A stretch of 64,000 nucleotides of DNA from assembly GCF_018069625.1 (NCBI RefSeq), contig NZ_CP072941.1, forward strand, positions 5,332,001 to 5,396,000. The letters run 5' to 3'. This document shows positions 1 through 64,000 of this stretch, piece by piece. The notes beneath the pieces are model-generated. The model did not search any database. It was not told the origin of the DNA and worked only from the letters and a program-made list of their open reading frames with translations. Each line of letters opens with the position of its first letter. Within the stretch, counting starts at the first letter, position 1. The stretch is from Streptomyces yatensis (GTDB lineage: Bacteria > Actinomycetota > Actinomycetes > Streptomycetales > Streptomycetaceae). The translations under genes and the position numbers were made by a program.

Positions 1-844
1 TCTCCTGCCGCTCCAGGGAGAGGTGGTCCCAGGTGTCCAGCAGCATCCGGATGCGCCGGACGACCGCGTAGGAACCGCCCGCCATCCACGCGGGCTCGCC
101 CTTCTCCGGTACGAAGATCCGCCGTTCGAAGTCGTCGTCGGCCGGCTTGGGGTTGTTGGTGCCGTCGATCTGTCCCATGAGGTTGCGGGTGGTCATGGGG
201 CGGTCGGTGGCGCCGGGGGTGCGGTTGAAGCCGTTCATCTGCCAGCGCAGCCGGGCCGTGCCCGCGGCCTCGCGCTGCAGTGCGCGCAGCGCGTGGAAGC
301 CGACCAGCGCGTCATCGGCGCCGATCTGGATCCACAGATCGCCATTGCTGCGCTTGGGGTCGAGCTCGTCCGAGACGAAGTCGGGCAGCGGAGCGAGCGC
401 CTCCGGCAGCTGGTCGTCGAGTCCCGCCTTGCCGAAGAAGGTCCGCCCGAAGCCGAAGGTGACCGTAAGGGACGACGGACCGGCATCGAGCGCGATCCCC
501 GTGTCGTCCGGCGGGGTCTCGCCCGCCATCAGCTCCTTCGCCGTTCGCGACCAGCGGCGCAGCAGTGCGGCGGCCGCCTTGCGGTTCGCACCGGGCGCCA
601 GGTCGAAGGCGAGCAGATGGCCGTGGCCCTGGAGAGGGGTGGTGATGCCCGCCTGGCGCCTGCCGTGGAAGGGCACGGCGGTGGCGCCCAGGGAGCTGAG
701 GGGTTCGGGTACCTCCCGCGTCGCCTCGGACGCGTAGGCACCGGCGGCTCCGCCGGCGACCAGTCCGGCCGCGCCGGCGGCACCCGCCGAGCCCAGCAGA
801 CGCCGCCGGGAGATGCCGGACGAGGGTGCTTGCTCTGTCGTCAT
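1..844 (-). CDS. Dyp-type haem peroxidase (EfeB-like), Tat-exported, 3' end outside window
   Basis: Haem-dependent dye-decolourising peroxidase, probably the exported EfeB/deferrochelatase class. The N-terminus has a clear twin-arginine signal (SRRRLLGSAGAAGAAG) and an Ala-rich hydrophobic stretch. The signature GxxDG appears as GQIDGTNNPK, followed by FVPEKGEPAWMAGGSYAVVR, a pattern typical of the family's distal haem side. About 281 residues are visible; the C-terminus lies beyond base 1. The ATG at 842-844 overlaps the TGA of the upstream CopC-CopD gene in an ATGA, so the two are probably translationally coupled. In streptomycetes such Dyp genes sit beside copper chaperones, and a Cu/haem role at the cell surface is inferred from these neighbours. 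Confidence 0.9.
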   Translation of the reverse strand, partial: MTTEQAPSSGISRRRLLGSAGAAGAAGLVAGGAAGAYASEATREVPEPLSSLGATAVPFHGRRQAGITTPLQGHGHLLAFDLAPGANRKAAAALLRRWSRTAKELMAGETPPDDTGIALDAGPSSLTVTFGFGRTFFGKAGLDDQLPEALAPLPDFVSDELDPKRSNGDLWIQIGADDALVGFHALRALQREAAGTARLRWQMNGFNRTPGATDRPMTTRNLMGQIDGTNNPKPADDDFERRIFVPEKGEPAWMAGGSYAVVRRIRMLLDTWDHLSLERQE

Positions 845-2988
845 TGCGCGACTTTCACGTTCCTGGTCTCCGTCACCTGGTCGATGTCGGAGGTTCGTAC
901 GGTCAGGGAGAGCTGCCAGGTGCCGGCCATGGGGAGCTGGACGGTCTTGGCGCTCCAGTGCCCGGTCGAGAGGCGCTCGAGCGGGATGCGCAGCGGCCCG
1001 ATCCCCTTCGACTTGAGCGTCAGCGACAGCTTGACCTCGGGGACGTCCACGGGACGGTCCGCCAGGTCGGTGGTGAAGACATGCAGCGCGTTGTCACCCG
1101 GCAGAGCGGGTTCGATCATGACAACGGCCTTACCGCGGCCGCTCTTGGGGCCCGTGTTATAGGGGACGAGCACGCTCACCGGGTCGACGTTCAGCTGGCC
1201 GCCGGGCTTGGTGGCCGGGGCGCTCGCCTGCTGGGTCTCGGCCCGGCCGGGCTGGGTGCCGCTCAGCACGGTGGCCACCGCCAGCAGCACGACGGCCACG
1301 ATGGTCTCGGCGATCACCGACCGGCGCAGACCGCTGCGCTCGCGGTCGGCGTCGCGCTCCCGCAGCGTGGCGGTCTTGTCCTTGGCGGCCCGCTGACGGG
1401 CGAGCTGGGCGGCGCGTTCGGGATCGTCGGCGTTGGTGTCGTCAGCGTCGCCGGCACCGTCACCGGGCTTGTCTCCGGACCCGGTCTCGGCGTCGGCAGG
1501 GGTGTCGACCGTCGCGTCGGCAGCGCCGGTACGGACCGGCCGCGCGGCCTTCACCGCGGCCTTGGCCTCAGCCTTGGTCCCGGCCTCCGCCTTGATCCCG
1601 GCCTCAGCCTTGGTCCCGGCCTCCGCCTCGGCCTCCGCGTCCGCCTCGGCCTCCGCGCCTGTCTCCTCCGCCGCGTCCGTCTCCTCCGCCGCGTTCGCCG
1701 TGGCATCCGTAAGGCGGCCGGTCCAGCGTCGCGACATGGCCGCGATGCCCAGGAGCACCGCCACCAGACCCATTTTGACCAGCAGCCATCGCCCGTACTC
1801 GGTGTCGGTCAGCGCCCCCCAGGAGCCCACCTGCCGCCACGACTGATACAGCCCGGTGACCACCAGGGCGACGACCGACCCGAAGGCCAGCCGCGAGAAG
1901 CGGCGCACGTCCGCCCGCCCGATCGGCTCACCCGCCCGGAGCGTCACCGCGAGCGAGGCCAGACCGCCCAGCCACACCCCGACCGCGATCAGATGGATCA
2001 TGTCCACCGGCATGGCCAGCTGCCGCTGGAGGCCGACCGAGGCGTGCTCGGCCATCGCCCAGGTCGCGGAGAGGCCCACCGCCATCACCGTGCCGCCGAA
2101 GCCCAGCCCGAAGGCGAGGTCCTGGCGGCGCCGCGCGTCCGCCTCCCGCTCCCCGGTGCGACGGGTGTACGAGCCGAAGAGGACGGCCAGGAAGACCGCC
2201 GCCGCGCCGAGCAGCAGCAGCCGGGACAGCAGTGCCGCGCCCGGTTTGGTGGACAGCACATCGCCCAGCCGGCCGAGGTCGAGGATCCCGCCGATCCCCT
2301 CGCCGTCGGTGTACGGCCCGCGCAGCAGCAACAGCAGCAGGCTGGCCGTGAAGACCGTCACCCAGCCGCCCACGGCGATCTTCCGCACCGGGCGGGAGGA
2401 CCGGCAGAACCCGGCGAACACACTGCCGCCGACCAGGGCCGCGAACCCGCCGTAGGCGGCGTACCGGCCGATTCCGTAGAGCGTGCTGACGGTGCTGTCG
2501 GACGCCTCGCCCGTGGGCACCTTCGCCGTGGTCTTGGACGGGGCGCCGATGGAGAAGGTGAACGCGCCGCTCACCGGGTGGCTGTCCTCCGAGACCGCCT
2601 TCCACGCCACCGTGTAGGTGCCGTCCGGAAGCCCGGAGTGCAGCCCGGCGGCGGCGGTCGACGACTTGCCGCCGACATGGGCGGTCTTCCCGGTGTCCAC
2701 GCGCTTGCCCTTGGGGTCGAGCACGCGCACCGAGTCGCCGGAGAGCAGCACGCCCTCCGAGAAGTCCAGCGTGACCTCCCTGGGCGCGGTCTTCACCACC
2801 GAGCCGTCGGCGGGGTCGGTGGAGGTGAGCGCGGCATGCGCGGACGCGGAGCTCGCGCCCACGCTCAGCGCGCACAGCAGCGCGGCGAGCAGGGTGCCGC
2901 AGATCGCCATCAGCCGCCGGGCGGTCGCGGTGGTCCGGGAGGGGGTCGCGGTGGGCCCGGCGGGGGCCAGGGAGGTCAGCGAGGGCAT
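841..2988 (-). CDS. CopC-CopD fusion copper resistance/import protein
   Basis: A 715-residue membrane protein. An N-terminal signal segment is followed by a CopC cupredoxin-like domain starting at the mature AHAALTSTDPADG, whose first His is the usual Cu(II) ligand; a second ligand region reads SEDSHPVSG. A CopD domain with several membrane helices follows. After it comes a cytoplasmic, acidic/Ala-rich low-complexity stretch (AEETDAAEETGAEAEADAE and further), then a last helix and a C-terminal extracellular beta domain (about residues 590-715) resembling YtkA-like modules. It lies between the Dyp peroxidase and the PCu(A)C gene. Family knowledge supports copper binding and transport across the membrane; direction of transport cannot be told from sequence. 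Confidence 0.9.
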   Translation of the reverse strand: MPSLTSLAPAGPTATPSRTTATARRLMAICGTLLAALLCALSVGASSASAHAALTSTDPADGSVVKTAPREVTLDFSEGVLLSGDSVRVLDPKGKRVDTGKTAHVGGKSSTAAAGLHSGLPDGTYTVAWKAVSEDSHPVSGAFTFSIGAPSKTTAKVPTGEASDSTVSTLYGIGRYAAYGGFAALVGGSVFAGFCRSSRPVRKIAVGGWVTVFTASLLLLLLRGPYTDGEGIGGILDLGRLGDVLSTKPGAALLSRLLLLGAAAVFLAVLFGSYTRRTGEREADARRRQDLAFGLGFGGTVMAVGLSATWAMAEHASVGLQRQLAMPVDMIHLIAVGVWLGGLASLAVTLRAGEPIGRADVRRFSRLAFGSVVALVVTGLYQSWRQVGSWGALTDTEYGRWLLVKMGLVAVLLGIAAMSRRWTGRLTDATANAAEETDAAEETGAEAEADAEAEAEAGTKAEAGIKAEAGTKAEAKAAVKAARPVRTGAADATVDTPADAETGSGDKPGDGAGDADDTNADDPERAAQLARQRAAKDKTATLRERDADRERSGLRRSVIAETIVAVVLLAVATVLSGTQPGRAETQQASAPATKPGGQLNVDPVSVLVPYNTGPKSGRGKAVVMIEPALPGDNALHVFTTDLADRPVDVPEVKLSLTLKSKGIGPLRIPLERLSTGHWSAKTVQLPMAGTWQLSLTVRTSDIDQVTETRNVKVAQ

Positions 2989-2994
2989 CGGGTG

Positions 2995-3486
2995 TCAGTC
3001 CTTGGGGCGGTACGTCGTCGGCTCGACCGGGACTTTGATCTCGATGGGGTCGGATGTGGCGAAGTGCAGGGTGAAGCTGACCTTCTCACCGACCTTCGGC
3101 CGGTGGGAGAGGTTTGTCAGCATCAGATGATCTCCGCCGCTGGACAGCTCGACCCGGTCGTTGGCCGGGACGTCGAGCGAGCTCACCTGTTTCATCCGGG
3201 TGCCCTGGGTGGTGTGCAGGGTGACCTCGGAGGCGAGCGGAGTGGTGACGGACGTCAGCTCGTCGGCGCCGCCACCGGCGTTCCGCACGGTCAGATAGCC
3301 CGCCGCCATGTCGGTCAGGGGCGGCTGGGAGACATAGGCGCCGGTCACGGACAGCTTGGGGTCGCCCCCGCCCTTCCCGCCGCCGCCGTCGCCCGAGCAG
3401 GCGGCGAGCGCGGCGGACAGACCGAGGGCGAGGACGGCGGCGGCCGCCTTACGGAGGCCGGGAACGCCAGGGGCCGCCGCTGTCAC
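2995..3486 (-). CDS. PCu(A)C-family periplasmic-type copper chaperone lipoprotein
   Basis: A 163-residue predicted lipoprotein: a GTG start, hydrophobic stretch and lipobox LAAC near residue 30, then a Gly/Lys-rich linker. The body has the PCu(A)C pattern of a His and Met (HTTQGTRM) followed some 20 residues later by an H-x-M (DHLML), the family's Cu(I) ligands. These chaperones deliver copper to the Cu(A) site of cytochrome oxidase together with SCO1, which is the next gene upstream. The GTG overlaps the SCO1 stop codon by 4 bp (GTGA), which decides the start and suggests coupling. Confidence 0.88.
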   Translation of the reverse strand: MTAAAPGVPGLRKAAAAVLALGLSAALAACSGDGGGGKGGGDPKLSVTGAYVSQPPLTDMAAGYLTVRNAGGGADELTSVTTPLASEVTLHTTQGTRMKQVSSLDVPANDRVELSSGGDHLMLTNLSHRPKVGEKVSFTLHFATSDPIEIKVPVEPTTYRPKD

Positions 3487-4145
3487 GGGTTCCGCCCCTC
3501 GATGATCTTCGGCAGATCCTTGGCGTAACGATCCGCCGTGGCATCCGTCGTGTAGATCCAGTGACCCTTGTCGTCCTTGGGCGAGAAGCCGATCACCTCG
3601 GCGCCGTGGCTGACCGTGATGCTGCCGTCCTTCTCCTTCTTCGGCTTCTCGATGAAGATGCCCAGCGGCCGCGCGGCGGCCTCGATGGTGTTGAAGTCGC
3701 CGGTCAGGCCGACGAAGTCGGTGCCGCCCTGGGCGTCCAGCCAGGAACGCATCCGCTTGGGGGTGTCCCGGGCCGGGTCGGTGCTGACGAAGACGACGCG
3801 CAGCTTCTCCCGCTCCGCCTTGGGGAGCTTCTTCACGGCGAGGGCGACGTTGCTCATGGTCAGCGGGCAGACGTCCGGGCAGTGGGTGTAGCCGAAGAAG
3901 AGCAGGGTGGGCCGGCCCTTGGTCTCCTTGAGCAGGTCGTACTTCTTGCCGTCGGTGTCGGTGAGGGCGAGGTCCGGCTTGGCCTTCGCCTGGTCGAGGA
4001 CGATGGCCTGCCCCGACTTCTGGCCGCCCTTGACCTCGGCGGCGGCCGCGTTGTCGCCCTTGCCGCCGCTGTCCGAGCCGCCGCAGGCGCTGAGGGTGAG
4101 CGCGGCGGCGGCGACGATGGCGGTGGCCAGGATTTTGGTGCGCAT
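3483..4145 (-). CDS. SCO1/SenC-family copper metallochaperone (lipoprotein)
   Basis: A 220-residue thioredoxin-fold lipoprotein for Cu(A) assembly of cytochrome c oxidase. It has a signal with lipobox LSAC, then GYTHCPDVCPLTM containing the CxxxC copper ligands, and a C-terminal His in ITVSHGAEVIGF fitting the third ligand. The start MRTKILATAIVAAA was chosen because it gives a compact signal peptide and follows a purine-rich AAAGAGAA stretch; an in-frame ATG 32 codons upstream has no signal-like sequence after it. It overlaps the PCu(A)C gene by 4 bp. Confidence 0.92.
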   Translation of the reverse strand: MRTKILATAIVAAAALTLSACGGSDSGGKGDNAAAAEVKGGQKSGQAIVLDQAKAKPDLALTDTDGKKYDLLKETKGRPTLLFFGYTHCPDVCPLTMSNVALAVKKLPKAEREKLRVVFVSTDPARDTPKRMRSWLDAQGGTDFVGLTGDFNTIEAAARPLGIFIEKPKKEKDGSITVSHGAEVIGFSPKDDKGHWIYTTDATADRYAKDLPKIIEGRNP

Positions 4146-4289
4146 GGAGCTGTTCTCCAAAGAGAGAAGTGGTTCGGTGGCGCGCGGGGGCGGCGGACAC
4201 GGGCGTCCGCCGCCCCCGCCGGGATCACACGGCCGGTTCACGACCGGTGGTCACCGGCGGTTACCCGCGTACGGTCGGGTGGTCGACGG

Positions 4290-5045
4290 TCAGGCGGAGC
4301 GGCGGCGGCTGACGACCACGCCGTAGGCGACACCGGCGGCGCCGATGACGATGCCGACGATGCCCAGCACCCGGGCCGTGGTGTCGCTGCTGTCCTTGTC
4401 GTCGGAGGAGTCGGCCGAGGCGGAGTTCTCGGCGCCGGCCTTCTCGGAGCCGCTGTCCTTGCCCTGTCCGGAGGCCGCGGCGGCGTCATGGCCGTCCGAG
4501 CCCTCGGCCGGGGCGACCAGCTTGAGCACCGGCGCCGGGTTCTCCGGTTCGGCGGCGCCCTCCTTGGGCTCCTCGATCCAGCGCACGACCTCCTTGTTGT
4601 CGTACGTCTGGAGCGCCTTGAAGGCGAGCTGGTCGGCGTCGTCGGGCAGCTGGCCGACCGACAGCGGGAACTGCTGGAACATCCCCGGCTCGATCTTCCC
4701 GCCGGACCAGGTGACCTTGGTGACCGCCTCGCTGATCTTCTCGCCGTGCATCTCCATGGGCTTGGGGAGCTTGGACTTGGTGACCTTGACGTCCCAGCCG
4801 GGCACCGGCTGGGGCATCACCGAGGCGAGCGGATGGTCAGCGGGCAGGGTCACCTCGAGCTTGACGGTGGAGGCGTCGTCGCGCTCGTTCGGCACCTTGA
4901 AGTTGATGGTGCTGTAGCCGCCCTTCTCGGCCTCGCCGGGCTGCACGCTGACGTGCGCGAAGGCGGGGCCCGCGGCGAGCAGCACCAGGCCGCCCGCGGT
5001 GAGGGCTCCGATGACCGGCAGACGGCGAAGAGGCATGGCGTTCAT
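4290..5045 (-). CDS. YcnI-like (DUF1775) secreted copper-binding protein
   Basis: A 251-residue protein. The signal peptide ends in AGPAFA and the mature protein begins HVSVQPGEAEKGG, where the N-terminal His is the known Cu ligand of YcnI proteins. The DUF1775 beta domain follows (STINFKVPNERDDAST, WSGGKI, FPLSVGQLP, VVRWIEEP). It ends with a low-complexity Ser/Asp/Ala linker, a single membrane helix (ARVLGIVGIVIGAAGVAYG) and RRR, so it is membrane-anchored facing out. It lies 144 bp from the SCO1 gene in the same direction, completing a copper-trafficking cluster. Confidence 0.9.
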   Translation of the reverse strand: MNAMPLRRLPVIGALTAGGLVLLAAGPAFAHVSVQPGEAEKGGYSTINFKVPNERDDASTVKLEVTLPADHPLASVMPQPVPGWDVKVTKSKLPKPMEMHGEKISEAVTKVTWSGGKIEPGMFQQFPLSVGQLPDDADQLAFKALQTYDNKEVVRWIEEPKEGAAEPENPAPVLKLVAPAEGSDGHDAAAASGQGKDSGSEKAGAENSASADSSDDKDSSDTTARVLGIVGIVIGAAGVAYGVVVSRRRSA

Positions 5046-5141
5046 GTCAACACTCCAGGGACAGGAATGATCAGATGGGTGGGCGCGCGTGCGGCGACGT
5101 CGCGGCCACCCTCCGGTCCCGCTGGAGGAGTGTCGCGTCGG

Positions 5142-5957
5142 TCAGGCCGCGAGGTCGCAGGCCGGCGGTCCCCGCCTGATCACGCTGTGCTGGAGGACGA
5201 GGGCCGTCGTCCCGCCCTCGTCCCGATCGGCCGTGCGCGGACGGCACGGCCCGCCGTAAGGCGCTCCCGAAGGGGCCAGGAGCACCCGTACGAGCTTCAG
5301 GGCGGCGCGCAGCGCCCGTACGAGCGCGGCCTCCGCGACCCCGCGCGCCCCGTCCACCGACAGCCGCACCGCCCGCCATACGGCCATCTCGCCCCGGCGC
5401 AGCAGCCAGCCGATGGCGAGCGCGGCGAGCAGATGGCCCAGGGTCATGGGCAGTGACGGCAGCAGGCCCGCCATCCCGGCCGCCCGCTCCGCCGGGGCGG
5501 CGGACGACGGCATGGTGTGCGGGCTGTGCGCGGCGGACGGGTCGATGCCCGCGTGCGCGACGATCCGATGGGCCGTGGTGGCGTCGAGCCGTCCGGGGCC
5601 CGACGCGCACAGCAGCCTGGCGGCCAGGCCGATGACGTGGCCCTGGGCGGCGTCGGCCCGCTGGGCGGCCTCCTCGGCGGCCGTCGCCCGGTGTTGCCCG
5701 AGCGCGAAGAGCGCGTGCAGCGCGAGCTGCCCGACGGCCAGCAGGGCCGCTATCCCGGGCAGCGACCGCTCCCGCCCGGCCAGCGTCAGCGCCACCGTGA
5801 ACATCGCCGCGCAGCCCACGCCCACCGTCCACAGCGGCACGGTCGCGCAGGAGGCCAGCACGTGCCCCGCCGCGGACAGCACGACGCAGACCGCGGTGAA
5901 GACCGCGGCCCGCAGCATTCGCAGATCGGCGCCGGCACGGGCGACAGGGGAAGCCAT
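5142..5957 (-). CDS. Conserved integral membrane protein, function unknown
   Basis: A 271-residue protein with about four hydrophobic helices: near residues 15-38, 43-62, 70-95 and 175-200. Between the third and fourth is an Ala/Gly/His-containing loop. I do not recognise a family. I chose the ATG giving MASPVARAGADLR because it places the first helix close to the N-terminus; an in-frame ATG lies 21 codons upstream. It follows the copper cluster on the same strand, and its loop has several His residues, so a metal link is conceivable but not shown. Confidence 0.72.
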   Translation of the reverse strand: MASPVARAGADLRMLRAAVFTAVCVVLSAAGHVLASCATVPLWTVGVGCAAMFTVALTLAGRERSLPGIAALLAVGQLALHALFALGQHRATAAEEAAQRADAAQGHVIGLAARLLCASGPGRLDATTAHRIVAHAGIDPSAAHSPHTMPSSAAPAERAAGMAGLLPSLPMTLGHLLAALAIGWLLRRGEMAVWRAVRLSVDGARGVAEAALVRALRAALKLVRVLLAPSGAPYGGPCRPRTADRDEGGTTALVLQHSVIRRGPPACDLAA

Positions 5958-6158
5958 GGCGGCGCCATCATCCCACTGGGTGGGCGCATTCCCTACGGCG
6001 GGTGGGGCGTACCGGCGCACACCGGGACAGGCCCATACACCGGTTCGCGCATCGAGCGCGTCCGCCGAATGAGCGGAGTCACGTTGATAAGACGCTTACG
6101 GACCATGGACCCAGGCAATACGTAACGGTATGTCGAGCCGCGGCCGGGAGGCTGGAGC

Positions 6159-6662
6159 ATGAGCATCTGGTGGTCACTCCATTTGCCCCGCGAGGCGGCG
6201 AGCGTTCCGCTCGCACGACGACTGCTCCTCGGCACCATGGAGACGGCCGGAGTCGATCCGGAGATCTCCTACGATCTGTCGGTCGCCCTCTCCGAGGCGT
6301 GTGCGAACGCGGTGGAGCACGGGGGTCGCGACGGCACGGGCGGGGATTATCGAGTCACGGCCTATATCGACGGCGACACCTGCCGTATCGAGGTCACCGA
6401 CTCCGGCCCCGGCTTCGCCGGACGCGGCACCGTCCGCCGCGAGGGCCGCACGCGGAACGAGCGGCGTCCGGCGGGCGCGCCGAGACCACAGCAGCCGCGC
6501 AGTCCGGCTCCGCCACAGGCGGAGCACGGGCGGGGGCTTTTCCTCATCGAGGCTCTCACCGACCATGTCCGCTACCGGGACCGTCCGGGGCGCGGCGGGG
6601 TGGTGGTGAGCTTCGACAAGATCCTCAAGTGGCGTGAAGGGGCGCTGCTGAGGGCGTCGTAA
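6159..6662 (+). CDS. RsbW/SpoIIAB-like ATP-binding protein (anti-sigma type HATPase)
   Basis: A 167-residue GHKL ATPase. The N box reads ALSEACANAVEHG, the G1 box IEVTDSGPGF and the G2 region HGRGLFLIEAL. Between G1 and G2 lies a Pro/Arg-rich insert of about 30 residues. Streptomycetes carry dozens of such single-domain ATPases; some are anti-sigma factor kinases, most are uncharacterised. No anti-anti-sigma gene is adjacent, and the partner is unknown. It stands alone, followed by the convergent MocR-type regulator. Confidence 0.85.
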   Translation: MSIWWSLHLPREAASVPLARRLLLGTMETAGVDPEISYDLSVALSEACANAVEHGGRDGTGGDYRVTAYIDGDTCRIEVTDSGPGFAGRGTVRREGRTRNERRPAGAPRPQQPRSPAPPQAEHGRGLFLIEALTDHVRYRDRPGRGGVVVSFDKILKWREGALLRAS

Positions 6663-6703
6663 CCGCGTCGTAGCCCTTCAACGAGCTCAGGGCGTCAGGC
6701 GCG

Positions 6704-8215
6704 TCAGGTGGCCGTCTGTTCGGTCCGGTCGATCTGATCGGTCTGATCGGTCTGGTCGGGCGGCAGGGCGCGGCACAGCGCGTCCAGCGCTCCCGCGAAG
6801 GAGTGCTCGGGCGGGGTCGCGTAGCCCACCACGAGCCCGTCGGGGTGGGGTGCGGTGGCGTCCGGGTGGCGGTAGCCGCCGAGGCCGTCGAGCGCCAGCC
6901 CCTGCCAGGCGGCGGCGCGCAGGGCGGACCGCTCGGTGCTGGGCGGTAGCTCCAGCACCGCGTGCAGCCCGGCCGCGATCCCCGAGACGCGGACATGGGG
7001 CGCGCGTTCGGCGAGGGTGGCGACGAGCTGATCGCGCCGACGGCGGTAGCGCTGGCGCATCCGGCGCACATGGCCGTCGTAGCCGCCCGATTCGATGAAG
7101 TCCGCGAGGGTCAGCTGGTCGATGACGCCGGTCCAGCCCTCGCGCTCCCCCTTGGCGGCCAGCACGCGGTCGACCAGCTGGTCCGGCAGGACCATCCAGC
7201 CCAGCCGCAGGGCCGGGGAGAGACTCTTGCTGACCGAGCCGAGGTAGAGCACCCGTTCGGGGTCGAGGCCCTGGACGGCGCCCACCGGACGGCGGTCGTA
7301 GCGGAACTCCCCGTCGTAGTCGTCCTCCAGGACCAGACCGCCGCTCTCCCGCGCCCAGGCGACGGCCGCGGCCCGCCGCTCGGGGTGCAGCGGACCGCCG
7401 GTGGGGAACTGGTGGGCGGGGGTGAGCAGGGCCGCCCGTAGGCCGTCGAGGGCGGTCAGTCCCTCCGTAAGGGCGCCATCGGCGTCCAGCGGAAGCGGGA
7501 TCGTACGGATCCCGGCGGAGCTCAGCAGCGAGCGGTGGAACGCCAGGCCGTAGGACTCCACGGCCATCCGCGGACGCAGCAGCCGGGTGCCGCTCAGCAG
7601 CCTCAGGGCGTGCGCGAAGCCCGAGCAGACGACGATCCGGCCGGGGTCGGTGCGGACGCCGCGGGCGCGGGCGAGGTAGTCGGCCAGGGCGCGGCGCAGC
7701 TCCGGGCGGCCGCGCGGATCACCGGGGCCGAACGCCTCATGCGGCGCGGCGGTCAGCGCGCGGCGGGCCGAGGCGAGCCAGGCGGTGCGGGGGAAGGCGG
7801 CGGCGTCCGGCTGGCCCTGCAGCAGGTTGTGCACCGGTCGCGGGGCGGGCCGGGGCGCGCGAGGGCCGCCGCCCGCCCCGGCCGACCGCCCGCCGGGCCC
7901 CCGGCCGGGCGCGCGCCGCCGTGGCGGGGGCGGTGCGGGGCGGGGCGCCACCCGGGTCCCGGAGCCCTGGCGGGCAGTGAGCCAGCCCTCGGCGACCAGC
8001 TCGGCATAGGCGTCGGCGACCGTGTTCCGGGCGATCCCCAGGTCGGCGGCGAGGGAGCGGTAAGGCGGCAGCCGGGTGTCCGGGGCGAGCCGGCCGTCGC
8101 GGATGGCCTCGCGCAGCGCGGTCATCAGGGCGGTCCTGCGGCTGCCAGCGCGGGCGAGCTCCAGATGGAGGTCACTGCCGAGGATCTCCGCCGAATTGAC
8201 CCATGAATCCGCCAT
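6704..8215 (-). CDS. MocR/PdxR-type GntR regulator with aminotransferase fold
   Basis: A 503-residue regulator. An N-terminal GntR winged helix (REAIRDGRLAPDTRLPPYRSLAADLGIARNTVADAYAELVAEGW split by a short wing, residues about 30-95) is joined by a Pro/Arg-rich linker to a fold-type I aminotransferase domain. The PLP lysine motif SVSKSLSPALRLGW and the upstream DDYDGEFRYD are intact, so it should bind PLP. Such proteins often activate pyridoxal synthase genes or a divergent gene. Here the divergent neighbour, 47 bp away, is an AhpD-like gene with an inverted repeat between them. Confidence 0.92.
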   Translation of the reverse strand: MADSWVNSAEILGSDLHLELARAGSRRTALMTALREAIRDGRLAPDTRLPPYRSLAADLGIARNTVADAYAELVAEGWLTARQGSGTRVAPRPAPPPPRRRAPGRGPGGRSAGAGGGPRAPRPAPRPVHNLLQGQPDAAAFPRTAWLASARRALTAAPHEAFGPGDPRGRPELRRALADYLARARGVRTDPGRIVVCSGFAHALRLLSGTRLLRPRMAVESYGLAFHRSLLSSAGIRTIPLPLDADGALTEGLTALDGLRAALLTPAHQFPTGGPLHPERRAAAVAWARESGGLVLEDDYDGEFRYDRRPVGAVQGLDPERVLYLGSVSKSLSPALRLGWMVLPDQLVDRVLAAKGEREGWTGVIDQLTLADFIESGGYDGHVRRMRQRYRRRRDQLVATLAERAPHVRVSGIAAGLHAVLELPPSTERSALRAAAWQGLALDGLGGYRHPDATAPHPDGLVVGYATPPEHSFAGALDALCRALPPDQTDQTDQIDRTEQTAT

Positions 8216-8223
8216 GGAAATGC

Positions 8224-8237
8224 ACCCTACAGAGGGT
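8224..8237. promoter_or_regulatory. Inverted repeat between MocR-type regulator and AhpD-like gene
   Basis: ACCCT-ACAG-AGGGT, a perfect 5-bp inverted repeat inside the 47-bp divergent intergenic region. The position fits an operator for the MocR-type regulator, probably controlling the divergent gene and itself. This is inference from location and symmetry only. Confidence 0.4.
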
Positions 8238-8262
8238 CGCTTAGCGGCCTAATTTCATTCCC

Positions 8263-8823
8263 ATGACGACTACGACAGCGACGACGACGGCGGCGCAGAC
8301 GACGACCACAGCGGCGACAGCGACGGCGGCACAGACGACGACCACAGCGGCGAGGGCGACGGCGACGGCGGCGCGGCAGACCGGACGGGTCGACTTCGCG
8401 AAGGCCGCCCCCAAGGCCTTCAAGGCGCTGATCAGCCTGGACGCGGCCGCCCGCGAGGGACTGGACCCGGCCCTGGTGGAACTGGTGCAGATCCGCTCCT
8501 CCCAGCTCAACAACTGCGCCTACTGCCTCCATATGCACACCACCGACGCCCATGAGGCGGGCGAGAGCGATGAGCGCATCGCCCTGGTGGGGGTCTGGGA
8601 GGAGGCCGGTAAGGGCGGCTTCTACACCGAGAAGGAGCAGGCCGCCCTGGCGCTCACCGAGGCCGTCACACTGCTGCCGGGCGGCGTCCCGGACGAGGTC
8701 TACGAACGGGCCGCCCGGCACTTCGAGGAGCCGGAGCTGGCCCGGCTCATCGCCCTCATCTTCACGATCAACTCCTGGAACCGGATCGCGGTGACCACCC
8801 GCAAGGTGCCGGGACAGGGCTGA
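8263..8823 (+). CDS. AhpD-like carboxymuconolactone decarboxylase-family protein
   Basis: A 186-residue alkylhydroperoxidase-like protein. The active centre reads CAYCLHMHTTDAHEAG, with CxxC followed by His as in AhpD-type peroxidases. The core GRVDFAKAAPKAFKALISLD to the end matches the usual length of about 145 residues. The first 40 residues are an unusual Thr/Ala/Gln low-complexity run made of ACG/GCG repeats, absent from typical family members, so translation may begin further in. Divergent from the MocR regulator, which likely controls it. Confidence 0.85.
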   Translation: MTTTTATTTAAQTTTTAATATAAQTTTTAARATATAARQTGRVDFAKAAPKAFKALISLDAAAREGLDPALVELVQIRSSQLNNCAYCLHMHTTDAHEAGESDERIALVGVWEEAGKGGFYTEKEQAALALTEAVTLLPGGVPDEVYERAARHFEEPELARLIALIFTINSWNRIAVTTRKVPGQG

Positions 8824-8891
8824 GAACGCACGGTGGGGAGCGGCGCCGCCGCTCCCCACAGGATCACGTGATCACACGATGAGCCGCCGCC

Positions 8892-10388
8892 TCACGCGGT
8901 CAGGCGGGCCATCCACGCCTCGACGTCGTCGGCGGTCCGCGGCAGCGCGGCCGACAGCACGCGGTTGCCGTCCTCCGTCACCAGGATGTCGTCCTCGATC
9001 CGCACGCCGATGCCCCGGTACTCCTCGGGCACGGTCAGATCGTCGGGCTGGAAGTACAGCCCCGGCTCGACCGTCAGGCACATCCCGGGCTCCAGGGTGC
9101 CGTCCACATAGGTCTCGGTACGGGCCACGGCGCAGTCGTGGACGTCCATGCCGAGCATGTGGCCGGTGCCGTGCAGGGTCCAGCGGCGCTGCAGCCCCAG
9201 CTCCAGCACCCGCTCCACCGGGCCCTCGACAAGGCCCCACTCGACGAGCCTGGTGGCCAGGACGTGCTGGGCGGCGTCGTGGAAGTCGCGGTACTTCGCC
9301 CCCGGCCGGACCGCGGCGATGCCCGCCTCCTGCGCCTCGTACACCGCGTCGTAGATCTTGCGCTGCAGCGGGCTGTAGGTGCCGTTCACCGGCAGCGTGC
9401 GGGTCACGTCGGCGGTGTAGAGGGTGGTGGTCTCCACGCCCGCGTCCAGGAGGAGCAGATCGCCGGAGCGGACCGGGCCGTCGTTGCGCACCCAGTGCAA
9501 CGTGGTGGCGTGCGGGCCCGCGGCGCAGATGCTGCCGTAGCCGACGTCGTTGCCCTCGACCCGGGCCCGAAGGAAGAACGTTCCTTCGATATAGCGCTCG
9601 GACGTCGCCTGCGCCTTGTCGAGTACCTTGACGACGTCCTCGAAGCCGCGGGCCGTCGAGTCGACGGCCGCCTGCAGCTGGCCGATCTCGAACTCGTCCT
9701 TGACCAGGCGCTGCTCGCTGAGGAAGACCCGCAGCTCCTCGTCGCGCTCACCGGTGACCTTGTCGGTCAGCGCGGCCTCCAGGGCGGCGTCGTGACCGCG
9801 CACGATACGGACCGGGCCGGTCGCGGCCCTGAGCTCGTCGGCCAGCTCGCGGACGTCCTTGGCGGCCAGGCCCAGCCGCTTCTCGGCCTCCGTAAGGCTG
9901 AGCCGGCGGCCGACCCACAGCTCGCCGTGGCCGTCCAGCCAGAACTCGCCGTTCTCCCGGTTGGAGCGCGGCAGCAGGTACAGCGTCGCGGTGTGGCCGC
10001 CGCCCGCCTCGGGCTCCAGGACCAGCACCCCGTCCTCGGTCTGGTCGCCGGTGAGGTACGCGTACTCGGTCGAGGCGCGGAAGCCGTAGTCCGTGTCGTT
10101 GGAGCGGGTACGGAGATTGCCCGCGGGGATGACCAGGCGGTCGCCCGGGAAGCGCGCGGAGAGCGCGGCGCGGCGGCGGGCGGTGTGCGGAGCCTGCTCG
10201 ACGGGCTCCAGGTCGTGCAGCTCGGTGTCCGCCCAACCGGACTGCATGTTCGCCGCAAGCTCGTCGGAAACGCCTGGGTAGAGGCCGTTCTTCCGCTGCT
10301 TGATGGGCTCCTCGCCTTCCGGGTTCTCCGGGGCTTCGGGAGTGGGCTCCTCGGTCACGTCTTCCTCCTCGAACTGGACCCCACCCAT
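8892..10388 (-). CDS. Xaa-Pro aminopeptidase (M24B family, PepP-like)
   Basis: A 498-residue cytoplasmic metallopeptidase that removes N-terminal residues preceding proline. The creatinase-type N-domain (residues about 50-240) precedes the pita-bread catalytic domain. The metal ligands are visible in LLLDAGVETTTLYTADVTRT (two Asp), HGTGHMLGMDVHD (His), LTVEPGLYF (Glu) and GIGVRIEDDILVTEDG (Glu). The N-terminus is an acidic Glu/Pro stretch; a GTG at about 10,358 (VTEEPTPEA) is an equally plausible start. Confidence 0.93.
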   Translation of the reverse strand: MGGVQFEEEDVTEEPTPEAPENPEGEEPIKQRKNGLYPGVSDELAANMQSGWADTELHDLEPVEQAPHTARRRAALSARFPGDRLVIPAGNLRTRSNDTDYGFRASTEYAYLTGDQTEDGVLVLEPEAGGGHTATLYLLPRSNRENGEFWLDGHGELWVGRRLSLTEAEKRLGLAAKDVRELADELRAATGPVRIVRGHDAALEAALTDKVTGERDEELRVFLSEQRLVKDEFEIGQLQAAVDSTARGFEDVVKVLDKAQATSERYIEGTFFLRARVEGNDVGYGSICAAGPHATTLHWVRNDGPVRSGDLLLLDAGVETTTLYTADVTRTLPVNGTYSPLQRKIYDAVYEAQEAGIAAVRPGAKYRDFHDAAQHVLATRLVEWGLVEGPVERVLELGLQRRWTLHGTGHMLGMDVHDCAVARTETYVDGTLEPGMCLTVEPGLYFQPDDLTVPEEYRGIGVRIEDDILVTEDGNRVLSAALPRTADDVEAWMARLTA

Positions 10389-10469
10389 CGTATGTGCGGG
10401 GGCGCGACGGCAGGGAGGGCCCGAAGCGCGGGGCGACCACGGCTCCAGCGGGCGCCGTGGTCCCCCTCG

Positions 10470-10570
10470 AGCCTCGGCCGAACGCGCGCCTCAGCAGAAG
10501 TCGGGCCCCAGCCGAACGCGCGCCTCAGCAGATATCAGGCCCCAGCCGAACGCGAGCCTCAGTCGAACGC
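10470..10570. repeat. Tandem degenerate repeat, CCGAACGCGCGCCTCAG unit
   Basis: Four copies of a CCGAACGCG(C/A)GCCTCAG core, at about 31-bp spacing for the first three and closer for the fourth, fill the interval between the SpoIIE-type phosphatase stop and the aminopeptidase start. They have no coding role on the annotated strand and no obvious hairpin terminator. Probably a local duplication; effect on downstream pepP-like transcription unknown. Confidence 0.6.
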
Positions 10571-10575
10571 GCGCC

Positions 10576-12204
10576 TCAGTCGAAGTGGGCCACGAGCAGG
10601 ACCAGGTCCTCGGTGCCGTCCTCCGAGGGCCGCCCCGCCGGGGCCGCCGGGCCGTCGGGGAGGACCGTACGGAGCACATGGTCGGCGAAGGCGTCTGGAT
10701 CGCCCCGGACGCCCTTGGGCGCGCTCGCCGCGGCCGTCTGCAGCCGGGTGAAGGCCCGGTCCATCGGCTCCCCGGTGCGGTGGAGCAGCCCGTCGCTGTA
10801 GAAGAGGAGCGTTTCCCCGGACGACGGTGCGATCTCGACGCTGGGCGCCTCCCAGCACGAGAGCATCCCCAGCGGCGCGGACAGGGTGGTCTCCACGAAC
10901 TCGGTGCGCCGCTCCCCGGTGAGCAGCGGCGGGCAGTGCCCGGCCCCGGCCAGCACCACCTTGCGCGTCCCGGGCTCGCAGTAGGCGAAGAGGGCGGTCG
11001 CGGAGCGGGCGGGCTCGGTGAGCCGCAGCAGCAGCTCCAGATCGGACAGGACGGCGACCGGGTCCTCGCCCTCCATCACCGCGTACGCCCGCAGCGAGGC
11101 CCGCAGCCGCCCCATCGCGACCACGGCGCTCGGCCCGGAACCGGTGACCCCGCCCACCGAGAGCCCGAGCGCCCCGTCCGGCAGCGGCAGCGCGTCGTAC
11201 CAGTCCCCGCCGCCGTGCGGACCGGGGTGGTGGCGAACGGCCAGACGCACCCCGGGGACCCGGGGCAGCCGGGTGGGCAGCAGCTCCTCCTGGACGGTCG
11301 CGACGGCGGCGCGGGCGCGGGAGAGCTCGATCAGCCGGGCGATGTGCGCGGCGGCGTACTGGCAGTACAGGCCCACGAGGTGACGCTGGCGCTCCCCGGG
11401 CTCGGCGGGCTCGTCATAGAGCCAGGCGGCTCCGCCGAGCCGCCCCGAGGGTCCGCCGGCGGCCATGGCCGCGGCGATCCCGGGCGGGGCCGCGGCGACG
11501 GAGGCGGCATCGCGGCCGTGGCCGGTGCCGGGGGCGCTCGCCGTGCCGGGGGCGCCGGGGGCCGGGCGGTCGCCCGCGCCCGCCGGGGAGCCGGTGCCGG
11601 ACCCGTCCGCGTCGGGGGCGGGCGAGGGGATGGCGGTGAGGACGGGCGCGGTACAGGGGGTGGTCCGGAACGGGTCGAGCGGCACCGCGTAGCTCGCGGC
11701 GAAGCCGAGCCGTGCGGCCACCTCGCGGTGACGCGGGTCGAGGTCGGCCTCGCCGGCGATATCGGGGTGGGTCACATCGGCACGCCGCTCACCACCCGGC
11801 TCGGGCAGCCCGTCGAGGAGATGACCGGCGGAGGCGGAGCCGCGCGGAATGGTCTCGATCTGGCCGAGATCGGCGTGGCCGAGGCCGAGACCCACGGTGG
11901 TCACCGGGCCGAGTCCATCGGCCGGTTCGAGCGCCACCAGCCCGCGCCGGGCGCCGACCAGGGCCGCGCCCGCGCGCAGCAGTTCACGCAGCGCCTCGTC
12001 GAGCGTCCCGGTCCTGACCAGCCGCTCGGTGAGCTCATGAAGGGTGGTGAGATCCGAGACCCAGCTGGCGAGCCGGTCCTGGACACCGGGGTCGGCATCG
12101 GTCAGGGGCGGGGGAACGGGGCCCGGGACGGGGTCCGCAGTTTGCGTGGGCGAGGGGAGGGAAGGATCGATTCCAGCCACTTTCGGCGCGTGGGGCGAGT
12201 TCAT
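10576..12204 (-). CDS. GAF domain plus SpoIIE-type PP2C serine phosphatase
   Basis: A 542-residue protein. The N-terminal GAF sensor domain (about residues 45-270) is interrupted by a long Gly/Ala/Pro low-complexity insertion at roughly 190-240. The C-terminal PPM/SpoIIE phosphatase begins at VPGVRLAVRHHPGPHGGGDWYDALPLPDG and continues with LSVGGVTGSGPSAVVAMGRLRASLRAYA. The metal-binding aspartate of the canonical G-D-W-Y-D motif is present, but the usual GDVxGHG reads GGVTGSG, so one metal-site Asp and the His are replaced; activity may be reduced. Family members dephosphorylate anti-anti-sigma factors. No partner is adjacent. Confidence 0.88.
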   Translation of the reverse strand: MNSPHAPKVAGIDPSLPSPTQTADPVPGPVPPPLTDADPGVQDRLASWVSDLTTLHELTERLVRTGTLDEALRELLRAGAALVGARRGLVALEPADGLGPVTTVGLGLGHADLGQIETIPRGSASAGHLLDGLPEPGGERRADVTHPDIAGEADLDPRHREVAARLGFAASYAVPLDPFRTTPCTAPVLTAIPSPAPDADGSGTGSPAGAGDRPAPGAPGTASAPGTGHGRDAASVAAAPPGIAAAMAAGGPSGRLGGAAWLYDEPAEPGERQRHLVGLYCQYAAAHIARLIELSRARAAVATVQEELLPTRLPRVPGVRLAVRHHPGPHGGGDWYDALPLPDGALGLSVGGVTGSGPSAVVAMGRLRASLRAYAVMEGEDPVAVLSDLELLLRLTEPARSATALFAYCEPGTRKVVLAGAGHCPPLLTGERRTEFVETTLSAPLGMLSCWEAPSVEIAPSSGETLLFYSDGLLHRTGEPMDRAFTRLQTAAASAPKGVRGDPDAFADHVLRTVLPDGPAAPAGRPSEDGTEDLVLLVAHFD

Positions 12205-12788
12205 GGCCCGCTGCCTTCACCCGCCGGGTCCGGCTCGCTCAATAGCATCGCAAACCCCCTGTCGTGCTGCGCCGCTACTGTGCCGCTACTGTCTCCAGAT
12301 GTACACGGAGCGGAGATGCGATGTCCAGCATCGTCCCGGTGGTCTTGTTGGTGTCTGGGGGGAATTGAACTTGGCTGAAAAAAAGTCGTTAGGCTGTCCC
12401 TTCGAGGTCGACTGACGTCATTCGACAGCGCGTCGTCTCCACCGCGGCGGGTACACATTCGGAGAAGGGGCAGGGGCAGTTCGGATCGCCCCGGAACCCC
12501 GCGGCCGGTCCAGGCGTCATAGACCACAACGGCCGCGCCCATCCCCGAGTGGCGAGGAAAACGCACCAACCGGACGGCAAGCGCCATGCGCGCGCCACCC
12601 CTCGCCACGTTCCACGCTCGGCCCGCGGCATGATGCGCTGCCTTGTACGCGCAGTGACTTGTGATCCACCTGCTGTGACGGGCCGAACGATGCCGTACAG
12701 CGCCACGTAAGTCCAAGTGAAGTGCCATCTGAAGTGCGATGTAGTGCGATGGACAGCCCTCGGCGTTAACGGAAAGGAACGAGCGCTC
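12205..12788. other. Intergenic region between divergent genes
   Basis: About 580 bp upstream of both the phosphatase (leftward) and the prim-pol-like gene (rightward). I see a short direct repeat (GCCGCTACTGT twice near 12,270-12,295), an A7 run near 12,378-12,384, and a purine-rich GGAAAGGAA ribosome site near 12,770 serving the rightward gene. No convincing ORF, RNA or terminator. Confidence 0.5.
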
Positions 12789-13463
12789 ATGCGCGAGATC
12801 CTCGGAAGGCGACGCAAGTTCTCGCTGCGGCGCGGCGCGCGATCGCCGCTGCTGCGTGCGGCGCTCACCTGCGCCACCGAGTGGCAGTGGCCCGTGGTCC
12901 CGGGCGTCGGACTCCGGTCCGGCGGCGGACGGCCCCGGGTATGCGGCTGCCCCGACCCGGAATGTGCGGTTCCGGGTGGTCATCCGTTCGACCCTGTTCT
13001 CCTTGCCGCCACCACCGACCCGCGGATGGTGCGCTGGTGGTGGACCAACCGGCCCAGCGCGCCCCTGCTGCTGGCCACCGGCGGCCTCGCGCCCTGCGCG
13101 GTGAGCCTGCCCGCGGTCGCCGGAGCGCGGGCGCTGGCGGTCTTCGACCGGGCGGGGGTGCGGCTCGGCCCGGTGGTCGCCACACCCACCCGCTGGTCGC
13201 TGCTGGTGGAGCCGTACTCCCTCGAAGACCTCGGCGAGCTGCTGAACCAGCAGGACTGGGTGCCCAGCTCGCTGCGGTTCCACGGAGAGGGCGGCTATGT
13301 GGTGCTGCCGCCGTCGCAGACGGGCCTCGGGCGAGTGCGCTGGGAGCGGCCGCCGCTGCGCCGCTCCGGGAGGCCCTGGCTGCCTCAGGTGGCCACCGTG
13401 GTGAACGCCTTGGTCGAGGCGAGCACCAGCGCGCCCGACGGGGGCAGCCGGCTCGCCTATTGA
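12789..13463 (+). CDS. Prim-pol-like protein lacking the catalytic acids
   Basis: A 224-residue protein resembling the N-terminal bifunctional DNA primase/polymerase domain found in actinobacteria. It shows the cysteine cluster (VCGCPDPECAVPGGHP), the WWWTNRPSA segment and a WSLLVEPYSLEDL region at the expected places. Where prim-pol enzymes carry a DxD on a beta strand, this protein reads APCAVSLPAVAG, so the catalytic aspartates appear absent and it is probably not a polymerase. Start chosen at MREILGRRRKF because GGAAAGGAA lies about 12 bases upstream. Chromosomal, not on a mobile element. Role unknown. Confidence 0.75.
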   Translation: MREILGRRRKFSLRRGARSPLLRAALTCATEWQWPVVPGVGLRSGGGRPRVCGCPDPECAVPGGHPFDPVLLAATTDPRMVRWWWTNRPSAPLLLATGGLAPCAVSLPAVAGARALAVFDRAGVRLGPVVATPTRWSLLVEPYSLEDLGELLNQQDWVPSSLRFHGEGGYVVLPPSQTGLGRVRWERPPLRRSGRPWLPQVATVVNALVEASTSAPDGGSRLAY

Positions 13464-13886
13464 GGGCGGGCCCCGGGTGCGGGGGTTCGGGGGCCGCTGA
13501 GCGCGAGGCTCAGGGGCAGGGATGTGTGGGGCTCGGAGGCCAGGAGGCATTTGCCTGGCTCCGAGCCCGCTCTTTTCCGGCGTGGGCTCCGAGCCCGCCC
13601 TTTTCCTGCGGTACGGCGCTCTCCGGGCGGGATCCCGAAATTCAGGGCGCTGAGGTTCCGAGGTCAGCGGTTCCGGACTGCGTGGTCAGGCTTCGCGCCG
13701 CGGTTTTCGGGCTCGGGCTCCGGGCTCGGGATCCGAACTCACGTTCCAGGCTCAGGCTTCGGACTCGCTTCGGGATCCGACGGCAACTCCCATGGCGCCG
13801 AGGGCAATTGGTCCGTACCATTTCCCGGCCGCTTCGTGCCGCCCCGCCCGTCTCCCGCGCCGGCGTCCGGACGCGGACATGGAAGC
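13464..13886. other. Non-coding region with short direct repeats
   Basis: Follows the prim-pol-like gene. It contains repeated segments of the type GGCTCCGAGCCCGC(C/T)CTTTTCC near 13,556-13,610 and GGGCTC(G/C)GG near 13,708-13,735. No open frame with convincing codon bias. Probably degenerating spacer sequence. Confidence 0.45.
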
Positions 13887-13930
13887 GCCCGGTCGCTGGC
13901 GACGGGGGATGCACCAGCGACCGGGCTTTT
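13887..13930 (+). terminator. Rho-independent terminator
   Basis: Perfect 13-bp stem (GCCCGGTCGCTGG with its complement) around a 14-base loop, directly followed by TTTT on the plus strand. It can end rightward transcription from the prim-pol-like gene before the convergent SEC-C gene. Confidence 0.85.
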
Positions 13931-14061
13931 AGAACCGTAACAAGAGATCGGCCGATAGCAAATTCGATCGCGGATTTCCGGACGCCTATTTGCAGGGCGT
14001 AACGGTGAGTTGTGAGCAGCGTCACGTCACCCGGTGGCGCCCTCCGGCCGTCCGGCGATCG

Positions 14062-15030
14062 TCAGCTCAGCGTCACCTGACGGTTGGTGAGGCCACCCCG
14101 GGCGCGCCGCTGCTCGGGCGTCAGCGGGGTGTCGGAGGCGAGCGCCTCCGCGAGCCGCTCGGCGAGGTCCACGGCCGGCTTCTCGGTGTCCTCGGCGCTC
14201 ATCCCGCGTGGCAGATCCCACACCGGCACCGTGAGCCCATGGGCCCGGAAGGAGCCCACCAGCCGGGTGTTCTCGCCGAGCGAGGAGGCACCCGCGGCGT
14301 GCAGCCGGGCGAGCGCGTCGAGCAGCTTCTCCTCGGGGTGCGACATCACCCAGCGCAGGTGGTTCTTCTCCGGCGTCTCGCACCAGTAGGCCGCCTCCAC
14401 GCCGGTGAGCCGGGCGGTGGGGATCGCGGCCGTGTTGGCCCGTTCCAGGGACGCGGCGACCTCTCCGGTCGCGTTCGCGGCATCGTCGAGCCAGAACTCG
14501 AACCCCTCGTGCAGGGTCGGCGAGAAAGTGCCCTTCGGGTCGAGCAGATCCTGCAGCCGCGGACCGTCGCCCGGAGCCCGCTCGGCGGACACCGGAGTGC
14601 CCGGATCGGCGGTCAGCGCCCGGCGCAGGGTGTCGGCCAGGTCGCGGCTGATGTCACCGGAGGGCGTGTCGTTCTGCAGACCGAGCAGTACGGCACCGCT
14701 GTCGCGGCGCAGCGCGGGCCACGCCATGGGCAGCACGGTCGCCAGGGTGACCGACGGAACCCCCTCGGGCAGCCCCTCGGCGAGGGGCAGCTCGACGGTC
14801 GCGGCGGGCACCAGCTCGCGCAGGGCCACCCAGTCGCATTCGTTGGGGAGCCCCTCGAAGGGGCGCTGCACCAGCTCGGTGGCGGCGTGTGCGGCTTCCC
14901 TGCCGTGACAGGCCTTGTAGCGACGGCCCGAACCGCACGGGCAAGGCTCCCGCGCGCCCACCACAGGGATCTCGCCGTTGGCGACCTGTGGGCCTGTGGC
15001 CTTCGTCTGGGGGCGGCGCTTCTTGGCCAT
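14062..15030 (-). CDS. SEC-C motif protein (DUF5926 type)
   Basis: A 322-residue protein. A basic N-terminus MAKKRRPQTKATG is followed by a SEC-C zinc motif CPCGSGRRYKACHG (residues about 31-44), the same motif as at the SecA C-terminus. The rest is an alpha/beta domain with WVALRELVPAATVELPLAEG and a C-terminal SPEQRRARGGLTNRQVTL-like tail. This architecture is a conserved single-copy actinobacterial family of unknown function; the zinc motif suggests RNA, ribosome or SecB-like contacts. No operon partner. Confidence 0.82.
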   Translation of the reverse strand: MAKKRRPQTKATGPQVANGEIPVVGAREPCPCGSGRRYKACHGREAAHAATELVQRPFEGLPNECDWVALRELVPAATVELPLAEGLPEGVPSVTLATVLPMAWPALRRDSGAVLLGLQNDTPSGDISRDLADTLRRALTADPGTPVSAERAPGDGPRLQDLLDPKGTFSPTLHEGFEFWLDDAANATGEVAASLERANTAAIPTARLTGVEAAYWCETPEKNHLRWVMSHPEEKLLDALARLHAAGASSLGENTRLVGSFRAHGLTVPVWDLPRGMSAEDTEKPAVDLAERLAEALASDTPLTPEQRRARGGLTNRQVTLS

Positions 15031-15187
15031 GGTGAGGCTGTCTCCCGATCTGCGGCTCAGGGCTTGCTCGTACGCCCGTGACGGTTGGCGTACGGCCGTG
15101 GCAGTGCTCTCCTACGGCGCGTACGACTGGTACGGGCGCGAGCCTAGCCCTTTGGCCGAACCGCGTCGGCTCCATGAGCCGCGTCGG

Positions 15188-15988
15188 CTACGCGAGCTCG
15201 TCCAGATCGGCGAAGTCCAGCTCGCGATCGAAATCGGGGTCGATGTTCGCCTCGACGTTCGAGCCCAGGTTCGCGTTGATATCAGCGTCGAGACCAGACT
15301 CGAGGGTCGCCCCGAGATTCGGCCCCAGGTTCGCGTCGAGACTCGCGTCGAGATTGGCGTCGAGATGCGGGTCGAGGTTCGCGTCGAGGCCCGGACGCAG
15401 CCCGGAGGCCAGCTCCGTACCCAGGTCGGGGGAGAGATCCGAGGGAAGCACGACGCGACGGGCGAAATCGTCGTCAGGCGGAAGAAGGGCCCATACGGTG
15501 ACCTCGCCGACTCCGTCCCGCACGCCCCATTCCTCGGCCAGCGCCATGATGATGTTCAGTCCTCGACCGCCGCGTGCGGTGACCGAGGGATTGGCCGGAA
15601 GTGGCCTTGTGGGGCCTCCGCCATCCGTCACCTCTACCGTCAGCCGGTCGTCCTCGTCGACGCTCCATGCAGCCCGGACCGTGCCGCCACCATGGCCGGA
15701 ACGCCACGGGCGACCATGTCGCCATGCATTGCTGAGTAGTTCTGAAAGGATCAATACAGCGTCGTCTATGACCGAATCCGATACCCCAGTCCTGCCCAAA
15801 TCGACACGCATCCGCTGTCTTGCCGCGCGGACACCCGCAGGACCATGGGGTACGGCCATGGTCGACGACGTCGGCACCTGCCGTGCCACCACCAACGCCA
15901 CCCCCGAGACCTCCTTCGCCCCACGCCACGGGATGAATGCCCCGCGGTGCTGGAGCGGAAACCGGCCAAGTGGCATCGCGTGACGCAC
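15188..15988 (-). CDS. RsbW-like ATP-binding protein with tetrapeptide-repeat tail
   Basis: A 266-residue protein. Residues about 30-190 form a GHKL ATPase: N box LSELLSNAWRHGRPW, G1 region VEVTDGGGPTRPLP and G2 region GGRGLNIIMALAEEWG. It ends with a tail of about 65 residues built of four-residue units (LDAN, LDPH, LDAS, LGPN, LGAT, LDAD, INAN, VEAN). Each unit starts with a hydrophobic residue, usually followed by Asp or Gly. The DNA of this tail is a degenerate repeat of TCGAG(A/G)TT(G/C)G-type elements. The ATPase half is a common Streptomyces anti-sigma type; the tail is not part of the family. Confidence 0.85.
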   Translation of the reverse strand: MRHAMPLGRFPLQHRGAFIPWRGAKEVSGVALVVARQVPTSSTMAVPHGPAGVRAARQRMRVDLGRTGVSDSVIDDAVLILSELLSNAWRHGRPWRSGHGGGTVRAAWSVDEDDRLTVEVTDGGGPTRPLPANPSVTARGGRGLNIIMALAEEWGVRDGVGEVTVWALLPPDDDFARRVVLPSDLSPDLGTELASGLRPGLDANLDPHLDANLDASLDANLGPNLGATLESGLDADINANLGSNVEANIDPDFDRELDFADLDELA

Positions 15989-16041
15989 TCGTCACGATCG
16001 AATACGTACCGAACGCGCCGGTGCACGCCTTGTAATGCCCA

Positions 16042-16875
16042 TTATGAGCGTCCGAGTTGGGACAGTACCTGTTTGGGACGATTGGTGATCAGTGCGTCGA
16101 CCCCGAGACGGACGCACAGGTCGACGTCCTCCGGTTCGTCGACCGTCCAGACGTGCACTCGGTGCCCCTCACGCTGCAGGCGCGCCACATAGCCGGGATG
16201 GTTCCGCACGATCCGGATGCTCGGCCCCGCGATCCGCACGCCGGCCGGCAGCTGCCCGTCCCGGTGGCGCGGCAGTATGAACTGCATCAGGTAGACGGTC
16301 GGGATGGCGGGGGCCCCACTGCGGATCCGGTGCAGGGAGCGCGCTGAGAAGCTCATCACACGGACGGGTGAACGTTCGCCGGGCGGCGGCGCGTCCAGGC
16401 CGTAGCGGCGCAGCAGCGCGAGCAGCCGCTCCTCCACCTGGCCCGCCCAGCGGGTGGGGTGCTTGGTTTCGATCGCCAGTTCGATACGGCGTCCCGCGTC
16501 GGCGATAAGCGCCAGGAGCCGCTCCAGGGTGAGGACGGAGGTGCTGTCCCGGCTGTCGCGGTCCGGCTCCTCCTTGTCGGTGGCCCGGCCCTTCCAGGAG
16601 CCGAAGTCCAGGGCCGCCAGATCGGACAGCTCCAGCGCCGAGACCGCGCCCCGGCCGTTGGAGGTGCGGTCGACGCGGCGGTCGTGGACGCAGACGAGGT
16701 GGCCGTCGGCGGTCAGCCGGACGTCGCATTCCAGGGCGTCGGCGCCCTCCTCGATTGCCTTACGGTAGGCGGCCAGGGTGTGCTCCGGAGCATCCTCGGA
16801 GGCACCGCGATGGGCGACGACGGAGACGGTGGGCGGCCCGGGGTGGCTGTCCCGGGCAGGGCGCGCATAGGTCAC
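16042..16875 (-). CDS. Glycerophosphodiester phosphodiesterase (GDPD)
   Basis: A 277-residue TIM-barrel enzyme hydrolysing glycerophosphodiesters to glycerol-3-phosphate and an alcohol. Catalytic signature: VVAHRGASEDAPEHTLAAY (HR and E), ALECDVRLTADGHLVCVHD (E-x-D and H) and VHVWTVDEPEDV near the end. No signal peptide is evident, so it is probably cytoplasmic. The GTG start (VTYARPARDS) gives the normal family length; the open frame extends 75 codons further upstream into sequence lacking coding character. Confidence 0.9.
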   Translation of the reverse strand: MTYARPARDSHPGPPTVSVVAHRGASEDAPEHTLAAYRKAIEEGADALECDVRLTADGHLVCVHDRRVDRTSNGRGAVSALELSDLAALDFGSWKGRATDKEEPDRDSRDSTSVLTLERLLALIADAGRRIELAIETKHPTRWAGQVEERLLALLRRYGLDAPPPGERSPVRVMSFSARSLHRIRSGAPAIPTVYLMQFILPRHRDGQLPAGVRIAGPSIRIVRNHPGYVARLQREGHRVHVWTVDEPEDVDLCVRLGVDALITNRPKQVLSQLGRS

Positions 16876-17092
16876 CGCGTTATGGTGCCACCGCCCGGTG
16901 ATAGCCGGTGGACTCGGCCCCTCCGTACGTTCGCACGGAATGGCGGTGGGTCGATTTGTCCGGGATAAAGGGTGGTAGTCCGCAGGACCGCCGCTCCTTA
17001 CGGCCGTCTGACGCGCTGTGGGAAAAGCTGACGACGGTAAGACGTACACGTGGGCCGTCGAGGAAATCTGTCGTGCACCTGAGGAGATTGCT

Positions 17093-18574
17093 GTGAGCAC
17101 CGAGAACGAGGGCTCTGCCGTTCCGCCCGCGCCCGGGCCGCATCCGGCCCCTCCGGCGCCGCACCCGAACCCGGCCGTGCCACCGGCGCCGGACTACGAG
17201 CCCACCGCGGGCAGGCAGCCGACCGCGTCCGACGCGCCCATAGGCCCGCCCGACGCGGCAGGGCAGCCGGGAGCCTCCGGCCCCGCGTCCGGCGCCTCGG
17301 GCCCCGGTGCGGACGCCGGCCAGGCCGGCACATGGTGGTCGGCCGACGGCGGCCAGCAGCCCGGCGGCCCGGGCGAAGGACAAGGCGGGCAGGGCGGCCC
17401 GGGCGGACCGTGGGGGACCGCACCCGTACCGCCCTCCGGCCCGTCCGAGCGCAAGCCCCGCGGGCTGGTCGCCGCCCTGCTGGCCGCCGTGCTGGTCGCG
17501 GGCGCCATCGGCGGCGGCATCGGCTTCTGGGCCGCCGACCGGGAGAGCGACGGCAGCGACACCACCACCGTCTCCGCCTACGGCAACCCCAAGACGGAGA
17601 GCCGCGCGCCCGGCTCGGTGTCGAGCATCGCCAACAAGACCCTGCCCAGCGTCGTCACCATCGAGGCCCAGGGCAACAACGGCGAGAGCGGCACCGGCAC
17701 CGGCTTCGTCTACGACAAGCAGGGCCACATCCTCACCAACAACCACGTCGTCGCCTCGGCCGCCGACAACGGCAAGCTGACCGCCACCTTCTCCAACGGC
17801 AAGCGGTACACCGCCCAGGTCGTCGGCCGCGCCCAGGGCTACGACGTCGCCGTGGTCAAGCTCAAGAACGCCGCGGGCGCCAAGCTCAACCCGCTGCCGC
17901 TCGGCAACTCCGACCGGGTCGCCGTGGGCGACGCCACCGTCGCCATCGGCGCCCCCTTCGGCCTCTCCGGCACCGTCACCACCGGCATCGTGAGCGCCAA
18001 GAAGCGCCCGGTCGCCTCCAGCGACGGGGGCGGCGGCAACGCCTCGTACATGAGCGCCCTGCAGACCGACGCCTCCATCAACCCGGGCAACTCCGGCGGC
18101 CCGCTGCTCAACGCGGACGGCGGCGTCATCGGCATCAACTCCGCCATCCAGTCCGCCGGCAACGGCAGCGGCCTCGGCGAGTCCCAGCAGTCCGGCAGCA
18201 TCGGCCTCGGTTTCGCGATCCCGATCAACCAGGCGAAGAACGTCGCCGAGCAGCTGATCAAGAGCGGCCAGCCCACCTACCCCGTGATCGAGGCCACGGT
18301 CAGCACGAAGGACTCCGCCAACGGCGCCACCATCGCCTCCAACGGCACCGGCGGCAGCCCCGCCGTCGTCCCCGGCGGCCCGGCCGACAAGGCGGGCCTC
18401 AAGTCCGGCGACGTGATCACCAAGCTGGACGACACGGCCATCGACAGCGGCCCGACCCTCATCAGCGAGATCTGGACCCACCAGCCGGGCGACAAGGTCA
18501 CTCTCACCTACAAGCGCGGTGGCAAGGTGTCCAAGGCGGACGTCACCTTGGGGAAGCGCAAGGGTGACAGCTGA
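17093..18574 (+). CDS. HtrA/DegP-type trypsin-like serine protease with PDZ domain
   Basis: A 493-residue membrane-anchored protease. The first 120 residues are Pro/Gly-rich and cytoplasmic, then one helix (GLVAALLAAVLVAGAIGGGIGFW), a linker, the trypsin-like domain and a C-terminal PDZ domain (VVPGGPADKAGLKSGDVITK). The triad is visible: His in NNHVVA, Asp in YDVAVVKL, Ser in NPGNSGGPLL. Such proteases degrade misfolded extracytoplasmic proteins. The GTG start follows GAGGAG by 6 bases. A strong hairpin follows the stop and runs into tRNA-Ser. Confidence 0.93.
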   Translation: MSTENEGSAVPPAPGPHPAPPAPHPNPAVPPAPDYEPTAGRQPTASDAPIGPPDAAGQPGASGPASGASGPGADAGQAGTWWSADGGQQPGGPGEGQGGQGGPGGPWGTAPVPPSGPSERKPRGLVAALLAAVLVAGAIGGGIGFWAADRESDGSDTTTVSAYGNPKTESRAPGSVSSIANKTLPSVVTIEAQGNNGESGTGTGFVYDKQGHILTNNHVVASAADNGKLTATFSNGKRYTAQVVGRAQGYDVAVVKLKNAAGAKLNPLPLGNSDRVAVGDATVAIGAPFGLSGTVTTGIVSAKKRPVASSDGGGGNASYMSALQTDASINPGNSGGPLLNADGGVIGINSAIQSAGNGSGLGESQQSGSIGLGFAIPINQAKNVAEQLIKSGQPTYPVIEATVSTKDSANGATIASNGTGGSPAVVPGGPADKAGLKSGDVITKLDDTAIDSGPTLISEIWTHQPGDKVTLTYKRGGKVSKADVTLGKRKGDS

Positions 18575-18588
18575 CACGCTAGGCTGAT

Positions 18589-18615
18589 CCCCGCGCCACC
18601 GCGAGTGGCGCGGGG
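18589..18615 (+). terminator. Hairpin after protease gene, overlapping the tRNA-Ser 5' end
   Basis: Perfect 11-bp stem (CCCCGCGCCAC with its complement) around a 5-base loop, 14 bp past the protease stop. No U run. Its right arm includes the first two bases of tRNA-Ser, so termination and tRNA 5' processing may interfere. Confidence 0.65.
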
Positions 18616-18700
18616 AGGCTTGCCCGAGCGGCCTAAGGGAACGGTCTTGAAAACCGTCGTGGCAGCGATGTCACCGAGGGTTCAAATCCCTCAGCCTCCG
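18614..18700 (+). tRNA. tRNA-Ser(UGA)
   Basis: An 87-nt class II tRNA. Acceptor GGAGGCT pairs with AGCCTCC, discriminator G, anticodon loop CTTGAAA with TGA, a long variable arm and the T arm GGTTCAAATCC. CCA is not encoded. Its 3' 56 bases are the left copy of the AICE 1 attachment repeat, so the gene stays intact after integration. Confidence 0.97.
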
Positions 18701-18702
18701 CA
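18645..18702. repeat. attL: 58-bp direct repeat, tRNA-Ser side
   Basis: Identical over 58 bp to 41,063-41,120. It begins in the anticodon arm of tRNA-Ser(UGA) and ends 2 bp beyond its 3' end, the usual attachment position for tyrosine-recombinase AICEs. Confidence 0.95.
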
Positions 18703-18708
18703 CTGTTA

Positions 18709-18743
18709 ACGGCCCCTGACCAGGTAAGACGGTCGGGGGCCGT
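18709..18743 (+). terminator. Hairpin terminator downstream of tRNA-Ser
   Basis: ACGGCCCC stem pairing with GGGGCCGT around a loop that holds further partly paired bases. A closely related hairpin lies at the same distance beyond the right attachment repeat (41,125-41,161). Confidence 0.65.
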
Positions 18744-18847
18744 CGCCATGCGTGCTCCCCGCCGGGCACCGCCGTTCCCCATGATTCCCCGCCCGATCGG
18801 GCACGGAAGGGGCACGGCCGTACACCCGCTGAGAGGGCCCCCGCCGA

Positions 18848-19603
18848 CTACCGATTGATCGGAATCTCGTACACGATCTCGCAGTGAGCGGCGGGTACGA
18901 CGATGTCCGCAGTCTCCACGGGCCGCCCCTGATCGCTGTAGTACGTCCGCCGGATGTGCGTGACGAGCGCGGCCTTCTGGATGCCGAGAAGCGACGCCTC
19001 CTCGGCGGTCGCCTGCCGGGGCTCCGGCTGCTCCACGGCATGGCTGACGGTGATTCCGATAGCGGCCATGCGATTGACGACGCCCGCCCCGGCGTGCGGC
19101 CCTCCCTCGGGGAGGACGACGAGCGTGCCGGCCGTGAGGTCGTACGGCTCCCAACTCGTCGAGAGCTGCACCGGCCTGCCGTCGGCCAGGAACTCGTACG
19201 ACGTCCGAACGCACAACTCGCCCTCGGCGATACCGAGTCGCGCCGCGATCTCCGCCGGAGCCGGCACCTTGGCGTCGGTCCGGCTCTCCCAGTCGCCGTG
19301 CTTGCCGACGGCCTTCATGTCCGCACGGAACGGCGACCCTTCAGGCTGCACACGCGCTGACGACCGGACGACCCGCACCCGTTGCCGGGGCTCGGCGACG
19401 TAGGTTCCCGATCCGGCTCGGCCCTCCAGCACGCCCTGGGAAATCAGCAACTCCTGCGCCCGGCGGACCACGTTTTCGCCCACCCCGCACTCCTGGCCGA
19501 TCTGGGCGCGGGACGGCAGGCGGTCCCCGGGCTCCCATGCGTGCTCCGCGATCCGCCGCCGGAGTTCTTCGGCGACGCGGAGATAGGGCGGCTGCTCAGG
19601 CAT
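18848..19603 (-). CDS. GntR/HutC-family regulator with UTRA domain
   Basis: A 251-residue repressor. The winged helix is at residues about 8-75 (LRRRIAEHAWEPGDRLPSRA, then GVGENVVRRAQELL and GVLEGRAGSGTYV). A UTRA ligand-binding domain covers residues about 95-245. The start codon lies 9 bp from two CTAG-N4-CTAG sites, its probable operator. It is divergent from a four-gene small operon. GntR/UTRA proteins of this type are common at AICE ends, where KorSA-like members repress transfer or replication genes. The ligand is unknown. Confidence 0.88.
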   Translation of the reverse strand: MPEQPPYLRVAEELRRRIAEHAWEPGDRLPSRAQIGQECGVGENVVRRAQELLISQGVLEGRAGSGTYVAEPRQRVRVVRSSARVQPEGSPFRADMKAVGKHGDWESRTDAKVPAPAEIAARLGIAEGELCVRTSYEFLADGRPVQLSTSWEPYDLTAGTLVVLPEGGPHAGAGVVNRMAAIGITVSHAVEQPEPRQATAEEASLLGIQKAALVTHIRRTYYSDQGRPVETADIVVPAAHCEIVYEIPINR

Positions 19604-19612
19604 ATGGAAAAT

Positions 19613-19643
19613 CTAGTCCACTAGCTCTAATCTAGTTAACTAG
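19613..19643. promoter_or_regulatory. Twin CTAG-N4-CTAG operator
   Basis: CTAGTCCACTAG at 19,613-19,624 and the perfect palindrome CTAGTTAACTAG at 19,632-19,643, 19 bp centre to centre, about two helical turns. They lie between the GntR gene and the divergent small operon, so the GntR dimer probably binds both and regulates both directions. CTAG-rich sites also precede the GntR gene of AICE 2. Confidence 0.6.
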
Positions 19644-19682
19644 CTTCACTGAAAGTGATCGCCGGTTTACGGAGGCTGCCCT

Positions 19683-19961
19683 GTGCCCGCTTCGGGAGTT
19701 AGCGCGGCGGCCATCGCCGCCCGGCTGTCCGCCGTCGGGCTCCCCACGCGCGTGGAGGAGCACGCCCGATTCACATCGATCGAAGCGGAGGTGCCGGAAT
19801 CACTCTCCGCCGAGGCATGGAGGGAGGTCCTGGAGGCGGTAGCCGAGGCCGATCGGTTCGGGCTCCTCGCCACGTGCCTGAACGGCCGCACTCTGCGGGC
19901 GGTCGCATACAAACCGGTCCCCACGACGGGCGATGTCGGGGGACCGAGCCATCAGCGATAG
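19683..19961 (+). CDS. Small hypothetical AICE protein
   Basis: A 92-residue protein from a GTG start. It is soluble with mixed alpha/beta character: AAIAARLSAVGLPTRVEEHARFTSIEA, then AWREVLEAVAEADRFGLLA. I do not recognise the family; similar small proteins accompany GntR genes in streptomycete AICEs. First gene of a rightward operon of four closely packed genes, probably controlled by the divergent GntR repressor. Confidence 0.65.
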   Translation: MPASGVSAAAIAARLSAVGLPTRVEEHARFTSIEAEVPESLSAEAWREVLEAVAEADRFGLLATCLNGRTLRAVAYKPVPTTGDVGGPSHQR

Positions 19962-19974
19962 GAGCTGATTCAGC

Positions 19975-20289
19975 GTGCTCAACCGTATCCGCCGCGCCGT
20001 CTCCCTCACCACGGCACGGCACTTCTCCAAGGGCAGGCACCGCCGCCCCTTAACGCCCTCCCGACCGGGTGTCGCTCCCACCGCCAATGCGCCCGCCGAC
20101 GAACCGACAGTCGTCCTGAGCCGGGCTTCCGACTGGCCGCGGGACCGCTACTCGCTCAGGGCCGAGGAAACCGCGCTCGTCCGCCCGTACGTGCTGGCCT
20201 GGGAAAGGCGCGCACGACAGCACCCGAGGGTTGTCGTTGCTCCCCATCTGCCGACCGAGGCCCGGTCGGTCCTTCTGGGGGCCTGTTGA
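19975..20289 (+). CDS. Small basic hypothetical AICE protein
   Basis: A 104-residue basic protein from a GTG start, 13 bp after the previous gene. Arg/Lys-rich N-terminus (RIRRAVSLTTARHFSKGRHRRP), then a segment RDRYSLRAEETALVRPYVLAWERRARQ seen in small AICE proteins next to GntR genes. No known domain. Its stop overlaps the next start (ATGA). Confidence 0.6.
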   Translation: MLNRIRRAVSLTTARHFSKGRHRRPLTPSRPGVAPTANAPADEPTVVLSRASDWPRDRYSLRAEETALVRPYVLAWERRARQHPRVVVAPHLPTEARSVLLGAC

Positions 20290-20492
20290 TGCCCTCTCGA
20301 CGGCAGACCCACAGCCCGGCCGCCTCGGCCACCACCTACCGCTCGCCCGCCTGCCGGATCGGCACACACGACGCCTGCACGGAGTCCTCTCCGGCTTCGG
20401 CGCCGGTCGACGTGCCGTTGATCTACGAGGCGTGCGCATGCCCGTGTCACTCGGCGTCCGGCCAGGCCGGGCCAGCGGAGGCGAAGCAATGA
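20286..20492 (+). CDS. Small Cys-containing hypothetical protein
   Basis: A 68-residue protein with cysteines and histidines spaced as C-x5-HDAC near residues 23-31 and EACACPCHS near residues 48-56, possibly a zinc-binding fold. Starts in the ATGA overlap with the preceding gene, and its own stop overlaps the next start. No family recognised. Confidence 0.5.
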   Translation: MMPSRRQTHSPAASATTYRSPACRIGTHDACTESSPASAPVDVPLIYEACACPCHSASGQAGPAEAKQ

Positions 20493-20848
20493 GCGACTGG
20501 GTACCCAGGGGCGCACCGACATCCAGTAGCGACATCCACCGAGAGGCAGACGCAGGGATGACGGCACAGAACGACCTGAGGCTTCTCCCGTGGGTTGGGC
20601 CAGAGGGCAAGCCGTGCTACCTGGACACCGACGACCGGGAGGGCTACATGTCCCGCTTGGCGGACCATATCGAGGCGGTACAACTCGGGATGGCGACCGA
20701 ACTGCTCGGGCAGGCAGGCCAGGTACTCGACGATGAGACCGAAGATCTGGAGAAACTGAAGCTCGTCGCCGCGCAGTTGGCTAGCGCACTGCGGGACGTG
20801 CTGCGCGTGGCGACCAGCCGCGGGCACCGTCTGGTAACGCCTGAGTAG
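20489..20848 (+). CDS. Small hypothetical AICE protein, helical
   Basis: A 119-residue protein. The N-terminal part includes PWVGPEGKPCYLDTDDREGYMSRLADHIE, the C-terminal half is helical and amphipathic (LGQAGQVLDDETEDLEKLKL, AAQLASALRDVLRVA). The opening resembles small proteins of other Streptomyces integrated elements, but I cannot name the family. Last gene of the operon; a hairpin terminator follows 66 bp later. Confidence 0.65.
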   Translation: MSDWVPRGAPTSSSDIHREADAGMTAQNDLRLLPWVGPEGKPCYLDTDDREGYMSRLADHIEAVQLGMATELLGQAGQVLDDETEDLEKLKLVAAQLASALRDVLRVATSRGHRLVTPE

Positions 20849-20913
20849 CACCCTCCGGGGAACGCCCGCTCGACTTGCCACGGCGGGTTCTGCCTAGCAG
20901 CCATGTGCAGCAC

Positions 20914-20953
20914 AGCAGGGAGCCTCGGATACGTTCCGAGACCTCCCTGCTTT
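20914..20953 (+). terminator. Rho-independent terminator of the small operon
   Basis: AGCAGGGAG pairs with CTCCCTGCT, with an inner CTCGGA/TCCGAG stem, and the right arm runs into TTTC. It isolates the left operon from the cargo. Confidence 0.75.
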
Positions 20954-21334
20954 CTCTTGGCGACGCAAGGTCTGATGAACGCTTACAGCTTCGTCCGGCT
21001 CCCCCTCTGTCCACCTCGACTCTGCTGCTGTCGCACCCTCTCTCAGCAAGAGGGACCTGAGCTTGGGAATCACCGATGCTGAGCGGGCATCTGGCCGATG
21101 AACTGCGAGGATGCCTCCGGGGAGCCATGGTGGGCGGTGCTCGGATTGCCGTCATTGACTGTGGCTGATCGCCCGTTCTGGTGCGGCCCGCTCTCTGCCT
21201 CACCACTTGCACACGGCTCCGGAGGCCGTCTGGCCTAAAGTGCATCACCGCAGGCCGGGGCACTTGAGGCTTCTGCGCTGACCTTTCCCGTTCACGGATG
21301 GTCCGCTACGGGCTGCCGCCCCGAGTGGGTTCGA
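20954..21334. other. Non-coding boundary region
   Basis: Lies between the operon terminator and the leftward 127-residue gene. No open frame with coding character and no clear RNA. This is where base composition begins to change toward the lower-GC cargo. Confidence 0.4.
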
Positions 21335-21718
21335 TCAGGTGGAGGGTTCCCTGACCCAAAACGCAATGCGCTTGGTTTTTGCAGGCTCAGCGAGCGTCAA
21401 GGCAAATCCGTTACTGAAAGTGAATCTCCCCGTGGGATTTTTGCTGGCAGATTCGCTGTCGATCGCATGCCAGGCCACGGTGCCTGTCCGTTGCAAGTCG
21501 ATATCAATGGAATGATGTGTAAATCTCAGATGCAGGATGTTTTCGACTGCTTCCGCAGACTCAAGGACTTGATCCTTGAGTGCATCAAGGTCCAAGTAGG
21601 TTTTTAGACTATTGATTCCGAACACTCGAAACGAACTCAGGGTTGCTCCGACTGCATGATCGGAGATCAACTTTGCGGCGGTGGCTACATCGGTGGCCTT
21701 GTTGGGCGAGCCGGGCAT
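21335..21718 (-). CDS. Hypothetical cargo protein of 127 residues
   Basis: A soluble alpha/beta protein. The N-terminal helix region AAKLISDHAVGATLSSFRVFGIN is followed by LHLRFTHHSIDIDLQRTGTVAWH, GRFTFSNGFALTLAEPAKTKRIAFWV, which looks like alternating beta strands. No family recognised. Its lower GC matches the adjacent four-gene operon, which it faces divergently across about 470 bp, so it is probably part of the same cargo, either as an accessory or a regulator. Confidence 0.6.
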   Translation of the reverse strand: MPGSPNKATDVATAAKLISDHAVGATLSSFRVFGINSLKTYLDLDALKDQVLESAEAVENILHLRFTHHSIDIDLQRTGTVAWHAIDSESASKNPTGRFTFSNGFALTLAEPAKTKRIAFWVREPST

Positions 21719-22189
21719 CCTGATTCCCTAAGGGGCGAGGCGGTCATGTAAAGGGGTTTGGTTTGTGATGCACCCTACCAACGCGGTCCGGGCGGCCGAG
21801 CCTGCTTGCCCAGTGTGGTGAGAGTGGGAGATGTCGTCTGCATCTCACTGCCGCGGCCCCTTGACAGGCAGTCGTCGTCTCGGCGAACTGACGCATCTAC
21901 CCATCGCCACGCCAGCGTAAGACCCCGCCCTCCCTTGAGGCGCCCAGCCACCTACGCGAGTCAACCCACGGATCAGAGGTGGCGGAGCGGCGCGAGGGCT
22001 GCGTCCGGGCCGTGGGGACCCTTGGCGCCGCTGGCGACAACGGCCCACTTGGCGGCGCATACGATCTAGGTCTTGGTCCAGCGATGGGGACTAAGTCGCC
22101 TGCATAGCCGCCTGATGCTGAAGAACCGGGGTGAGCCGGTAGCCTTCACGGTGCGCAGCCAGCGGCAACGTCATGATCGGAGGAGTCCA
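21719..22189. other. Divergent intergenic region upstream of the putative defence operon
   Basis: About 470 bp that should hold the promoters of the 127-residue gene and of the four-gene operon. I find no strong promoter consensus. A GGAGGAG ribosome site occurs at about 22,179-22,185, 4-5 bases before an in-frame CTG. Confidence 0.4.
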
Positions 22190-24166
22190 CTGAACGCGGA
22201 TGACAGGGGAACGTCGGCAGACGGGCGACCGGCGCAGGTCCAGAGGTACGTGGCCGATGGATTTCTGTCCCTAACGTTCCCTCCCGATGACTCGAGCAGC
22301 TACCCTGTGCTTATGGATGACCGCACCACTTTGCTTGTTCCAGTAGATAAGCTAGTTGACTTTCAGCCGCAGGAACTTGGCGCTCTCGGACCCAAGTTCA
22401 AGGAGATCGTAAAATCGCTAGACGGAGCACTCCCCAGTCAGATTCGCGAAGTGCTGAAGCGGGAGGCTGAAAGCTGCGGACAGGACACTCCAACTGCTAA
22501 GTCATTCCGTGTAACCCTCCTCATCCTTCGAGACTACATTGACTCGGGCTACTACCCTTTGATGCAGGGTGACGATCTCGTGCTGGCGCCTCTACTCGAG
22601 GCAGAGAACGCTGACGAAGCGGAACGCCGTGAAGCGCTCCGAAAGTTGTATCGGCAAGCACGAACGAACGCTCTGAGGATTCCGGGGCAGCGTAAGTCGC
22701 TTGAGCGCCTCTTGGGGACACTCACCAAGAGTCAGTATCGCTCGGAGGAATGCATCGCTTCGCTTGCGGACGGTCCACCAGAGTTGCAGCTCACTGTGGC
22801 AGGGCAGGGCGCTGGGAGGGCGGTGTGGAGAGCCGTAAGGGCCACATGGTCTATGACTCCGGATGCTAGCGCGCCAGGCCGCGAGGTCTCAGTGGTACTG
22901 GAGGACAGAAAGTTCCCGGGAACTCCTCTGGGAGTTGCGCAATTCCGTAACGTAGTCCCTGAGATCCGCTGCAGGGACTCATGGCTTGGTCTCACTTCGC
23001 GAAACTCAGAAGGCGGACCCGGAGGCTTTGTCGACCGGTTGGATGGAGTTCCTGACGCCAAGGACAGAATTTCTGCCACGGTAAAGGTACTGACATCTTT
23101 GCTTGACGCAGTCAATCCAGATGGGCTCCCACCTATCGATCTTTCTGGCGGAACGCAGCAAGCGGAAAGCTTGCAAAAACTGGCTGCCCGATTGCGTATC
23201 GCCTACAACGATGCCCGCAAGTTGGGCCAGCGGGAACTGTCTCGTCAACTCCTGGCGCAGACCAAGCGCGCTGAAACTGCTGCCGAGCTCAGCCTCGGCC
23301 TTGCCGGCCTCCGCTCCTGCCTCGAATCTCCAGATGCTGCTCAATTCCTGCGTGAGAATGTTCTGATGCGACGTTTGGTGGATTCAGGTCTGCGAAAGAT
23401 CTGGCACTATCACATGGGTTTTGTTGCTCTCGAAATGAGTGTTTGCGGCGCTGCGCCACCGTTCGGCCCGATGAGGGCGGGGAAACTGGCGGCTGCGGTA
23501 GCCGGCAGCGAGACGGTACTCGAAGCATGGGGTCGGGATCGCCCCCTGGGGCAGATCGCCGCCACCATCTATAAGCCCGAGGTGCGAGAGAAAATTCCAA
23601 ATCCGGGCCCACTCGTGGTATTCACCAGCGGTCTATACCCAGGTCACAGTTCCCAGTACAACCGAGCCACTAGCGGCGGGCGTAGATGGATCCGGATCGG
23701 TGAAACCCGCGGTTTTGGATCGTTCCATGTTGCAGCCGACACAATTGATGCGATCGATGAATACAACGTGGCAGCCGATGGGTACTCGCACATCACAAGA
23801 ACGTTTGGTGAAGGCGCTAGCGCGCGCTTTAGGGCAATTGGGAAGGCTTTGTCCGGATTGGGGCTTCCTGATCTGAGGAGACACGACACCCGTCGCCCCA
23901 TGTATGCCCTGCCTCTGGTCAACGACCCAGGAGGTGTGCTTCTGGGGTGGGAGGCTGCAGGGGACGTGTCTGGGGCAACAGCGATCGATCTCGCGAAGCA
24001 GTGGTGGGATCGGTGGGTCAGTGCACGAGGCGCCCTCCTGGCCGAACAGGCCCGATGCACCCCAGACCTCATCGATGAACTTGCCGGGATGATGCGAGAG
24101 GTCGGGCCAACTCCCGATGAACCGAAGCGCCCCGACGAGCCGGAGCAACTAACGCTCGCCCTCTGA
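22190..24166 (+). CDS. DruA-like (DUF4338) protein, first gene of putative defence operon
   Basis: About 658 residues. The second half fits the DUF4338/DruA family known from Druantia anti-phage systems: PLGVAQFRNVVPEI...RDSWLGLTSRN (near 245), an MSVCGAAPPFG...GKLAAAVAGSE block, PLVVFTSGLYPGHSSQYNR (near 485), IRIGETRGFGSFH (near 503), a TFGEGASARFRAIGKALSGLGL block, and a C-terminal WWDRWVSARGALL. The N-terminal 230 residues are unassigned. E. coli DruA is shorter. The start is uncertain: GGAGGAG precedes an in-frame CTG (22,190); an ATG at 22,115 and a GTG at 22,250 are alternatives. Visibly lower GC than backbone genes. Assignment rests on remembered family motifs. Confidence 0.72.
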   Translation: MNADDRGTSADGRPAQVQRYVADGFLSLTFPPDDSSSYPVLMDDRTTLLVPVDKLVDFQPQELGALGPKFKEIVKSLDGALPSQIREVLKREAESCGQDTPTAKSFRVTLLILRDYIDSGYYPLMQGDDLVLAPLLEAENADEAERREALRKLYRQARTNALRIPGQRKSLERLLGTLTKSQYRSEECIASLADGPPELQLTVAGQGAGRAVWRAVRATWSMTPDASAPGREVSVVLEDRKFPGTPLGVAQFRNVVPEIRCRDSWLGLTSRNSEGGPGGFVDRLDGVPDAKDRISATVKVLTSLLDAVNPDGLPPIDLSGGTQQAESLQKLAARLRIAYNDARKLGQRELSRQLLAQTKRAETAAELSLGLAGLRSCLESPDAAQFLRENVLMRRLVDSGLRKIWHYHMGFVALEMSVCGAAPPFGPMRAGKLAAAVAGSETVLEAWGRDRPLGQIAATIYKPEVREKIPNPGPLVVFTSGLYPGHSSQYNRATSGGRRWIRIGETRGFGSFHVAADTIDAIDEYNVAADGYSHITRTFGEGASARFRAIGKALSGLGLPDLRRHDTRRPMYALPLVNDPGGVLLGWEAAGDVSGATAIDLAKQWWDRWVSARGALLAEQARCTPDLIDELAGMMREVGPTPDEPKRPDEPEQLTLAL

Positions 24167-24219
24167 TCGGCTTGCTTGAAGTTGCAGGTGATTGTCAGTC
24201 GCCTTCTGTAACGTGACCC

Positions 24220-25866
24220 GTGGGGAAACGTGGACAGAGCACAGGGGAGACGGCCATCATCCGCGACTCATCGATGACAGACCTAGCGACGCTGTTCCGA
24301 CGCGGCGAAGTGTACGCAGACTCCTGGTCTGTTGAGGTCAGACGGCAACTCAACGTCGAGGACTCGCTAGTTGGGCTTGTGACACAGGCTCTCAACGACG
24401 GCCGACACGTAGTGATCACTGGCAACGCAGGAGACGGAAAGAGCCATCTCCTGTCGATGGCCCTCGACGCGAGTGCGCCGAAGCCATCCATTGAGGCGGA
24501 CGATCGCTCTCCCGCGGCCCTGACTCCAGGGGATCGCCTGTTCATCCGTGACGCGGCAACGCTGGACGATGCAGCGATCCTTGCCTGGACCGATGCGGCT
24601 ACTGCGAACGACAGCCAACTCGTCATCACCCTCAACGAGGGCCCGTTGTCGTCGCTGGCGCGGCTCCAAGGCGAAGGGCTCTACGAGCAGGTGCGTGAGG
24701 TCACGCACGCCCGCGCTCGGGGCGAAAAGATGGACGATCCGAGCGGTGTCCTCCTGGTCAACCTTGCGGGCCGGCAACTGGTTCACGCGGGTTTCGTCAC
24801 GCGTGCCCTCGACCGCCTATTGCCTGCAGTCGATCCTTGCCGCACATGTGGTGATGACACTACGTGTCCGCGTACCGCTGGCCGAGACCTGTTGGCTCGA
24901 TCGCCCCAGGCGGCTGACCGCCTCACAAAGCTCCTGTCACTGCTGGGGCAGTCCGGACTTCGACTCACCGCCCGGGAATTGTGGGTATTCCTTGCAGAAC
25001 TGTTCTTCGGCTGGCAATGCCCGCCTCGTGGGCGCGACGTCCAAAAGCTGGCTGGATGGTGGTGGTCCAGAGTTTTCGACCCTGCCACGTCTCTGGGCCA
25101 AATGATTAGCCGAGAATTCGACCCTATCCACACCGCGAATTCATCCGTTGACAGTCATCTATGGTTAGGCAACAACGAACGAGTTGGCGTCGCACCCGAA
25201 GTGCCGCTGTTTAATCCTGCTGTCATCCACAGAAAGGATCGAAACGGGGCACTCAAAGCCTTCGCGGCGGCCAAGCGCGCCAGGTTCTTTCTTGCATCCG
25301 ACTTGCGTGTTGAGGAAATCATCGACAGGCAGTCGCATATCCCAGACTATGTGGATCTCCTTCAGGAAGCTCGAGATGAGCCGCACCGTGCAGTCCAGCG
25401 GATAGTCGCTGAAATAAATCGTTACCGCCTCACGGTAGGAACAGGTAAGCAACTACATCTCAGTCGACACCATCGACTCACGGCTGTGACTCGGCCATCC
25501 GTACTTGCTGCTAGCGCATCCATTAGTTCGGATGAACTTACAGTGCGGTTGCCGTATCTCCACGAAGATCACGGGGTCGAATCCGCCGGATTCAAACCGT
25601 CAAAACTTGAGCTTTCATGGAAGCAAGGTCGCGGCGCCGTCCTCTCGCTGGACTATGAAACATGGCGTCAGCTGCATCAGCCTCGAACAGTTCATTCGGA
25701 TAGGACTCAGGAGGCGCTCGACATGGCGCTTGATCTCTTCATTGGTCAGGCGCCGGTCAGGCCCGAAACTGATCCCGAGATCATTGCAGTTGATCACGCT
25801 ACTGGTGTGGTTACTAAAGTTACTGTGCGAGGCGGGCGCCGCCCTGAAATTGAGGTGAATCCATGA
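24220..25866 (+). CDS. P-loop ATPase resembling DptF
   Basis: A 548-residue ATPase. Walker A reads ITGNAGDGKSHLL (residues about 66-78), with the acidic GDGKS form seen in the phosphorothioation-dependent restriction protein DptF. A possible Walker B is SQLVITLNEGP near 130. A likely zinc knuckle has Cys 207, 210 and 216 (CRTCGDDTTC), followed by LTARELWVFLAELFFG. Length and position before a DptG-sized and a DptH-like gene support the comparison. A rare TTA leucine codon lies at 25,165-25,167. Its stop overlaps the next start by 4 bp. Start GTG at 24,220; an ATG at 24,274 is possible. Confidence 0.68.
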   Translation: MGKRGQSTGETAIIRDSSMTDLATLFRRGEVYADSWSVEVRRQLNVEDSLVGLVTQALNDGRHVVITGNAGDGKSHLLSMALDASAPKPSIEADDRSPAALTPGDRLFIRDAATLDDAAILAWTDAATANDSQLVITLNEGPLSSLARLQGEGLYEQVREVTHARARGEKMDDPSGVLLVNLAGRQLVHAGFVTRALDRLLPAVDPCRTCGDDTTCPRTAGRDLLARSPQAADRLTKLLSLLGQSGLRLTARELWVFLAELFFGWQCPPRGRDVQKLAGWWWSRVFDPATSLGQMISREFDPIHTANSSVDSHLWLGNNERVGVAPEVPLFNPAVIHRKDRNGALKAFAAAKRARFFLASDLRVEEIIDRQSHIPDYVDLLQEARDEPHRAVQRIVAEINRYRLTVGTGKQLHLSRHHRLTAVTRPSVLAASASISSDELTVRLPYLHEDHGVESAGFKPSKLELSWKQGRGAVLSLDYETWRQLHQPRTVHSDRTQEALDMALDLFIGQAPVRPETDPEIIAVDHATGVVTKVTVRGGRRPEIEVNP

Positions 25867-27353
25867 CGTTCGTAGCTGGCATCGAGCTAACCGCATGGTT
25901 CAGAGAGAACGTCACGGATACTCTTGTTTTCAGTACGGCCGCTACGTCTGCGGAGCCCGTCCATGTATTGAATGGCTTCCTCGCGCAGTGTCTGGTAGGC
26001 CCTCGAGCGCCGAAACTGGCGAGCGCTCTGATTGCCAGAAACAGCAGTTCGTGGGTGACAGACGAAAAACCTCTTCGGCAAGTACTTGCGCGGGCGCCAA
26101 TTCCCTTCAAGGTCCCGTCAAGTTCTGCCGATCTGGACTCAGTTCGCCATTTGCTGAGAGCGCTGCTAGCAGGCGATAAAGCGGTATTCGCTTCTATGCA
26201 GTCATACCAAGTTGCGCATCCGGCCTTTATCACAAACGACCGTACGGGTGGGGCAATGGGGCTTCTCTGCGCCTCCCTCCTGCTTAATCATGCCTCTGGG
26301 GCTGGTGCGCTCACCTCCTTGGTGGAGCGCCTTTGCGAGACGCAGCCAAACCCGTATTGGGTGCTGCAGTCTGCCCTTGCGGGGCCAATTGATCCGAGCA
26401 GTTTTAGCATCTCGGAGGTCCGCCCGGTTCCATGGGTAACGAACCACGTCACCGAAGAGTTCGCGAACAACCTCGGCAGTTTGCTACGCCGATCGGTGCA
26501 ACTAGGCAGTGTGGCTGCTGATAGCCTCGATGCGCTCAAAGTGCTCGCTAATGCCATAGAGTTCGTATGTGTTCTCTCATACGCCCAAGTTCCGAACTTG
26601 TCGGTTGCTGGCAGCCTGACACCGCTTCTGGCAGTAGTTTCCCCAGATGCAGATACCGTTCTCGACTCGTCCGCTCGAGGCTCACTCCCTCTGATGCACA
26701 GCGCTATGGACAACTGGATCGCATCAAAATTGCAGCGGACCGTACGCGAGCGACTTGGGGATGCCGTTCAAGACAAGAGTGCTGCGGAAGCCTTTCTCCT
26801 GCAGACGATACCGTTCTCAGCAGGAGCAAAGGAGAAGCGCCTCGAGCGTAGTCGGCTGTTGGTTGAGAAGACACCCGAAGCCCTCGAACGCTTGACCCCT
26901 AAAGCGAGTACGACACATGCTCCGCAGGATCTCAGCGGACCAGTCGCGTTGGTACTGCTTGACCTCCTCAAAACAACAATGGCGCAGAACTATTCGCAGT
27001 GGTTTGACCATCATGCTCGACGTTGCGGCTTCCTGGCACCGCGCAGGGGGAACACCAGTAAGCGTTTCTGTATTGAAGCGAACCTAATAACGACGCTCGT
27101 CCTGGCTGTGCTCGAAGAGCAAGAGTCGGAAGTCTCCTATGACGAGTTCCTAAAGAGGCTTGAAACTCGGTTCGGCATCGCAGTGGGTCCAACAGCACAG
27201 ACGCGCTCCATGGCGCCGCGAGCATCGGAATCGGAACTGGAGTCGAACAGGGATGCACTGGCAGATCTCCTGACGCGCCTTGGCCTAGCTCGCGCCTACA
27301 GCGATAACACGACAGAGGTGCTAAACCCACTCAAGATTTGGAACGTTCGGTGA
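25863..27353 (+). CDS. Hypothetical protein in the DptG position
   Basis: A 496-residue soluble protein without any motif I recognise. It is mostly helical, with a C-terminal segment (ALADLLTRLGLARAYSDNTTEVLNPL) that looks like a winged-helix end. It starts inside the stop of the ATPase gene (ATGA) and is followed 20 bp later by the FtsK/HerA-like gene, so stoichiometric co-expression is likely. By order and size it corresponds to DptG of dptFGH clusters, but I see no sequence feature that proves this. Confidence 0.6.
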   Translation: MTFVAGIELTAWFRENVTDTLVFSTAATSAEPVHVLNGFLAQCLVGPRAPKLASALIARNSSSWVTDEKPLRQVLARAPIPFKVPSSSADLDSVRHLLRALLAGDKAVFASMQSYQVAHPAFITNDRTGGAMGLLCASLLLNHASGAGALTSLVERLCETQPNPYWVLQSALAGPIDPSSFSISEVRPVPWVTNHVTEEFANNLGSLLRRSVQLGSVAADSLDALKVLANAIEFVCVLSYAQVPNLSVAGSLTPLLAVVSPDADTVLDSSARGSLPLMHSAMDNWIASKLQRTVRERLGDAVQDKSAAEAFLLQTIPFSAGAKEKRLERSRLLVEKTPEALERLTPKASTTHAPQDLSGPVALVLLDLLKTTMAQNYSQWFDHHARRCGFLAPRRGNTSKRFCIEANLITTLVLAVLEEQESEVSYDEFLKRLETRFGIAVGPTAQTRSMAPRASESELESNRDALADLLTRLGLARAYSDNTTEVLNPLKIWNVR

Positions 27354-27373
27354 ACCGTGCAGAGGGGTCGGCA

Positions 27374-30300
27374 ATGGATGCTCAGGATGTCCTCACCGAG
27401 GCAATTTGCGTAACCGTCAGAGGTAAGTTTGAGACGGGCTTCGGATATCTACGGCTTCCCTACCTGTCACCTGGAATGCCTCTGGAGCGGATCATCAGCC
27501 GGCTCTCTGAAGAGGTGGCTGGACTTAATGTTGCAAATTTCGCCTCTACTCGGATTGAGCGCGACAATGTAACTGATCGAGTCACAGTAGCCATCCGCTG
27601 GCGAAATGAGGGGCGACGTCCAATCCTCGTAGTTGGTGACCTTCATCGGAATAGGGCCCATGGGCTGATGAATGTGCCACAAGTAACTGCCGATGAAGTA
27701 AGGCGCGCAGCTTTTGCCACTCTGGGGGCTGAACACACGCAGGGAGTTAGCGATAACGTTGTGCCACTTTTGGCTGCCTTGCAAGAGCGCAACGTTCCAC
27801 TGGACTACGTGGCAGATTATTGTGCTGCCCTGAACCCGCTGAAGCCGGGGAGCGGCGATCTCTCGCGCAAGTTTCTTTGGCGGCTGGGTTTGCTGCCCGA
27901 TCACCGAACTGCCCAATCAATCGATTCGAATCGTCTGCAGTTGAACGAGCAGACCGTGGATTCTGTCAGGATGGCAGATCCGGGAACTCTCCAGCGGTTC
28001 ATCGCAAACTCCACTGCCGAGTACGCCAAGCTCCGAGAGTTCGGCCGGTCTGGCAGGAGAGAACTGCTTGCAGGGTTGAACCTGGACGACGTTATGGATG
28101 CTATGCGAGTTGCCGCGATCCGCTCACGCACGCGATTCAGGGATGACACCAGCGGGCCGGACGACCGAGTTGACATTCTGGAGTTGGTCGATTCAGGAGA
28201 GGTCTCAGAAGCGGATCTACTTGAAGCTGTTCGAGATCATGACGGAGGTAATCAACTCGACCTCAATAGCGGCGGTGTGACATGGGATGCTCCGAGTTTG
28301 GAGCAGGTACTCAACGACCCATCTTTGGTCTCCGCTGAGCCGGGCACTTCGGTTCAGGCAGCAGGTGAGTCCAACACGCTGTTTGACAGTCCGGATGATG
28401 AACAGCAGGCCGACGAGGATAGCCTAGCGACGTTTTACGGCTCTATGGCTGGCGGAACGACCTCAAAATTCGGCACGGCGACACAGTGGCAGTCACTTGG
28501 AGATCTTCGCCAGGAACTCGAGGATCTAGCTGACGATGCGCCCGTTGCTGGACGTCTGGCTCTGAATGCTTTCGACCGGTTGGCTGATAGCAGAATGGCT
28601 CTCGCCCACTTCGCACCGTCCATCGCAACCGAAGGCCTCAGGCTTTTCGTGAGTTCACAGACTCTGCGTAGCCAAGGTGATGAACTCGTATCCTCGTGGG
28701 AAGACCTTTGGTCAGCTTTAAGGCAGATGCGCCAGGAGATTCCCAACGAACAAGCCACTTTCGTGAAGCGCTTGGCTGACTCCCTCACGCTGGTGGACGT
28801 AGTTGCAGAGCGCGACTCCGAGGGAACTCGCGCCCGCCTTCTGCCGCTGCACCCTGTCGTCCTCGAGCCGCGGGTTCGGGCCGCGACGATGCTCCGCGAA
28901 ATGCAGTCGGGTGGTGAACTGGACAGCGAGTTCATCGATACCGTGTCAGCCAACATCGATCCTGCTGCACCCTCTTTGGGAATCGTAATAGGGAAAGATC
29001 CGGAGGCCTTGGCTTTCTCCGGTATTTCTGAGACTGGAGAACCAGTCTACGGAAAGAGGCGACTCGCGTCGGGTACGCCTGAGACGACATATGCTGTCCA
29101 GCAAGTCATTGATCGGTTCCTTGTAGCCTATCCGTTCGCGCAGCTTAGTCTGTGCGTTGCCTTGATCCGTCCCACTCCGACTGTGGTGCGACGTCTTTTC
29201 GAGCGGTTGCAAGATCCTAAGTTTTGTTCTGCGACGCGCATTGTCTTGCGCGTTTTCAGCCGGGAGAATGCTACCGAGATCAGGAACTTGGTAGCGGCAA
29301 CTGCGGCGGAACACGATGATCGCAGCCGCGTAGACGTGCAGATCTTCGAAACAGACCCTGACGTGACTGCGCTTCAGGAGGGCGGAGCGCCGCACGTTTC
29401 CTTCCTGTTTGACGTCTCCGATAGTGGGACCGCTGGGTTTGGAAGCCTCCTGCAGTCGGAGCAGCAGGGGAGCGTTGTCACGGAGTGGACCTTTGTTACG
29501 CACAAACGCACGACCGTCATCAAGCCGGCGGCGTCTGGTCGTCTGGCTGCGCTTCTGAATAAGCAGAGTGAACTGTCCAGTGCCGATCCTGCCGAACTGG
29601 ATCGCAGTCCGCTGCTTTCACCCGGGGAAACTACTCACCTTTCAGAGCTCGGGCAGGCAACCAGTTGGCTAGTACTGGTTGAGTCAACGAGCGCCCTTGC
29701 TGCGCCCGAGACCATTGAGCCGCCGGAATCCGTTGATGAGCAACTCTCCGAGAGCGAATATGACGGAAGACTCCACCTTCTTGGGCGGGTAGGAACAGGT
29801 TCTCACACAGCCTACGTTTACTGTCGGGACCTGACGTTGTTGGTCGACCCGCCTTTGCGCATGATGCAAGGAAACAGTTGGCTTGACCCCGAGCCTAACA
29901 GCCTGATGACTTTCCTTACCAACACGGTTCGCCGCGCTCTCCCTGAAGGGCTTCTAGGGTTCTTCGGGACTAAGGGACCTCTCAGCGATGATGCGATCCT
30001 CGGAAGGATCGGGGTCGCTGCAGTCCTAGCTGAACTACAGGAGGACGAAGGCAGTCTGGTTATGAGCCTAGACACTGATGCTGCCCGAAAATGGTTGCAA
30101 CGTCGTCGCAGCAACAGGCGTGCTGATCTTCTGCAAATCAAATGGACCGAAAACGGTCCATGCGTCAAGGTAATTGAGGTTAAGTCAACTCGCGATGCCT
30201 TGGATGGCGGAAGCATTCCCCAGCATGTGCACGAGGCTTCTGATCAAGTACTAGAGATGATGGATGTCCTGCGCGGCGTCTTTGCTCAGTCCAGCGGGGA

Positions 30301-31888
30301 CCTCTTCGCCGCGAGTCGTCGCGAAATTCTTAAGCGTCAGGTCTTCCTCGAAGCGTTGCAACAGTGGGAAGAAACTCGCGTTCAGGACTGGCCTGAGTAC
30401 AGGAAACGTCTGCGTAGTCTGAACGATCTTTTCAAACTGGATCCTTCTTCGGCGCCGGTCCATCTGGATGGCGAGGTTGTGGTGGTGGGTATTGATGCCC
30501 CACAGACCAACCTCCCTGACCGGATCGGAGAGGCCGACCTGCCATTGAAGGTTCTGGGCGGCGATTGGTTGCGACGTGCACTTCGTCATGGAAGAGACCA
30601 AGTAGCCGTCCCTAGCTACCTTGGTGAACTCATTTCAAGCCTCGGTGGAGAACCGCCTCAGGATGCCATGACGGCGACAGCAGTCGAACCTCAGACTTCT
30701 AAGACGCCGACCACTGATGTCGAGCAAGATACTCAGACGCGGTCAGAGTCTGAGAAGGTGGCGGAGAGGTGGGATGACGAAGCACAGCGCGCCGGACTAG
30801 CTCAGCAAGTGGTCAATGCTTTGCGAGCCCGTAATGTTCCCCTACGTAGTCTTAACGAGAAGGACATTGTTACCGGTCCATCAGTGTTGCGGGTTCCGTT
30901 TGAGCTCGAGCCGGGAGCCAGGCTTTCAATGCTCGCAAATCAAGAAATGGATATCGCTCGCGATCTTGGAGTTTCCGGGATCCGGGTCGATAACCTTCCT
31001 GGACGTGCGCGCTTTGCAGTTCTAGAAATTCCGCGGCAGCATCGGAGCATCGCAGACGTATCAGAACTGGAGGCTCCGGCTGGGCATGCTATCTCGGTAG
31101 CTCTCGGTACAGACTATGAATTCAACCCATTCTGGGTGCCCCTGCACGAGCTACCCCATCTCCTGATCGCTGGAACCACTGGGAGCGGAAAGAGTACTTT
31201 GCTCCGCTCCGTCCTGTGGCAACTTACGCGAATGTACTCTGTCAATGCTCTCGACCTAGTGCTCCTGGACGCTAAAGGTATGGGGGACTTCAGGGATCTC
31301 GCCAGAGCGCCTCAGATTCGGCAGAGCGGTGACTATCATCTCGGGGCCGACGGAGCTCTGGATCTACTCGGTGACATCGTGGAGAGGCGCGTTCCGGAGC
31401 GCATCGAAGCTTTCAATCGATATGCCGAAGCGGCGATGTATCGTCCAGATCCGAAGAACATTACTGATGTGGTTTCGCTCTGCGAGGATGCAGCCGCACG
31501 CGGTGTGGATGCTCCGCTGAGGCCGCTAGTTGTTGTGATTGACGAGTTCTCCGAAATTGCACTTTCCTCTTCGGACCGTCGACGTTTCGAAACTCTGGTT
31601 ACCCGTTTCGTTCAGCGGGCTCGAGCTGTTGGGGGGCATCTGATTACTGCCACGCAGCGTCCAAGCGTAGAGATCGTGCCTGGGGTAATGAAGGCCAACT
31701 TCGCGCGCCTGTCTCTCATGGTGAGGAGTGCGACGGATAGCAGAGTTATCCTTGATGCGTCCGGCGCAGAAAGGCTGCTGCCGATGGGTGACATGCTTTT
31801 TGCGTCTCCGCACCAAGGTCTGGTTCGTCTACAAGGTTTCTCTGCACAAGGGCCGTATCTCCCTGTATCTGGTGGTACAGCGGTTTAG
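27374..31888 (+). CDS. Giant FtsK/HerA-like ATPase with nuclease-like motif, DptH-like
   Basis: About 1504 residues. The C-terminal 380 residues form a DNA-translocase-type ATPase: LLIAGTTGSGKSTLL (about 1263-1277), LVLLDAKGMGDF, Walker B LVVVIDEFSEIAL (about 1385) and GGHLITATQRPSVEIVPG. In the middle, RRADLLQIKW (about 915) followed by CVKVIEVKST (about 930) has the D-x(n)-E-x-K spacing of PD-(D/E)xK nucleases. The first 900 residues are unassigned. Architecture and gene order match DptH of phosphorothioation-dependent restriction. A TTA codon is at 28,718-28,720. Start chosen at the ATG preceded by GAGGGG; TTG 27,338 and GTG 27,350 are alternatives. Confidence 0.75.
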   Translation: MDAQDVLTEAICVTVRGKFETGFGYLRLPYLSPGMPLERIISRLSEEVAGLNVANFASTRIERDNVTDRVTVAIRWRNEGRRPILVVGDLHRNRAHGLMNVPQVTADEVRRAAFATLGAEHTQGVSDNVVPLLAALQERNVPLDYVADYCAALNPLKPGSGDLSRKFLWRLGLLPDHRTAQSIDSNRLQLNEQTVDSVRMADPGTLQRFIANSTAEYAKLREFGRSGRRELLAGLNLDDVMDAMRVAAIRSRTRFRDDTSGPDDRVDILELVDSGEVSEADLLEAVRDHDGGNQLDLNSGGVTWDAPSLEQVLNDPSLVSAEPGTSVQAAGESNTLFDSPDDEQQADEDSLATFYGSMAGGTTSKFGTATQWQSLGDLRQELEDLADDAPVAGRLALNAFDRLADSRMALAHFAPSIATEGLRLFVSSQTLRSQGDELVSSWEDLWSALRQMRQEIPNEQATFVKRLADSLTLVDVVAERDSEGTRARLLPLHPVVLEPRVRAATMLREMQSGGELDSEFIDTVSANIDPAAPSLGIVIGKDPEALAFSGISETGEPVYGKRRLASGTPETTYAVQQVIDRFLVAYPFAQLSLCVALIRPTPTVVRRLFERLQDPKFCSATRIVLRVFSRENATEIRNLVAATAAEHDDRSRVDVQIFETDPDVTALQEGGAPHVSFLFDVSDSGTAGFGSLLQSEQQGSVVTEWTFVTHKRTTVIKPAASGRLAALLNKQSELSSADPAELDRSPLLSPGETTHLSELGQATSWLVLVESTSALAAPETIEPPESVDEQLSESEYDGRLHLLGRVGTGSHTAYVYCRDLTLLVDPPLRMMQGNSWLDPEPNSLMTFLTNTVRRALPEGLLGFFGTKGPLSDDAILGRIGVAAVLAELQEDEGSLVMSLDTDAARKWLQRRRSNRRADLLQIKWTENGPCVKVIEVKSTRDALDGGSIPQHVHEASDQVLEMMDVLRGVFAQSSGDLFAASRREILKRQVFLEALQQWEETRVQDWPEYRKRLRSLNDLFKLDPSSAPVHLDGEVVVVGIDAPQTNLPDRIGEADLPLKVLGGDWLRRALRHGRDQVAVPSYLGELISSLGGEPPQDAMTATAVEPQTSKTPTTDVEQDTQTRSESEKVAERWDDEAQRAGLAQQVVNALRARNVPLRSLNEKDIVTGPSVLRVPFELEPGARLSMLANQEMDIARDLGVSGIRVDNLPGRARFAVLEIPRQHRSIADVSELEAPAGHAISVALGTDYEFNPFWVPLHELPHLLIAGTTGSGKSTLLRSVLWQLTRMYSVNALDLVLLDAKGMGDFRDLARAPQIRQSGDYHLGADGALDLLGDIVERRVPERIEAFNRYAEAAMYRPDPKNITDVVSLCEDAAARGVDAPLRPLVVVIDEFSEIALSSSDRRRFETLVTRFVQRARAVGGHLITATQRPSVEIVPGVMKANFARLSLMVRSATDSRVILDASGAERLLPMGDMLFASPHQGLVRLQGFSAQGPYLPVSGGTAV

Positions 31889-31924
31889 GTCCCAGCAGAG
31901 GCTTGTGACTCTTAAGTCGGTGGA

Positions 31925-32072
31925 GCGGCTTTGGGCTGGAGCTGCTTTGGGGCGAGAGATCATGGCCCCGTAAGCTTCCGGCGCGTCGGGCAGTCTGTGG
32001 ACCTGCCCGCTAAAGCACGACGTTGGGGCCATGATCTTAGAGGCTCGCCCCAAAGTGGCTGCCTAAAGCCGT
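31925..32072. repeat. Long imperfect inverted repeat downstream of defence operon
   Basis: Left arm about 31,925-31,969 and right arm about 32,025-32,072 are complementary with small gaps; shared blocks are CGGCTTT, CTTTGGGGCGAG and AGATCATGGCCCC. A second hairpin sits in the centre (CGGGCAG at 31,987-31,993 with CTGCCCG at 32,003-32,009). It could be a strong bidirectional terminator, a MITE-like insertion or the remnant of an insertion sequence. It marks the right edge of the low-GC cargo. Confidence 0.7.
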
Positions 32073-32286
32073 GGAGCCGACGCCCCAGCCACGACGTACC
32101 CCCTCTCTGACGTCAAGCGGCTGATCGCTGTGCGCGCGGCACGGACACCGGCCGGGCTGGAGCGGGGCGGAGACAGGAGCGCAGGCCCGGCCGGGGGCCG
32201 GGCCGCGCGCGGGGAGCGGAGCGAGCCGACTTGATCGAGTAGGGAAAGTTGTACCGCGCTCTGGTTGATCGTCTTGGTCGGTCGAT

Positions 32287-32306
32287 GCCTACTCACGTGA
32301 GTAGGC
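32287..32306. promoter_or_regulatory. Perfect 20-bp palindrome upstream of GntR-Nudix gene
   Basis: GCCTACTCACGTGAGTAGGC is a perfect palindrome with a CACGTG core, about 70 bp before the GntR-Nudix start. Most likely an operator bound by the GntR-Nudix protein itself or by the XRE regulator. Confidence 0.6.
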
Positions 32307-32374
32307 ACGTGGATACCCTGTTAGTCGCTACACATGCAACGACTATTCAGGTATGGCAGGAGCGTGCTCACGGG

Positions 32375-33172
32375 ATGGGACCGAAGTCGGAGCGGGTCTA
32401 CCGCACGATCCGCGAGTGGATCGCTACGGGCAAGTACTCGCCAGGTTCCAAGCTCCCGTCCGAGCGGACCCTGTCGGAGGAACTGGAGATCGGCCGTACG
32501 GCCCTGCGTCAGGTGCTGGCCAAGCTCGTTGCTGAGGGCGTTGTCGAGGTGCACGGCCGGAGCTCCTACCGGGTGCCGGATCGGTCAGTGACCACCGAAG
32601 CGCCGGCGGACCTCGAGCCCTGGCAGATCCATGGTGAGCGGACGCTGTATGACAACCCCTGGGTGAAGCTGAGCCTCGTCGACGTGGAACCGCCCGGCGT
32701 GAAGCGCTTTGAGCACCATGTCGTCAAGCTCCACCATGTGGCCATCGCCGCTGTGATCGATGACCAGGACCGGGTGCTCATGATGTGGCGGTACCGCTTC
32801 GTCCCTAATGCCTTCGGGTGGGAGCTGCCGGGCGGCATCGTCGACCCGGGGGAGGAGCCCCTTCAGACCGCCTTGCGTGAAGTCGAGGAAGAGACCGGCT
32901 GGCGGCCGGACGCCTTGCAGCATGTGGTCACGTATCAGCCCATGGTCGGCATGGTCGACTCGCCGCACGAGATCTTCGTCGGTCATGGGGCGAAGCTCGT
33001 CGGTGAGCCGACCGATCTGGAAGAGGCTGGTCACATCGCCTGGGTGCCTCTGTCCGATATTCCCGGGCTGATGGCTCGTGGTGAGCTGATGGGGTCCGGC
33101 ACCTTGGTCGCCCTCCTTCATGTGCTCGCTTCACGGGGTGCCGCTGGCGCGTCGCCTACAAGCGCTGCGTGA
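32375..33172 (+). CDS. GntR DNA-binding domain fused to Nudix hydrolase (Pif-like)
   Basis: A 265-residue fusion. The N-terminal GntR winged helix (RVYRTIREWIATGKYSPGSK, then LPSERTLSEELEIGRTALRQ) is joined to a Nudix domain with a complete Nudix box, GGIVDPGEEPLQTALREVEEETGW (split here by its fixed G-x5-E-x7-REVxEExG pattern). The flanking LYDNPWVKLSLVDVEPPG and YQPMVGMVDSPHEIFV resemble ADP-ribose pyrophosphatases. In pSAM2 the Nudix protein Pif gives immunity against redundant transfer of the same element; a similar role is inferred. Start set at MGPKSE because CAGGAG lies 12 bases upstream. Its 3' end overlaps the convergent XRE gene by 17 bp. Confidence 0.88.
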   Translation: MGPKSERVYRTIREWIATGKYSPGSKLPSERTLSEELEIGRTALRQVLAKLVAEGVVEVHGRSSYRVPDRSVTTEAPADLEPWQIHGERTLYDNPWVKLSLVDVEPPGVKRFEHHVVKLHHVAIAAVIDDQDRVLMMWRYRFVPNAFGWELPGGIVDPGEEPLQTALREVEEETGWRPDALQHVVTYQPMVGMVDSPHEIFVGHGAKLVGEPTDLEEAGHIAWVPLSDIPGLMARGELMGSGTLVALLHVLASRGAAGASPTSAA

Positions 33173-34286
33173 GCTGTTCGATCCGGCGTCGGTGACGTAC
33201 TGACCTGGTCCGGCTTGCCACCAGTTGGGCCTGCCGAAGGTGTTTCTGCGCCTGGTCGTGCTCGCCGCGGGCCAGGTGGGCTTGGGCCAAGTCGCAGTGG
33301 AGCCCCGCCGAGGACCTGATGAACGTGGGGTCGGTCGTCTCCAGCGCGGCGTACAGGCTGTCCACTGCTTCGGCGTCGCCGATCAGGGCGAGGGCGTTCC
33401 CGCGCCACCTGGTGAGGTGGCCTTCGTTCAGGAAGATGCTCAGCATGTCCGGATCGCGGGCGTCTTCTCCTGCGGGTAGGTGTCGCATCGCAAGCTCAAG
33501 AGCTTGTCGACACTCGTTCTGAAGCCCAGCTCGGGCGCAGATCTCCGCCTCGGCTGCGTACAGCCAAGCCTTGAGGCGCGGAGACGTGCTCTTTCCGCCG
33601 AGCCGCTGTGCGTCTCGGATCAGATGCACCGCCATCTCGGGTCGTCCGGCGTCACAGAGCACGTATGCCTGTTCGGCGGTGGCGTGCGCGAGGTACATGG
33701 GTTCCTCGGCCTCTTGTGCGGCGCGCTTCCCCAGCTCGTAGTGACGCCAGGCTCGATCCGCGGCGCCGACGTCGAGGGCTTGCCAGCCCGCCAAGGTGGC
33801 TGCTCCGGCCAGAGCCAGAGCGACCGGGCGTCGGGTCTCCGGGAGTACGGCGAATGTGAGGGCGTCCTCCAGCCGCGTCAGGTGGGCGGTCATCTGGTCG
33901 ACCAGGCTGGCGGCGCCCATCTGCCGGTCAATGGTCCGGAGCAGTTCGGTCTGTTCCATGAACGTCTTGACCATCGTCAGGCTGACGTTCTCGGCCTCAT
34001 CGATCCGAGCAATCAGCTCGTCGTACCCGTCGGCTGTGGCGACTGCCAGCGGCGACTGTGATCCGCCCGCCAACTCGTCGTCGGTGATCCCGAGCAGCGC
34101 GCGGAGGATCTTGGCGTAGTGGCTGGAGATCGTCCGTCGGCCGTTCTCCCACTCCGAGACGTACACTCGCAAACTCGCGGTTGAGGCGACGGTGAGCATG
34201 TGCTGACGCGCATGGCGTTCGATCTCCCGCACAAGACGCTCTTGTGACCACGCCCGTGCCGTCCTCGCTGCTTTGAGTCCACTCAT
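33156..34286 (-). CDS. XRE-family regulator with TPR-like C-terminal domain
   Basis: A 376-residue protein. HTH_3 domain at residues about 1-75 (ARTARAWSQERLVREIERHA, SLRVYVSEWENGRRTIS). The rest is helical, with Ala/Leu-rich TPR-like repeats (AWRHYELGKRAAQEAEEPMYLAHATAEQAYVLCDAGR, split). Such XRE-TPR regulators are frequent in AICEs and in Streptomyces generally; some sense peptides. It is divergent from the transfer operon, with several palindromic sites in the 337-bp gap. Confidence 0.87.
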   Translation of the reverse strand: MSGLKAARTARAWSQERLVREIERHARQHMLTVASTASLRVYVSEWENGRRTISSHYAKILRALLGITDDELAGGSQSPLAVATADGYDELIARIDEAENVSLTMVKTFMEQTELLRTIDRQMGAASLVDQMTAHLTRLEDALTFAVLPETRRPVALALAGAATLAGWQALDVGAADRAWRHYELGKRAAQEAEEPMYLAHATAEQAYVLCDAGRPEMAVHLIRDAQRLGGKSTSPRLKAWLYAAEAEICARAGLQNECRQALELAMRHLPAGEDARDPDMLSIFLNEGHLTRWRGNALALIGDAEAVDSLYAALETTDPTFIRSSAGLHCDLAQAHLARGEHDQAQKHLRQAQLVASRTRSVRHRRRIEQLTQRL

Positions 34287-34355
34287 CGCGTACTGCCGCT
34301 CCGCGTTGGGGTGTTGAGCCGTAACAGCAGCATGCCTTACATCGGCCCAGGTCGG

Positions 34356-34386
34356 CAGGGGTTAACGGGTCTGTTGTTAACCCCTG
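34356..34386. promoter_or_regulatory. Inverted repeat CAGGGGTTAAC-N9-GTTAACCCCTG
   Basis: Perfect 11-bp inverted repeat with a 9-bp gap, 70 bp upstream of the XRE gene and on the transfer-operon side of it. The form fits an operator rather than a terminator because there is no U run. Confidence 0.55.
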
Positions 34387-34468
34387 TTGGCTACCGATCC
34401 GTTGCTCTGCGCGCTTTCCTGGAACTGTCGCAGTCAGGCGAGTTGAGATGCCGGGCCCGCGACGGTGC

Positions 34469-34513
34469 TTGACATCTGGTGCGCACCAGATGCAACCTTC
34501 TGGTGCGCACCAG
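34469..34513 (+). promoter_or_regulatory. Transfer-operon promoter with twin CTGGTGCGCACCAG operators
   Basis: TTGACA at 34,469-34,474 is a good -35 box; it overlaps the first of two copies of the palindrome CTGGTGCGCACCAG (34,476-34,489 and 34,500-34,513). The copies are 24 bp apart centre to centre, and the first extends to a 20-bp perfect palindrome. A repressor bound here would block RNA polymerase, so this is probably the main control point of the transfer/replication operon. The binder is probably the XRE or a GntR protein of the element. The -10 box is not clear. Confidence 0.65.
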
Positions 34514-34623
34514 TTGGAAGCGCAAACGCTCCGCAGGTTTGCTGCGGCATTCAATCAACGCTCAGGAGCGGCGACCCACCGCCAAGCAAGTACGCCGCTC
34601 CCGCCCCTGAAGGGACCTCCATC

Positions 34624-34971
34624 ATGCGTCAGATTCCCGTCGACACGTCCGCCGCGACCGTGATGGTCGCCAAGCCCGCCCAGCCGAAGGTCCGTGACCG
34701 CCGTACCGGCGAGATCGCCTTGGACGCGGACGGTGTGAAGCTGATGACCGTGGACGTGATGTTCGCGGCCAACGACGACGTCGAGATCCTGTCCATCGCC
34801 GTCCCGGAGACCGGTATCTCCGGTGACCTGGCCATGGGCACCCCGGTCGCGCTCACGGGCCTGATCGCCCGGCCGTGGGAGAACGAGTTCAACGGTCAGA
34901 AGCGGCACGGGATCGCCTTCCGCGCCGTCGCGGTCACTTCCCTCGCCGCCACGGGCGCGAAGGCGGCCTGA
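34624..34971 (+). CDS. Small conserved AICE transfer-operon protein
   Basis: A 115-residue beta-rich protein. It is a clear homologue of the 112-residue protein of AICE 2 (63,395-63,733): both share a DRRTGE/PETGE-x-D start, a VPE(T/S)G motif, an LxxGxPV segment, PW-(E/A) followed by FNGQ, and a RA(V/A)A end. First gene of the rightward operon, with a GAAGGGA ribosome site before the ATG. Function unknown; the beta-rich, Gly-punctuated pattern could be an OB-like fold. Confidence 0.72.
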   Translation: MRQIPVDTSAATVMVAKPAQPKVRDRRTGEIALDADGVKLMTVDVMFAANDDVEILSIAVPETGISGDLAMGTPVALTGLIARPWENEFNGQKRHGIAFRAVAVTSLAATGAKAA

Positions 34972-34973
34972 CC

Positions 34974-36329
34974 ATGACCTGGTTCATGGTCGCCGTGGTG
35001 GTGGTCGTCGCTGCTGCGGGTCTCCTGCGGTGGCGGCGCCCCGCCTGGTACTGGCTCTCCATCGGCGTTACTCTCGCCACCATGCGGGTCCTGGTCCGCT
35101 ACGCCGCCGTCATGGACGCCTGCGGACTGACCGTTCCGCCCGCCCGCTGGCGCCTGACCCTGGCTCGGATGGCTGGCCGGGAGGTGCCGGGCCCCCGCCC
35201 GCCGCGCATCCTGCGTCTGCGCCCGACCCGCACCGGCCTGGTGCTGCGGCTCAAGCTCAGGCCCGGACAGGACGCCTTCGACGTCGCCGCCACCACCGAC
35301 CGGCTCCGCCACTCCTTCGGCCTGTACGGGGTCACCTCCCGTGAGGTCCGCTCAGGTGTGGTGGAGGTGCGGATGACCGGCTACGACGTGCTCAAGCGGG
35401 TGCAGATGCCCGCCCGGCTCGACACCCGGCTGATGCGGGTCCCGGTCGCCCTGCGCGAGGACGGCTCGGTGCACTACCGCGACTACCGAGCTGTCCCGCA
35501 TGGGCTGACCCTCGGTGCCACGGAGTCCGGTAAGTCCGTCTACCAGCGCAACCTGGTCGCCGGGCTCGCCTCGCACCATGTCGCCTTGGTCGGCATCGAC
35601 TGCAAGCAGGGCGTGGAGCTGTTCCCCCTGGCCCGCCGGTTCTCCGCGCTCGCCGATAACCCCGACACCGCGCTGGAGCTGCTGGAGGCGCTGGTGACGC
35701 ATATGGAGGAGGTGTACCAGCTCATCCGGGCCGAGCAACGGATCAGCGTCGCCGTGCCGGATGCGGAGATCGCCAGCGACATCTGGGACCTGCCCGAAGA
35801 CATCCGACCGGTACCGGTCGTGGTCCTGGTCGACGAGGTCGCCGAGCTCGCCCTGTACGCCACCAAGGACGAGGAGAAGCGCCGGGACCGGATCATCACC
35901 GCTCTCGTCCGCATCGCCCAGCTCGGCCGCGCGGCCGGCATCTACCTGGAGATCTGCGGGCAGCGCTTCGGCTCCGAACTCGGCAAGGGCATCACCATGC
36001 TCCGCGCCCAGCTCACCGGCCGCACCGCCCACCGCGTCAACGACGAAACATCCGCCAACATGGCCTTCGGCGACATCGCACCCGACGCCGTGCTGGCAGC
36101 GATCCAGATCCCGGCCGAGACCCGCGGCCTGGCCATCGCGGCCGATTCGACCGGCGGCTGGCACCGCGTCCGGGCCCCGCACACCTCGCTGCGCGAGGCC
36201 GTGAACATCTGCAACAAGCATGCCCACCGCACCCCCGACGTGCCCGCCTTGGCGGCCTTCCGCCCCGTCACCGCAGCAGTGCCTTCGGCCCGGGACCGGC
36301 TGTCCAAGACAGCCCCCGCCACCGCCTGA
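34974..36329 (+). CDS. traSA: TraSA-like FtsK/SpoIIIE DNA translocase
   Basis: A 451-residue septal DNA translocase that moves double-stranded plasmid DNA between mycelia, as TraSA of pSAM2 does. Two N-terminal membrane helices (residues about 1-50) are followed by the motor domain. Walker A reads LGATESGKSVYQRN, Walker B VPVVVLVDEVAELAL, and GRAAGIYLEICGQRFG and GRTAHRVNDETSANMAFGD are typical of the family. It starts 2 bp after the preceding stop. Only this one protein plus Spd proteins are needed for intermycelial transfer in such elements. Confidence 0.93.
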   Translation: MTWFMVAVVVVVAAAGLLRWRRPAWYWLSIGVTLATMRVLVRYAAVMDACGLTVPPARWRLTLARMAGREVPGPRPPRILRLRPTRTGLVLRLKLRPGQDAFDVAATTDRLRHSFGLYGVTSREVRSGVVEVRMTGYDVLKRVQMPARLDTRLMRVPVALREDGSVHYRDYRAVPHGLTLGATESGKSVYQRNLVAGLASHHVALVGIDCKQGVELFPLARRFSALADNPDTALELLEALVTHMEEVYQLIRAEQRISVAVPDAEIASDIWDLPEDIRPVPVVVLVDEVAELALYATKDEEKRRDRIITALVRIAQLGRAAGIYLEICGQRFGSELGKGITMLRAQLTGRTAHRVNDETSANMAFGDIAPDAVLAAIQIPAETRGLAIAADSTGGWHRVRAPHTSLREAVNICNKHAHRTPDVPALAAFRPVTAAVPSARDRLSKTAPATA

Positions 36330-36414
36330 CCCTCACCCTCCCCTCCGGTCGGCGTGACCGTTTTCGCGCCAGGTCCCTACCCCTCCCATGCCCGACGACA
36401 GGAAGGAACCCGTG

Positions 36415-37095
36415 ATGGCCCGCCTGCGTGTCGACGCCGTCCTGGTCCAGGCCGTAATCGCCGGGGCGCTGTCCTTCGCCCATCTGCACGATCTGGCCGC
36501 TGCTGCCGGACAGGACGGCTGGAAAGCCTGGGCCTACCCGATCAGCGTCGACCTGCTCCTGGTTGCCGCCTGGCGTCGACTGCGCACCGGCGGGCCCACC
36601 CGGCTGGCCTGGTGCTGGTTCCTCATCGCCCTGGCTGCCTCCCTCGGCGCCAACGTCGCCACCGCCGGACTCCTCGACATGCACCACGTTCCCGCCTGGC
36701 TGCGCATCCTCGTCGCCGCCTGGCCCGCCCTGGCCTTCATGGGCGGCACCCTCCTCGCCCACACCACCACCCACCCGGAGCCGGAAGCGTCGGCGCACTC
36801 CGACTCGACACCCCAGCCTCCGGCCGCCGAGAACGAGCAACAGCCCGAATCCGCACTCGCGCCGGTGGCCGACGTCGAGGAACGCGCCGCGCCTCCCGCC
36901 CCCGAGCCTCAGCCCACCCCGGCCCCGCCCGCTGCTCCCGCTGTGCCGGTCCCGGCCGCGCTGGTCGACCACGCCCGCAAGGTCGCCGACGACCACCACG
37001 CCCGCACCGGGACCCCGATCGACACCGACACCCTCCGCACCCGTCTCGGTGTCCCGCCCCAGCTCGCCGATGCCATCGCGGCCCAGCTCGCCTGA
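36415..37095 (+). CDS. DUF2637 membrane protein, Spd/SpdB2-like spread protein
   Basis: A 226-residue protein. The N-terminal half has about four helices (VLVQAVIAGALSFAHLHDLA, WAYPISVDLLLVAAW, LAWCWFLIALAASLGANV, ILVAAWPALAFMGGTLLA); then a long Pro/Glu linker and a C-terminal helical domain (DHARKVADDHHARTG, LRTRLGVPPQLADAIAAQLA). The homologue in AICE 2 (61,086-61,754) has the same architecture. Such proteins help spread of the element within the recipient mycelium. Confidence 0.82.
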   Translation: MARLRVDAVLVQAVIAGALSFAHLHDLAAAAGQDGWKAWAYPISVDLLLVAAWRRLRTGGPTRLAWCWFLIALAASLGANVATAGLLDMHHVPAWLRILVAAWPALAFMGGTLLAHTTTHPEPEASAHSDSTPQPPAAENEQQPESALAPVADVEERAAPPAPEPQPTPAPPAAPAVPVPAALVDHARKVADDHHARTGTPIDTDTLRTRLGVPPQLADAIAAQLA

Positions 37096-37117
37096 CACCG
37101 AAAGGAAGCGACGCCCC

Positions 37118-37312
37118 ATGACCCGTGATCCGGCTGGCCTGACCGCTGTCGATTACCTCGACGGCGCCCGCGAGATGGCCGCTGCCGACCGGCCCTTCCT
37201 CGCCCACCTGCTCGCCGAGGAAGCCGCCCAACGCACCACCGACCCGGCCACCGCAGCCGGTATCCGCGCCAGCTTCCCCGACCCGACGACCACACGAACG
37301 GAGATCGACTGA
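37118..37312 (+). CDS. Small hypothetical transfer-operon protein
   Basis: A 64-residue soluble helical protein, MTRDPAGLTAVDYLDGAREM to the end, preceded by AAAGGAAG. It follows the DUF2637 gene by 22 bp and precedes the next gene by 1 bp. This operon position is common for short helical proteins in Streptomyces AICEs; role unknown. Confidence 0.65.
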   Translation: MTRDPAGLTAVDYLDGAREMAAADRPFLAHLLAEEAAQRTTDPATAAGIRASFPDPTTTRTEID

Positions 37313-37313
37313 G

Positions 37314-37505
37314 ATGCCCGCCCGCGACCACTTCCACTCCGTGATGCGGATCGGCCCGGTGCAGATCGGCACTCACCGCGACCGGAACGGCCGCACCGTG
37401 CACGCCGTCGTGTGCACCGCCGACCGCTGCGGCTGGTCCGCCGACTACTCCAGCCAGTCCGCCGCCCAGCTCGCCGCCCGTACCCACCGCTGCCGCATCA
37501 ACTGA
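37314..37505 (+). CDS. Mobile element transfer protein (small, Cys/His)
   Basis: A 63-residue protein with a pattern seen in the small family annotated as mobile element transfer protein: RIGPVQIGTHRDRNGRTVHAVVC followed by DRCGWSADYSSQSAAQLAARTHRC. The paired cysteines and terminal His-x-Cys suggest a zinc knuckle. It lies 1 bp after the previous stop. Confidence 0.75.
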   Translation: MPARDHFHSVMRIGPVQIGTHRDRNGRTVHAVVCTADRCGWSADYSSQSAAQLAARTHRCRIN

Positions 37506-37519
37506 CCGGAGGTTCCGCC

Positions 37520-37675
37520 ATGGACGTCCCGCTCTGGCTCGCCCTGATCGTCGTCGGCTGGCTCGGCGTCAAGCTCGTCCGTCCGCCCTGGTGGCTCATC
37601 GCCGTACTCCTCCTCGGCGGCTACCTCCTCGCCGAGAGCGGCTTGGCCTCCGTCGCCGATACCACCGTCAAGTAA
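37520..37675 (+). CDS. Small Spd-like membrane protein
   Basis: A 51-residue protein with two membrane helices (PLWLALIVVGWLGVKLV and WWLIAVLLLGGYLLAESG). A GGAGG ribosome site precedes it. Position matches the spdC-like gene in pSAM2-type operons; spread function inferred. Confidence 0.72.
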   Translation: MDVPLWLALIVVGWLGVKLVRPPWWLIAVLLLGGYLLAESGLASVADTTVK

Positions 37676-37695
37676 CCCAGGAAGGAGAACCACCC

Positions 37696-38004
37696 ATGCT
37701 CCGGCCCAAGCACCCGACCATGCCTCAGCCCACCGGCCTGGTCACCCCGCAGACCCCGACCACCATCACCCCTGGCACTCCGGCCCTGCCGCCGACACCC
37801 AACGCCCCGGCCTCTACCCGGCCGGTCGTGCAGCTCACCCCCGGCAGCGCGATAGCCCTCGTCGGCGGCGGCACGGCCGTGGTCCTGGTCGTCGGCGCCG
37901 TGCTGGTCTCCATGCTCCTGGCCGTTGCCGTGACCGGCGTTTCGGTCGCCGTCTGCGCCGTCGTCCTGCGCTCCCTGCTCGCCTCCGAAGCCAAGCGCCG
38001 CTGA
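37696..38004 (+). CDS. SpdD-like membrane protein
   Basis: A 102-residue protein. A Pro/Thr-rich N-terminus (residues 1-50) precedes one or two membrane segments (IALVGGGTAVVLVVGAVLVS and LLAVAVTGVSVAVCAVVL) and a short basic end. This matches SpdD proteins of AICEs. AAGGAG ribosome site 8 bp upstream. Confidence 0.78.
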   Translation: MLRPKHPTMPQPTGLVTPQTPTTITPGTPALPPTPNAPASTRPVVQLTPGSAIALVGGGTAVVLVVGAVLVSMLLAVAVTGVSVAVCAVVLRSLLASEAKRR

Positions 38005-38094
38005 ACCGGCCCCCGGGCGGCTCCGATACCGCCAAGCATCCGCCGCCCGGGCGCCGTCCCTGTCCGATCCACTGAACCGGAAGGAAGTCCCAGC

Positions 38095-38280
38095 ATGACG
38101 CAGCGCACCAGCCCGACGCCCCGCAGTTGCCCGAACTGCGACGGCTTCGCCTCCGCCGCCATCACCACCGGCGGACGTAACCACCGCGGACACCTCCACA
38201 CCATCACCGCCGACTGCCCGGCCTGCCACGGCACCGGCACCCGCACCACCCGCCGCAACTGGGAGGGCGCCCGTGTCTGA
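38095..38280 (+). CDS. Zinc-knuckle protein, DnaJ-like CxxCxGxG motifs
   Basis: A 61-residue protein with CPNCDGFA near residue 12 and CPACHGTG near residue 42, the CxxCxGxG form known from DnaJ zinc domains. Its end overlaps the start of the Rep gene by 8 bp. In AICE 2 a corresponding pair (CPHCTGRG and CEECKGTG) lies inside the Rep protein itself, so this small protein probably works together with Rep. Confidence 0.75.
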   Translation: MTQRTSPTPRSCPNCDGFASAAITTGGRNHRGHLHTITADCPACHGTGTRTTRRNWEGARV

Positions 38281-39661
38281 CCTGCTCGACCCGACCATCC
38301 TCGGTGACCTGCTGAGGGTGGCTTCGGCCTCCGACTACACCCGCTGGGAAGACCAGATACGCCGCACCGGCGGCTGCGCCGACCCCATCCACCTGCGTGG
38401 CTGGGTGATCACCAAGGACAAGACCACCGGCGCCACGTTGCACCACTACACCACCGCTGACGAGCCGGGCGGACGACTCCGCGTCGCCTGCGGCAACCGC
38501 CGCGCCTCCCGCTGTCCGGCCTGCGCCTGGACCTACGCGGGCGACACGTACCACCTCATCCGCGCTGGCCTGGCCGGGGACGACCGCCGAGACATCCGCG
38601 CCACCGTCCGCGACCACCCCCGCGTCTTCGCCACCCTCACCGCGCCCTCCTTCGGCCCGGTCCACAACCGCCCCGACCGTGGCGCCTGCCGCTGCGGCAC
38701 CCACCACGCTCCAGACGCACCGGAGCTGGGCACTGCCCTCGATCCGGCCACCTACGACTACGCGGGCGCCGTGCTGTTCAACAACCACGCCGGACAGCTC
38801 TGGCAACGCTTCACCAACCGCCTACGCCGCGAGATCGCCGCCCGTGCCGGCATCACCCAGAGAGAGCTAAAGGAGCGCGCCCGCCTCTCGTACGGCAAGG
38901 TCGCCGAGTTCCAGAAGCGCGGCGCCATCCACTTCCACGCCGTCATCCGCCTCGACGGCCCCGACGGACCCAACACCCCGCCACCGTCCTGGGCCACCGT
39001 GCAGCTCCTCACCGATGCCATCCACGCCGCCGTCTCGCATGCATACACCTCCGTCTCTGTCCCGGCCGCCGAGGACCAGCCCGCTCGCACCTTCCGCTGG
39101 GGCAACCAGCTCGACGTACGGCCCGTGAAGGCGTTCGGGGACGGCTCGGACATCACCGAACAGGCCGTCGCCTCCTACGTCGCCAAGTACGCCACCAAAG
39201 CCGCCGAGACCACCGGCACCCTGGACCGTCGCATCGGCGAACTCTCCGAACTCGACCGCCACGACATCCCCGGCCACACCCGTCGCCTGATCGAAGCGTG
39301 CAAGCGGCTCGACCTGATCTACCCCGACCGGCGGCTGTGGGCCTGGGCGCACATGCTCGGCTTCCGGGGCCACTTCTCCTCCAAGTCCCGCCGCTACTCC
39401 ATCACCCTGGGTGCCCTGCGCCAGGCACGCGCCGACTACCGGGCTGCCCAGGAGACCGCTGCCCTGGGCCTGGAGGACGTTGAGCCGGACACCGTTCTCG
39501 TCCTGGCCGACTGGCAGTACGCAGGACACGGCCACACCCCCGGCGAATCCGCCCTCGCCACCACCATCCACCGCGCCCTGCAACTGAACCGCGAGATAGC
39601 TCGTGAGGCGCTGGCAACGAGGGGGAGTGGTGACCATGGACCGACTCCTCACTGTGTATGA
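38273..39661 (+). CDS. repSA: RepSA-like replication initiator
   Basis: A 462-residue rolling-circle initiator of the pSAM2 type. The HUH motif appears in RGAIHFHAVIRLDG and the tyrosine motif in VASYVAKYATKAAE; a Cys cluster ACGNRRASRCPACAWTYAGD lies near the N-terminus. WGNQLDVRP and WAHMLGFRGHFSSKSRRYS are conserved with the Rep of AICE 2. The GTG start lies inside the zinc-knuckle gene. It replicates the excised circular form. Confidence 0.9.
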   Translation: MSDLLDPTILGDLLRVASASDYTRWEDQIRRTGGCADPIHLRGWVITKDKTTGATLHHYTTADEPGGRLRVACGNRRASRCPACAWTYAGDTYHLIRAGLAGDDRRDIRATVRDHPRVFATLTAPSFGPVHNRPDRGACRCGTHHAPDAPELGTALDPATYDYAGAVLFNNHAGQLWQRFTNRLRREIAARAGITQRELKERARLSYGKVAEFQKRGAIHFHAVIRLDGPDGPNTPPPSWATVQLLTDAIHAAVSHAYTSVSVPAAEDQPARTFRWGNQLDVRPVKAFGDGSDITEQAVASYVAKYATKAAETTGTLDRRIGELSELDRHDIPGHTRRLIEACKRLDLIYPDRRLWAWAHMLGFRGHFSSKSRRYSITLGALRQARADYRAAQETAALGLEDVEPDTVLVLADWQYAGHGHTPGESALATTIHRALQLNREIAREALATRGSGDHGPTPHCV

Positions 39662-39845
39662 GGTCGCGGAGCGGCTCGGTACGGGCGTCCGCTTCCCCCG
39701 CCGCCTCATCGAGGAACGCCGCATCACCTTCGTCAAGGTTGGTCGGCACGTCCGCATACCCGAGAGCGCTGTAGAAGCGTTTGTGGGCGCCAACACCGTG
39801 GAGCCGATCGCCCTGCGGCTTACGGGACTCAGGAGGGCTGCCTGA
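39636..39845 (+). CDS. xis: Excisionase (Xis), MerR-like HTH
   Basis: A 69-residue helix-turn-helix protein: DRLLTVYEVAERLGTGVRFPRRLIEERRI is the recognition region, followed by FVKVGRHVRIPESAVEAFV. The start overlaps the end of the Rep gene by 26 bp and its stop overlaps the Int start (TGATG). In this class Xis directs excision with Int. Confidence 0.87.
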   Translation: MDRLLTVYEVAERLGTGVRFPRRLIEERRITFVKVGRHVRIPESAVEAFVGANTVEPIALRLTGLRRAA

Positions 39846-41023
39846 TGGCTGGCAAGCGCAAATCCCGCCGGGACTTCGGACGCGTGCGTAAGCTGCCCTC
39901 TGGCCGGTTCCAGGCTCGGTATCCGGGACCTGACGGTGTCCTGCGTCCGGCGGATCGAACCTTCGCAACGTCGACGGACGCGGATCGCTGGCTGATACGG
40001 AAGCGCATTGAGATCGAAGAGGGGCGCTGGCTCGATCCGGTCGAGGGGCAGACGACCGTACGCGACTGGGCTGCCCGCTGGCTCGCTGCCGTCTCGCCGC
40101 AGCTCAAGCACAAGACGCAAGCCTCGTACCGGTCGCTGATCAACTCGCTGATCAATCCGGCACTCGGTGACCGCGAACTGTCGACCCTCCGGCCGATCAC
40201 GATCGCTGAGTGGGTCGGCGCGATGAAGACCAAGGGGCTCAGCGCGTCACGTATCCGGCAGGCGTACCGGGTCCTGTCGCAGATCATGAGGGCGGCCGTC
40301 GACAACGACATGATCCCGCAGACGCCGTGCCGGGGCGTGAAGCTGCCGAGGATGCCGCAGACTGAGCCGCACATCCTCACGCCGCTCGAAGCCTCCCGGA
40401 TCGTACGGAGTGCCGACAAGCCGCATGACCTGTTGATCGCGCTCCTCGCGTATGCGGGACTGCGCGTCGGTGAGGCGTTCGCCCTCCGGCGCATAGACAT
40501 CGACGTGCCCGGCGGCTTCGTCCTGGTCGATGAGAACCTGGCAGAGGCCAACGGCACCTTGGTCTTCGACACGCCGAAGTCTCACCAGAAGCGGCTCCTG
40601 CGAGTCGGCCCGTCGCTCGCTAAGCGGCTCGGTCGGTACCTGGAGTCCCTGCCGGGCGGAGATGACGCGCTCCTGTTCACGACCCCGGGCGGCAAGCCGC
40701 TGCGCTACAACCAGTGGCGCAAGGCGTACTTCGACCCTGCGGTGACGGCGGCCGGGCTGACCGACGTGACCCCACACGACCTTCGCGCCTCACACGGAAC
40801 GTGGGTCGCCGATCAGTACGGCGTGATGACCGCGGCCCACCGGCTCGGTCACTCGAACGCGAGCGTCACGACCCGGCACTACGCCCGACCGGTCGCCGGA
40901 CGCGATGACCAGGTGGCCGAAGCGGCGGACTCCTGGCTCAGCGGGCACAACCATGAGCCTGGGGCACGTAGCGGGCACGACGACGATGACGATGGCTCCG
41001 CTGGGGCGCTCGCACCCCTCTGA
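39845..41023 (+). CDS. int: Tyrosine recombinase integrase of AICE 1
   Basis: A 392-residue site-specific recombinase. The N-terminal arm-binding and core-binding domains come first (residues about 1-170), then the catalytic domain with Arg in LAYAGLRVGEAFALR, His-x-x-Arg in PHDLRASHG, His in AHRLGHSNAS and the Tyr in TTRHYARP. Ends 39 bp before the right attachment repeat. Catalyses attP x attB recombination at tRNA-Ser(UGA). Confidence 0.95.
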   Translation: MAGKRKSRRDFGRVRKLPSGRFQARYPGPDGVLRPADRTFATSTDADRWLIRKRIEIEEGRWLDPVEGQTTVRDWAARWLAAVSPQLKHKTQASYRSLINSLINPALGDRELSTLRPITIAEWVGAMKTKGLSASRIRQAYRVLSQIMRAAVDNDMIPQTPCRGVKLPRMPQTEPHILTPLEASRIVRSADKPHDLLIALLAYAGLRVGEAFALRRIDIDVPGGFVLVDENLAEANGTLVFDTPKSHQKRLLRVGPSLAKRLGRYLESLPGGDDALLFTTPGGKPLRYNQWRKAYFDPAVTAAGLTDVTPHDLRASHGTWVADQYGVMTAAHRLGHSNASVTTRHYARPVAGRDDQVAEAADSWLSGHNHEPGARSGHDDDDDGSAGALAPL

Positions 41024-41062
41024 CCTGCGACAGAACGAGCAGTCTGCATGATCACCGAAAGA

Positions 41063-41120
41063 TCTTGAAAACCGTCGTGGCAGCGATGTCACCGAGGGTT
41101 CAAATCCCTCAGCCTCCGCA
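41063..41120. repeat. attR: 58-bp direct repeat, right end of AICE 1
   Basis: Perfect copy of 18,645-18,702. It carries the 3' part of tRNA-Ser without the 5' half, so it is not a functional tRNA gene. Confidence 0.95.
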
Positions 41121-41124
41121 AGTG

Positions 41125-41161
41125 AACGGCCCCTGACCAGGTGAGACGGTCGGGGGCCGTT
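41125..41161 (+). terminator. Hairpin related to the tRNA-Ser terminator
   Basis: AACGGCCCC pairs with GGGGCCGTT. Sequence and position relative to the repeat closely follow the hairpin at 18,709-18,743, with a few substitutions. It can end rightward transcription leaving the integrase gene. Confidence 0.65.
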
Positions 41162-41455
41162 GGCATGCGCGCTACCCGCCCGCGTGGACCATCGGTGGGC
41201 CCGGGCTTCCGGCGTTGGCCGTTCGGGACAAGGGGGGCGGGCGTCGGCGGTTCTGGCCGGGGGTGGGCGGGGTTGGATCTGGCCGAAAAGCTATGGGTGG
41301 GGGCGTTGGTGCAGGTCAGGGTGGGGGGAAGGGGCTTGTGGGGGTGGGCCGGGTGGCGGGGGTGGGGGATGTGGGCTTTTAGTTGTAGCTAAAGGTGGGA
41401 TCCTGTCGCTGAGGGGTGTGAAGCCCAACGGTCGGCACCGTGCGCTGGGAGAGTG
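41162..41455. other. GC-rich spacer after AICE 1
   Basis: About 290 bp of G-rich sequence on the plus strand (many GGGTGGGGG-type runs, 41,210-41,380) without a convincing gene. Probably the promoter region of the XRE gene that follows. Confidence 0.4.
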
Positions 41456-41788
41456 ATGAGTGTGCCGTGGAAAGGCAAGGGTTCGAAGGGGGAGGCCGCG
41501 GACTGTGCGGGGGCGCGGCTGGCGCGTCAGGCCACCGTGGAGGTCGCGGGGTTGCTGGGGAAGCGCGACATGAGCCGTGCTGACCTCGCCAGGCTCATGG
41601 ATGTCAGTCCGGGGCGAGTGAGTCAAATACTCTCCGGGGACGAGAATCTGACGCTGCGGAGCCTGGCTGCCGTGGCCGAGGCCCTGGATCTGGACGTCAA
41701 GATCAGTTTTGTGGAGCCCAAGGAGGACGGGGCTCGTCGGACGGGTGGGCTGGGCGATGGGTCCGATGCCTTTGTCTACGCTCCCTGA
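41456..41788 (+). CDS. XRE-family helix-turn-helix protein
   Basis: A 110-residue protein. The HTH lies at residues about 30-85: AGLLGKRDMSRADLARLMDV, SPGRVSQILSGDENLTLRSLAAVAEALDLDVKI (split). The architecture resembles HigA-type antitoxins and small phage-like repressors, but no toxin gene is adjacent. It is outside the attachment repeats. Start chosen at ATG 41,456; a GTG one codon earlier is possible. Confidence 0.8.
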   Translation: MSVPWKGKGSKGEAADCAGARLARQATVEVAGLLGKRDMSRADLARLMDVSPGRVSQILSGDENLTLRSLAAVAEALDLDVKISFVEPKEDGARRTGGLGDGSDAFVYAP

Positions 41789-41873
41789 GCGTCGCTGACG
41801 GGCGGTGTGGTGTGCGGCGTCGTCGGGCCAGGGGCGTGTCGCTCAGGGGCGCCTCGCTCAGGGGCGGAGTCGC

Positions 41874-42671
41874 TCAGGGGTGCGGGGTGCCTGTTGTGGC
41901 CAGGGGGCGTGCGGACAGGGCCTCGTCCCGGAGCCGCGTGAGTTCGCGGTCGCCGCTCCGCTTGCCGGTGCGGTAGCCGAACTCCAGCATGCGGGCGCAG
42001 GCGTCCATGGCCATCGCCAGGGCCTGGCGGCGGTCCTCCGCCTCCTCCCGGGTCGGGGTGTGCAGCTCGGGCGGGAACTCCTGGACCTCCCGCTGCCGGC
42101 ATCTCGCCTCGATGTCGGCCTCGACCTTGGTCGCGTCGTCCAGGAGTTGGTCCACCTCCTCGTACAAGGTGTTGATCGTCGTCCGGTCCTTGGTCGCGGC
42201 GGCGCAGCCGCGCAGGTGGCGGCGGGCCTCGAAGGCGAACATCCGCAGCTGGGCCACGTTGTCGAAGTCGCGGACCAGCCGGTGGCAGTGGATGTACATG
42301 TCGTGGACCAGCCGTCGCTCCAGCTCGCTCAGCAGCACCGCGATGCCCAGCGTGATCACGGCGACGAAGGGCGGCGTGGACTGCTGGTTCTGCTGCTGAC
42401 GGACGCGAGGCGCCAGGGCCCCGCCCGCGGCGGCCGCGGCCACGGCCGGGGGCACATCGGCGGCGTGCGGCAGCAGCAGGGCGATGGTGAGCAGGGCCGC
42501 CGCGCAGCTGCAGGCGATGATGCCGCAGCACAGCGCGGCGGACCTTACGGTGCCCAGCAGGCGGCCCTTGTCGGAGAAGCGGTGGACCAGCGAGATCCAG
42601 GTGACCAGGGCGCAGACGCCAATGGGTAACGCGACGTCCGCGAACCACCCTTGTGCGTAGAGCTCGTGCAA
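41874..42671 (-). CDS. Conserved membrane protein with helical cytoplasmic tail
   Basis: A 265-residue protein with three hydrophobic helices (about residues 13-29, 45-68 and 103-120), and a long charged helical tail from LLSELERRLVHDMYIHCHRLVRDF onward, containing many Arg/Glu heptads. I do not recognise the family. It is a monocistronic leftward gene. The upstream gap has CACCGGT-type repeats. Confidence 0.72.
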   Translation of the reverse strand: MHELYAQGWFADVALPIGVCALVTWISLVHRFSDKGRLLGTVRSAALCCGIIACSCAAALLTIALLLPHAADVPPAVAAAAAGGALAPRVRQQQNQQSTPPFVAVITLGIAVLLSELERRLVHDMYIHCHRLVRDFDNVAQLRMFAFEARRHLRGCAAATKDRTTINTLYEEVDQLLDDATKVEADIEARCRQREVQEFPPELHTPTREEAEDRRQALAMAMDACARMLEFGYRTGKRSGDRELTRLRDEALSARPLATTGTPHP

Positions 42672-43041
42672 TGCTCCCCCTGCTCGCGCCTTGGTACCGG
42701 TGCGCCGGAGGCGGTCGGACGGTCACCGGCCGGCCGGTCAGCGGTCACCGGTTACCGGTCGCCGAGCACCGGTCACGGGGAGAGCGGGAGTCCGTTCACG
42801 GTCCGCCTCGGGGCGGAAGCACCGGCGAACGGGCCTGGTTCCTGCGCCGCCTGGTCACCGCGCCGTGCGGTCCCTGCGCCTTTCGGGTCCTGTACGGAGC
42901 GCCTCGTCGCGTGGTCACGATAGTGCTCCTCGTTCACGTAACGCACGGCTCACCGTCCGTATACCGCTGGATCGCGCCGCCTCCGGCGTCCTGACGTACG
43001 TCCGCCACCACTCCTCCGTTCATCCGGCCCGGGCGGATGCG
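42672..43041. other. Intergenic region with CACCGGT repeats
   Basis: Between 42,718 and 42,780 the motif (T)CACCGG(T/C) recurs five times in direct and inverted orientation (for example GGTCACCGG, TCACCGGTTACCGG, GCACCGGTCAC). It lies in front of the leftward membrane-protein gene, so it may hold regulatory sites. No gene seen. Confidence 0.45.
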
Positions 43042-44082
43042 TCAGGCCCACGCGTCCGGGGGCTGGAGGTGGCGGGCGGCGCTGCGGGCGGCGGAGGCGA
43101 CGGTGGCGCGGGCCTCGCGCGGGGCCAGGCCGGTGTCGAGCGCGGCCTCGATCAGGGCGGGGGCCAACTCCGGCCCGGCACCCGTCTCGTAGGCCCGGCA
43201 GGCGGCCCAGAACAGCCGGTCGTTGCGCTGGCCCTCCCGCGAGGCGCGGACGAACCGTACGAGCCCCTCCAGGGCCGCGGGGTGCGGCTCGGGAGACGGC
43301 GGGCCGGGGCGGTACGAGCGGTGCGGGGCCGGGCGCGGGGGCGTGAGCAGGCGCAGCAGGGCGGCCGGGGCGGGCGCCGGGGCCCAGGCGGGGGAGCCCG
43401 GCGCGAGGCGGTAGCTGCCGTGCGAGCCGTATGAGCCGGGGCCGACCAGATAGCCGCCCAGCCCGCGGATGTCGATGCCGGGGGCCAGGCGTCCGGCGGA
43501 GTTGGGGACCGCGAGGCCGGGCGGGCCGCACAACCAGAGATGGCGGCCGCCGCTCGGGGTGAGCACGGTGACCGTAGGAGGGATGGCGAAGGCATGCTCG
43601 CGGGCCAGCCGGGCGAGGGCGGCCAGACCGTCCGCGGCCGGACCGTCCGTAGTGTCCGTGCATCCCGTGCGATCCGTGCGGTCCGTGCCGTCCTTACCGC
43701 TTGCACCGGGCTTTCTGGTGTCGGCCCGGCCGTCCGTGGCGCCCGCTCTCCCGGTTTCTCGGGGTTTTCCCGGGCTTCCGCCCTTGAGATCGAGGTCGAG
43801 GCCGATGAGGTGGTACGGGGCGCGTCCGCAGGCGATGCCGTAGCCGGTGGCCCAGGGGGCGGCGGCGAACAGGGCGCGGATCGCCTCGGGGTCCGCCGAC
43901 GCGTCATGGACTCCGTGGCCCAGTCGGCCGCATTCGCCGCGGCATGGCAGAGGCGCGGGGTCGTGGTGGTGAGGGGAGCGCACGGCGGGCAGCTTCGCGC
44001 GGGTCAGCGGGATCACGCGGAAGCCATGGGCCGCGGCGGTCAGGGCGTGGGCAAGAACATGGGCGAGTGCGGGATTCGCCAT
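43042..44082 (-). CDS. Bifunctional DNA primase/polymerase (prim-pol) domain protein
   Basis: A 346-residue protein. The prim-pol domain opens with HALTAAAHGFRVIPLTRAKLPAV, has a Cys/His cluster LPCRGECGRLGHGVHDA and retains the catalytic DxD in YHLIGLDLDLKGG, followed by VLTPSGGRHLWLCG. The C-terminal part is a helical domain (LERLVRF-like, RLFWAACRAYETGAG, GLAPREARATVASAARSA) typical of actinobacterial chromosomal prim-pols. Start set at MANPALAHVL for the best domain fit; an upstream ATG is 16 codons earlier. Confidence 0.88.
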   Translation of the reverse strand: MANPALAHVLAHALTAAAHGFRVIPLTRAKLPAVRSPHHHDPAPLPCRGECGRLGHGVHDASADPEAIRALFAAAPWATGYGIACGRAPYHLIGLDLDLKGGSPGKPRETGRAGATDGRADTRKPGASGKDGTDRTDRTGCTDTTDGPAADGLAALARLAREHAFAIPPTVTVLTPSGGRHLWLCGPPGLAVPNSAGRLAPGIDIRGLGGYLVGPGSYGSHGSYRLAPGSPAWAPAPAPAALLRLLTPPRPAPHRSYRPGPPSPEPHPAALEGLVRFVRASREGQRNDRLFWAACRAYETGAGPELAPALIEAALDTGLAPREARATVASAARSAARHLQPPDAWA

Positions 44083-44453
44083 GTGACCATTTTCGGACAA
44101 GTGTTCGGTAATGGGAAGGGGGCCCGGCAAGTCGCCGAGGATGGCCGAAACTATGCGGAACCGGTTCCCTCGTAAGGCCCAGCCTGCGGTGGGGTGGGGC
44201 GGGGTGGTGTGCCCGTACCGGCGCAGAGCTGCACCTGCCGCGCTTGCCGCGCCTGCCGTACCCGGCGCACCCGGCGCACCCGCCGCACCCGGCGCATCGG
44301 CGCGGTGCGGGGAGCGAGAGCGCGTCGGGCGTTTAAAACAGGTTCATCATGCTTGCGTGGTAATTCCCCTGGCCCGTGCGCATCGTCCGGGAATCGGTGG
44401 GCAACTCTGCTTCCGCGACACTTCCCGAGCGTCGGCGGATCGGAGGAATCGAG
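44083..44453. other. Intergenic region
   Basis: Contains a stretch of imperfect trinucleotide-like repeats (44,235-44,310; GC(A/G)CCCGGC- and GCCTGCCG-type) and otherwise no identifiable feature. Promoter sequences for the prim-pol gene presumably lie at its left end. Confidence 0.4.
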
Positions 44454-44627
44454 ATGGCGGACTCAAGGGCGGGCTCCGGCCGCACCGTCACCGCATCGCC
44501 GTTCTCCGCGTCCAGGGCGGGGCGCGGCTCCTGGGATCTGGCCCGATCGCACGGGGGCAGGTCGCCGCCATCGCGGGCGCCCGCAAGGGAACGCCGGGGT
44601 GGGGCAATGTCCGATCGATCCGAGTGA
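44454..44627 (+). CDS. Possible small ORF, function unknown
   Basis: A 57-residue reading frame, basic and Ser/Arg-rich, preceded at 6 bases by GGAGGAATCGAG, a good ribosome site. Codon bias is weak and no family is recognisable, so it may be spurious. Confidence 0.25.
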   Translation: MADSRAGSGRTVTASPFSASRAGRGSWDLARSHGGRSPPSRAPARERRGGAMSDRSE

Positions 44628-44748
44628 GCTGTGGTGATTCATTGAGCGAACGGGACGGGTGAGGTCGTGCGGTCGCGCGGTGGCGTATCGACGCCATCGC
44701 GCGATCGTGCGTGGTGGCCTTGAGGTGTGGCGGCCCGGTTCGGTGTTC

Positions 44749-44781
44749 TTGACGGCGTCGGCGTACCTGACGGATAGTCAG
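44749..44781 (+). promoter_or_regulatory. Promoter with palindromic operator for the acyl-CoA operon
   Basis: TTGACG at 44,749-44,754 and GATAGT at 44,773-44,778, 18 bp apart, make a plausible vegetative promoter. CTGAC-GGATA-GTCAG (44,767-44,781) is a palindrome on top of the -10 box, fitting a TetR-type repressor site. It lies 37 bp before the first gene of the operon. Confidence 0.6.
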
Positions 44782-44817
44782 ATTGCTTTCTACGGCGGAC
44801 ATGCGGCAGGGGCAGCG

Positions 44818-45846
44818 ATGACGCGCGATGAGCTGCACGACGTGGATGACCTGGATGACGTGAATGAGCTCGGTGAGCTGTACGGACGGCTGAGAGCGTA
44901 CGAGGGGCGCACGGCCGCGAGCGGCGGTGCGGGCAGGGACCCGGTCAACGAGCCGATGATCAGACACTGGTGCGAGGCGATGGGCGACACCAACCCCGCC
45001 TATCCGGGTATCGCCCCGCCGACCATGCTGCAGGCATGGACGATGGGCGGGCTGGCCGGGCACCCCGGCGGTTCTGCCCGCTCCGAGGCGTACGACGAGC
45101 TGCTGGCGTTGCTCGACGACGCGGGCTGCACCTCGGTGGTCGCCACCGACTGCGAGCAGGAGTACGTGCGGCCGCTGCGCCCCGGCGACCGGGTCACCTT
45201 CGACGCGGTCATCGAGTCGGTGTCGCCGCGCAAGACCACCAAACTGGGCACCGGATACTTCGTCACCACCCGGATGAACGTCCGTACGGGGGACGGGGAG
45301 CTCGCCGGCACCCATCGCTTCCGCATCCTCAAGTACGCACCCGCGCGGCCGAAGGCGAAGCCGGAGCGGGGGCCGGAGCCGGAGCCGAGACGGGAGCGGT
45401 CCCCGGAGCCGAGACGGGAGCGGGCCCCGGAGCGGGTGGCCGACCGCGCCCGTCGCCCTCGCCCCGTCATCAACCGCGACAATGCGGGCTTCTGGGAGGG
45501 CGTCGCCCGGCATCGGCTGCTCATCCAGCGCTGCCTGGACTGCGCCGCCCCGCGCTTCCCCTGGCTGCCGGGGTGCGGGGCGTGCGGTTCCCAGCGGTGG
45601 GAGGCGGTCGAGGCGTCCGGCGCGGGCACGGTGTTCAGCTATGTGGTCATGCACCATCCGCCCTTCCCTGCCTTTGACCCGCCGTACGCGGTCGGCCTGA
45701 TCGAGCTCGCGGAAGGGGTGCGGATGGTCAGCGGCATCACTGGAGTGCCGTACGACAAGGTGCGCATCGGGATGCCCGTCGAGCTGGAGTTCCTGCGCGT
45801 GGACGAGGAGCTGGAGCTGCCCGTGTTCCGGGGCGCCGAGGTATGA
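44818..45846 (+). CDS. MaoC-like hydratase fused to DUF35 zinc-ribbon/OB domain (ChsH2-like)
   Basis: A 342-residue two-domain protein. Residues about 30-180 form a MaoC-type hot-dog domain (MIRHWCEAMGDTNPAY, IAPPTMLQAWTMGG, VRPLRPGDRVTF). An Arg/Pro/Glu-rich linker of about 45 residues follows, then a DUF35 rubredoxin-like zinc ribbon (CLDCAAPRFPWLPGCGACGS) and OB fold. This is the layout of ChsH2, which with ChsH1 hydrates the side chain of steroid-CoA esters in Mycobacterium. Order with the next two genes matches chsH2-chsH1-ltp2. Confidence 0.87.
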   Translation: MTRDELHDVDDLDDVNELGELYGRLRAYEGRTAASGGAGRDPVNEPMIRHWCEAMGDTNPAYPGIAPPTMLQAWTMGGLAGHPGGSARSEAYDELLALLDDAGCTSVVATDCEQEYVRPLRPGDRVTFDAVIESVSPRKTTKLGTGYFVTTRMNVRTGDGELAGTHRFRILKYAPARPKAKPERGPEPEPRRERSPEPRRERAPERVADRARRPRPVINRDNAGFWEGVARHRLLIQRCLDCAAPRFPWLPGCGACGSQRWEAVEASGAGTVFSYVVMHHPPFPAFDPPYAVGLIELAEGVRMVSGITGVPYDKVRIGMPVELEFLRVDEELELPVFRGAEV

Positions 45847-45907
45847 GCGAGGGACGGAGGCGCCCCTCGGCGGACCAAGTGGACAGGACGAACGAGGAGG
45901 CGGCCCC

Positions 45908-46402
45908 ATGACGGTGCGTACGGGCGATGAGCTGCCCCCGCTGCGTATCCCGATCACCCGGACCCTGATCGTCGCCGGCGCCCTCGCGTCCCGGGACTAC
46001 CAGGATGTGCACCACGACGCCGAGGCGGCCAAGGAGAAGGGCTCTCCGGACATCTTCATGAACATCCTCACCACGAACGGGCTGGTCGGCCGGTACATCA
46101 CCGATCACTTCGGGCCGCGGGCCCGCCTCCGTATGGTCGCCATCCGGCTCGGGGCGCCCAACTACCCCGGCGATGAGATGGTGTTGACCGGCCAGGTCAC
46201 CGCGGTCGCGGAGGGTACGGCGGAGGTCGCCGTCACCGGCAGGAACGGCATCGGCCACCATGTGACCGGCAAGGTCACGGTGCAGCTCCCCACCGACGCC
46301 CCGGGAACCGGTGACGCCCGTAAGAGGACCACCGGCACCGCCACGACCACCGGCACCGCCACGACCACCGACACCCCCACCACCCCGGACACCCCCCGAT
46401 GA
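45908..46402 (+). CDS. MaoC-like dehydratase (ChsH1-like)
   Basis: A 164-residue single hot-dog protein. ASRDYQDVHHDAEAAKEKG contains the acidic/His hydratase-type motif and FMNILTTNGLVGRYITDHFG follows. The last 25 residues are a Thr-rich low-complexity tail (TTGTATTTGTATTTDTPTT) absent from homologues. It overlaps the thiolase-like gene by 4 bp (ATGA), so the two proteins are probably made together. Substrate assumed to be a steroid- or acyl-CoA. Confidence 0.85.
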   Translation: MTVRTGDELPPLRIPITRTLIVAGALASRDYQDVHHDAEAAKEKGSPDIFMNILTTNGLVGRYITDHFGPRARLRMVAIRLGAPNYPGDEMVLTGQVTAVAEGTAEVAVTGRNGIGHHVTGKVTVQLPTDAPGTGDARKRTTGTATTTGTATTTDTPTTPDTPR

Positions 46403-47565
46403 GCGCCCGTAAGGCGGACACCCTGGGCGGCCGGGCCGCCGTCGTCGGGATCGGCGCCACCGAGTTCTCCAAGGACTCGGGCCGCAGCGAGCTGAAACTG
46501 GCCGTCGAGGCCGTCCAGGCGGCCCTGGACGACGCGGGCCTCACCCCGGCCGATGTGGACGGGCTGGTCACCTTCACCATGGACACCAGCCCCGAGATCA
46601 CCGTGGCGCAGGCGTGCGGCATCGGCGATCTCACCTTCTTCTCGCGCGTCCACTACGGCGGGGGCGCGGCCTGCGCCACCGTGCAGCAGGCCGCGCTCGC
46701 CGTCGCGACCGGCGTCGCCGAGGTCGTCGTCTGCTACCGCGCGTTCAACGAGCGCTCCGGGCGCCGCTTCGGCTCGGGCGTACAGCACCGCGAGCCGTCC
46801 GCCGAGGGCGCCGCGCTCGGCTGGTCGCTGCCCTTCGGGCTGCTGACCCCGGCGTCGTGGGTCGCCATGGCCGCTCAGCGTTATCTGTACGCCTATGGGC
46901 TGACGCCCGAGGTTTTCGGCCATGTGGCCGTCACCGACCGCCGCCACGCGGCCACCAACCCGGCCGCGTACTTCCACGGCAAGCCGATCACCCTCGCCGA
47001 TCACGCCGCCTCGCGCTGGATCGTCGAGCCGCTGCGGCTGCTCGACTGCTGTCAGGAGACGGACGGCGGCCAGGCGCTCGTGGTCACCAGCGTGGAGCGG
47101 GCGCGCGATCTGCCGCGTCCGCCCGCCGTGATCACGGCCGCGGCGCAGGGCGCGGGCCGCGGCCAGGAGCAGATGACGAGCTTCTACCGCGACGACCTGA
47201 CGGGCCTTCCCGAGATGGGGGTGGTCGCCCGGCAGCTGTGGCGCGGCAGCGGGGTGACCCCGGCCGATGTCGACGTGGCCATCCTCTACGACCACTTCAC
47301 GCCGTTCGTGCTGATGCAGTTGGAGGAGTTCGGCTTCTGCGGACGCGGTGAAGCGGCCGGATTCGTCGCCGAGGACGCGCTGCCGCTCAATACCCACGGC
47401 GGTCAGCTCGGTGAGGCGTATCTGCACGGGATGAACGGGATCGCCGAGGCCGTCCGCCAGATCCGCGGCACTTCCGTCAACCAGGTGCCGGGGGCCGCGC
47501 GCGCCCTGGTCACGGCGGGCACCGGGGTACCGACATCCGGGCTCCTCCTTGGCGCAGACGGCTGA
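46399..47565 (+). CDS. Lipid-transfer/thiolase-fold protein (Ltp2-like aldolase)
   Basis: A 388-residue thiolase-superfamily protein of the SCPx/Ltp type. Typical segments are IVGIGATEFSKDSGRSELKLAVEA (split by the mature start), GGGAACATVQQAALAVATG, VVVCYRAFNERSGRRFG, ILYDHFTPFVLMQLEEFGFC and LPLNTHGGQLGEAYLHGMNG. Ltp2 performs the retro-aldol release of propionyl-CoA from the hydrated steroid side chain. Together with the two hot-dog proteins this indicates CoA-ester side-chain catabolism. Confidence 0.88.
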   Translation: MSARKADTLGGRAAVVGIGATEFSKDSGRSELKLAVEAVQAALDDAGLTPADVDGLVTFTMDTSPEITVAQACGIGDLTFFSRVHYGGGAACATVQQAALAVATGVAEVVVCYRAFNERSGRRFGSGVQHREPSAEGAALGWSLPFGLLTPASWVAMAAQRYLYAYGLTPEVFGHVAVTDRRHAATNPAAYFHGKPITLADHAASRWIVEPLRLLDCCQETDGGQALVVTSVERARDLPRPPAVITAAAQGAGRGQEQMTSFYRDDLTGLPEMGVVARQLWRGSGVTPADVDVAILYDHFTPFVLMQLEEFGFCGRGEAAGFVAEDALPLNTHGGQLGEAYLHGMNGIAEAVRQIRGTSVNQVPGAARALVTAGTGVPTSGLLLGADG

Positions 47566-47618
47566 ACCGCGCGCGTGTCGGCGGTATCGGGCCGACGAGG
47601 TCCACCTTCACTCGTCAT

Positions 47619-48587
47619 ATGACCCGAAGAGAGCAGAGCAGGCGGAGCAGGCCGAGCGGGCCCGGCAGGCAGGGCAGGCCCAGCAGGCAGGGCAGGCCCA
47701 GCAGGCAGGGCAGGCCCAGCAGGCAGGGCAGGCCCAGCAGGCAGGGCAGGCAGAGCAGATGGCAGGCCACGGGCTGGACCGCCGGTCTGGCCGCGACGCT
47801 GGCCACCGCGATCGCCGGTGCCACCCCCGCCGCCTCGGCGGAGGTCCTGCCCGACCCTCGCCCCCTGGGCGCCAAGGTCTTCCAGGGCTGGGCCTTCGAC
47901 ACCTGCCACGCACCGTCCCTCGCCACCCTCCGCGCGTGGAACAGCTCCCGCTACCGCGCCGTCGGCGTCTACTACGCCGGCCGCGGCCGGGCCTGTGCGA
48001 GCCAGCCCAACCTCACCGTCTCCTGGATGCGCGGCGTCAAGAGCATGAAGTGGCGGGTGCTGCCCATCTTCGTCGGATCCCAGGCCCCCTGCGTCCGCAG
48101 CGCCAACAAGAAGCATGTGCCGATCGGCAGCAAGCCCTTCTCCCAGGGGCGCGCGGAGGGCAAGGACGCGGTCGCGCGCGCCAAGGCGCTCTCCCTGAAG
48201 AAGCGCAGCGCGCTCTACCTCGACATGGAGGCGTACGACCTGACGAAGACGGGCTGCGCCGCCAAGACGCTCTCCTTCATCCGCGGCTGGAACCGCGAGG
48301 TCCGCTCGCGCGGCTTCTTCCCCGGCTTCTACAGCAGCGCCGAGTCCGGGGTGCGCCATGTGGAGCAGGCCCGCCGGGCCGGGGTCCATGACCTGCCCTC
48401 CGCCATGTGGTTCGCGCGCTGGAAGGGGAAGCCGTCGCTGTACGGTGAGCCGACGCTGGCCAAGAGCGCGTGGAATCCGCACCGCCGCATCCACCAGTAC
48501 AAGGGCAACGTCGATGTGACGCACGGCGGCCGGAAGCTGCGCATCGACCGCAACAAGGTGGACGCACCGGTCGCGATCATCAAGTGA
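47619..48587 (+). CDS. Secreted DUF1906 (glycoside hydrolase-like) protein
   Basis: A 322-residue secreted protein. The C-terminal 230 residues (FQGWAFDTCHAPSLATLRAW to the end) form a DUF1906 TIM-barrel domain, as in the Tat-exported Rv2525c family. FDTC, YLDMEAYD and FYSSAESG are conserved features. An export signal (TAGLAATLATAIAGATPAASA) lies at about residues 53-75, unusually far from the N-terminus. In front of it is a basic Gln/Arg-rich stretch of tandem QGRPSR hexapeptides encoded by an 18-bp DNA repeat. Substrate unknown; cell-wall sugars are the usual guess. Confidence 0.85.
   Translation: MTRREQSRRSRPSGPGRQGRPSRQGRPSRQGRPSRQGRPSRQGRQSRWQATGWTAGLAATLATAIAGATPAASAEVLPDPRPLGAKVFQGWAFDTCHAPSLATLRAWNSSRYRAVGVYYAGRGRACASQPNLTVSWMRGVKSMKWRVLPIFVGSQAPCVRSANKKHVPIGSKPFSQGRAEGKDAVARAKALSLKKRSALYLDMEAYDLTKTGCAAKTLSFIRGWNREVRSRGFFPGFYSSAESGVRHVEQARRAGVHDLPSAMWFARWKGKPSLYGEPTLAKSAWNPHRRIHQYKGNVDVTHGGRKLRIDRNKVDAPVAIIK
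47661..47756. repeat. Coding 18-bp tandem repeat (VNTR)
   Basis: About five copies of an 18-bp unit of GGCAGGGCAGGCCCAGCA type, in frame with the DUF1906 gene and encoding QGRPSR hexapeptides. Copy number could vary between strains without a frameshift. Confidence 0.85.
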
Positions 48588-48929
48588 CCCACCGCCACCG
48601 GCCCCCGTCCGGGACACCCTTGGATCCGGGCGGCATCCCCGACGGCATCCCCGACGGCATCCCGGACGGCATCCTCGGAGGATTCCGGCGGCATTCTCGA
48701 AGGGGTCCTCGGAGGAGTCCTGGGAGGCATCGTCGGGGAATCCTCGGGAACTCTCCCGGAGCGCCTTAGGGGACGCTCTCGGGGAACCGTCGGGCGGAAC
48801 CCTGACCCTCGGCGTGCCCCCTCCCCCCGGAGGAGGTGGTGCCAGCCCCACCCGTACAACCTGAGGCTGATCCCTCTTCGGCACTTATGGCCGATCCGCT
48901 CCGACCTGCCCGGCTCCTAGCGTTAAGCC
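48588..48929. other. Intergenic region with GGCATCCC(C/G)GAC repeats
   Basis: Between the DUF1906 stop and the sigma factor gene. Near 48,632-48,674 GGCATCCCCGAC recurs as near-perfect 12-bp tandem copies, followed by diverged GGA/TCC-type copies up to about 48,760. A GGAGGAGG stretch lies at 48,828-48,835. No gene seen; the sigma-factor promoter should be near its right end. Confidence 0.5.
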
Positions 48930-49460
48930 ATGACCACGACCGTGTGCACAGGCGTATCCGCCGCCGCGTTCCCGTCGTTCACTTCGTATGTACGGGCGCG
49001 GGGGCCGGTGCTGTTGCGCACCGCCCGCTCGCTGACCTCCAACGTGTGCGACGCCGAGGATCTGCTGCAAACCGCGCTGACCAAGACGTACCTGGCGTGG
49101 GAGCGTATCGAGGACCACAACGCGCTGGACGGCTATGTGCGGCGTGCCCTGGTCAACACCCGGACCTCGCAGTGGCGCAAGCGCAAGATCGACGAATTCG
49201 CCTGCGAGGAGCTGCCCGAGCCCGAGACGGTGCCCGCCCCGGACCCCGCCGAACGGCAGGTCGTCCGCGACGCCCTGTGGCGGGCCGTACTGCGGCTGCC
49301 GGACCGCCAGCGGGCGATGGTCGTCCTCAGGTACTACGAGGACCTGAGCGAGGCGCAGACGGCGGAGGTACTCGGAGTGTCCGTCGGCACCGTCAAGAGC
49401 GCGGTCTCGCGCGCCCTCGGCAAGCTCCGCGAGGACCCGGAACTCGGCTACGCGGCGTGA
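48930..49460 (+). CDS. SigE-family ECF RNA polymerase sigma factor
   Basis: A 176-residue ECF sigma factor. Region 2 covers FTSYVRARGPVLLRTARSLTSNVCDAEDLLQTALTKTYLAW (split) and region 4 LRLPDRQRAMVVLRYYEDLSEAQTAEVLGVSVGTVKSAVSRALGKL (split). Members of this SigE group usually have short regions and often no adjacent anti-sigma gene, as is the case here. The acyl-CoA synthetase gene follows 268 bp later. Confidence 0.92.
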   Translation: MTTTVCTGVSAAAFPSFTSYVRARGPVLLRTARSLTSNVCDAEDLLQTALTKTYLAWERIEDHNALDGYVRRALVNTRTSQWRKRKIDEFACEELPEPETVPAPDPAERQVVRDALWRAVLRLPDRQRAMVVLRYYEDLSEAQTAEVLGVSVGTVKSAVSRALGKLREDPELGYAA

Positions 49461-49728
49461 CCGGCCGCGCGCCGGTCGACGGGGGCTGACCGGGGGGACC
49501 GGCCCGGGGACCGCCCCAGGGTCGGCAGGGGGACCGACGGGCGATCGACGGGGACACCCAGGGGACAACCGACGGGGCGATCGACGGGGCCACCGGGGGC
49601 GATCGACGCGGACACCGGGGCGGCCGACGGGCTGATCGGCGGGGTCCGGGGGTAGTGACATACCGAGCGGTCGGCTGCAGAATCGGCGGAACCTCAGCCC
49701 GCGCGTAACCGGAACCCTGGAGGCCCCG

Positions 49729-51387
49729 GTGCTCAGCACGATGCAGGACGTACCGCTGACCGTGACCCGCATCCTCGTGCACGGGGCATTCGTGCATGGC
49801 CGTACGGCCCATGTGACCACCTGGACGGGTGAGGGCGAGCCCCGGCGCCGCAGTTTCCACGAGGTGGGCATGCGGTCGATCCAGTTGGCGAACGCGCTGC
49901 GCGATGAACTCGGGGTGGAGCCGGGGCAGGCCGTGGCCACTTTGATGTGGAACAACGGCGAGCATCTGGAGGCCTATCTCGCGGTCCCCTCCATGGGCGC
50001 CGTGCTGCACACCCTCAACCTCCGGCTGCCCACCGAGCAGCTCGGCTGGATCGTGAACCACGCCGCCGATCGCGTGATCATCGTCAATGGCTCGGTGCTT
50101 CCGCTGCTCGCCCCGCTCCTCCCCGGCCTCACCACCGTGAAGCACATCGTGGTCGCGGGGCCCGGCGACCGTTCCGTCCTGGACGGCTGCGCCGCCCGGG
50201 TCCATGACTACGAGGAACTGATCGAGGGGCGGCCGCGGCACTACGCCTGGCCGGAGATCGACGAGCGCCAGGCCGCCGCGCTCTGCTACACCTCGGGCAC
50301 GACCGGGGACCCCAAGGGCGTGGCCTACAGCCACCGCTCCATCTACCTGCATTCGATGCAGGTCAACACCGCCGAGTCGTTCGGGATGTCCGGTGCCGAC
50401 ACCCTGCTGCCGGTGGTGCCCATGTTCCACGCCAACGCATGGGGCACCGCGCATGCCGCCTTCATGGCGGGCGCCTCGATACTCATGCCCGACCGCTTCC
50501 TCCAGCCCGAGCCGCTGGCCGAGATGATCGAGCGCGAACGTCCCACCATCGCGGCCGCCGTCCCCACCGTCTGGCAGGGGCTGCTCGCCGAACTCGACGC
50601 GAGGCCGCGGGAGGTGAGCTGTCTGCGGGACGTCTTCATCGGCGGCGCGGCCTGCCCGCCCTCCCTGATGAAGGCGTACGAGGAGCGCCACGGCATTCAC
50701 GTCGTCCATGCATGGGGCATGACGGAGACCTCTCCGCTCGGCTCGGTGGCCCATCCGCCGGGCGGGCTCTCGGCGGAGGACGCCTGGCCGTACCGGCTGT
50801 CGCAGGGCCGCTTCCCGACGTCCGTCGAGTGCCGGTTGATCTCGGCGGACGGCGAAGTCGTGCCGTGGGACGGGAAGACGCCGGGGGAGCTGGAGGTACG
50901 CGGGCCGTGGATCGCGGGCGCGTACTACGGAGGGGCGGACGGCGAGCCGTTCCGCCCCGAGGACAAGTTCACCGAGGACGGCTGGCTGAAGACCGGAGAC
51001 GTCGGCACCATCAGCCCCGACTGCTATCTGACGCTGACCGACCGGGCCAAGGACGTCATCAAGTCGGGCGGCGAGTGGATCTCCTCGGTCGAGCTGGAGA
51101 ACCAGCTGATGGGCCATCCGGAGGTCGCCGAGGCGGCGGTGGTGGCGGTGCCGGACGAGAAGTGGGGAGAGCGGCCGCTGGCCACGGTGGTGCTGACGGA
51201 GGGCGCCACGGTCGACTACGAGGGGCTGCGGGCCTTCCTCGCCGAACGGATCGCGCGCTGGCAGCTGCCGGAGCACTGGGCGCTGATCCCGGTGGTGCCG
51301 AAGACGAGCGTGGGGAAGTTCAACAAGAAGGTGATCCGCAAGCAGTACGCGGACGGCGAGCTGGATGTGACCACGCTGGGCTTGTGA
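49729..51387 (+). CDS. Fatty-acyl-CoA synthetase (AMP-forming ligase)
   Basis: A 552-residue ANL-superfamily enzyme that activates fatty or steroid-derived acids with ATP and CoA. Signature [18 protein letters not shown] (AMP binding), [23 protein letters not shown] and, near the C-terminus, [16 protein letters not shown] with the catalytic Lys. GGAGG stands 6 bases before the GTG start. A role with the nearby chsH/ltp2-like operon is inferred. Confidence 0.93.
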
Positions 51388-51472
51388 TCACGCTGGGACG
51401 ACTGGGCTGAGGAACGCCGGATCGGGGGCGCGGGCCGAGCGGGTCCGCGCCCCGGTCGGTCGGTGACGCGGT

Positions 51473-51771
51473 CACCGTAAGGAGGCGAGCGTCTCCTTAC
51501 GGGCGGCATGTCACCGTATGGATCGGCGGGCCGTGCCTTTACGGGGCCGCGCATCACCGTAAGGACCAGTGGGCCGTGCCCGTACAGGCGGCACGCCACC
51601 GTAAGGACAGCGTGGCCGTGCTTTAGGGGCCGGGCGTCACCGTAAGGACAGCGGGCGTGCCTTTACGGGCGGCACGCCACCGTAAGGACCAGTGGGCCGT
51701 GCCCGTACAGGCGGCACGCCACCGTAAGGACAGCGTGGCCGTGCCCTTACGGGCCGGGCGTCACCGTAAGG
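51473..51771. repeat. Eight-copy 41-bp repeat array with CACCGTAAGG cores
   Basis: Seven exact CACCGTAAGG and one variant (CACCGTATGG) occur at 51,473, 51,512, 51,555, 51,597, 51,638, 51,678, 51,720 and 51,762, spaced 39-43 bp. Most units also contain the reverse complement CCTTACGG or a relic, so many can form hairpins. The array fills the space between the convergent synthetase and sensor genes. Confidence 0.85.
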
Positions 51772-51781
51772 CCCGCGTGCG

Positions 51782-54700
51782 TCAGTTGGTGCCGATCTTC
51801 GCCAGCAGGTCCACGATCCGCGACTGCACCTCCGCGCTCGTCGAGCGCTCCGCGAGGAACAGCACCGTTTCGCCCGAGGCCAGCCGCGACAGATGCGCCG
51901 GATCGATGTCCGCGGAGGTGTAGACGACCAGCGGGGTGCGGTTGAGCAGTCCGTTGCCGCGCAACCAGTCGACGATCCCGGCCCGGCGGCGGCGTACCTG
52001 CATCAGGTCCATCACCACCAGGTTCGGCCGCATCTGCCCCGCGAGCGAGACCGCGTCCGCGTCCGTCGCCGCGCGGGCGACCTGCATCCCGCGCCGCTCG
52101 AGCGTCGCCGTAAGGGCCGCCGAGATCGGCTCGTGCTCCTCGATCAGCAGAACGCGCGACGGATGCTGCTCGCTGTCGCGCGGGGCGAGCGCCTTGAACA
52201 GGACGGCCGGGTCGGCGCCGTACGCCGCCTCCCGCGTCGCCTGGCCGAGCCCCGCGGTCACCAGCACCGGCACCTCGGCGGCGACCGCGGCCGTACGCAG
52301 CGACTGCAGCGCGGTCCGGGTGATCGGCCCGGTCAGCGGATCGACGAACAGCGCCGCCGGGTACGCGGCGATCTGCGCGTCGACCTCCTCACGGGAGTTC
52401 ACGATCACCGGACGGTAGCCGCGGTCGCTCAGCGCCTGCTGGGTGGACATGTCCGGCGCGGGCCACACGAGGAGGCGGCGCGGGTTGTCCAGCGGCTCCG
52501 GGGGCAGTTCGTCGTCGGGCGGCGGGGTGCGGTCGTCGACGATCTCGACGGCGCCGTTCGGCCCGTCCAGCGGTTCCGGCCCCTCGGCGCCCTCGTCCGG
52601 CGCGCCGATGGCGAACGCACGGCCCGAGCTCTGCGACGCATTCGCCGCACGCTGCGGCTGCGCCCCCGGCCCGGGCTGGGGACGGGGCTGCGGGCCGGTC
52701 TGTGCCCCGGGGTGCGGTTGCGAACGGCTGCCGGCCGGCTGCAGTTCGGCCGAGGTGCCCTGGCCCGCCATCTCGGGCCGGGCGGCCAGCTTGCGGCGCC
52801 TGCCGGAGCCCAAGCTGGTGCCTCCGGAGGGCGTCTGGGGCTGGCCCTGCTGCGGGCGTCCCAGCGGCTGGCCCTGCGGGCCCTGACCCTGGGGGTGCTC
52901 ACCCACCTGCTGGGCGAACGGCACCCCTTGGCCCAGGGTCCGCACGCTGATCGCGCGCCCCTGGGCGGTGTCCGCGTTCGGCGGGGCCTCGGCGGGCAGC
53001 GGCTGCGGGCGGGGCTGCGAGGGCGCGTCCGGCCACTGCGCCGGCTGCTGGGCGGGTGGCTGCTGGGCCGGTGGGCGCCCGCTCGCCTCCGCGGGCTGCG
53101 GACCACCGGGGCCACCCTGGGGCGGACCCACCGGATGACCGGGACCACCCGGACCACCCTGGGTCGCCTCCGGCTGCTCCTCGGCCAGCGGCCGCCGGGC
53201 GCGGCGACGTCCGGTGGGCGGGACGTCCTGCGGCTGGCCGCCGCCGGTGTCCTGGCCCCAGTTGGGCTGCTGTTCCTCGGGCGTACGGGCGGCGGGCAGC
53301 GCGGGCATGCCCGACCCGGCGGGCTGAGCGGCGCCGGGGCCCTGGGCCTGCGGCTGGGGCCGACGCGGGTCCTGGCCCTGTGCCTGACCGGGGTCGGATG
53401 GCCAGCCCCCGGGCCGTGCGGCGCCGTTGGGGGGTACGGGCTCGCCTCGTACCGCCAGGCCGCCGCCCTGCTGCGGCTGGGGCGCGCCGCCCCGTGCCTC
53501 GCGAGCGCCGTGCTGCGCGGGGACGAGCCCGGCCGGGCCGAGCTCCGGCGGCAGCGCGCCGGGCTGCGCCCGGTCGGCGGCGGCCGGGGGCAGCGCGAAG
53601 GGAGAGCGAACGAGACCGGACTCCCCCGCGGCCTGCGGCTGCGGCTGGGTTTGCTGCGGCTGAGGTTGGGGCTGCGCCTGGCCCTGGGCCTGGGGCTGCG
53701 CCTGGTCGGGCGCCGACAACTCCGGCGCCTCGGCCAGCGTGCGGCGGGCCCGGCGACGTCCGGTGGGCTGGACCTCTTCCGGCTGGCCCGCGCCGGTGTC
53801 CTGGCCCCAGTTGGGCTGTTGCTCCTCGGGCGTACGGGCGGCGGGCAGCGCGGGCATGCCCGACGCGACCGGCTGGGCGGGCTGCTGGGGCGTGTCGGAG
53901 GCGGCCGCGGGCAGGGCGAGGGCAGGCCGGCCGTTCGCGCCCTGGGCGGGGGCACCGGCGGCCTGAGGGCCGCCCTGTTCCTGCGCCGGGGCGCCGCGCC
54001 GGGCGCGGCGGCCCTGGGGCTGCTGCTGGGCCGGAATGCCCTGAGGCGGCACAACACCCATGGCGGCCGCGCCCGTCGGCTGCGGTCCGGTGGCCGCGGC
54101 CGCCGCCTCGTCGGGGTGGGGGCGCGCCCTGCGCCGCCCGGTGGGCCGTGGGGTGTCCGCGGCCTCGGCGGTGCCCTGCTGCTGGGCCGCGCTGTCCTCG
54201 CCGACGACCGCGGGAAGCGCGGTGGGCGCGCCCGGGGCGCCCTGCTGAGCGGCGGTGCGCGGGTCGGCCGTACGGGGATCGGCCGTATGCGGGTCGGCCG
54301 TATGCGGGTCGGCCGTATGCGGGTCGGCCTTACGGAGGTTGGGCGGCGGCGTACCGCCCTGTGTGCCGTTGCCTTGCGTGCCGTGGCCCTGCGTACCGCC
54401 GCCGCTGGTGTCGCCCGGCGTGCCGCTGGGGGCCGCGCCGTGCCGGGCGCGGCGTCCGGTCGGGGTCTGGCCGGTCGGGGTCTGGCCGGTGGCGTTGCCG
54501 CCCGCGGTGCCCGTACCCGTACCCGTACCCGCGTCGGTTCCCGTACCCGCGCCGGAGGTGCCCTGTCCCCGCGTACCGTCGCCGTGCCCGGCGGCGTCGC
54601 CGTTCGCGCGCTCCTGCTCGGCCGCGGCCGCCGCCGAGATCGGCACCTCAAGGACGTAGGCGTGACCGCCCATGCCCGGCATCTCATGGGTCTGGAGCAC

Positions 54701-56296
54701 GCCCCCGTGCCGGCGCACGATCCCGCGCACGATCGGCTCGTGCACCGGGTCGCCGCCCGCGTACGGCCCGCGGACCTCGATCCGTACGACATCGCCGCGC
54801 TGCGCCGCCGCGACCACGATCGTCGAGTCGCTCGCCGCGCTGCCCGCCGCGGTGTTGCCGGTGGAGTCGACCCCGGCCACGTCCGCGATCAGATGGGCAA
54901 GCGCCTGGGCGAGCCGCTCCGGGTCCACCTCGGCGTCGATCGGCGGCGCGTGCACGGCGAACTGCGCGCGGCCCGGGCCGATCAGCTCGACCGCGCCCTC
55001 CACACTGGCCGATACGACCTCGTCCATCGAGACCGTCCGGCGGGCCAGCTCCTCGCTGTGCGCGTCGAGCCGCTGGTAGCTCAGGACGTTGTCGACGAGC
55101 GTGGTCATCCGGGTGTAGCCGGCGGCGAGGTGGTGCAGGATCTGGTTGGCCTCGGGCCACAGCTGCCCGGCCGGGTCGTCGGCGAGCACACCGAGTTCGC
55201 CGCGCAGCTGCAGCAGCGGTCCGCGCAGCGACTGGTCCAGCACGGCGAGCAGCTGGCTGTTCCGGGCGGTCACGGACTCCAGCTGCGCGGTGTACCGCGC
55301 GCGCTCCTCGGCGAGCTGCGTCCGCAGCTCCTCCACGGTCTTCGTGTGCTGCGCGGTGAGGTTCTCCAGCTCCTCGGCGTGCTGGGCGGTGAGGCTCTCC
55401 ACCTTCTCCGTGTGCTCGGTGGTGAGGCTCTCGACCTCCTCCGTGTGCTGGGTCGTGAGGCTCTCCACCTCCTCGGCGTGCTTGGCCGCCATGGCCTTCT
55501 CGGCACGCCGGTCGGTGAAGGTCATCACCGCGCCCACGAGTTGCTCGCCGTCGCGGACGGGCGCGGTGGTCAGATCGACCGGCACCTCGCTTCCGTCCTT
55601 GGCCCACAGCACCTGGCCGCGCACCCGGTGCTTGCGGCCGGAGCGCAGGGAGTCGGCGAGGGGAGATTCCTCGTATGGGAACGGGGAACCGTCCGGGCGC
55701 GAGTGGTGTACAAGAGAGTGAAGCTCCTGACCGCCCATGTCGCTGGCCCGGTAGCCGAGGATCTGCGCGGCGGACGGGTTGACGAGGACCACCTTGCCCT
55801 CGGTGTCCACGCCGACCACGCCCTCCGCCGCCGCGCGCAGGATCATCTCGGTCTGGCGCTGCTGACGGGCGAGTTCGGCCTCGGTGTCGAGCGTCCCGGT
55901 CAGGTCGCGCACGATGAGCATCAGCAGCTCATCACCGGTGTAGCTGTACTGATCGGCGTAAGGAGTCCGCCCATCCTCCAGATTCGCGCTGGTCACCTCG
56001 ACGGGAATCTGCGCCCCGTCGGTGCGCCGGGCCATCATCCGGGTCGGCTTGATGCCGTCCCGCTGGGCCGACTCGGGGCGCCGCATCGACCCGGGAATGC
56101 GATTGGGATCGAAGGAGGGGAGCAGATCGAGCAGACCACGGCCGACCAGGGCGGTGCCCGGAGCCTCGAAGGACTCCAGCGCGATGTGGTTGGCGTTGAC
56201 GATCGTGCCGTTGCAGTTGACGAGCAACAGCGCGTCGGGGAGGGCGTCGAGTATCGCCGCGAGGCGAGCAGCGCCTCGGGATGGCCTGCTGCTCAC
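51782..56296 (-). CDS. Giant PAS sensor-like protein with degenerate kinase core and tandem receivers
   Basis: About 1504 residues. Order: PAS (about 10-130), PAS (140-280), a coiled coil of five 11-residue repeats (about 285-360), a kinase-like region, a roughly 700-residue Pro/Gln/Gly/Arg-rich linker with recurring PTGRRRAR motifs, and two receiver-like domains at the C-terminus. The dimerisation region reads LDQSLRGPLLQL where active kinases have S-H-E-L-R-x-P-L, so the phospho-acceptor His is absent; the N box is also altered (ALAHLIADVAG). The last receiver keeps VVMDLMQ but lacks the conserved Lys. Probably a scaffold or pseudo-kinase. GTG start follows GGGAGGAA. Confidence 0.85.
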   Translation of the reverse strand: MSSRPSRGAARLAAILDALPDALLLVNCNGTIVNANHIALESFEAPGTALVGRGLLDLLPSFDPNRIPGSMRRPESAQRDGIKPTRMMARRTDGAQIPVEVTSANLEDGRTPYADQYSYTGDELLMLIVRDLTGTLDTEAELARQQRQTEMILRAAAEGVVGVDTEGKVVLVNPSAAQILGYRASDMGGQELHSLVHHSRPDGSPFPYEESPLADSLRSGRKHRVRGQVLWAKDGSEVPVDLTTAPVRDGEQLVGAVMTFTDRRAEKAMAAKHAEEVESLTTQHTEEVESLTTEHTEKVESLTAQHAEELENLTAQHTKTVEELRTQLAEERARYTAQLESVTARNSQLLAVLDQSLRGPLLQLRGELGVLADDPAGQLWPEANQILHHLAAGYTRMTTLVDNVLSYQRLDAHSEELARRTVSMDEVVSASVEGAVELIGPGRAQFAVHAPPIDAEVDPERLAQALAHLIADVAGVDSTGNTAAGSAASDSTIVVAAAQRGDVVRIEVRGPYAGGDPVHEPIVRGIVRRHGGVLQTHEMPGMGGHAYVLEVPISAAAAAEQERANGDAAGHGDGTRGQGTSGAGTGTDAGTGTGTGTAGGNATGQTPTGQTPTGRRARHGAAPSGTPGDTSGGGTQGHGTQGNGTQGGTPPPNLRKADPHTADPHTADPHTADPRTADPRTAAQQGAPGAPTALPAVVGEDSAAQQQGTAEAADTPRPTGRRRARPHPDEAAAAATGPQPTGAAAMGVVPPQGIPAQQQPQGRRARRGAPAQEQGGPQAAGAPAQGANGRPALALPAAASDTPQQPAQPVASGMPALPAARTPEEQQPNWGQDTGAGQPEEVQPTGRRRARRTLAEAPELSAPDQAQPQAQGQAQPQPQPQQTQPQPQAAGESGLVRSPFALPPAAADRAQPGALPPELGPAGLVPAQHGAREARGGAPQPQQGGGLAVRGEPVPPNGAARPGGWPSDPGQAQGQDPRRPQPQAQGPGAAQPAGSGMPALPAARTPEEQQPNWGQDTGGGQPQDVPPTGRRRARRPLAEEQPEATQGGPGGPGHPVGPPQGGPGGPQPAEASGRPPAQQPPAQQPAQWPDAPSQPRPQPLPAEAPPNADTAQGRAISVRTLGQGVPFAQQVGEHPQGQGPQGQPLGRPQQGQPQTPSGGTSLGSGRRRKLAARPEMAGQGTSAELQPAGSRSQPHPGAQTGPQPRPQPGPGAQPQRAANASQSSGRAFAIGAPDEGAEGPEPLDGPNGAVEIVDDRTPPPDDELPPEPLDNPRRLLVWPAPDMSTQQALSDRGYRPVIVNSREEVDAQIAAYPAALFVDPLTGPITRTALQSLRTAAVAAEVPVLVTAGLGQATREAAYGADPAVLFKALAPRDSEQHPSRVLLIEEHEPISAALTATLERRGMQVARAATDADAVSLAGQMRPNLVVMDLMQVRRRRAGIVDWLRGNGLLNRTPLVVYTSADIDPAHLSRLASGETVLFLAERSTSAEVQSRIVDLLAKIGTN

Positions 56297-56509
56297 GACG
56301 ACGCTTCCTCCCTGACTACTGCATCTTGCTGACACTCGCGGTCATTCTGCCGTCCCGTCTGCGGAGTGTCTCTAGGGGAGTCTACGGCCACCGAAGGCGG
56401 ACGTGACGGCGGATGAGAGGGAGGTCGCAGCACGACGTACGCGTCTCGACGCACGCCCGGACAAACTTCTCCGTGCTCTCCTCTTCTCACTCCCGCCCCA
56501 ATCCCCAGG

Positions 56510-56959
56510 TCAGCTCCCAGGCGTGCGCAAAACGACGGAGAACCGATTCCATCGGGCGATTTCACACCCGTTGGTGCGGTTGAACCACGCGTTGACGGGA
56601 CGCCCCGCCCAGTGACCCGTCACCCGCGCCGTGGCCGGCCCGCCGTACTGCCCGGTGCACATCGCATCGGGCGACACCGGCGCGAACGGATCCCGGCCCC
56701 ATACGGTCTGCGAGTCCAGCTGCGCACACGCGGCCCGGGCCCGGGGGTGCGTACCCCCGGTCGGGTGGCAGTTCAGCACAAAGGTCGAGGCATCGTCGGG
56801 ATCCCCGTTCTGGCTGACGGTGATCACGAGCCGGTCGGCGCTCTCCCCGTCGAACGGCAGGGGCAGCGGCAGCGGCGTGGCCCCGGCGGGGGCCAGCGCG
56901 CCCGCCGTGGCGGCGGTCGTCAGAGCGGCGGTGACGACGAGGCGGTGCAGCAGGGGCAT
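56510..56959 (-). CDS. SSI-like secreted protease inhibitor with unusual reactive site
   Basis: A 149-residue protein: Sec signal peptide (LVVTAALTTAATAGALAPAGA), then an SSI-fold domain with the cysteine pattern of the Streptomyces subtilisin inhibitor family (LNCHPTGG...RAACAQL, DAMCTGQYGG, NGCEIARWNRF). The P1 position, usually Met or Lys in CPxVY, aligns with Gly in CTGQY, so specificity or activity may be altered. SSI proteins are secreted and control extracellular subtilisin-like proteases. Confidence 0.85.
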   Translation of the reverse strand: MPLLHRLVVTAALTTAATAGALAPAGATPLPLPLPFDGESADRLVITVSQNGDPDDASTFVLNCHPTGGTHPRARAACAQLDSQTVWGRDPFAPVSPDAMCTGQYGGPATARVTGHWAGRPVNAWFNRTNGCEIARWNRFSVVLRTPGS

Positions 56960-57012
56960 CGGGACACTCCTGGAGTGATCAGACGGGGCGCGCTGCCCCT
57001 GCCCCCTCTAAC

Positions 57013-57250
57013 GCGCCGCCGCGGCGCGCGTTGCGCCGCCATAAGGGCTGCGCTCGGCGGTAAGGGCCGCGCTCGGCTGGTGAGGGCTGCGCTCCGCCGG
57101 TAAGGACTGCGCCCGGCCGGTAAGGACTGCGCCCGGCCGGTGAGGACTGCGCCCGGCCGGTGCGGACTGCCGTTCCGCCGAAGGGGGCTGCCGCTCCGCC
57201 GTAAGGGCTGCACTCAGGCATTGGGGCTGCTCCCGGGCGTTAGGGCTTTG
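57013..57250. repeat. Tandem 20-bp GGTAAGGACTGCGCCCGGCC-type repeats
   Basis: About eleven degenerate copies of a 20-21 bp unit of the type CCGG(T/C)(A/G)AGG(A/G)CTGCGC, two of them adjacent and identical near 57,098-57,137. They lie between the inhibitor gene and tRNA-Ser(GCU). No coding frame with a family. Confidence 0.75.
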
Positions 57251-57361
57251 CGATGGGCCCCGCCCGCCGAGTACCGTAGTCCGCGATTGGTGACATCCCG
57301 CTGGGCTATGACATCATCTGCACACACCACGTCGCGCTCGCGCGAGCGAAACCGGTGTGCT

Positions 57362-57452
57362 GGAGGCTTCGCCTAGTCTGGTCTATGGCGCCGCACTGCT
57401 AATGCGGTTTGGGCCCTAAAGCCCATCGAGGGTTCAAATCCCTCAGCCTCCG
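57362..57452 (+). tRNA. tRNA-Ser(GCU)
   Basis: A 91-nt class II tRNA with acceptor GGAGGCT/AGCCTCC, discriminator G, anticodon loop CTGCTAA containing GCT, a long variable arm and T arm GGTTCAAATCC. No encoded CCA. Its last 26 bases are identical to those of tRNA-Ser(UGA). Confidence 0.97.
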
Positions 57453-57462
57453 CTCTCTGATC

Positions 57463-57493
57463 AGGGAGCCCGTGCCTATGGCGCGGGCTCCCT
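57463..57493 (+). terminator. Hairpin terminator of tRNA-Ser(GCU)
   Basis: AGGGAGCCCG pairs with CGGGCTCCCT around an 11-base loop, starting 11 bp after the tRNA. Confidence 0.75.
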
Positions 57494-57877
57494 GTGTCGT
57501 TTCCGCGGCCCGCCGCCAACGATCACGGAAGCGGCCCGGCGCGACGACCCCCCCGCGCTCCCCTTACTACGGCGACGGTGACGGGAACTGCGGCTCCGGC
57601 CGACCGCGGCCCGATAGCCCTGCAACCCCGGACTACCACCGAAGCAACGCAGGGCGACTGCAACGTTGCCTTCCGTGACGCCGTCCGTCGCTCCTCAACG
57701 GCCTCGCGACGCGAAGGCCCACTCCCCGATGTCTCGCGACGGCCGCTCCGGCAGCCCCTGAAAACGGAGTTTCCGCAGGTCAGCGTGGGTGTGGGAAACG
57801 GATTTCGCCTGGCGGCAGAGGTCATGTAATGTTGTCCCCGCAACGCCGACCGGCAAGAAAAACCGCCGGGAAGCCAA
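57494..57877. other. Intergenic region between two tRNA genes
   Basis: About 380 bp with no gene that shows coding bias, and no further RNA. The promoter of tRNA-Arg should lie at its right end. Confidence 0.4.
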
Positions 57878-57950
57878 GCGCTCGTAGCTTAACGGATAGA
57901 GCACTTGACTACGGATCAAGAGGTTGCAGGTTCGAATCCTGCCGAGCGCG
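57878..57950 (+). tRNA. tRNA-Arg(ACG)
   Basis: A 73-nt tRNA: GCGCTCG pairs with CGAGCGC, anticodon loop ACTACGGAT with ACG, T arm AGGTTCGAATCCT, discriminator G. No encoded CCA. It is the probable attachment site of AICE 2, whose integrase gene ends 91 bp further on. Confidence 0.97.
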
Positions 57951-57959
57951 CACCAGCTC

Positions 57960-57993
57960 AGAGGCCCCTTCCGATCATCGGAAGGGGCCTCTT
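57960..57993 (+). terminator. Terminator after tRNA-Arg
   Basis: AGAGGCCCCTTCCGA pairs with TCGGAAGGGGCCTCT with a short loop, followed by T. A 14-15 bp perfect stem; strong bidirectional candidate that also ends integrase transcription from the other side. Confidence 0.88.
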
Positions 57994-58041
57994 GCGTATG
58001 CGTTGACATCCAAACTGACATCAACGGCCACGCGGGTTGGA

Positions 58042-59313
58042 TCAGGCGGGTACGGGGACGCCGCTCGGGCCGTCGTCGCCGTCGTCGTTGATGTCACGCA
58101 GGGCATCGCCGACGCGATCGAATGCGGAGCGCTGAGAGTCGAGCCGGACGAAGGTGTAGATGTCCATCGTCACGCGGATCGAGCTGTGCCCGAGCACTTC
58201 CATGATCATTCGGGCGTCGGCCCCCTGCTCGTGCAGCAGCGACGCGCAGGTATGCCGGAGATCATGGAACCGGACGCGCCGGACGCCTGCCTTGTCGCAC
58301 AGGAGGGTGAAGGCGCGGTTCAGGTTGCGCGGTTCGATGGGCGTTCCGTTCTTCGTGGTGAAGACGAGATCCCTGCCGTCGTCCTTCCACTTGTCTCCTG
58401 CCGCAAGGCGGTCTCCGTGTTGCTGGGCTCGGCGAGCGCGGAGCGCCGTCACGCACTCGCCGGGCAGCGCCACCCGGCGGGCCGAGCGCTGAGTCTTCGG
58501 AGCAGCGACCAGCAGTTCCCCGCCAACGCGCTGGAGCGTCTGGCGGATGGTGACTGTGCCGTCCGTAAGATCCACGTCCTTCCACCGAAGGCCGAGGACT
58601 TCCCCGCGTCGCAGCCCGATCCGTACGGCCAGTTCGTACGCCGCCCACATCCGATTGCCACGCGCCGCCGCCAGGAGCCGACGCCCCTCCTCCACGGTCA
58701 GCGGCTCTATCTCGCGCTTCGTGCCCATGCCCAGCTCGACGTTCTTGGCCACGTTGCGCGGTAGTTCGTCCTCCCGCACCGCGTGCTCCAGTGCCGCCCG
58801 CAGCAGCACCAGGAGGAAACGCACGGTCCGATCGGACGGGTACGACTCGCAGCACTTGCCCAGCGCGCAGCAGCGGCGTTTCCGTTCCGGCCGTGCCTTG
58901 TCCTTCCCTTGAGCGCAGCACTGGCACGTACGCGCGGTGGTGGCGAGGAAGGCCCGGATGTCCCGTGCGGTGAGCCGGGCCAGCTTCTTCTTCCCCAGGC
59001 CCGGAGCGAGGTAGATCCGTACGAGCGTTTCGTAGGCCGCGTACGTGGACGGCCGCACCTTGATGCGAGCGACGTTGGCCAGCCAGTACGTCAGGAACTC
59101 GCCCAGGCTCAGCTTGCTCGTGACGACGGGAATACCGCTCTGTGAGTCCGCCTTGAGGCGGGTCAGCTTTTCGTGAACGTCATCCCAGCTCTTGCCGTAG
59201 ACGAAGCGCCGTTTGTACGTGCCGTCCGGCGTGAGGACGTACGCCGCTCCGTGCCAACGGCCGTCCTTGCGCTGGACGATCGTGCCTTCTCCGTTGACGT
59301 TCCTCCCGGCCAT
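58042..59313 (-). CDS. int: Tyrosine recombinase integrase of AICE 2
   Basis: A 423-residue recombinase. AP2-like arm-binding N-terminus (GEGTIVQRKDGRWHGAAYVL), core-binding domain containing an unusual Cys-rich insert (CQCCAQGKDK ... RRCCALGKCCES), and a catalytic domain with Arg in IGLRRGEVLGLRW, HDLRHTCASLLHEQGA, LGHSSIRVTMDIY and the final Tyr. It overlaps the Xis gene by 1 bp. Confidence 0.95.
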   Translation of the reverse strand: MAGRNVNGEGTIVQRKDGRWHGAAYVLTPDGTYKRRFVYGKSWDDVHEKLTRLKADSQSGIPVVTSKLSLGEFLTYWLANVARIKVRPSTYAAYETLVRIYLAPGLGKKKLARLTARDIRAFLATTARTCQCCAQGKDKARPERKRRCCALGKCCESYPSDRTVRFLLVLLRAALEHAVREDELPRNVAKNVELGMGTKREIEPLTVEEGRRLLAAARGNRMWAAYELAVRIGLRRGEVLGLRWKDVDLTDGTVTIRQTLQRVGGELLVAAPKTQRSARRVALPGECVTALRARRAQQHGDRLAAGDKWKDDGRDLVFTTKNGTPIEPRNLNRAFTLLCDKAGVRRVRFHDLRHTCASLLHEQGADARMIMEVLGHSSIRVTMDIYTFVRLDSQRSAFDRVGDALRDINDDGDDGPSGVPVPA

Positions 59314-59495
59314 CAGGCGGCCTCTCCTTCGGTCTGGCGGTGGATGTAGTCGTGCAGGGCGGATTCGGTGATGCGTCGGCAGCGGCCGATGGTCAGGGAG
59401 GCCAGCTCCCGTGAGCGGATGAGGTTGTAGACCGTCCAGCGGCTCACCTGGAGCCGAGCCGCGACCTGGCCCACGTTGAGCAGGCCCGGAGTCAC
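59313..59495 (-). CDS. xis: Excisionase (Xis) of AICE 2
   Basis: A 60-residue HTH protein, NVGQVAARLQVSRWTVYNLIRS, then ELASLTIGRCRRITESALHDYI, as in AICE excisionases of the MerR-like HTH_17 group. The GTG start overlaps the Rep stop (GTGA), and its stop overlaps the Int start. Confidence 0.87.
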   Translation of the reverse strand: MTPGLLNVGQVAARLQVSRWTVYNLIRSRELASLTIGRCRRITESALHDYIHRQTEGEAA

Positions 59496-60955
59496 AGCCA
59501 GGGGTCTCCTTCTGTCTTGCGGCGGTCGGCGTGGTCGCGTGCTTGGGCGATGTCGTGGCGTACCTGGGCGGCGAGGAGTTCTTCGCCGGGGCTGTAGCCG
59601 GAGGCCAGGTATTGCCAGTGGGAGACGACGAGGGTGGTTTCCTCCTCCCGCTCGGGCCGGTCGTCTGTGGCGCGTGCTTGCTCCGTGCGCCAGGTGCGGC
59701 GGATGTCGCGCAGTGCGCTGAGGGTGGTGGAGTAGCGGCGGGATTTGCTGGAGAAGTGGCCTCGGAAGCCGAGCATGTGGGCCCACTTCCAGAGCTTGAG
59801 TTCGGCGAACTCGGGGAGGTGGCCGAGGTTCCAGGCGGTGCGGATCATCTGGCGGACGTGGCTGTGCACGGGCAGGTCCGCGATGGGTTCGGACTGGCCG
59901 GTGCCCTTGCACTCCTCGCACAGGTCCCGGAATCCGTCAGGACCGCGCTGGTAGCCGCGTCCGGTGCAGTGAGGGCAGCGCAGGGAGCGGTCCACGGTCC
60001 CGGAGTCCTCAGCGCTCTTGGTGGCGTACTTCGCGACATAGGCGGCGACCTTCTGATCTGTCAGTTCTCCGTCGCCCAGGGCGGCGATCTCGCGGATGTC
60101 GAGCTGATCGCCCCAGGTGAGTCGGCGTTCGCCGATGGCGTCGGAGGTGACCGTGAGCACGGCGCGTTCGGCCGCCTCGGTGACCGCGTGGGTGAGCGCG
60201 TCGGCGGTGGCCCACCGGGGCGGGGGCTCGTCGCTGCCTTCCGGGCCGTCGAGGCGCACAACGGCGTGGAAGTGGACCAGGCCGCGCCGCTGGTACTCGG
60301 CGACCTTGGCGAAGGAGACCCGCAGCGCCGCATTCAGCGCCTTCTGCGTCATGCCGAGGTGCGCGGCCAGCTCACGGCGGAGGTAGGTGGTGAAGCGTGC
60401 CCACAGGGCTCCGGCGTGGGCGTTCCAGAGCACGGCGCCGGTGTAGTCGTAGGTGGCCGGGGACAGCGGGGTGCCCAAGGCGGGGTCGTCGGCGGGGTGG
60501 CGGGTGCCGCAGCGGCAGGGCAGGTTCTCGCCCGCGTCGGTGATGCGGCGGTTGTGGACCGGCCCGAACGACGGGGCGGTCAGGGTGACGAAGAGGCGGG
60601 GGTGTGTGCGTACGGTCCCCGGCACGCTCTTGCCGCCTGAGAGTCCGGCCTTGATCAGGTGGTAGGTGTCGGCGGCGTACAGGCGGGAGCAGGAGGGACA
60701 GCGGGAGGAACGGCGGTTACCGCAGGTGGTCAGCAGCCGCCCGGTGGGTTCGCCAGCGGTGCTGTACGCACGGACGATGGTGTCCGTCGCTGTGTCGCGG
60801 GTTTCGGTGGAGCCGACGAGCTGAACCGGGCGGGTACAACCGCGGATTCGGCTGATCTGGTCGTGGACGCGCTCAAAGTCGGGGAGATGGGCAAGCTCGA
60901 TGAGGTCCCGCAGGGCCAGGCTCGCCACGTGGCGCAGGTCCAGAGGGGCTTTCAC
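59492..60955 (-). CDS. RepSA-like replication initiator with internal zinc knuckles
   Basis: A 487-residue rolling-circle initiator, a homologue of the AICE 1 Rep: HUH motif in RGLVHFHAVVRLDG, tyrosine motif in VAAYVAKYATKSAE, WGDQLDIREIAALG and WAHMLGFRGHFSSKSRRYS. It contains an internal zinc knuckle pair CPHCTGRG and CEECKGTG that AICE 1 encodes in a separate small gene. The GTG start (VKAPLDLRHVA) is preceded by AAAGGAC; an open frame extends 42 codons further. Confidence 0.88.
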   Translation of the reverse strand: MKAPLDLRHVASLALRDLIELAHLPDFERVHDQISRIRGCTRPVQLVGSTETRDTATDTIVRAYSTAGEPTGRLLTTCGNRRSSRCPSCSRLYAADTYHLIKAGLSGGKSVPGTVRTHPRLFVTLTAPSFGPVHNRRITDAGENLPCRCGTRHPADDPALGTPLSPATYDYTGAVLWNAHAGALWARFTTYLRRELAAHLGMTQKALNAALRVSFAKVAEYQRRGLVHFHAVVRLDGPEGSDEPPPRWATADALTHAVTEAAERAVLTVTSDAIGERRLTWGDQLDIREIAALGDGELTDQKVAAYVAKYATKSAEDSGTVDRSLRCPHCTGRGYQRGPDGFRDLCEECKGTGQSEPIADLPVHSHVRQMIRTAWNLGHLPEFAELKLWKWAHMLGFRGHFSSKSRRYSTTLSALRDIRRTWRTEQARATDDRPEREEETTLVVSHWQYLASGYSPGEELLAAQVRHDIAQARDHADRRKTEGDPWL

Positions 60956-61085
60956 GGGTGAGGTGTCCTTTCGGGAGGGCCCCGGGCAGCACTGGGTCAG
61001 GGGTGCGGGTGCTGCTCGGGGCATGACGAATCCGGGCCCGGTCAGGGGCGGGGGTTTCTGGGTTGCCGGGACGGCCGGCACGGGG
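60956..61085. other. Gap between Rep and DUF2637 genes
   Basis: 130 bp, with the AAGGAC ribosome site of the Rep gene at its left end. No other feature. Confidence 0.4.
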
Positions 61086-61754
61086 TCAGAGCTGGGCGTG
61101 CGTGGCGGTGGCCAGCGGCAGTGCGACGCCGAGGCGGGCCCGGAGCTGCGCCGGAGTGATGGACTCGCCGTGCTCGGCCCGGTAGGTGTCGGCGATGGTG
61201 CGGGCCGCGTTCAGCAGCGGCACGGGCACCGTGACCGCCGGGGAACTCTCCGGCTTCGGCGTGACCGGTTCGGGGGCCGGGGCAGGCTCCGGCTCGGGGG
61301 CCGGTGCCTTCTCGACCGGTGCGTCAGGCGCGGCAGGGGTCGGGGTGGTGTGGGCGACGGTGTGGAAGTGGCGCAGGAGTTGGGGGCCGACGGCTCCCCA
61401 GCCCAGGAGGAGGAGCGGGGCGACCGCGTCCACGGCGGCCCGGCCGTAGTGCTCGGCGACGATGGGTTCGGCGACGTTGAGGGCCAGGGTCAGCAGCCCG
61501 GACATGTGCATGAGCCGAGTGGCGCCCGTGATCTGGTCGGCCGGGACGCCGCGCAGGGACAGGTACCGCAGGGCGACCAGGAGGCCGACGACGGACAGGT
61601 CCACCATGGGGGCGATCAGCGGTGCGATGGGGCCGGGGACGCCGAGGCGCAGCGCGAGGGCCCAGACGTTGCCGAAGGAGAAGACGAAGGCCAGGGCCGC
61701 GATTATGCCCATGATCACGGTCACGGTGCGCTGAGTGATCCGGTCCTCAGACAT
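61086..61754 (-). CDS. DUF2637 membrane protein, Spd-like, of AICE 2
   Basis: A 222-residue protein with four to five helices in the first half (TVIMGIIAALAFVFSFGNV, PIAPLIAPMVDLSVVGLLVALRY, LMHMSGLLTLALNVAEPIV and VDAVAPLLLLGWGAVG), an Ala/Pro/Glu linker, and a C-terminal helical domain LNAARTIADTYRAEHGESITPAQLRARLGV (split). Homologous in layout to the 226-residue protein of AICE 1. Start MSEDRIT is supported by GGAGGTG 8 bases upstream. Confidence 0.82.
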   Translation of the reverse strand: MSEDRITQRTVTVIMGIIAALAFVFSFGNVWALALRLGVPGPIAPLIAPMVDLSVVGLLVALRYLSLRGVPADQITGATRLMHMSGLLTLALNVAEPIVAEHYGRAAVDAVAPLLLLGWGAVGPQLLRHFHTVAHTTPTPAAPDAPVEKAPAPEPEPAPAPEPVTPKPESSPAVTVPVPLLNAARTIADTYRAEHGESITPAQLRARLGVALPLATATHAQL

Positions 61755-61806
61755 AGAGGATTCACCTCCTTCCACGTGTAGCGACGAGCAGGTCAGAGGG
61801 CACGGG

Positions 61807-63198
61807 TCAGGCGGCCTCCCGTTTGGTGAACGGGTCGTCCACCCGCATCGCGGAGACCGCCAGTTCTTCCAGCAGTTCGGCGGGGTCGCGGGTCAGGTGG
61901 GCGGTGTCGGTGGCGATGCGGGCAGCGTCCGCGTCGGCCACGTACGGCGTGCGGATGCGGGCGAAGCCGGGACGGCCCTGGTGCGCCATGGCCGCCACCC
62001 CGACGTAGGCCGGGTCCTGGAGTGCGGTGGGGCTGGCGTCGGGCCAGTTGCGGATGTCCTCCCCGAGCGCGACCACGGCCGCTTCGGCGGTCTTCTGGGC
62101 GAAGGACAGGCCCACCGGGCACACGTCCCGGATGAAGGTGGGGATGGCGTCCCCGGTTGCCTTCTGTGTCGCGATGATCACCAGGATGCCGACGTTGCGG
62201 CCCTTCTTCACCAGGTCCTCCACCAGCCGCGCGTTCTCGGCGGCCAGCGCGGCGAGCTTCTTCGTCCGCGTGTCCGATCCCTTGTAGTCGCGGAAGTAGG
62301 TGTGCGCTTCGTCCACGATGAGCACGGTCAACGGCCAGGCGGCTGAGGGCCCGAGGTGCCACATGTTCTTCACGCCCAGCAGGGCACGGATGGACGCCGA
62401 CCGGTCCCGCCGCAGCTTCACCAGCCGCGTGAACAGCGCGTTCGCCTCTTCCAGATCGTCACCGACGAACGCGAAGATCCGGTCCGTCAAGTCGGCGTAG
62501 TCGCCCTCATGGGATGAGGTCACCTTCCCATCGGCCACCGCGTACTGCACCGCATCGGACGGCGCCGTATCGCAGATGAACCGGTTGACCAGGGACGTCT
62601 TGCCGAAGCCGGGCAGCCCGGCCACGGTGACACCGGGCACGTTGGCCAGGCTGACGCTTACCGGCTGCGCGTACTCGTCCAGGCCCAGATCCCACACCGC
62701 CAGATCCTCCGGCACAGCCCCAGACGGGGTGTGCTCGGTGGGAACGATCAGCGGATCAACCCGCACCCCACGGATCACCAGCGTCCCCGGCTGGTCCGGT
62801 AGGACCGAAACCCGCGTGCACCGCCATGCATCGGCCAGATACGGGGCCGCCCGCTGGAACTCCGCCAGGCCCACCTTGGGCAGGCAGACCGCGTGCACCA
62901 GCACCCCGTACCGGTCGGCCGCGACCCGGATCTTCGGGATGAGGACCCGTGGCTTGGGGACCTTGCCGTCCGGGGCCACGATCACGGCCGGAGGAGTCTT
63001 GTCGGTCACCGACAGCCCGACCATCGGGGCCAGCCGACGCCAGCGCCGCCGTACGCCGATGGCCTGCCGCATGCTCGCCCGCGTCATTTTGTCGGCACGC
63101 ACATAGCGCACCAGCCACCACAGGGCCCATATGCCGATCAGGGCCAGGGCCGCCCCGGCAACAGCCGGGGCAGACCCGAACACCTCCTGCACAGTCAC
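61807..63198 (-). CDS. FtsK/SpoIIIE-type TraB DNA translocase of AICE 2
   Basis: A 463-residue translocase. One N-terminal helix (AVAGAALALIGIWALWWLVRYV), then the motor: Walker A VAGLPGFGKTSLVNRF, Walker B LTVLIVDEAHTYF and GRNVGILVIIATQKATGDAIPT. It differs from the TraSA type of AICE 1 in Walker A (GFGKT against ESGKS) and overall sequence, but should likewise move double-stranded DNA between cells. Its GTG/ATG start overlaps the upstream stop by 4 bp. Confidence 0.9.
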   Translation of the reverse strand: MTVQEVFGSAPAVAGAALALIGIWALWWLVRYVRADKMTRASMRQAIGVRRRWRRLAPMVGLSVTDKTPPAVIVAPDGKVPKPRVLIPKIRVAADRYGVLVHAVCLPKVGLAEFQRAAPYLADAWRCTRVSVLPDQPGTLVIRGVRVDPLIVPTEHTPSGAVPEDLAVWDLGLDEYAQPVSVSLANVPGVTVAGLPGFGKTSLVNRFICDTAPSDAVQYAVADGKVTSSHEGDYADLTDRIFAFVGDDLEEANALFTRLVKLRRDRSASIRALLGVKNMWHLGPSAAWPLTVLIVDEAHTYFRDYKGSDTRTKKLAALAAENARLVEDLVKKGRNVGILVIIATQKATGDAIPTFIRDVCPVGLSFAQKTAEAAVVALGEDIRNWPDASPTALQDPAYVGVAAMAHQGRPGFARIRTPYVADADAARIATDTAHLTRDPAELLEELAVSAMRVDDPFTKREAA

Positions 63199-63398
63199 AG
63201 CACGTCCTTGTTCGTGTAGAGGAATCGGTAGAGGGATATCCGCAGTTCCAGCAGGTCACGGCCGGATGCGAGCTTGGGGTAGCCGTGCGACTCGATCACC
63301 TTGGCCACGTCGAAGAGCAGGCCGTTGGTGAACCGCGAGTCGTCATCCCCGCTCTCCGGCTCAACCGGATAGACCGGCTCAGGGGCAGCGGCCGTCAC
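63195..63398 (-). CDS. Small hypothetical AICE 2 protein
   Basis: A 67-residue soluble protein, acidic in its first half, with FTNGLLFDVAKVIESHGYPK and a helical end (DLLELRISLYRFLY). GTG start within the stop of the upstream gene (GTGA), and 4-bp overlap with the translocase gene, so co-translated. No family recognised. Confidence 0.65.
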   Translation of the reverse strand: MTAAAPEPVYPVEPESGDDDSRFTNGLLFDVAKVIESHGYPKLASGRDLLELRISLYRFLYTNKDVL

Positions 63399-63733
63399 TT
63401 GACCAACTCCAGCGCCGCCGCCCGGTAAGCCACGCCATCGGACAACTGGCCGTTGAAGAGCCGCGCCCACGGAGTGGCGAACAGCTCCGCCACCCGCACC
63501 GGCATCCCCGGCTGGAGACCACCCGGCAGACCGCTCTCCGGCACGGTGATCTTCATCTGCTCGGCGCGGCCCTCTTCCATGAGGAACACGGTCAGGGTGT
63601 GCAGGGTCTCCCCGGTGTCACGGTCGGTGGCGACCTCACCCGTCTCGGGGTTCTTGACCTTCGGCACCGGGAGGGTGCCAGCGATGAACTGAGTGGAGGG
63701 CAGCAGCCCCACGCGAATACGGGTCATAGCCAT
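63395..63733 (-). CDS. Small conserved transfer-operon protein of AICE 2
   Basis: A 112-residue beta-rich protein homologous to the 115-residue protein at 34,624-34,971: both contain a (D/N)P/RR-TGE-(V/I)A-x-D segment, VPESG/VPETG, GMPV/GTPV and PWxxxFNGQ. First gene of the leftward transfer operon. Start MAMTRIRVG was chosen to match the homologue; an upstream in-frame ATG exists. Confidence 0.72.
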   Translation of the reverse strand: MAMTRIRVGLLPSTQFIAGTLPVPKVKNPETGEVATDRDTGETLHTLTVFLMEEGRAEQMKITVPESGLPGGLQPGMPVRVAELFATPWARLFNGQLSDGVAYRAAALELVK

Positions 63734-63787
63734 GCTCGAACTCCCTTTTGTGGCCGACCGCTTGTGCGATCGGGGCACAACTATGAT

Positions 63788-63861
63788 CTAGCCAGGCTAG
63801 CTAGGTCAAGTGAGCTAGCTACGAGAGTTCAAGGGCCTGGGTGTGTTAGGTGAGCTAACAC
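63788..63861. promoter_or_regulatory. CTAG-rich and GTGTTAG operator region of AICE 2
   Basis: CTAG occurs at 63,788, 63,797, 63,801 and 63,815, partly as CTAGCTAG; the inverted repeat GTGTTAG-N5-CTAACAC lies at 63,843-63,861, 16 bp before the GntR start. It sits between the GntR gene and the leftward transfer operon and resembles the CTAG sites of AICE 1. Confidence 0.55.
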
Positions 63862-63876
63862 GGCTACCCTGGGACC

Positions 63877-64000
63877 ATGACGCCGTCGACGCACGACGCC
63901 CGCCCGCCGTATCAGCAGGCAGCCGAGGCCATCCGGGCCGAGATCAAGGCGGGCAAGCTCAAGCCGGGGGAACAGCTCCCCTCGCATCGCGAGCTGCAAG
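63877..64000 (+). CDS. GntR-family regulator, start only
   Basis: The first 41 residues are visible: a helix-rich opening (PPYQQAAEAIRAEIKAGKLK) followed by PGEQLPSHREL, the classic start of a GntR winged helix. It is the probable repressor of the transfer operon of AICE 2. The rest is beyond the window. Confidence 0.85.
   Translation, partial: MTPSTHDARPPYQQAAEAIRAEIKAGKLKPGEQLPSHRELQ

What the first reader, a model, noticed from the sequence alone, without database searches (positions are those of the whole stretch)
22115..31888. Candidate undescribed defence system: DruA-like protein with a DptFGH-like ATPase trio
Seen: four tightly packed rightward genes, a DUF4338-type protein, a GDGKS P-loop ATPase with zinc knuckle, a 496-residue unknown and a roughly 1500-residue FtsK/HerA-like ATPase, as AICE cargo. 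Known: DruA belongs to Druantia and normally works with the DruE helicase; DptF, DptG and DptH restrict DNA lacking phosphorothioates and need DndBCDE. Neither DruE nor any Dnd gene is visible. Inference: a hybrid system in which the DruA-like protein replaces the modification-sensing part and the trio acts as effector.
Basis: partly seen in the sequence, partly recalled or inferred. Interest (0 to 1): 0.88.

Follow-up and report, generated by a model that had tools for sequence, protein, structure and literature searches.

The report
DruA with DndFGH-type restriction trio
A mobile element in an actinobacterial (probably Streptomyces) chromosome carries a four-gene operon that looks like a restriction-type defence, in which a protein of acetyltransferase-like fold (DruA) sits where related systems keep their DNA-marking enzymes, and the same gene set recurs in distant bacteria and salt-loving archaea.

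Summary
Four genes under purifying selection (22313-31888; the first starts about 200 bp later than reported) form a rightward operon in a 22.5-kb AICE bounded by exact 40-bp tRNA-Ser repeats. Gene 1 is a DruA homologue (PF14236, 72.9 bits). Genes 2-4 are homologues of the DndFGH/SspFGH trio; the last keeps a PD-(D/E)xK motif and an FtsK motor. The set is no chance neighbourhood: of 79 DruA loci from one genome scan, 59 have F fused to or directly behind DruA, and 55 hold F, G and H. By the models used the host genome has no DruE or DndC. AlphaFold and Foldseek point, short of significance, to a GNAT acyltransferase fold for DruA. Elsewhere FGH sits directly behind DNA-modification genes (ssp genes; a cytosine methylase), so my best guess is that DruA provides a self mark and FGH destroys unmarked DNA; a recognition or toxic-effector role for DruA is nearly as likely. 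Prior art: Rakesh et al. 2024 noted DUF4338/GNAT fused to DndF in one phrase. So: a new variant of a known kind with an open, testable question. No function was tested.

The parts
22313..24166 (+). DruA-like protein, 617 aa, GNAT-like fold suggested by prediction
   Evidence: PF14236 72.9 bits; PADLOC DruA 1.5e-36; start set by codon test; AlphaFold mean pLDDT 83.3
24220..25866 (+). F: P-loop protein, DndF/SspF-like, 548 aa
   Evidence: PADLOC SspF 7e-12; Walker A T67-K74 and N139 conserved in a 66-row alignment
24838..24867 (+). three-cysteine cluster of F (C207, C210, C216), putative zinc insert
   Evidence: sequence; Rakesh 2024 describes a Zn-chelating insert in some DndF
25863..27353 (+). 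G: DndG/SspG-like protein, 496 aa
   Evidence: PADLOC SspG 2.7e-19; NCBIfam MAD7 1.1e-8, 34.6 bits, far below its cut-off of 410
27338..31888 (+). H: nuclease plus FtsK/HerA motor, DndH/SspH-like, 1516 aa
   Evidence: PADLOC SspH 2.4e-46; FtsK_SpoIIIE 91 bits and FtsK_alpha 29.9 bits
30125..30184 (+). PD-(D/E)xK-like motif of H: D930, E947, K949
   Evidence: each invariant in 50 of 50 aligned H proteins
31172..31192 (+). FtsK Walker A of H, G1279-K1285 (Walker B D1402-E1403 and Q1440 further on)
   Evidence: D1402, E1403, Q1440 50 of 50; K1285 46 of 50
18662..18701 (+). attL, 3' part of tRNA-Ser(tga)
   Evidence: exact 40-bp repeat; tRNA 18614-18701
41080..41119 (+). attR, exact copy of the tRNA-Ser 3' part
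39845..41023 (+). tyrosine integrase of the AICE
   Evidence: PF00589 56.7 bits
38273..39661 (+). RepSA replication initiator of the AICE
   Evidence: PF20199 490 bits
34875..36329 (+). FtsK/Tra transfer protein of the AICE
   Evidence: PF01580 161.9 bits

Best explanation
The operon is a restriction-type anti-invader system, DruA-FGH. F, G and H form a DndFGH/SspFGH-type complex: G and parts of H bind DNA, F binds a nucleotide, and H moves along DNA with its FtsK motor and cuts with its PD-(D/E)xK domain. DruA is a GNAT-like protein in the slot where related loci keep DNA-modifying enzymes; most likely it places, or helps read, an acyl-type self mark on host DNA, so that FGH attacks only unmarked incoming DNA. 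Shown here: gene order, homology, intact motifs, purifying selection, no DndC and no full DruE by the models used. Suggested by prediction: the GNAT fold. Inferred: complex formation, cutting, and the marking role of DruA.
For: F is fused to or directly behind DruA in 59 of 79 scan loci, and G and H follow in 53 of these; 44 of 45 complete sets keep the order DruA-F-G-H on one strand. Distances of DruA follow those of F, G and H (Mantel r 0.967, 0.973, 0.969; 50 loci). D930, E947 and K949 of H are invariant in 50 of 50; F keeps Walker A and N139, matching the Walker B asparagine that Rakesh 2024 describes for DndF. FGH lies right behind genes that read as sspABCD in L113 and L114 and right behind a C5-cytosine methylase in L107. 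DndC exceeds its cut-off in 2 of 40 genomes with DruA-FGH. A short DruA model (pLDDT 87.2) matches mostly GNATs in the PDB, best prob 0.99. Mom of phage Mu, a DNA-modifying enzyme, is placed in the GNAT superfamily (PMC7824862 passage). SspFGH damages DNA lacking its mark (PMC8092258 abstract). A 2026 review lists Druantia under specificity by DNA modification and says that a phage protein evades type I Druantia by promoting methylation of phage DNA (PMC12904381 passages).
Against: Foldseek E-values stay above 0.001 for both DruA models in the PDB, and the short DruA that gave the GNAT list comes from a DruE-linked locus (L152), not an FGH-linked one. DruA shows no profile similarity to Mom (hhalign prob 0.1, with a narrow Mom alignment). 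The review names methylation, not acylation, for Druantia. GNATs more often modify proteins or small molecules (general knowledge). Fusion of DruA to F fits a sensor or effector as well; Rakesh 2024 proposed a suicidal co-effector. DruA also occurs with DruE and without F in 8 of 79 loci. The Mantel test does not remove shared ancestry. The G tree does not resolve DruA-linked from Ssp-linked trios.
Confidence: 0.4

Rival explanations
1. DruA is an effector: FGH senses and handles invading DNA and, when it fails, DruA acylates a host protein or tRNA and stops the cell.
For: This is the reading of Rakesh et al. 2024 for N-terminal fusions to DndF, GNAT/DUF4338 included. GNAT toxins TacT and AtaT2 are among the fold matches of the short DruA, at E 0.61 and 0.44. 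DruA is fused to F in 27 of 79 loci.
Against: Rakesh describe such fusions as occasional and variable, whereas DruA is the regular partner of this FGH branch in the loci sampled, with matching divergence, which suits a core part better than an optional backup. I did not search for an antitoxin.
Confidence: 0.27
2. DruA is a DNA- or phage-recognition subunit without relevant catalysis that recruits either FGH or, in Druantia I, DruE, to invading DNA.
For: The same DruA family occurs with DruE and no F in 8 of 79 scan loci, and with F, G and H in 55 of 79; six haloarchaeal loci (L012, L013, L016 from plasmids; L081, L084, L087 from the scan; some nearly identical) carry a divergent DruE operon beside DruA-FGH. 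A shared adaptor would explain this.
Against: The family keeps invariant polar residues (R176, R190, R221, D222, R319, K391, Q448, Y449 in the 72-row alignment), which may mean a catalytic or ligand site; not tested.
Confidence: 0.25
3. FGH is a stand-alone system and DruA is a separate, merely adjacent defence gene in a defence island.
For: DndFGH is often found without DndABCDE (Rakesh 2024 abstract and section 25).
Against: 27 fusions in 79 loci, 44 of 45 complete sets in one order, short gaps (DruA-F median 12 bp, 21 of 23 unfused pairs within 60 bp), correlated divergence.
Confidence: 0.05

Closest known systems
DndFGH with an N-terminal DUF4338/GNAT fusion on DndF (Rakesh, Aravind and Krishnan 2024, PMC10853773; abstract, passages and sections 19-22 and 25 read)
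   Same: Same trio and same DUF4338 domain joined to F; 27 of 79 of our loci have this fusion.
   Different: The paper gives it one phrase among variable fusions; the words DruA and Druantia do not occur in its text (counts 0 and 0). Here DruA is a separate gene, and a regular partner across phyla.
SspABCD-SspFGH (PMC8092258; outline and abstract read)
   Same: F, G and H are homologous (PADLOC 7e-12, 2.7e-19, 2.4e-46); FGH directly follows the partner genes in L113 and L114.
   Different: DruA takes the place of the ssp modification genes; HMMs of DruA-linked F, G and H score Ssp trios at 44-173 bits, but most full-length DruA-linked proteins shown at several hundred bits or more.
Druantia type I (DruABCDE)
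   Same: DruA homologue.
   Different: FGH instead of DruE in the operon; no full DruE in the genome by the PADLOC model. Haloarchaeal relatives have both.
MADS (known to me from review passages and model names; original paper not read)
   Same: H matches mad8 (7.4e-22), G matches MAD7 weakly.
   Different: No methylase among the 11 window proteins scanned.

Membership tests
Druantia (any type) | DruE helicase present (DruE is the only part shared by all types, PMC13192584 passage) | tested here: not met
   Own genome: three partial DruE1 matches, best 43 bits, in one 988-aa ORF; the control rings in 12 of 14 genomes
Druantia (any type) | DruA (type I) | tested here: met
   PF14236 72.9 bits, PADLOC 1.5e-36
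DndFGH/SspFGH restriction trio | F, G and H in tandem | tested here: met
   in the reverse test HMMs of DruA-linked F, G and H find the trios of L107, L113, L114 and L115
DndFGH/SspFGH restriction trio | H with REase motif and HerA/FtsK ATPase | tested here: met
   (motif and alignment; the REase fold itself was not modelled)
DndFGH/SspFGH restriction trio | F with P-loop and N in place of Walker B D | tested here: met
   N139 in 65 of 66; that N139 is the Walker B position is my reading; feature as described
DndFGH/SspFGH restriction trio | G with three winged HTH domains | not tested
   G was not folded; only HMM matches
Dnd or Ssp phosphorothioate defence | modification gene DndC | tested here: not met
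   TIGR03183: no match in own genome; over the cut-off in 2 of 40 genomes with DruA-FGH. SspD and other ssp/dnd genes were not searched on their own
MADS | methylase within the system | tested here: inconclusive
   none among the four operon proteins or seven other AICE proteins; other AICE ORFs were not scanned
GNAT superfamily (fold of DruA) | GNAT fold by structure comparison | tested here: inconclusive
   Short DruA: GNATs dominate the 50 rows shown, best E 9.2e-3, prob 0.99; window DruA: no match under 0.1, malonyl-CoA decarboxylase recurs at E 0.49 to 2.4
Mom DNA modification enzymes | profile similarity to Mom | tested here: not met
   hhalign prob 0.1; Mom alignment of 15 closely related rows
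AICE | tRNA att repeats, integrase, RepSA, FtsK/Tra | tested here: met

The most novel reading that the evidence does not exclude
DruA is a self-marking enzyme of GNAT fold that puts an acyl-type modification on host DNA, and FGH destroys DNA without it. This would explain DruA in Druantia I too, and make the FGH trio a general restriction module that plugs into phosphorothioation, cytosine methylation or acylation.
Probability: 0.3. Interest if true: 0.87.

Novelty: new variant of a known kind. Interest (0 to 1): 0.62.

Why it matters
I saw no biochemical activity assigned to DruA in the passages I read. A recurrent pairing with a restriction trio whose other partners modify DNA turns 'what does DruA do' into a direct test: look for a DruA-dependent DNA adduct. 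It also shows one defence trio used with several partners, and one partner (DruA) found with two kinds of effector (FGH, DruE), in some haloarchaeal loci side by side.

Tried and rejected
Mom kinship by sequence: rejected at this sensitivity. Relatives of window F and DruA in viral contigs by single protein: none; with the DruA alignment 7 loci, of which L154, L155 and L158 have DruA fused to F and L156, L157 have DruE. Plasmid search with window F: no match. Tree of G (69 rows): deep branches open, the window group on a long branch (3.16), so single origin of DruA-linked trios is neither shown nor refuted. Solved relatives by sequence: none for F (E up to 0.1), G and residues 1-1137 of H (E up to 1); for DruA only five matches at 0.11-0.14. 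DndC contigs of two relatives (L116, L117): my DruA, F, G, H and DruE HMMs found nothing there. The stretch 22115-22312: rejected as coding. Flanking families: 12 shown, judged by eye except those; none looked like a DNA methylase, one in 4 loci looks like an RNA methyltransferase. Literature: nine searches of open PMC papers, some preprints among them; only PMC10853773 was seen to join DUF4338 and DndF. Bell et al. 2025 (PMC12458937, abstract, outline, passages) on Druantia helicases has no 'DndFGH', 'FGH', 'SspF' or 'GNAT'. PMC12602166, which holds both DruA and DndF (listing), was not opened. The MADS paper was not read.

Full report
Observation. Synonymous/nonsynonymous codon differences are 71/16 and 121/25 (DruA from 22313), 40/15 and 121/38 (F), 67/19 and 109/57 (G), 193/46 and 287/108 (H), but 2/8 and 3/10 for 22115-22312. 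So the four genes are under purifying selection and DruA most likely starts at ATG 22313. The host element is an AICE: exact 40-bp copies of the tRNA-Ser 3' end at 18662 and 41080, with integrase, RepSA and FtsK/Tra between them. G+C is 0.57-0.59 over 22001-32000 against 0.64-0.79 in the other 2-kb bins of the window.

Identity. P0001 is a DruA homologue (PF14236 72.9 bits, cut-off 27; PADLOC 1.5e-36). F, G and H match PADLOC SspF, SspG and SspH; F matches DndF only at 2.5e-3 and the NCBIfam DptF model at 0.33. H has FtsK_SpoIIIE and FtsK_alpha domains. In an alignment of 50 full-length H proteins, D930, E947, K949, D1402, E1403 and Q1440 are invariant. F keeps its Walker A (66 of 66 at T67, G68, G71-K74) and N139 (65 of 66); the latter fits the odd Walker B asparagine that Rakesh et al. 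describe for DndF. FtsK_alpha in H recalls their clade-2 DndH.

Is the gene set conserved? In 391 genomes of the order DruA was found in 6: own, a 96% identical copy in G344 (its locus L008 has all four genes), and four at 29-32% identity, of which L006 has a DruE part next to it. F was found in 1 of 396 phylum genomes (own), G by the SspG model in 2 of 396. So the operon is rare in its own group. On plasmids 14 records have a DruA match. L012, L013, L014 and L016 (haloarchaea) have DruA-F-G-H, L015 has it in split ORFs, and L009 (Hymenobacter canadensis) has DruA fused to F, then G, transposase genes and H in two pieces. The 7 plasmid records that match a haloarchaeal F are all among those 14. 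One genome-wide scan with four FGH-linked DruA sequences gave 129 stretches, 94 confirmed, 80 kept, 79 loci. Eight have DruE and no F; ten have neither F nor DruE (L035 of these has an H-like part fused to DruA); in L029 and L068 F, G and H lie elsewhere in the locus, L029 with only a fragment of F and L068 behind a second, cut-off DruA. Counting those two, 55 of 79 hold all four. The sample is biased, since the query came from FGH-linked DruA. Of 45 sets complete by a 60% coverage rule, 44 keep the order on one strand. Divergence of DruA tracks that of F, G and H (Mantel r 0.967 to 0.973, p 0.001, 50 loci); shared descent was not removed. Origins include Bacillota, Bacteroidota, Actinomycetota, Myxococcota, Spirochaetota, Kiritimatiellota, Verrucomicrobiota, Acidobacteriota, Pseudomonadota and haloarchaea (labels); many are MAGs, where a contig may be misbinned.

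Which partners does FGH have? Besides DruA, the trio lies directly behind genes annotated as cysteine desulfurase, DUF4007, hypothetical and PAPS reductase in L113 and L114, which I read as sspABCD, and directly behind a C5-cytosine methylase (192.7 bits) in L107 from an actinobacterium. HMMs of DruA-linked F, G and H find these as distant kin (H 65-173 bits, against 1000 or more for most full DruA-linked H shown). The DndC model matches at E 0.001 in 10 of 40 genomes with DruA-FGH (40 of the 59 loci with F, plus G344, were given; two loci share a genome) but exceeds its cut-off in 2, so phosphorothioation by this route is not generally present. In six haloarchaeal loci a divergent operon holds a DruE1 (1559 bits for P0014 of L012), a weak DruD-like protein (1.4e-6) and a third protein without a PADLOC match; L014 and L083 show part of a DruE at the edge of the stretch, and L096 (Myxococcales) has DruE too.

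Fold of DruA. The window DruA model has mean pLDDT 83.3. Against the PDB nothing reached 0.001; the best row was a designed nanocage (0.13), and malonyl-CoA decarboxylase recurred at E 0.49 to 2.4 (its catalytic part is GNAT-like, recalled). Against viral models two uncharacterised proteins of Faunusvirus and Yasminevirus (giant viruses, recalled) were significant (9e-8, 1e-6). A natural short DruA (L152, viral contig, DruE-linked, 410 aa; Pfam DruA 276.8 bits for its first 399 aa; mean pLDDT 87.2) gave mainly GNATs: by my count 42 of the 50 rows shown carry titles of acetyl- or related acyltransferases, best E 9.2e-3, probability 0.99 (226 matches at E up to 10 in all). This agrees with the label GNAT that Rakesh et al. 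give to DUF4338, but stays short of 0.001. Profile comparison with Mom was negative.

Mechanism. The trio is best read as a translocating nuclease complex; SspFGH damages DNA without its mark. Since the gene slot before F elsewhere holds modification enzymes, and GNAT folds include the DNA modifier Mom, I favour DruA as a marking enzyme, at 0.4 for the whole statement. A review links Druantia to DNA methylation, which favours a modification theme but not acylation. A suicidal acyltransferase (the published guess for the fusion) and a recognition subunit remain open. None of this was tested by experiment.

Extra gene. Of the 55 scan loci with DruA, F, G and H, 31 also encode an SfsA-like protein (PF17746 OB and PF03749 RE domains in the four examples scanned), mostly just behind H; in L040 and L031 (the latter cut before most of H) it lies before DruA and in L076 on the other strand. 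The window, L008 and L026 have none at E 1e-3. It also occurs beside a DruE-type DruA in L070.

Novelty. In the papers I could search the combination has no name that I saw, but the fusion was reported in 2024. I rate it a new variant of a known kind.

Noticed in passing
L027:19780-20475 and 33 other scan loci: A fifth gene, an SfsA-like protein (OB fold plus restriction-endonuclease-like domain), lies mostly just behind H in 31 of 55 DruA-FGH scan loci; absent from the window.
   Followed up: partly
L091, L101 (L100 in part): Two F-G-H sets flank DruA in divergent directions; in L091 and L101 the H on the DruA side ends near HMM position 780-800 of 1419, before the FtsK part, while the other H reaches it, as if two trios share one motor.
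   Followed up: no
L012, L013, L016, L081, L084, L087: Haloarchaea carry DruA-F-G-H divergently to an operon with DruE1, a weak DruD-like protein and an unknown protein.
   Followed up: partly
L107:6415-15984: A C5-cytosine methylase gene overlaps the start of an F-G-H trio in an actinobacterium: a possible methylation-based FGH system.
   Followed up: partly
L035:10025-14443: DruA appears fused to H from HMM position 285 onward in one ORF, with no G and only 50 positions of F; could be a deletion or an assembly fault.
   Followed up: no
L041, L045, L046, L047, L062, L095 upstream of DruA: A gene pair (in L047 an ABC-3C CTD11 protein and a DUF2326 protein) recurs, ending about 0.3-0.5 kb before DruA-FGH, in six loci.
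   Followed up: no
BFVD A0A3G4ZXG3 and A0A5K0UAJ3: Uncharacterised proteins of Faunusvirus and Yasminevirus are the only fold matches at E 0.001 or better of the window DruA among viral models.
   Followed up: no
window 18848-19603: GntR/UTRA regulator just inside attL of the AICE, minus strand.
   Followed up: no
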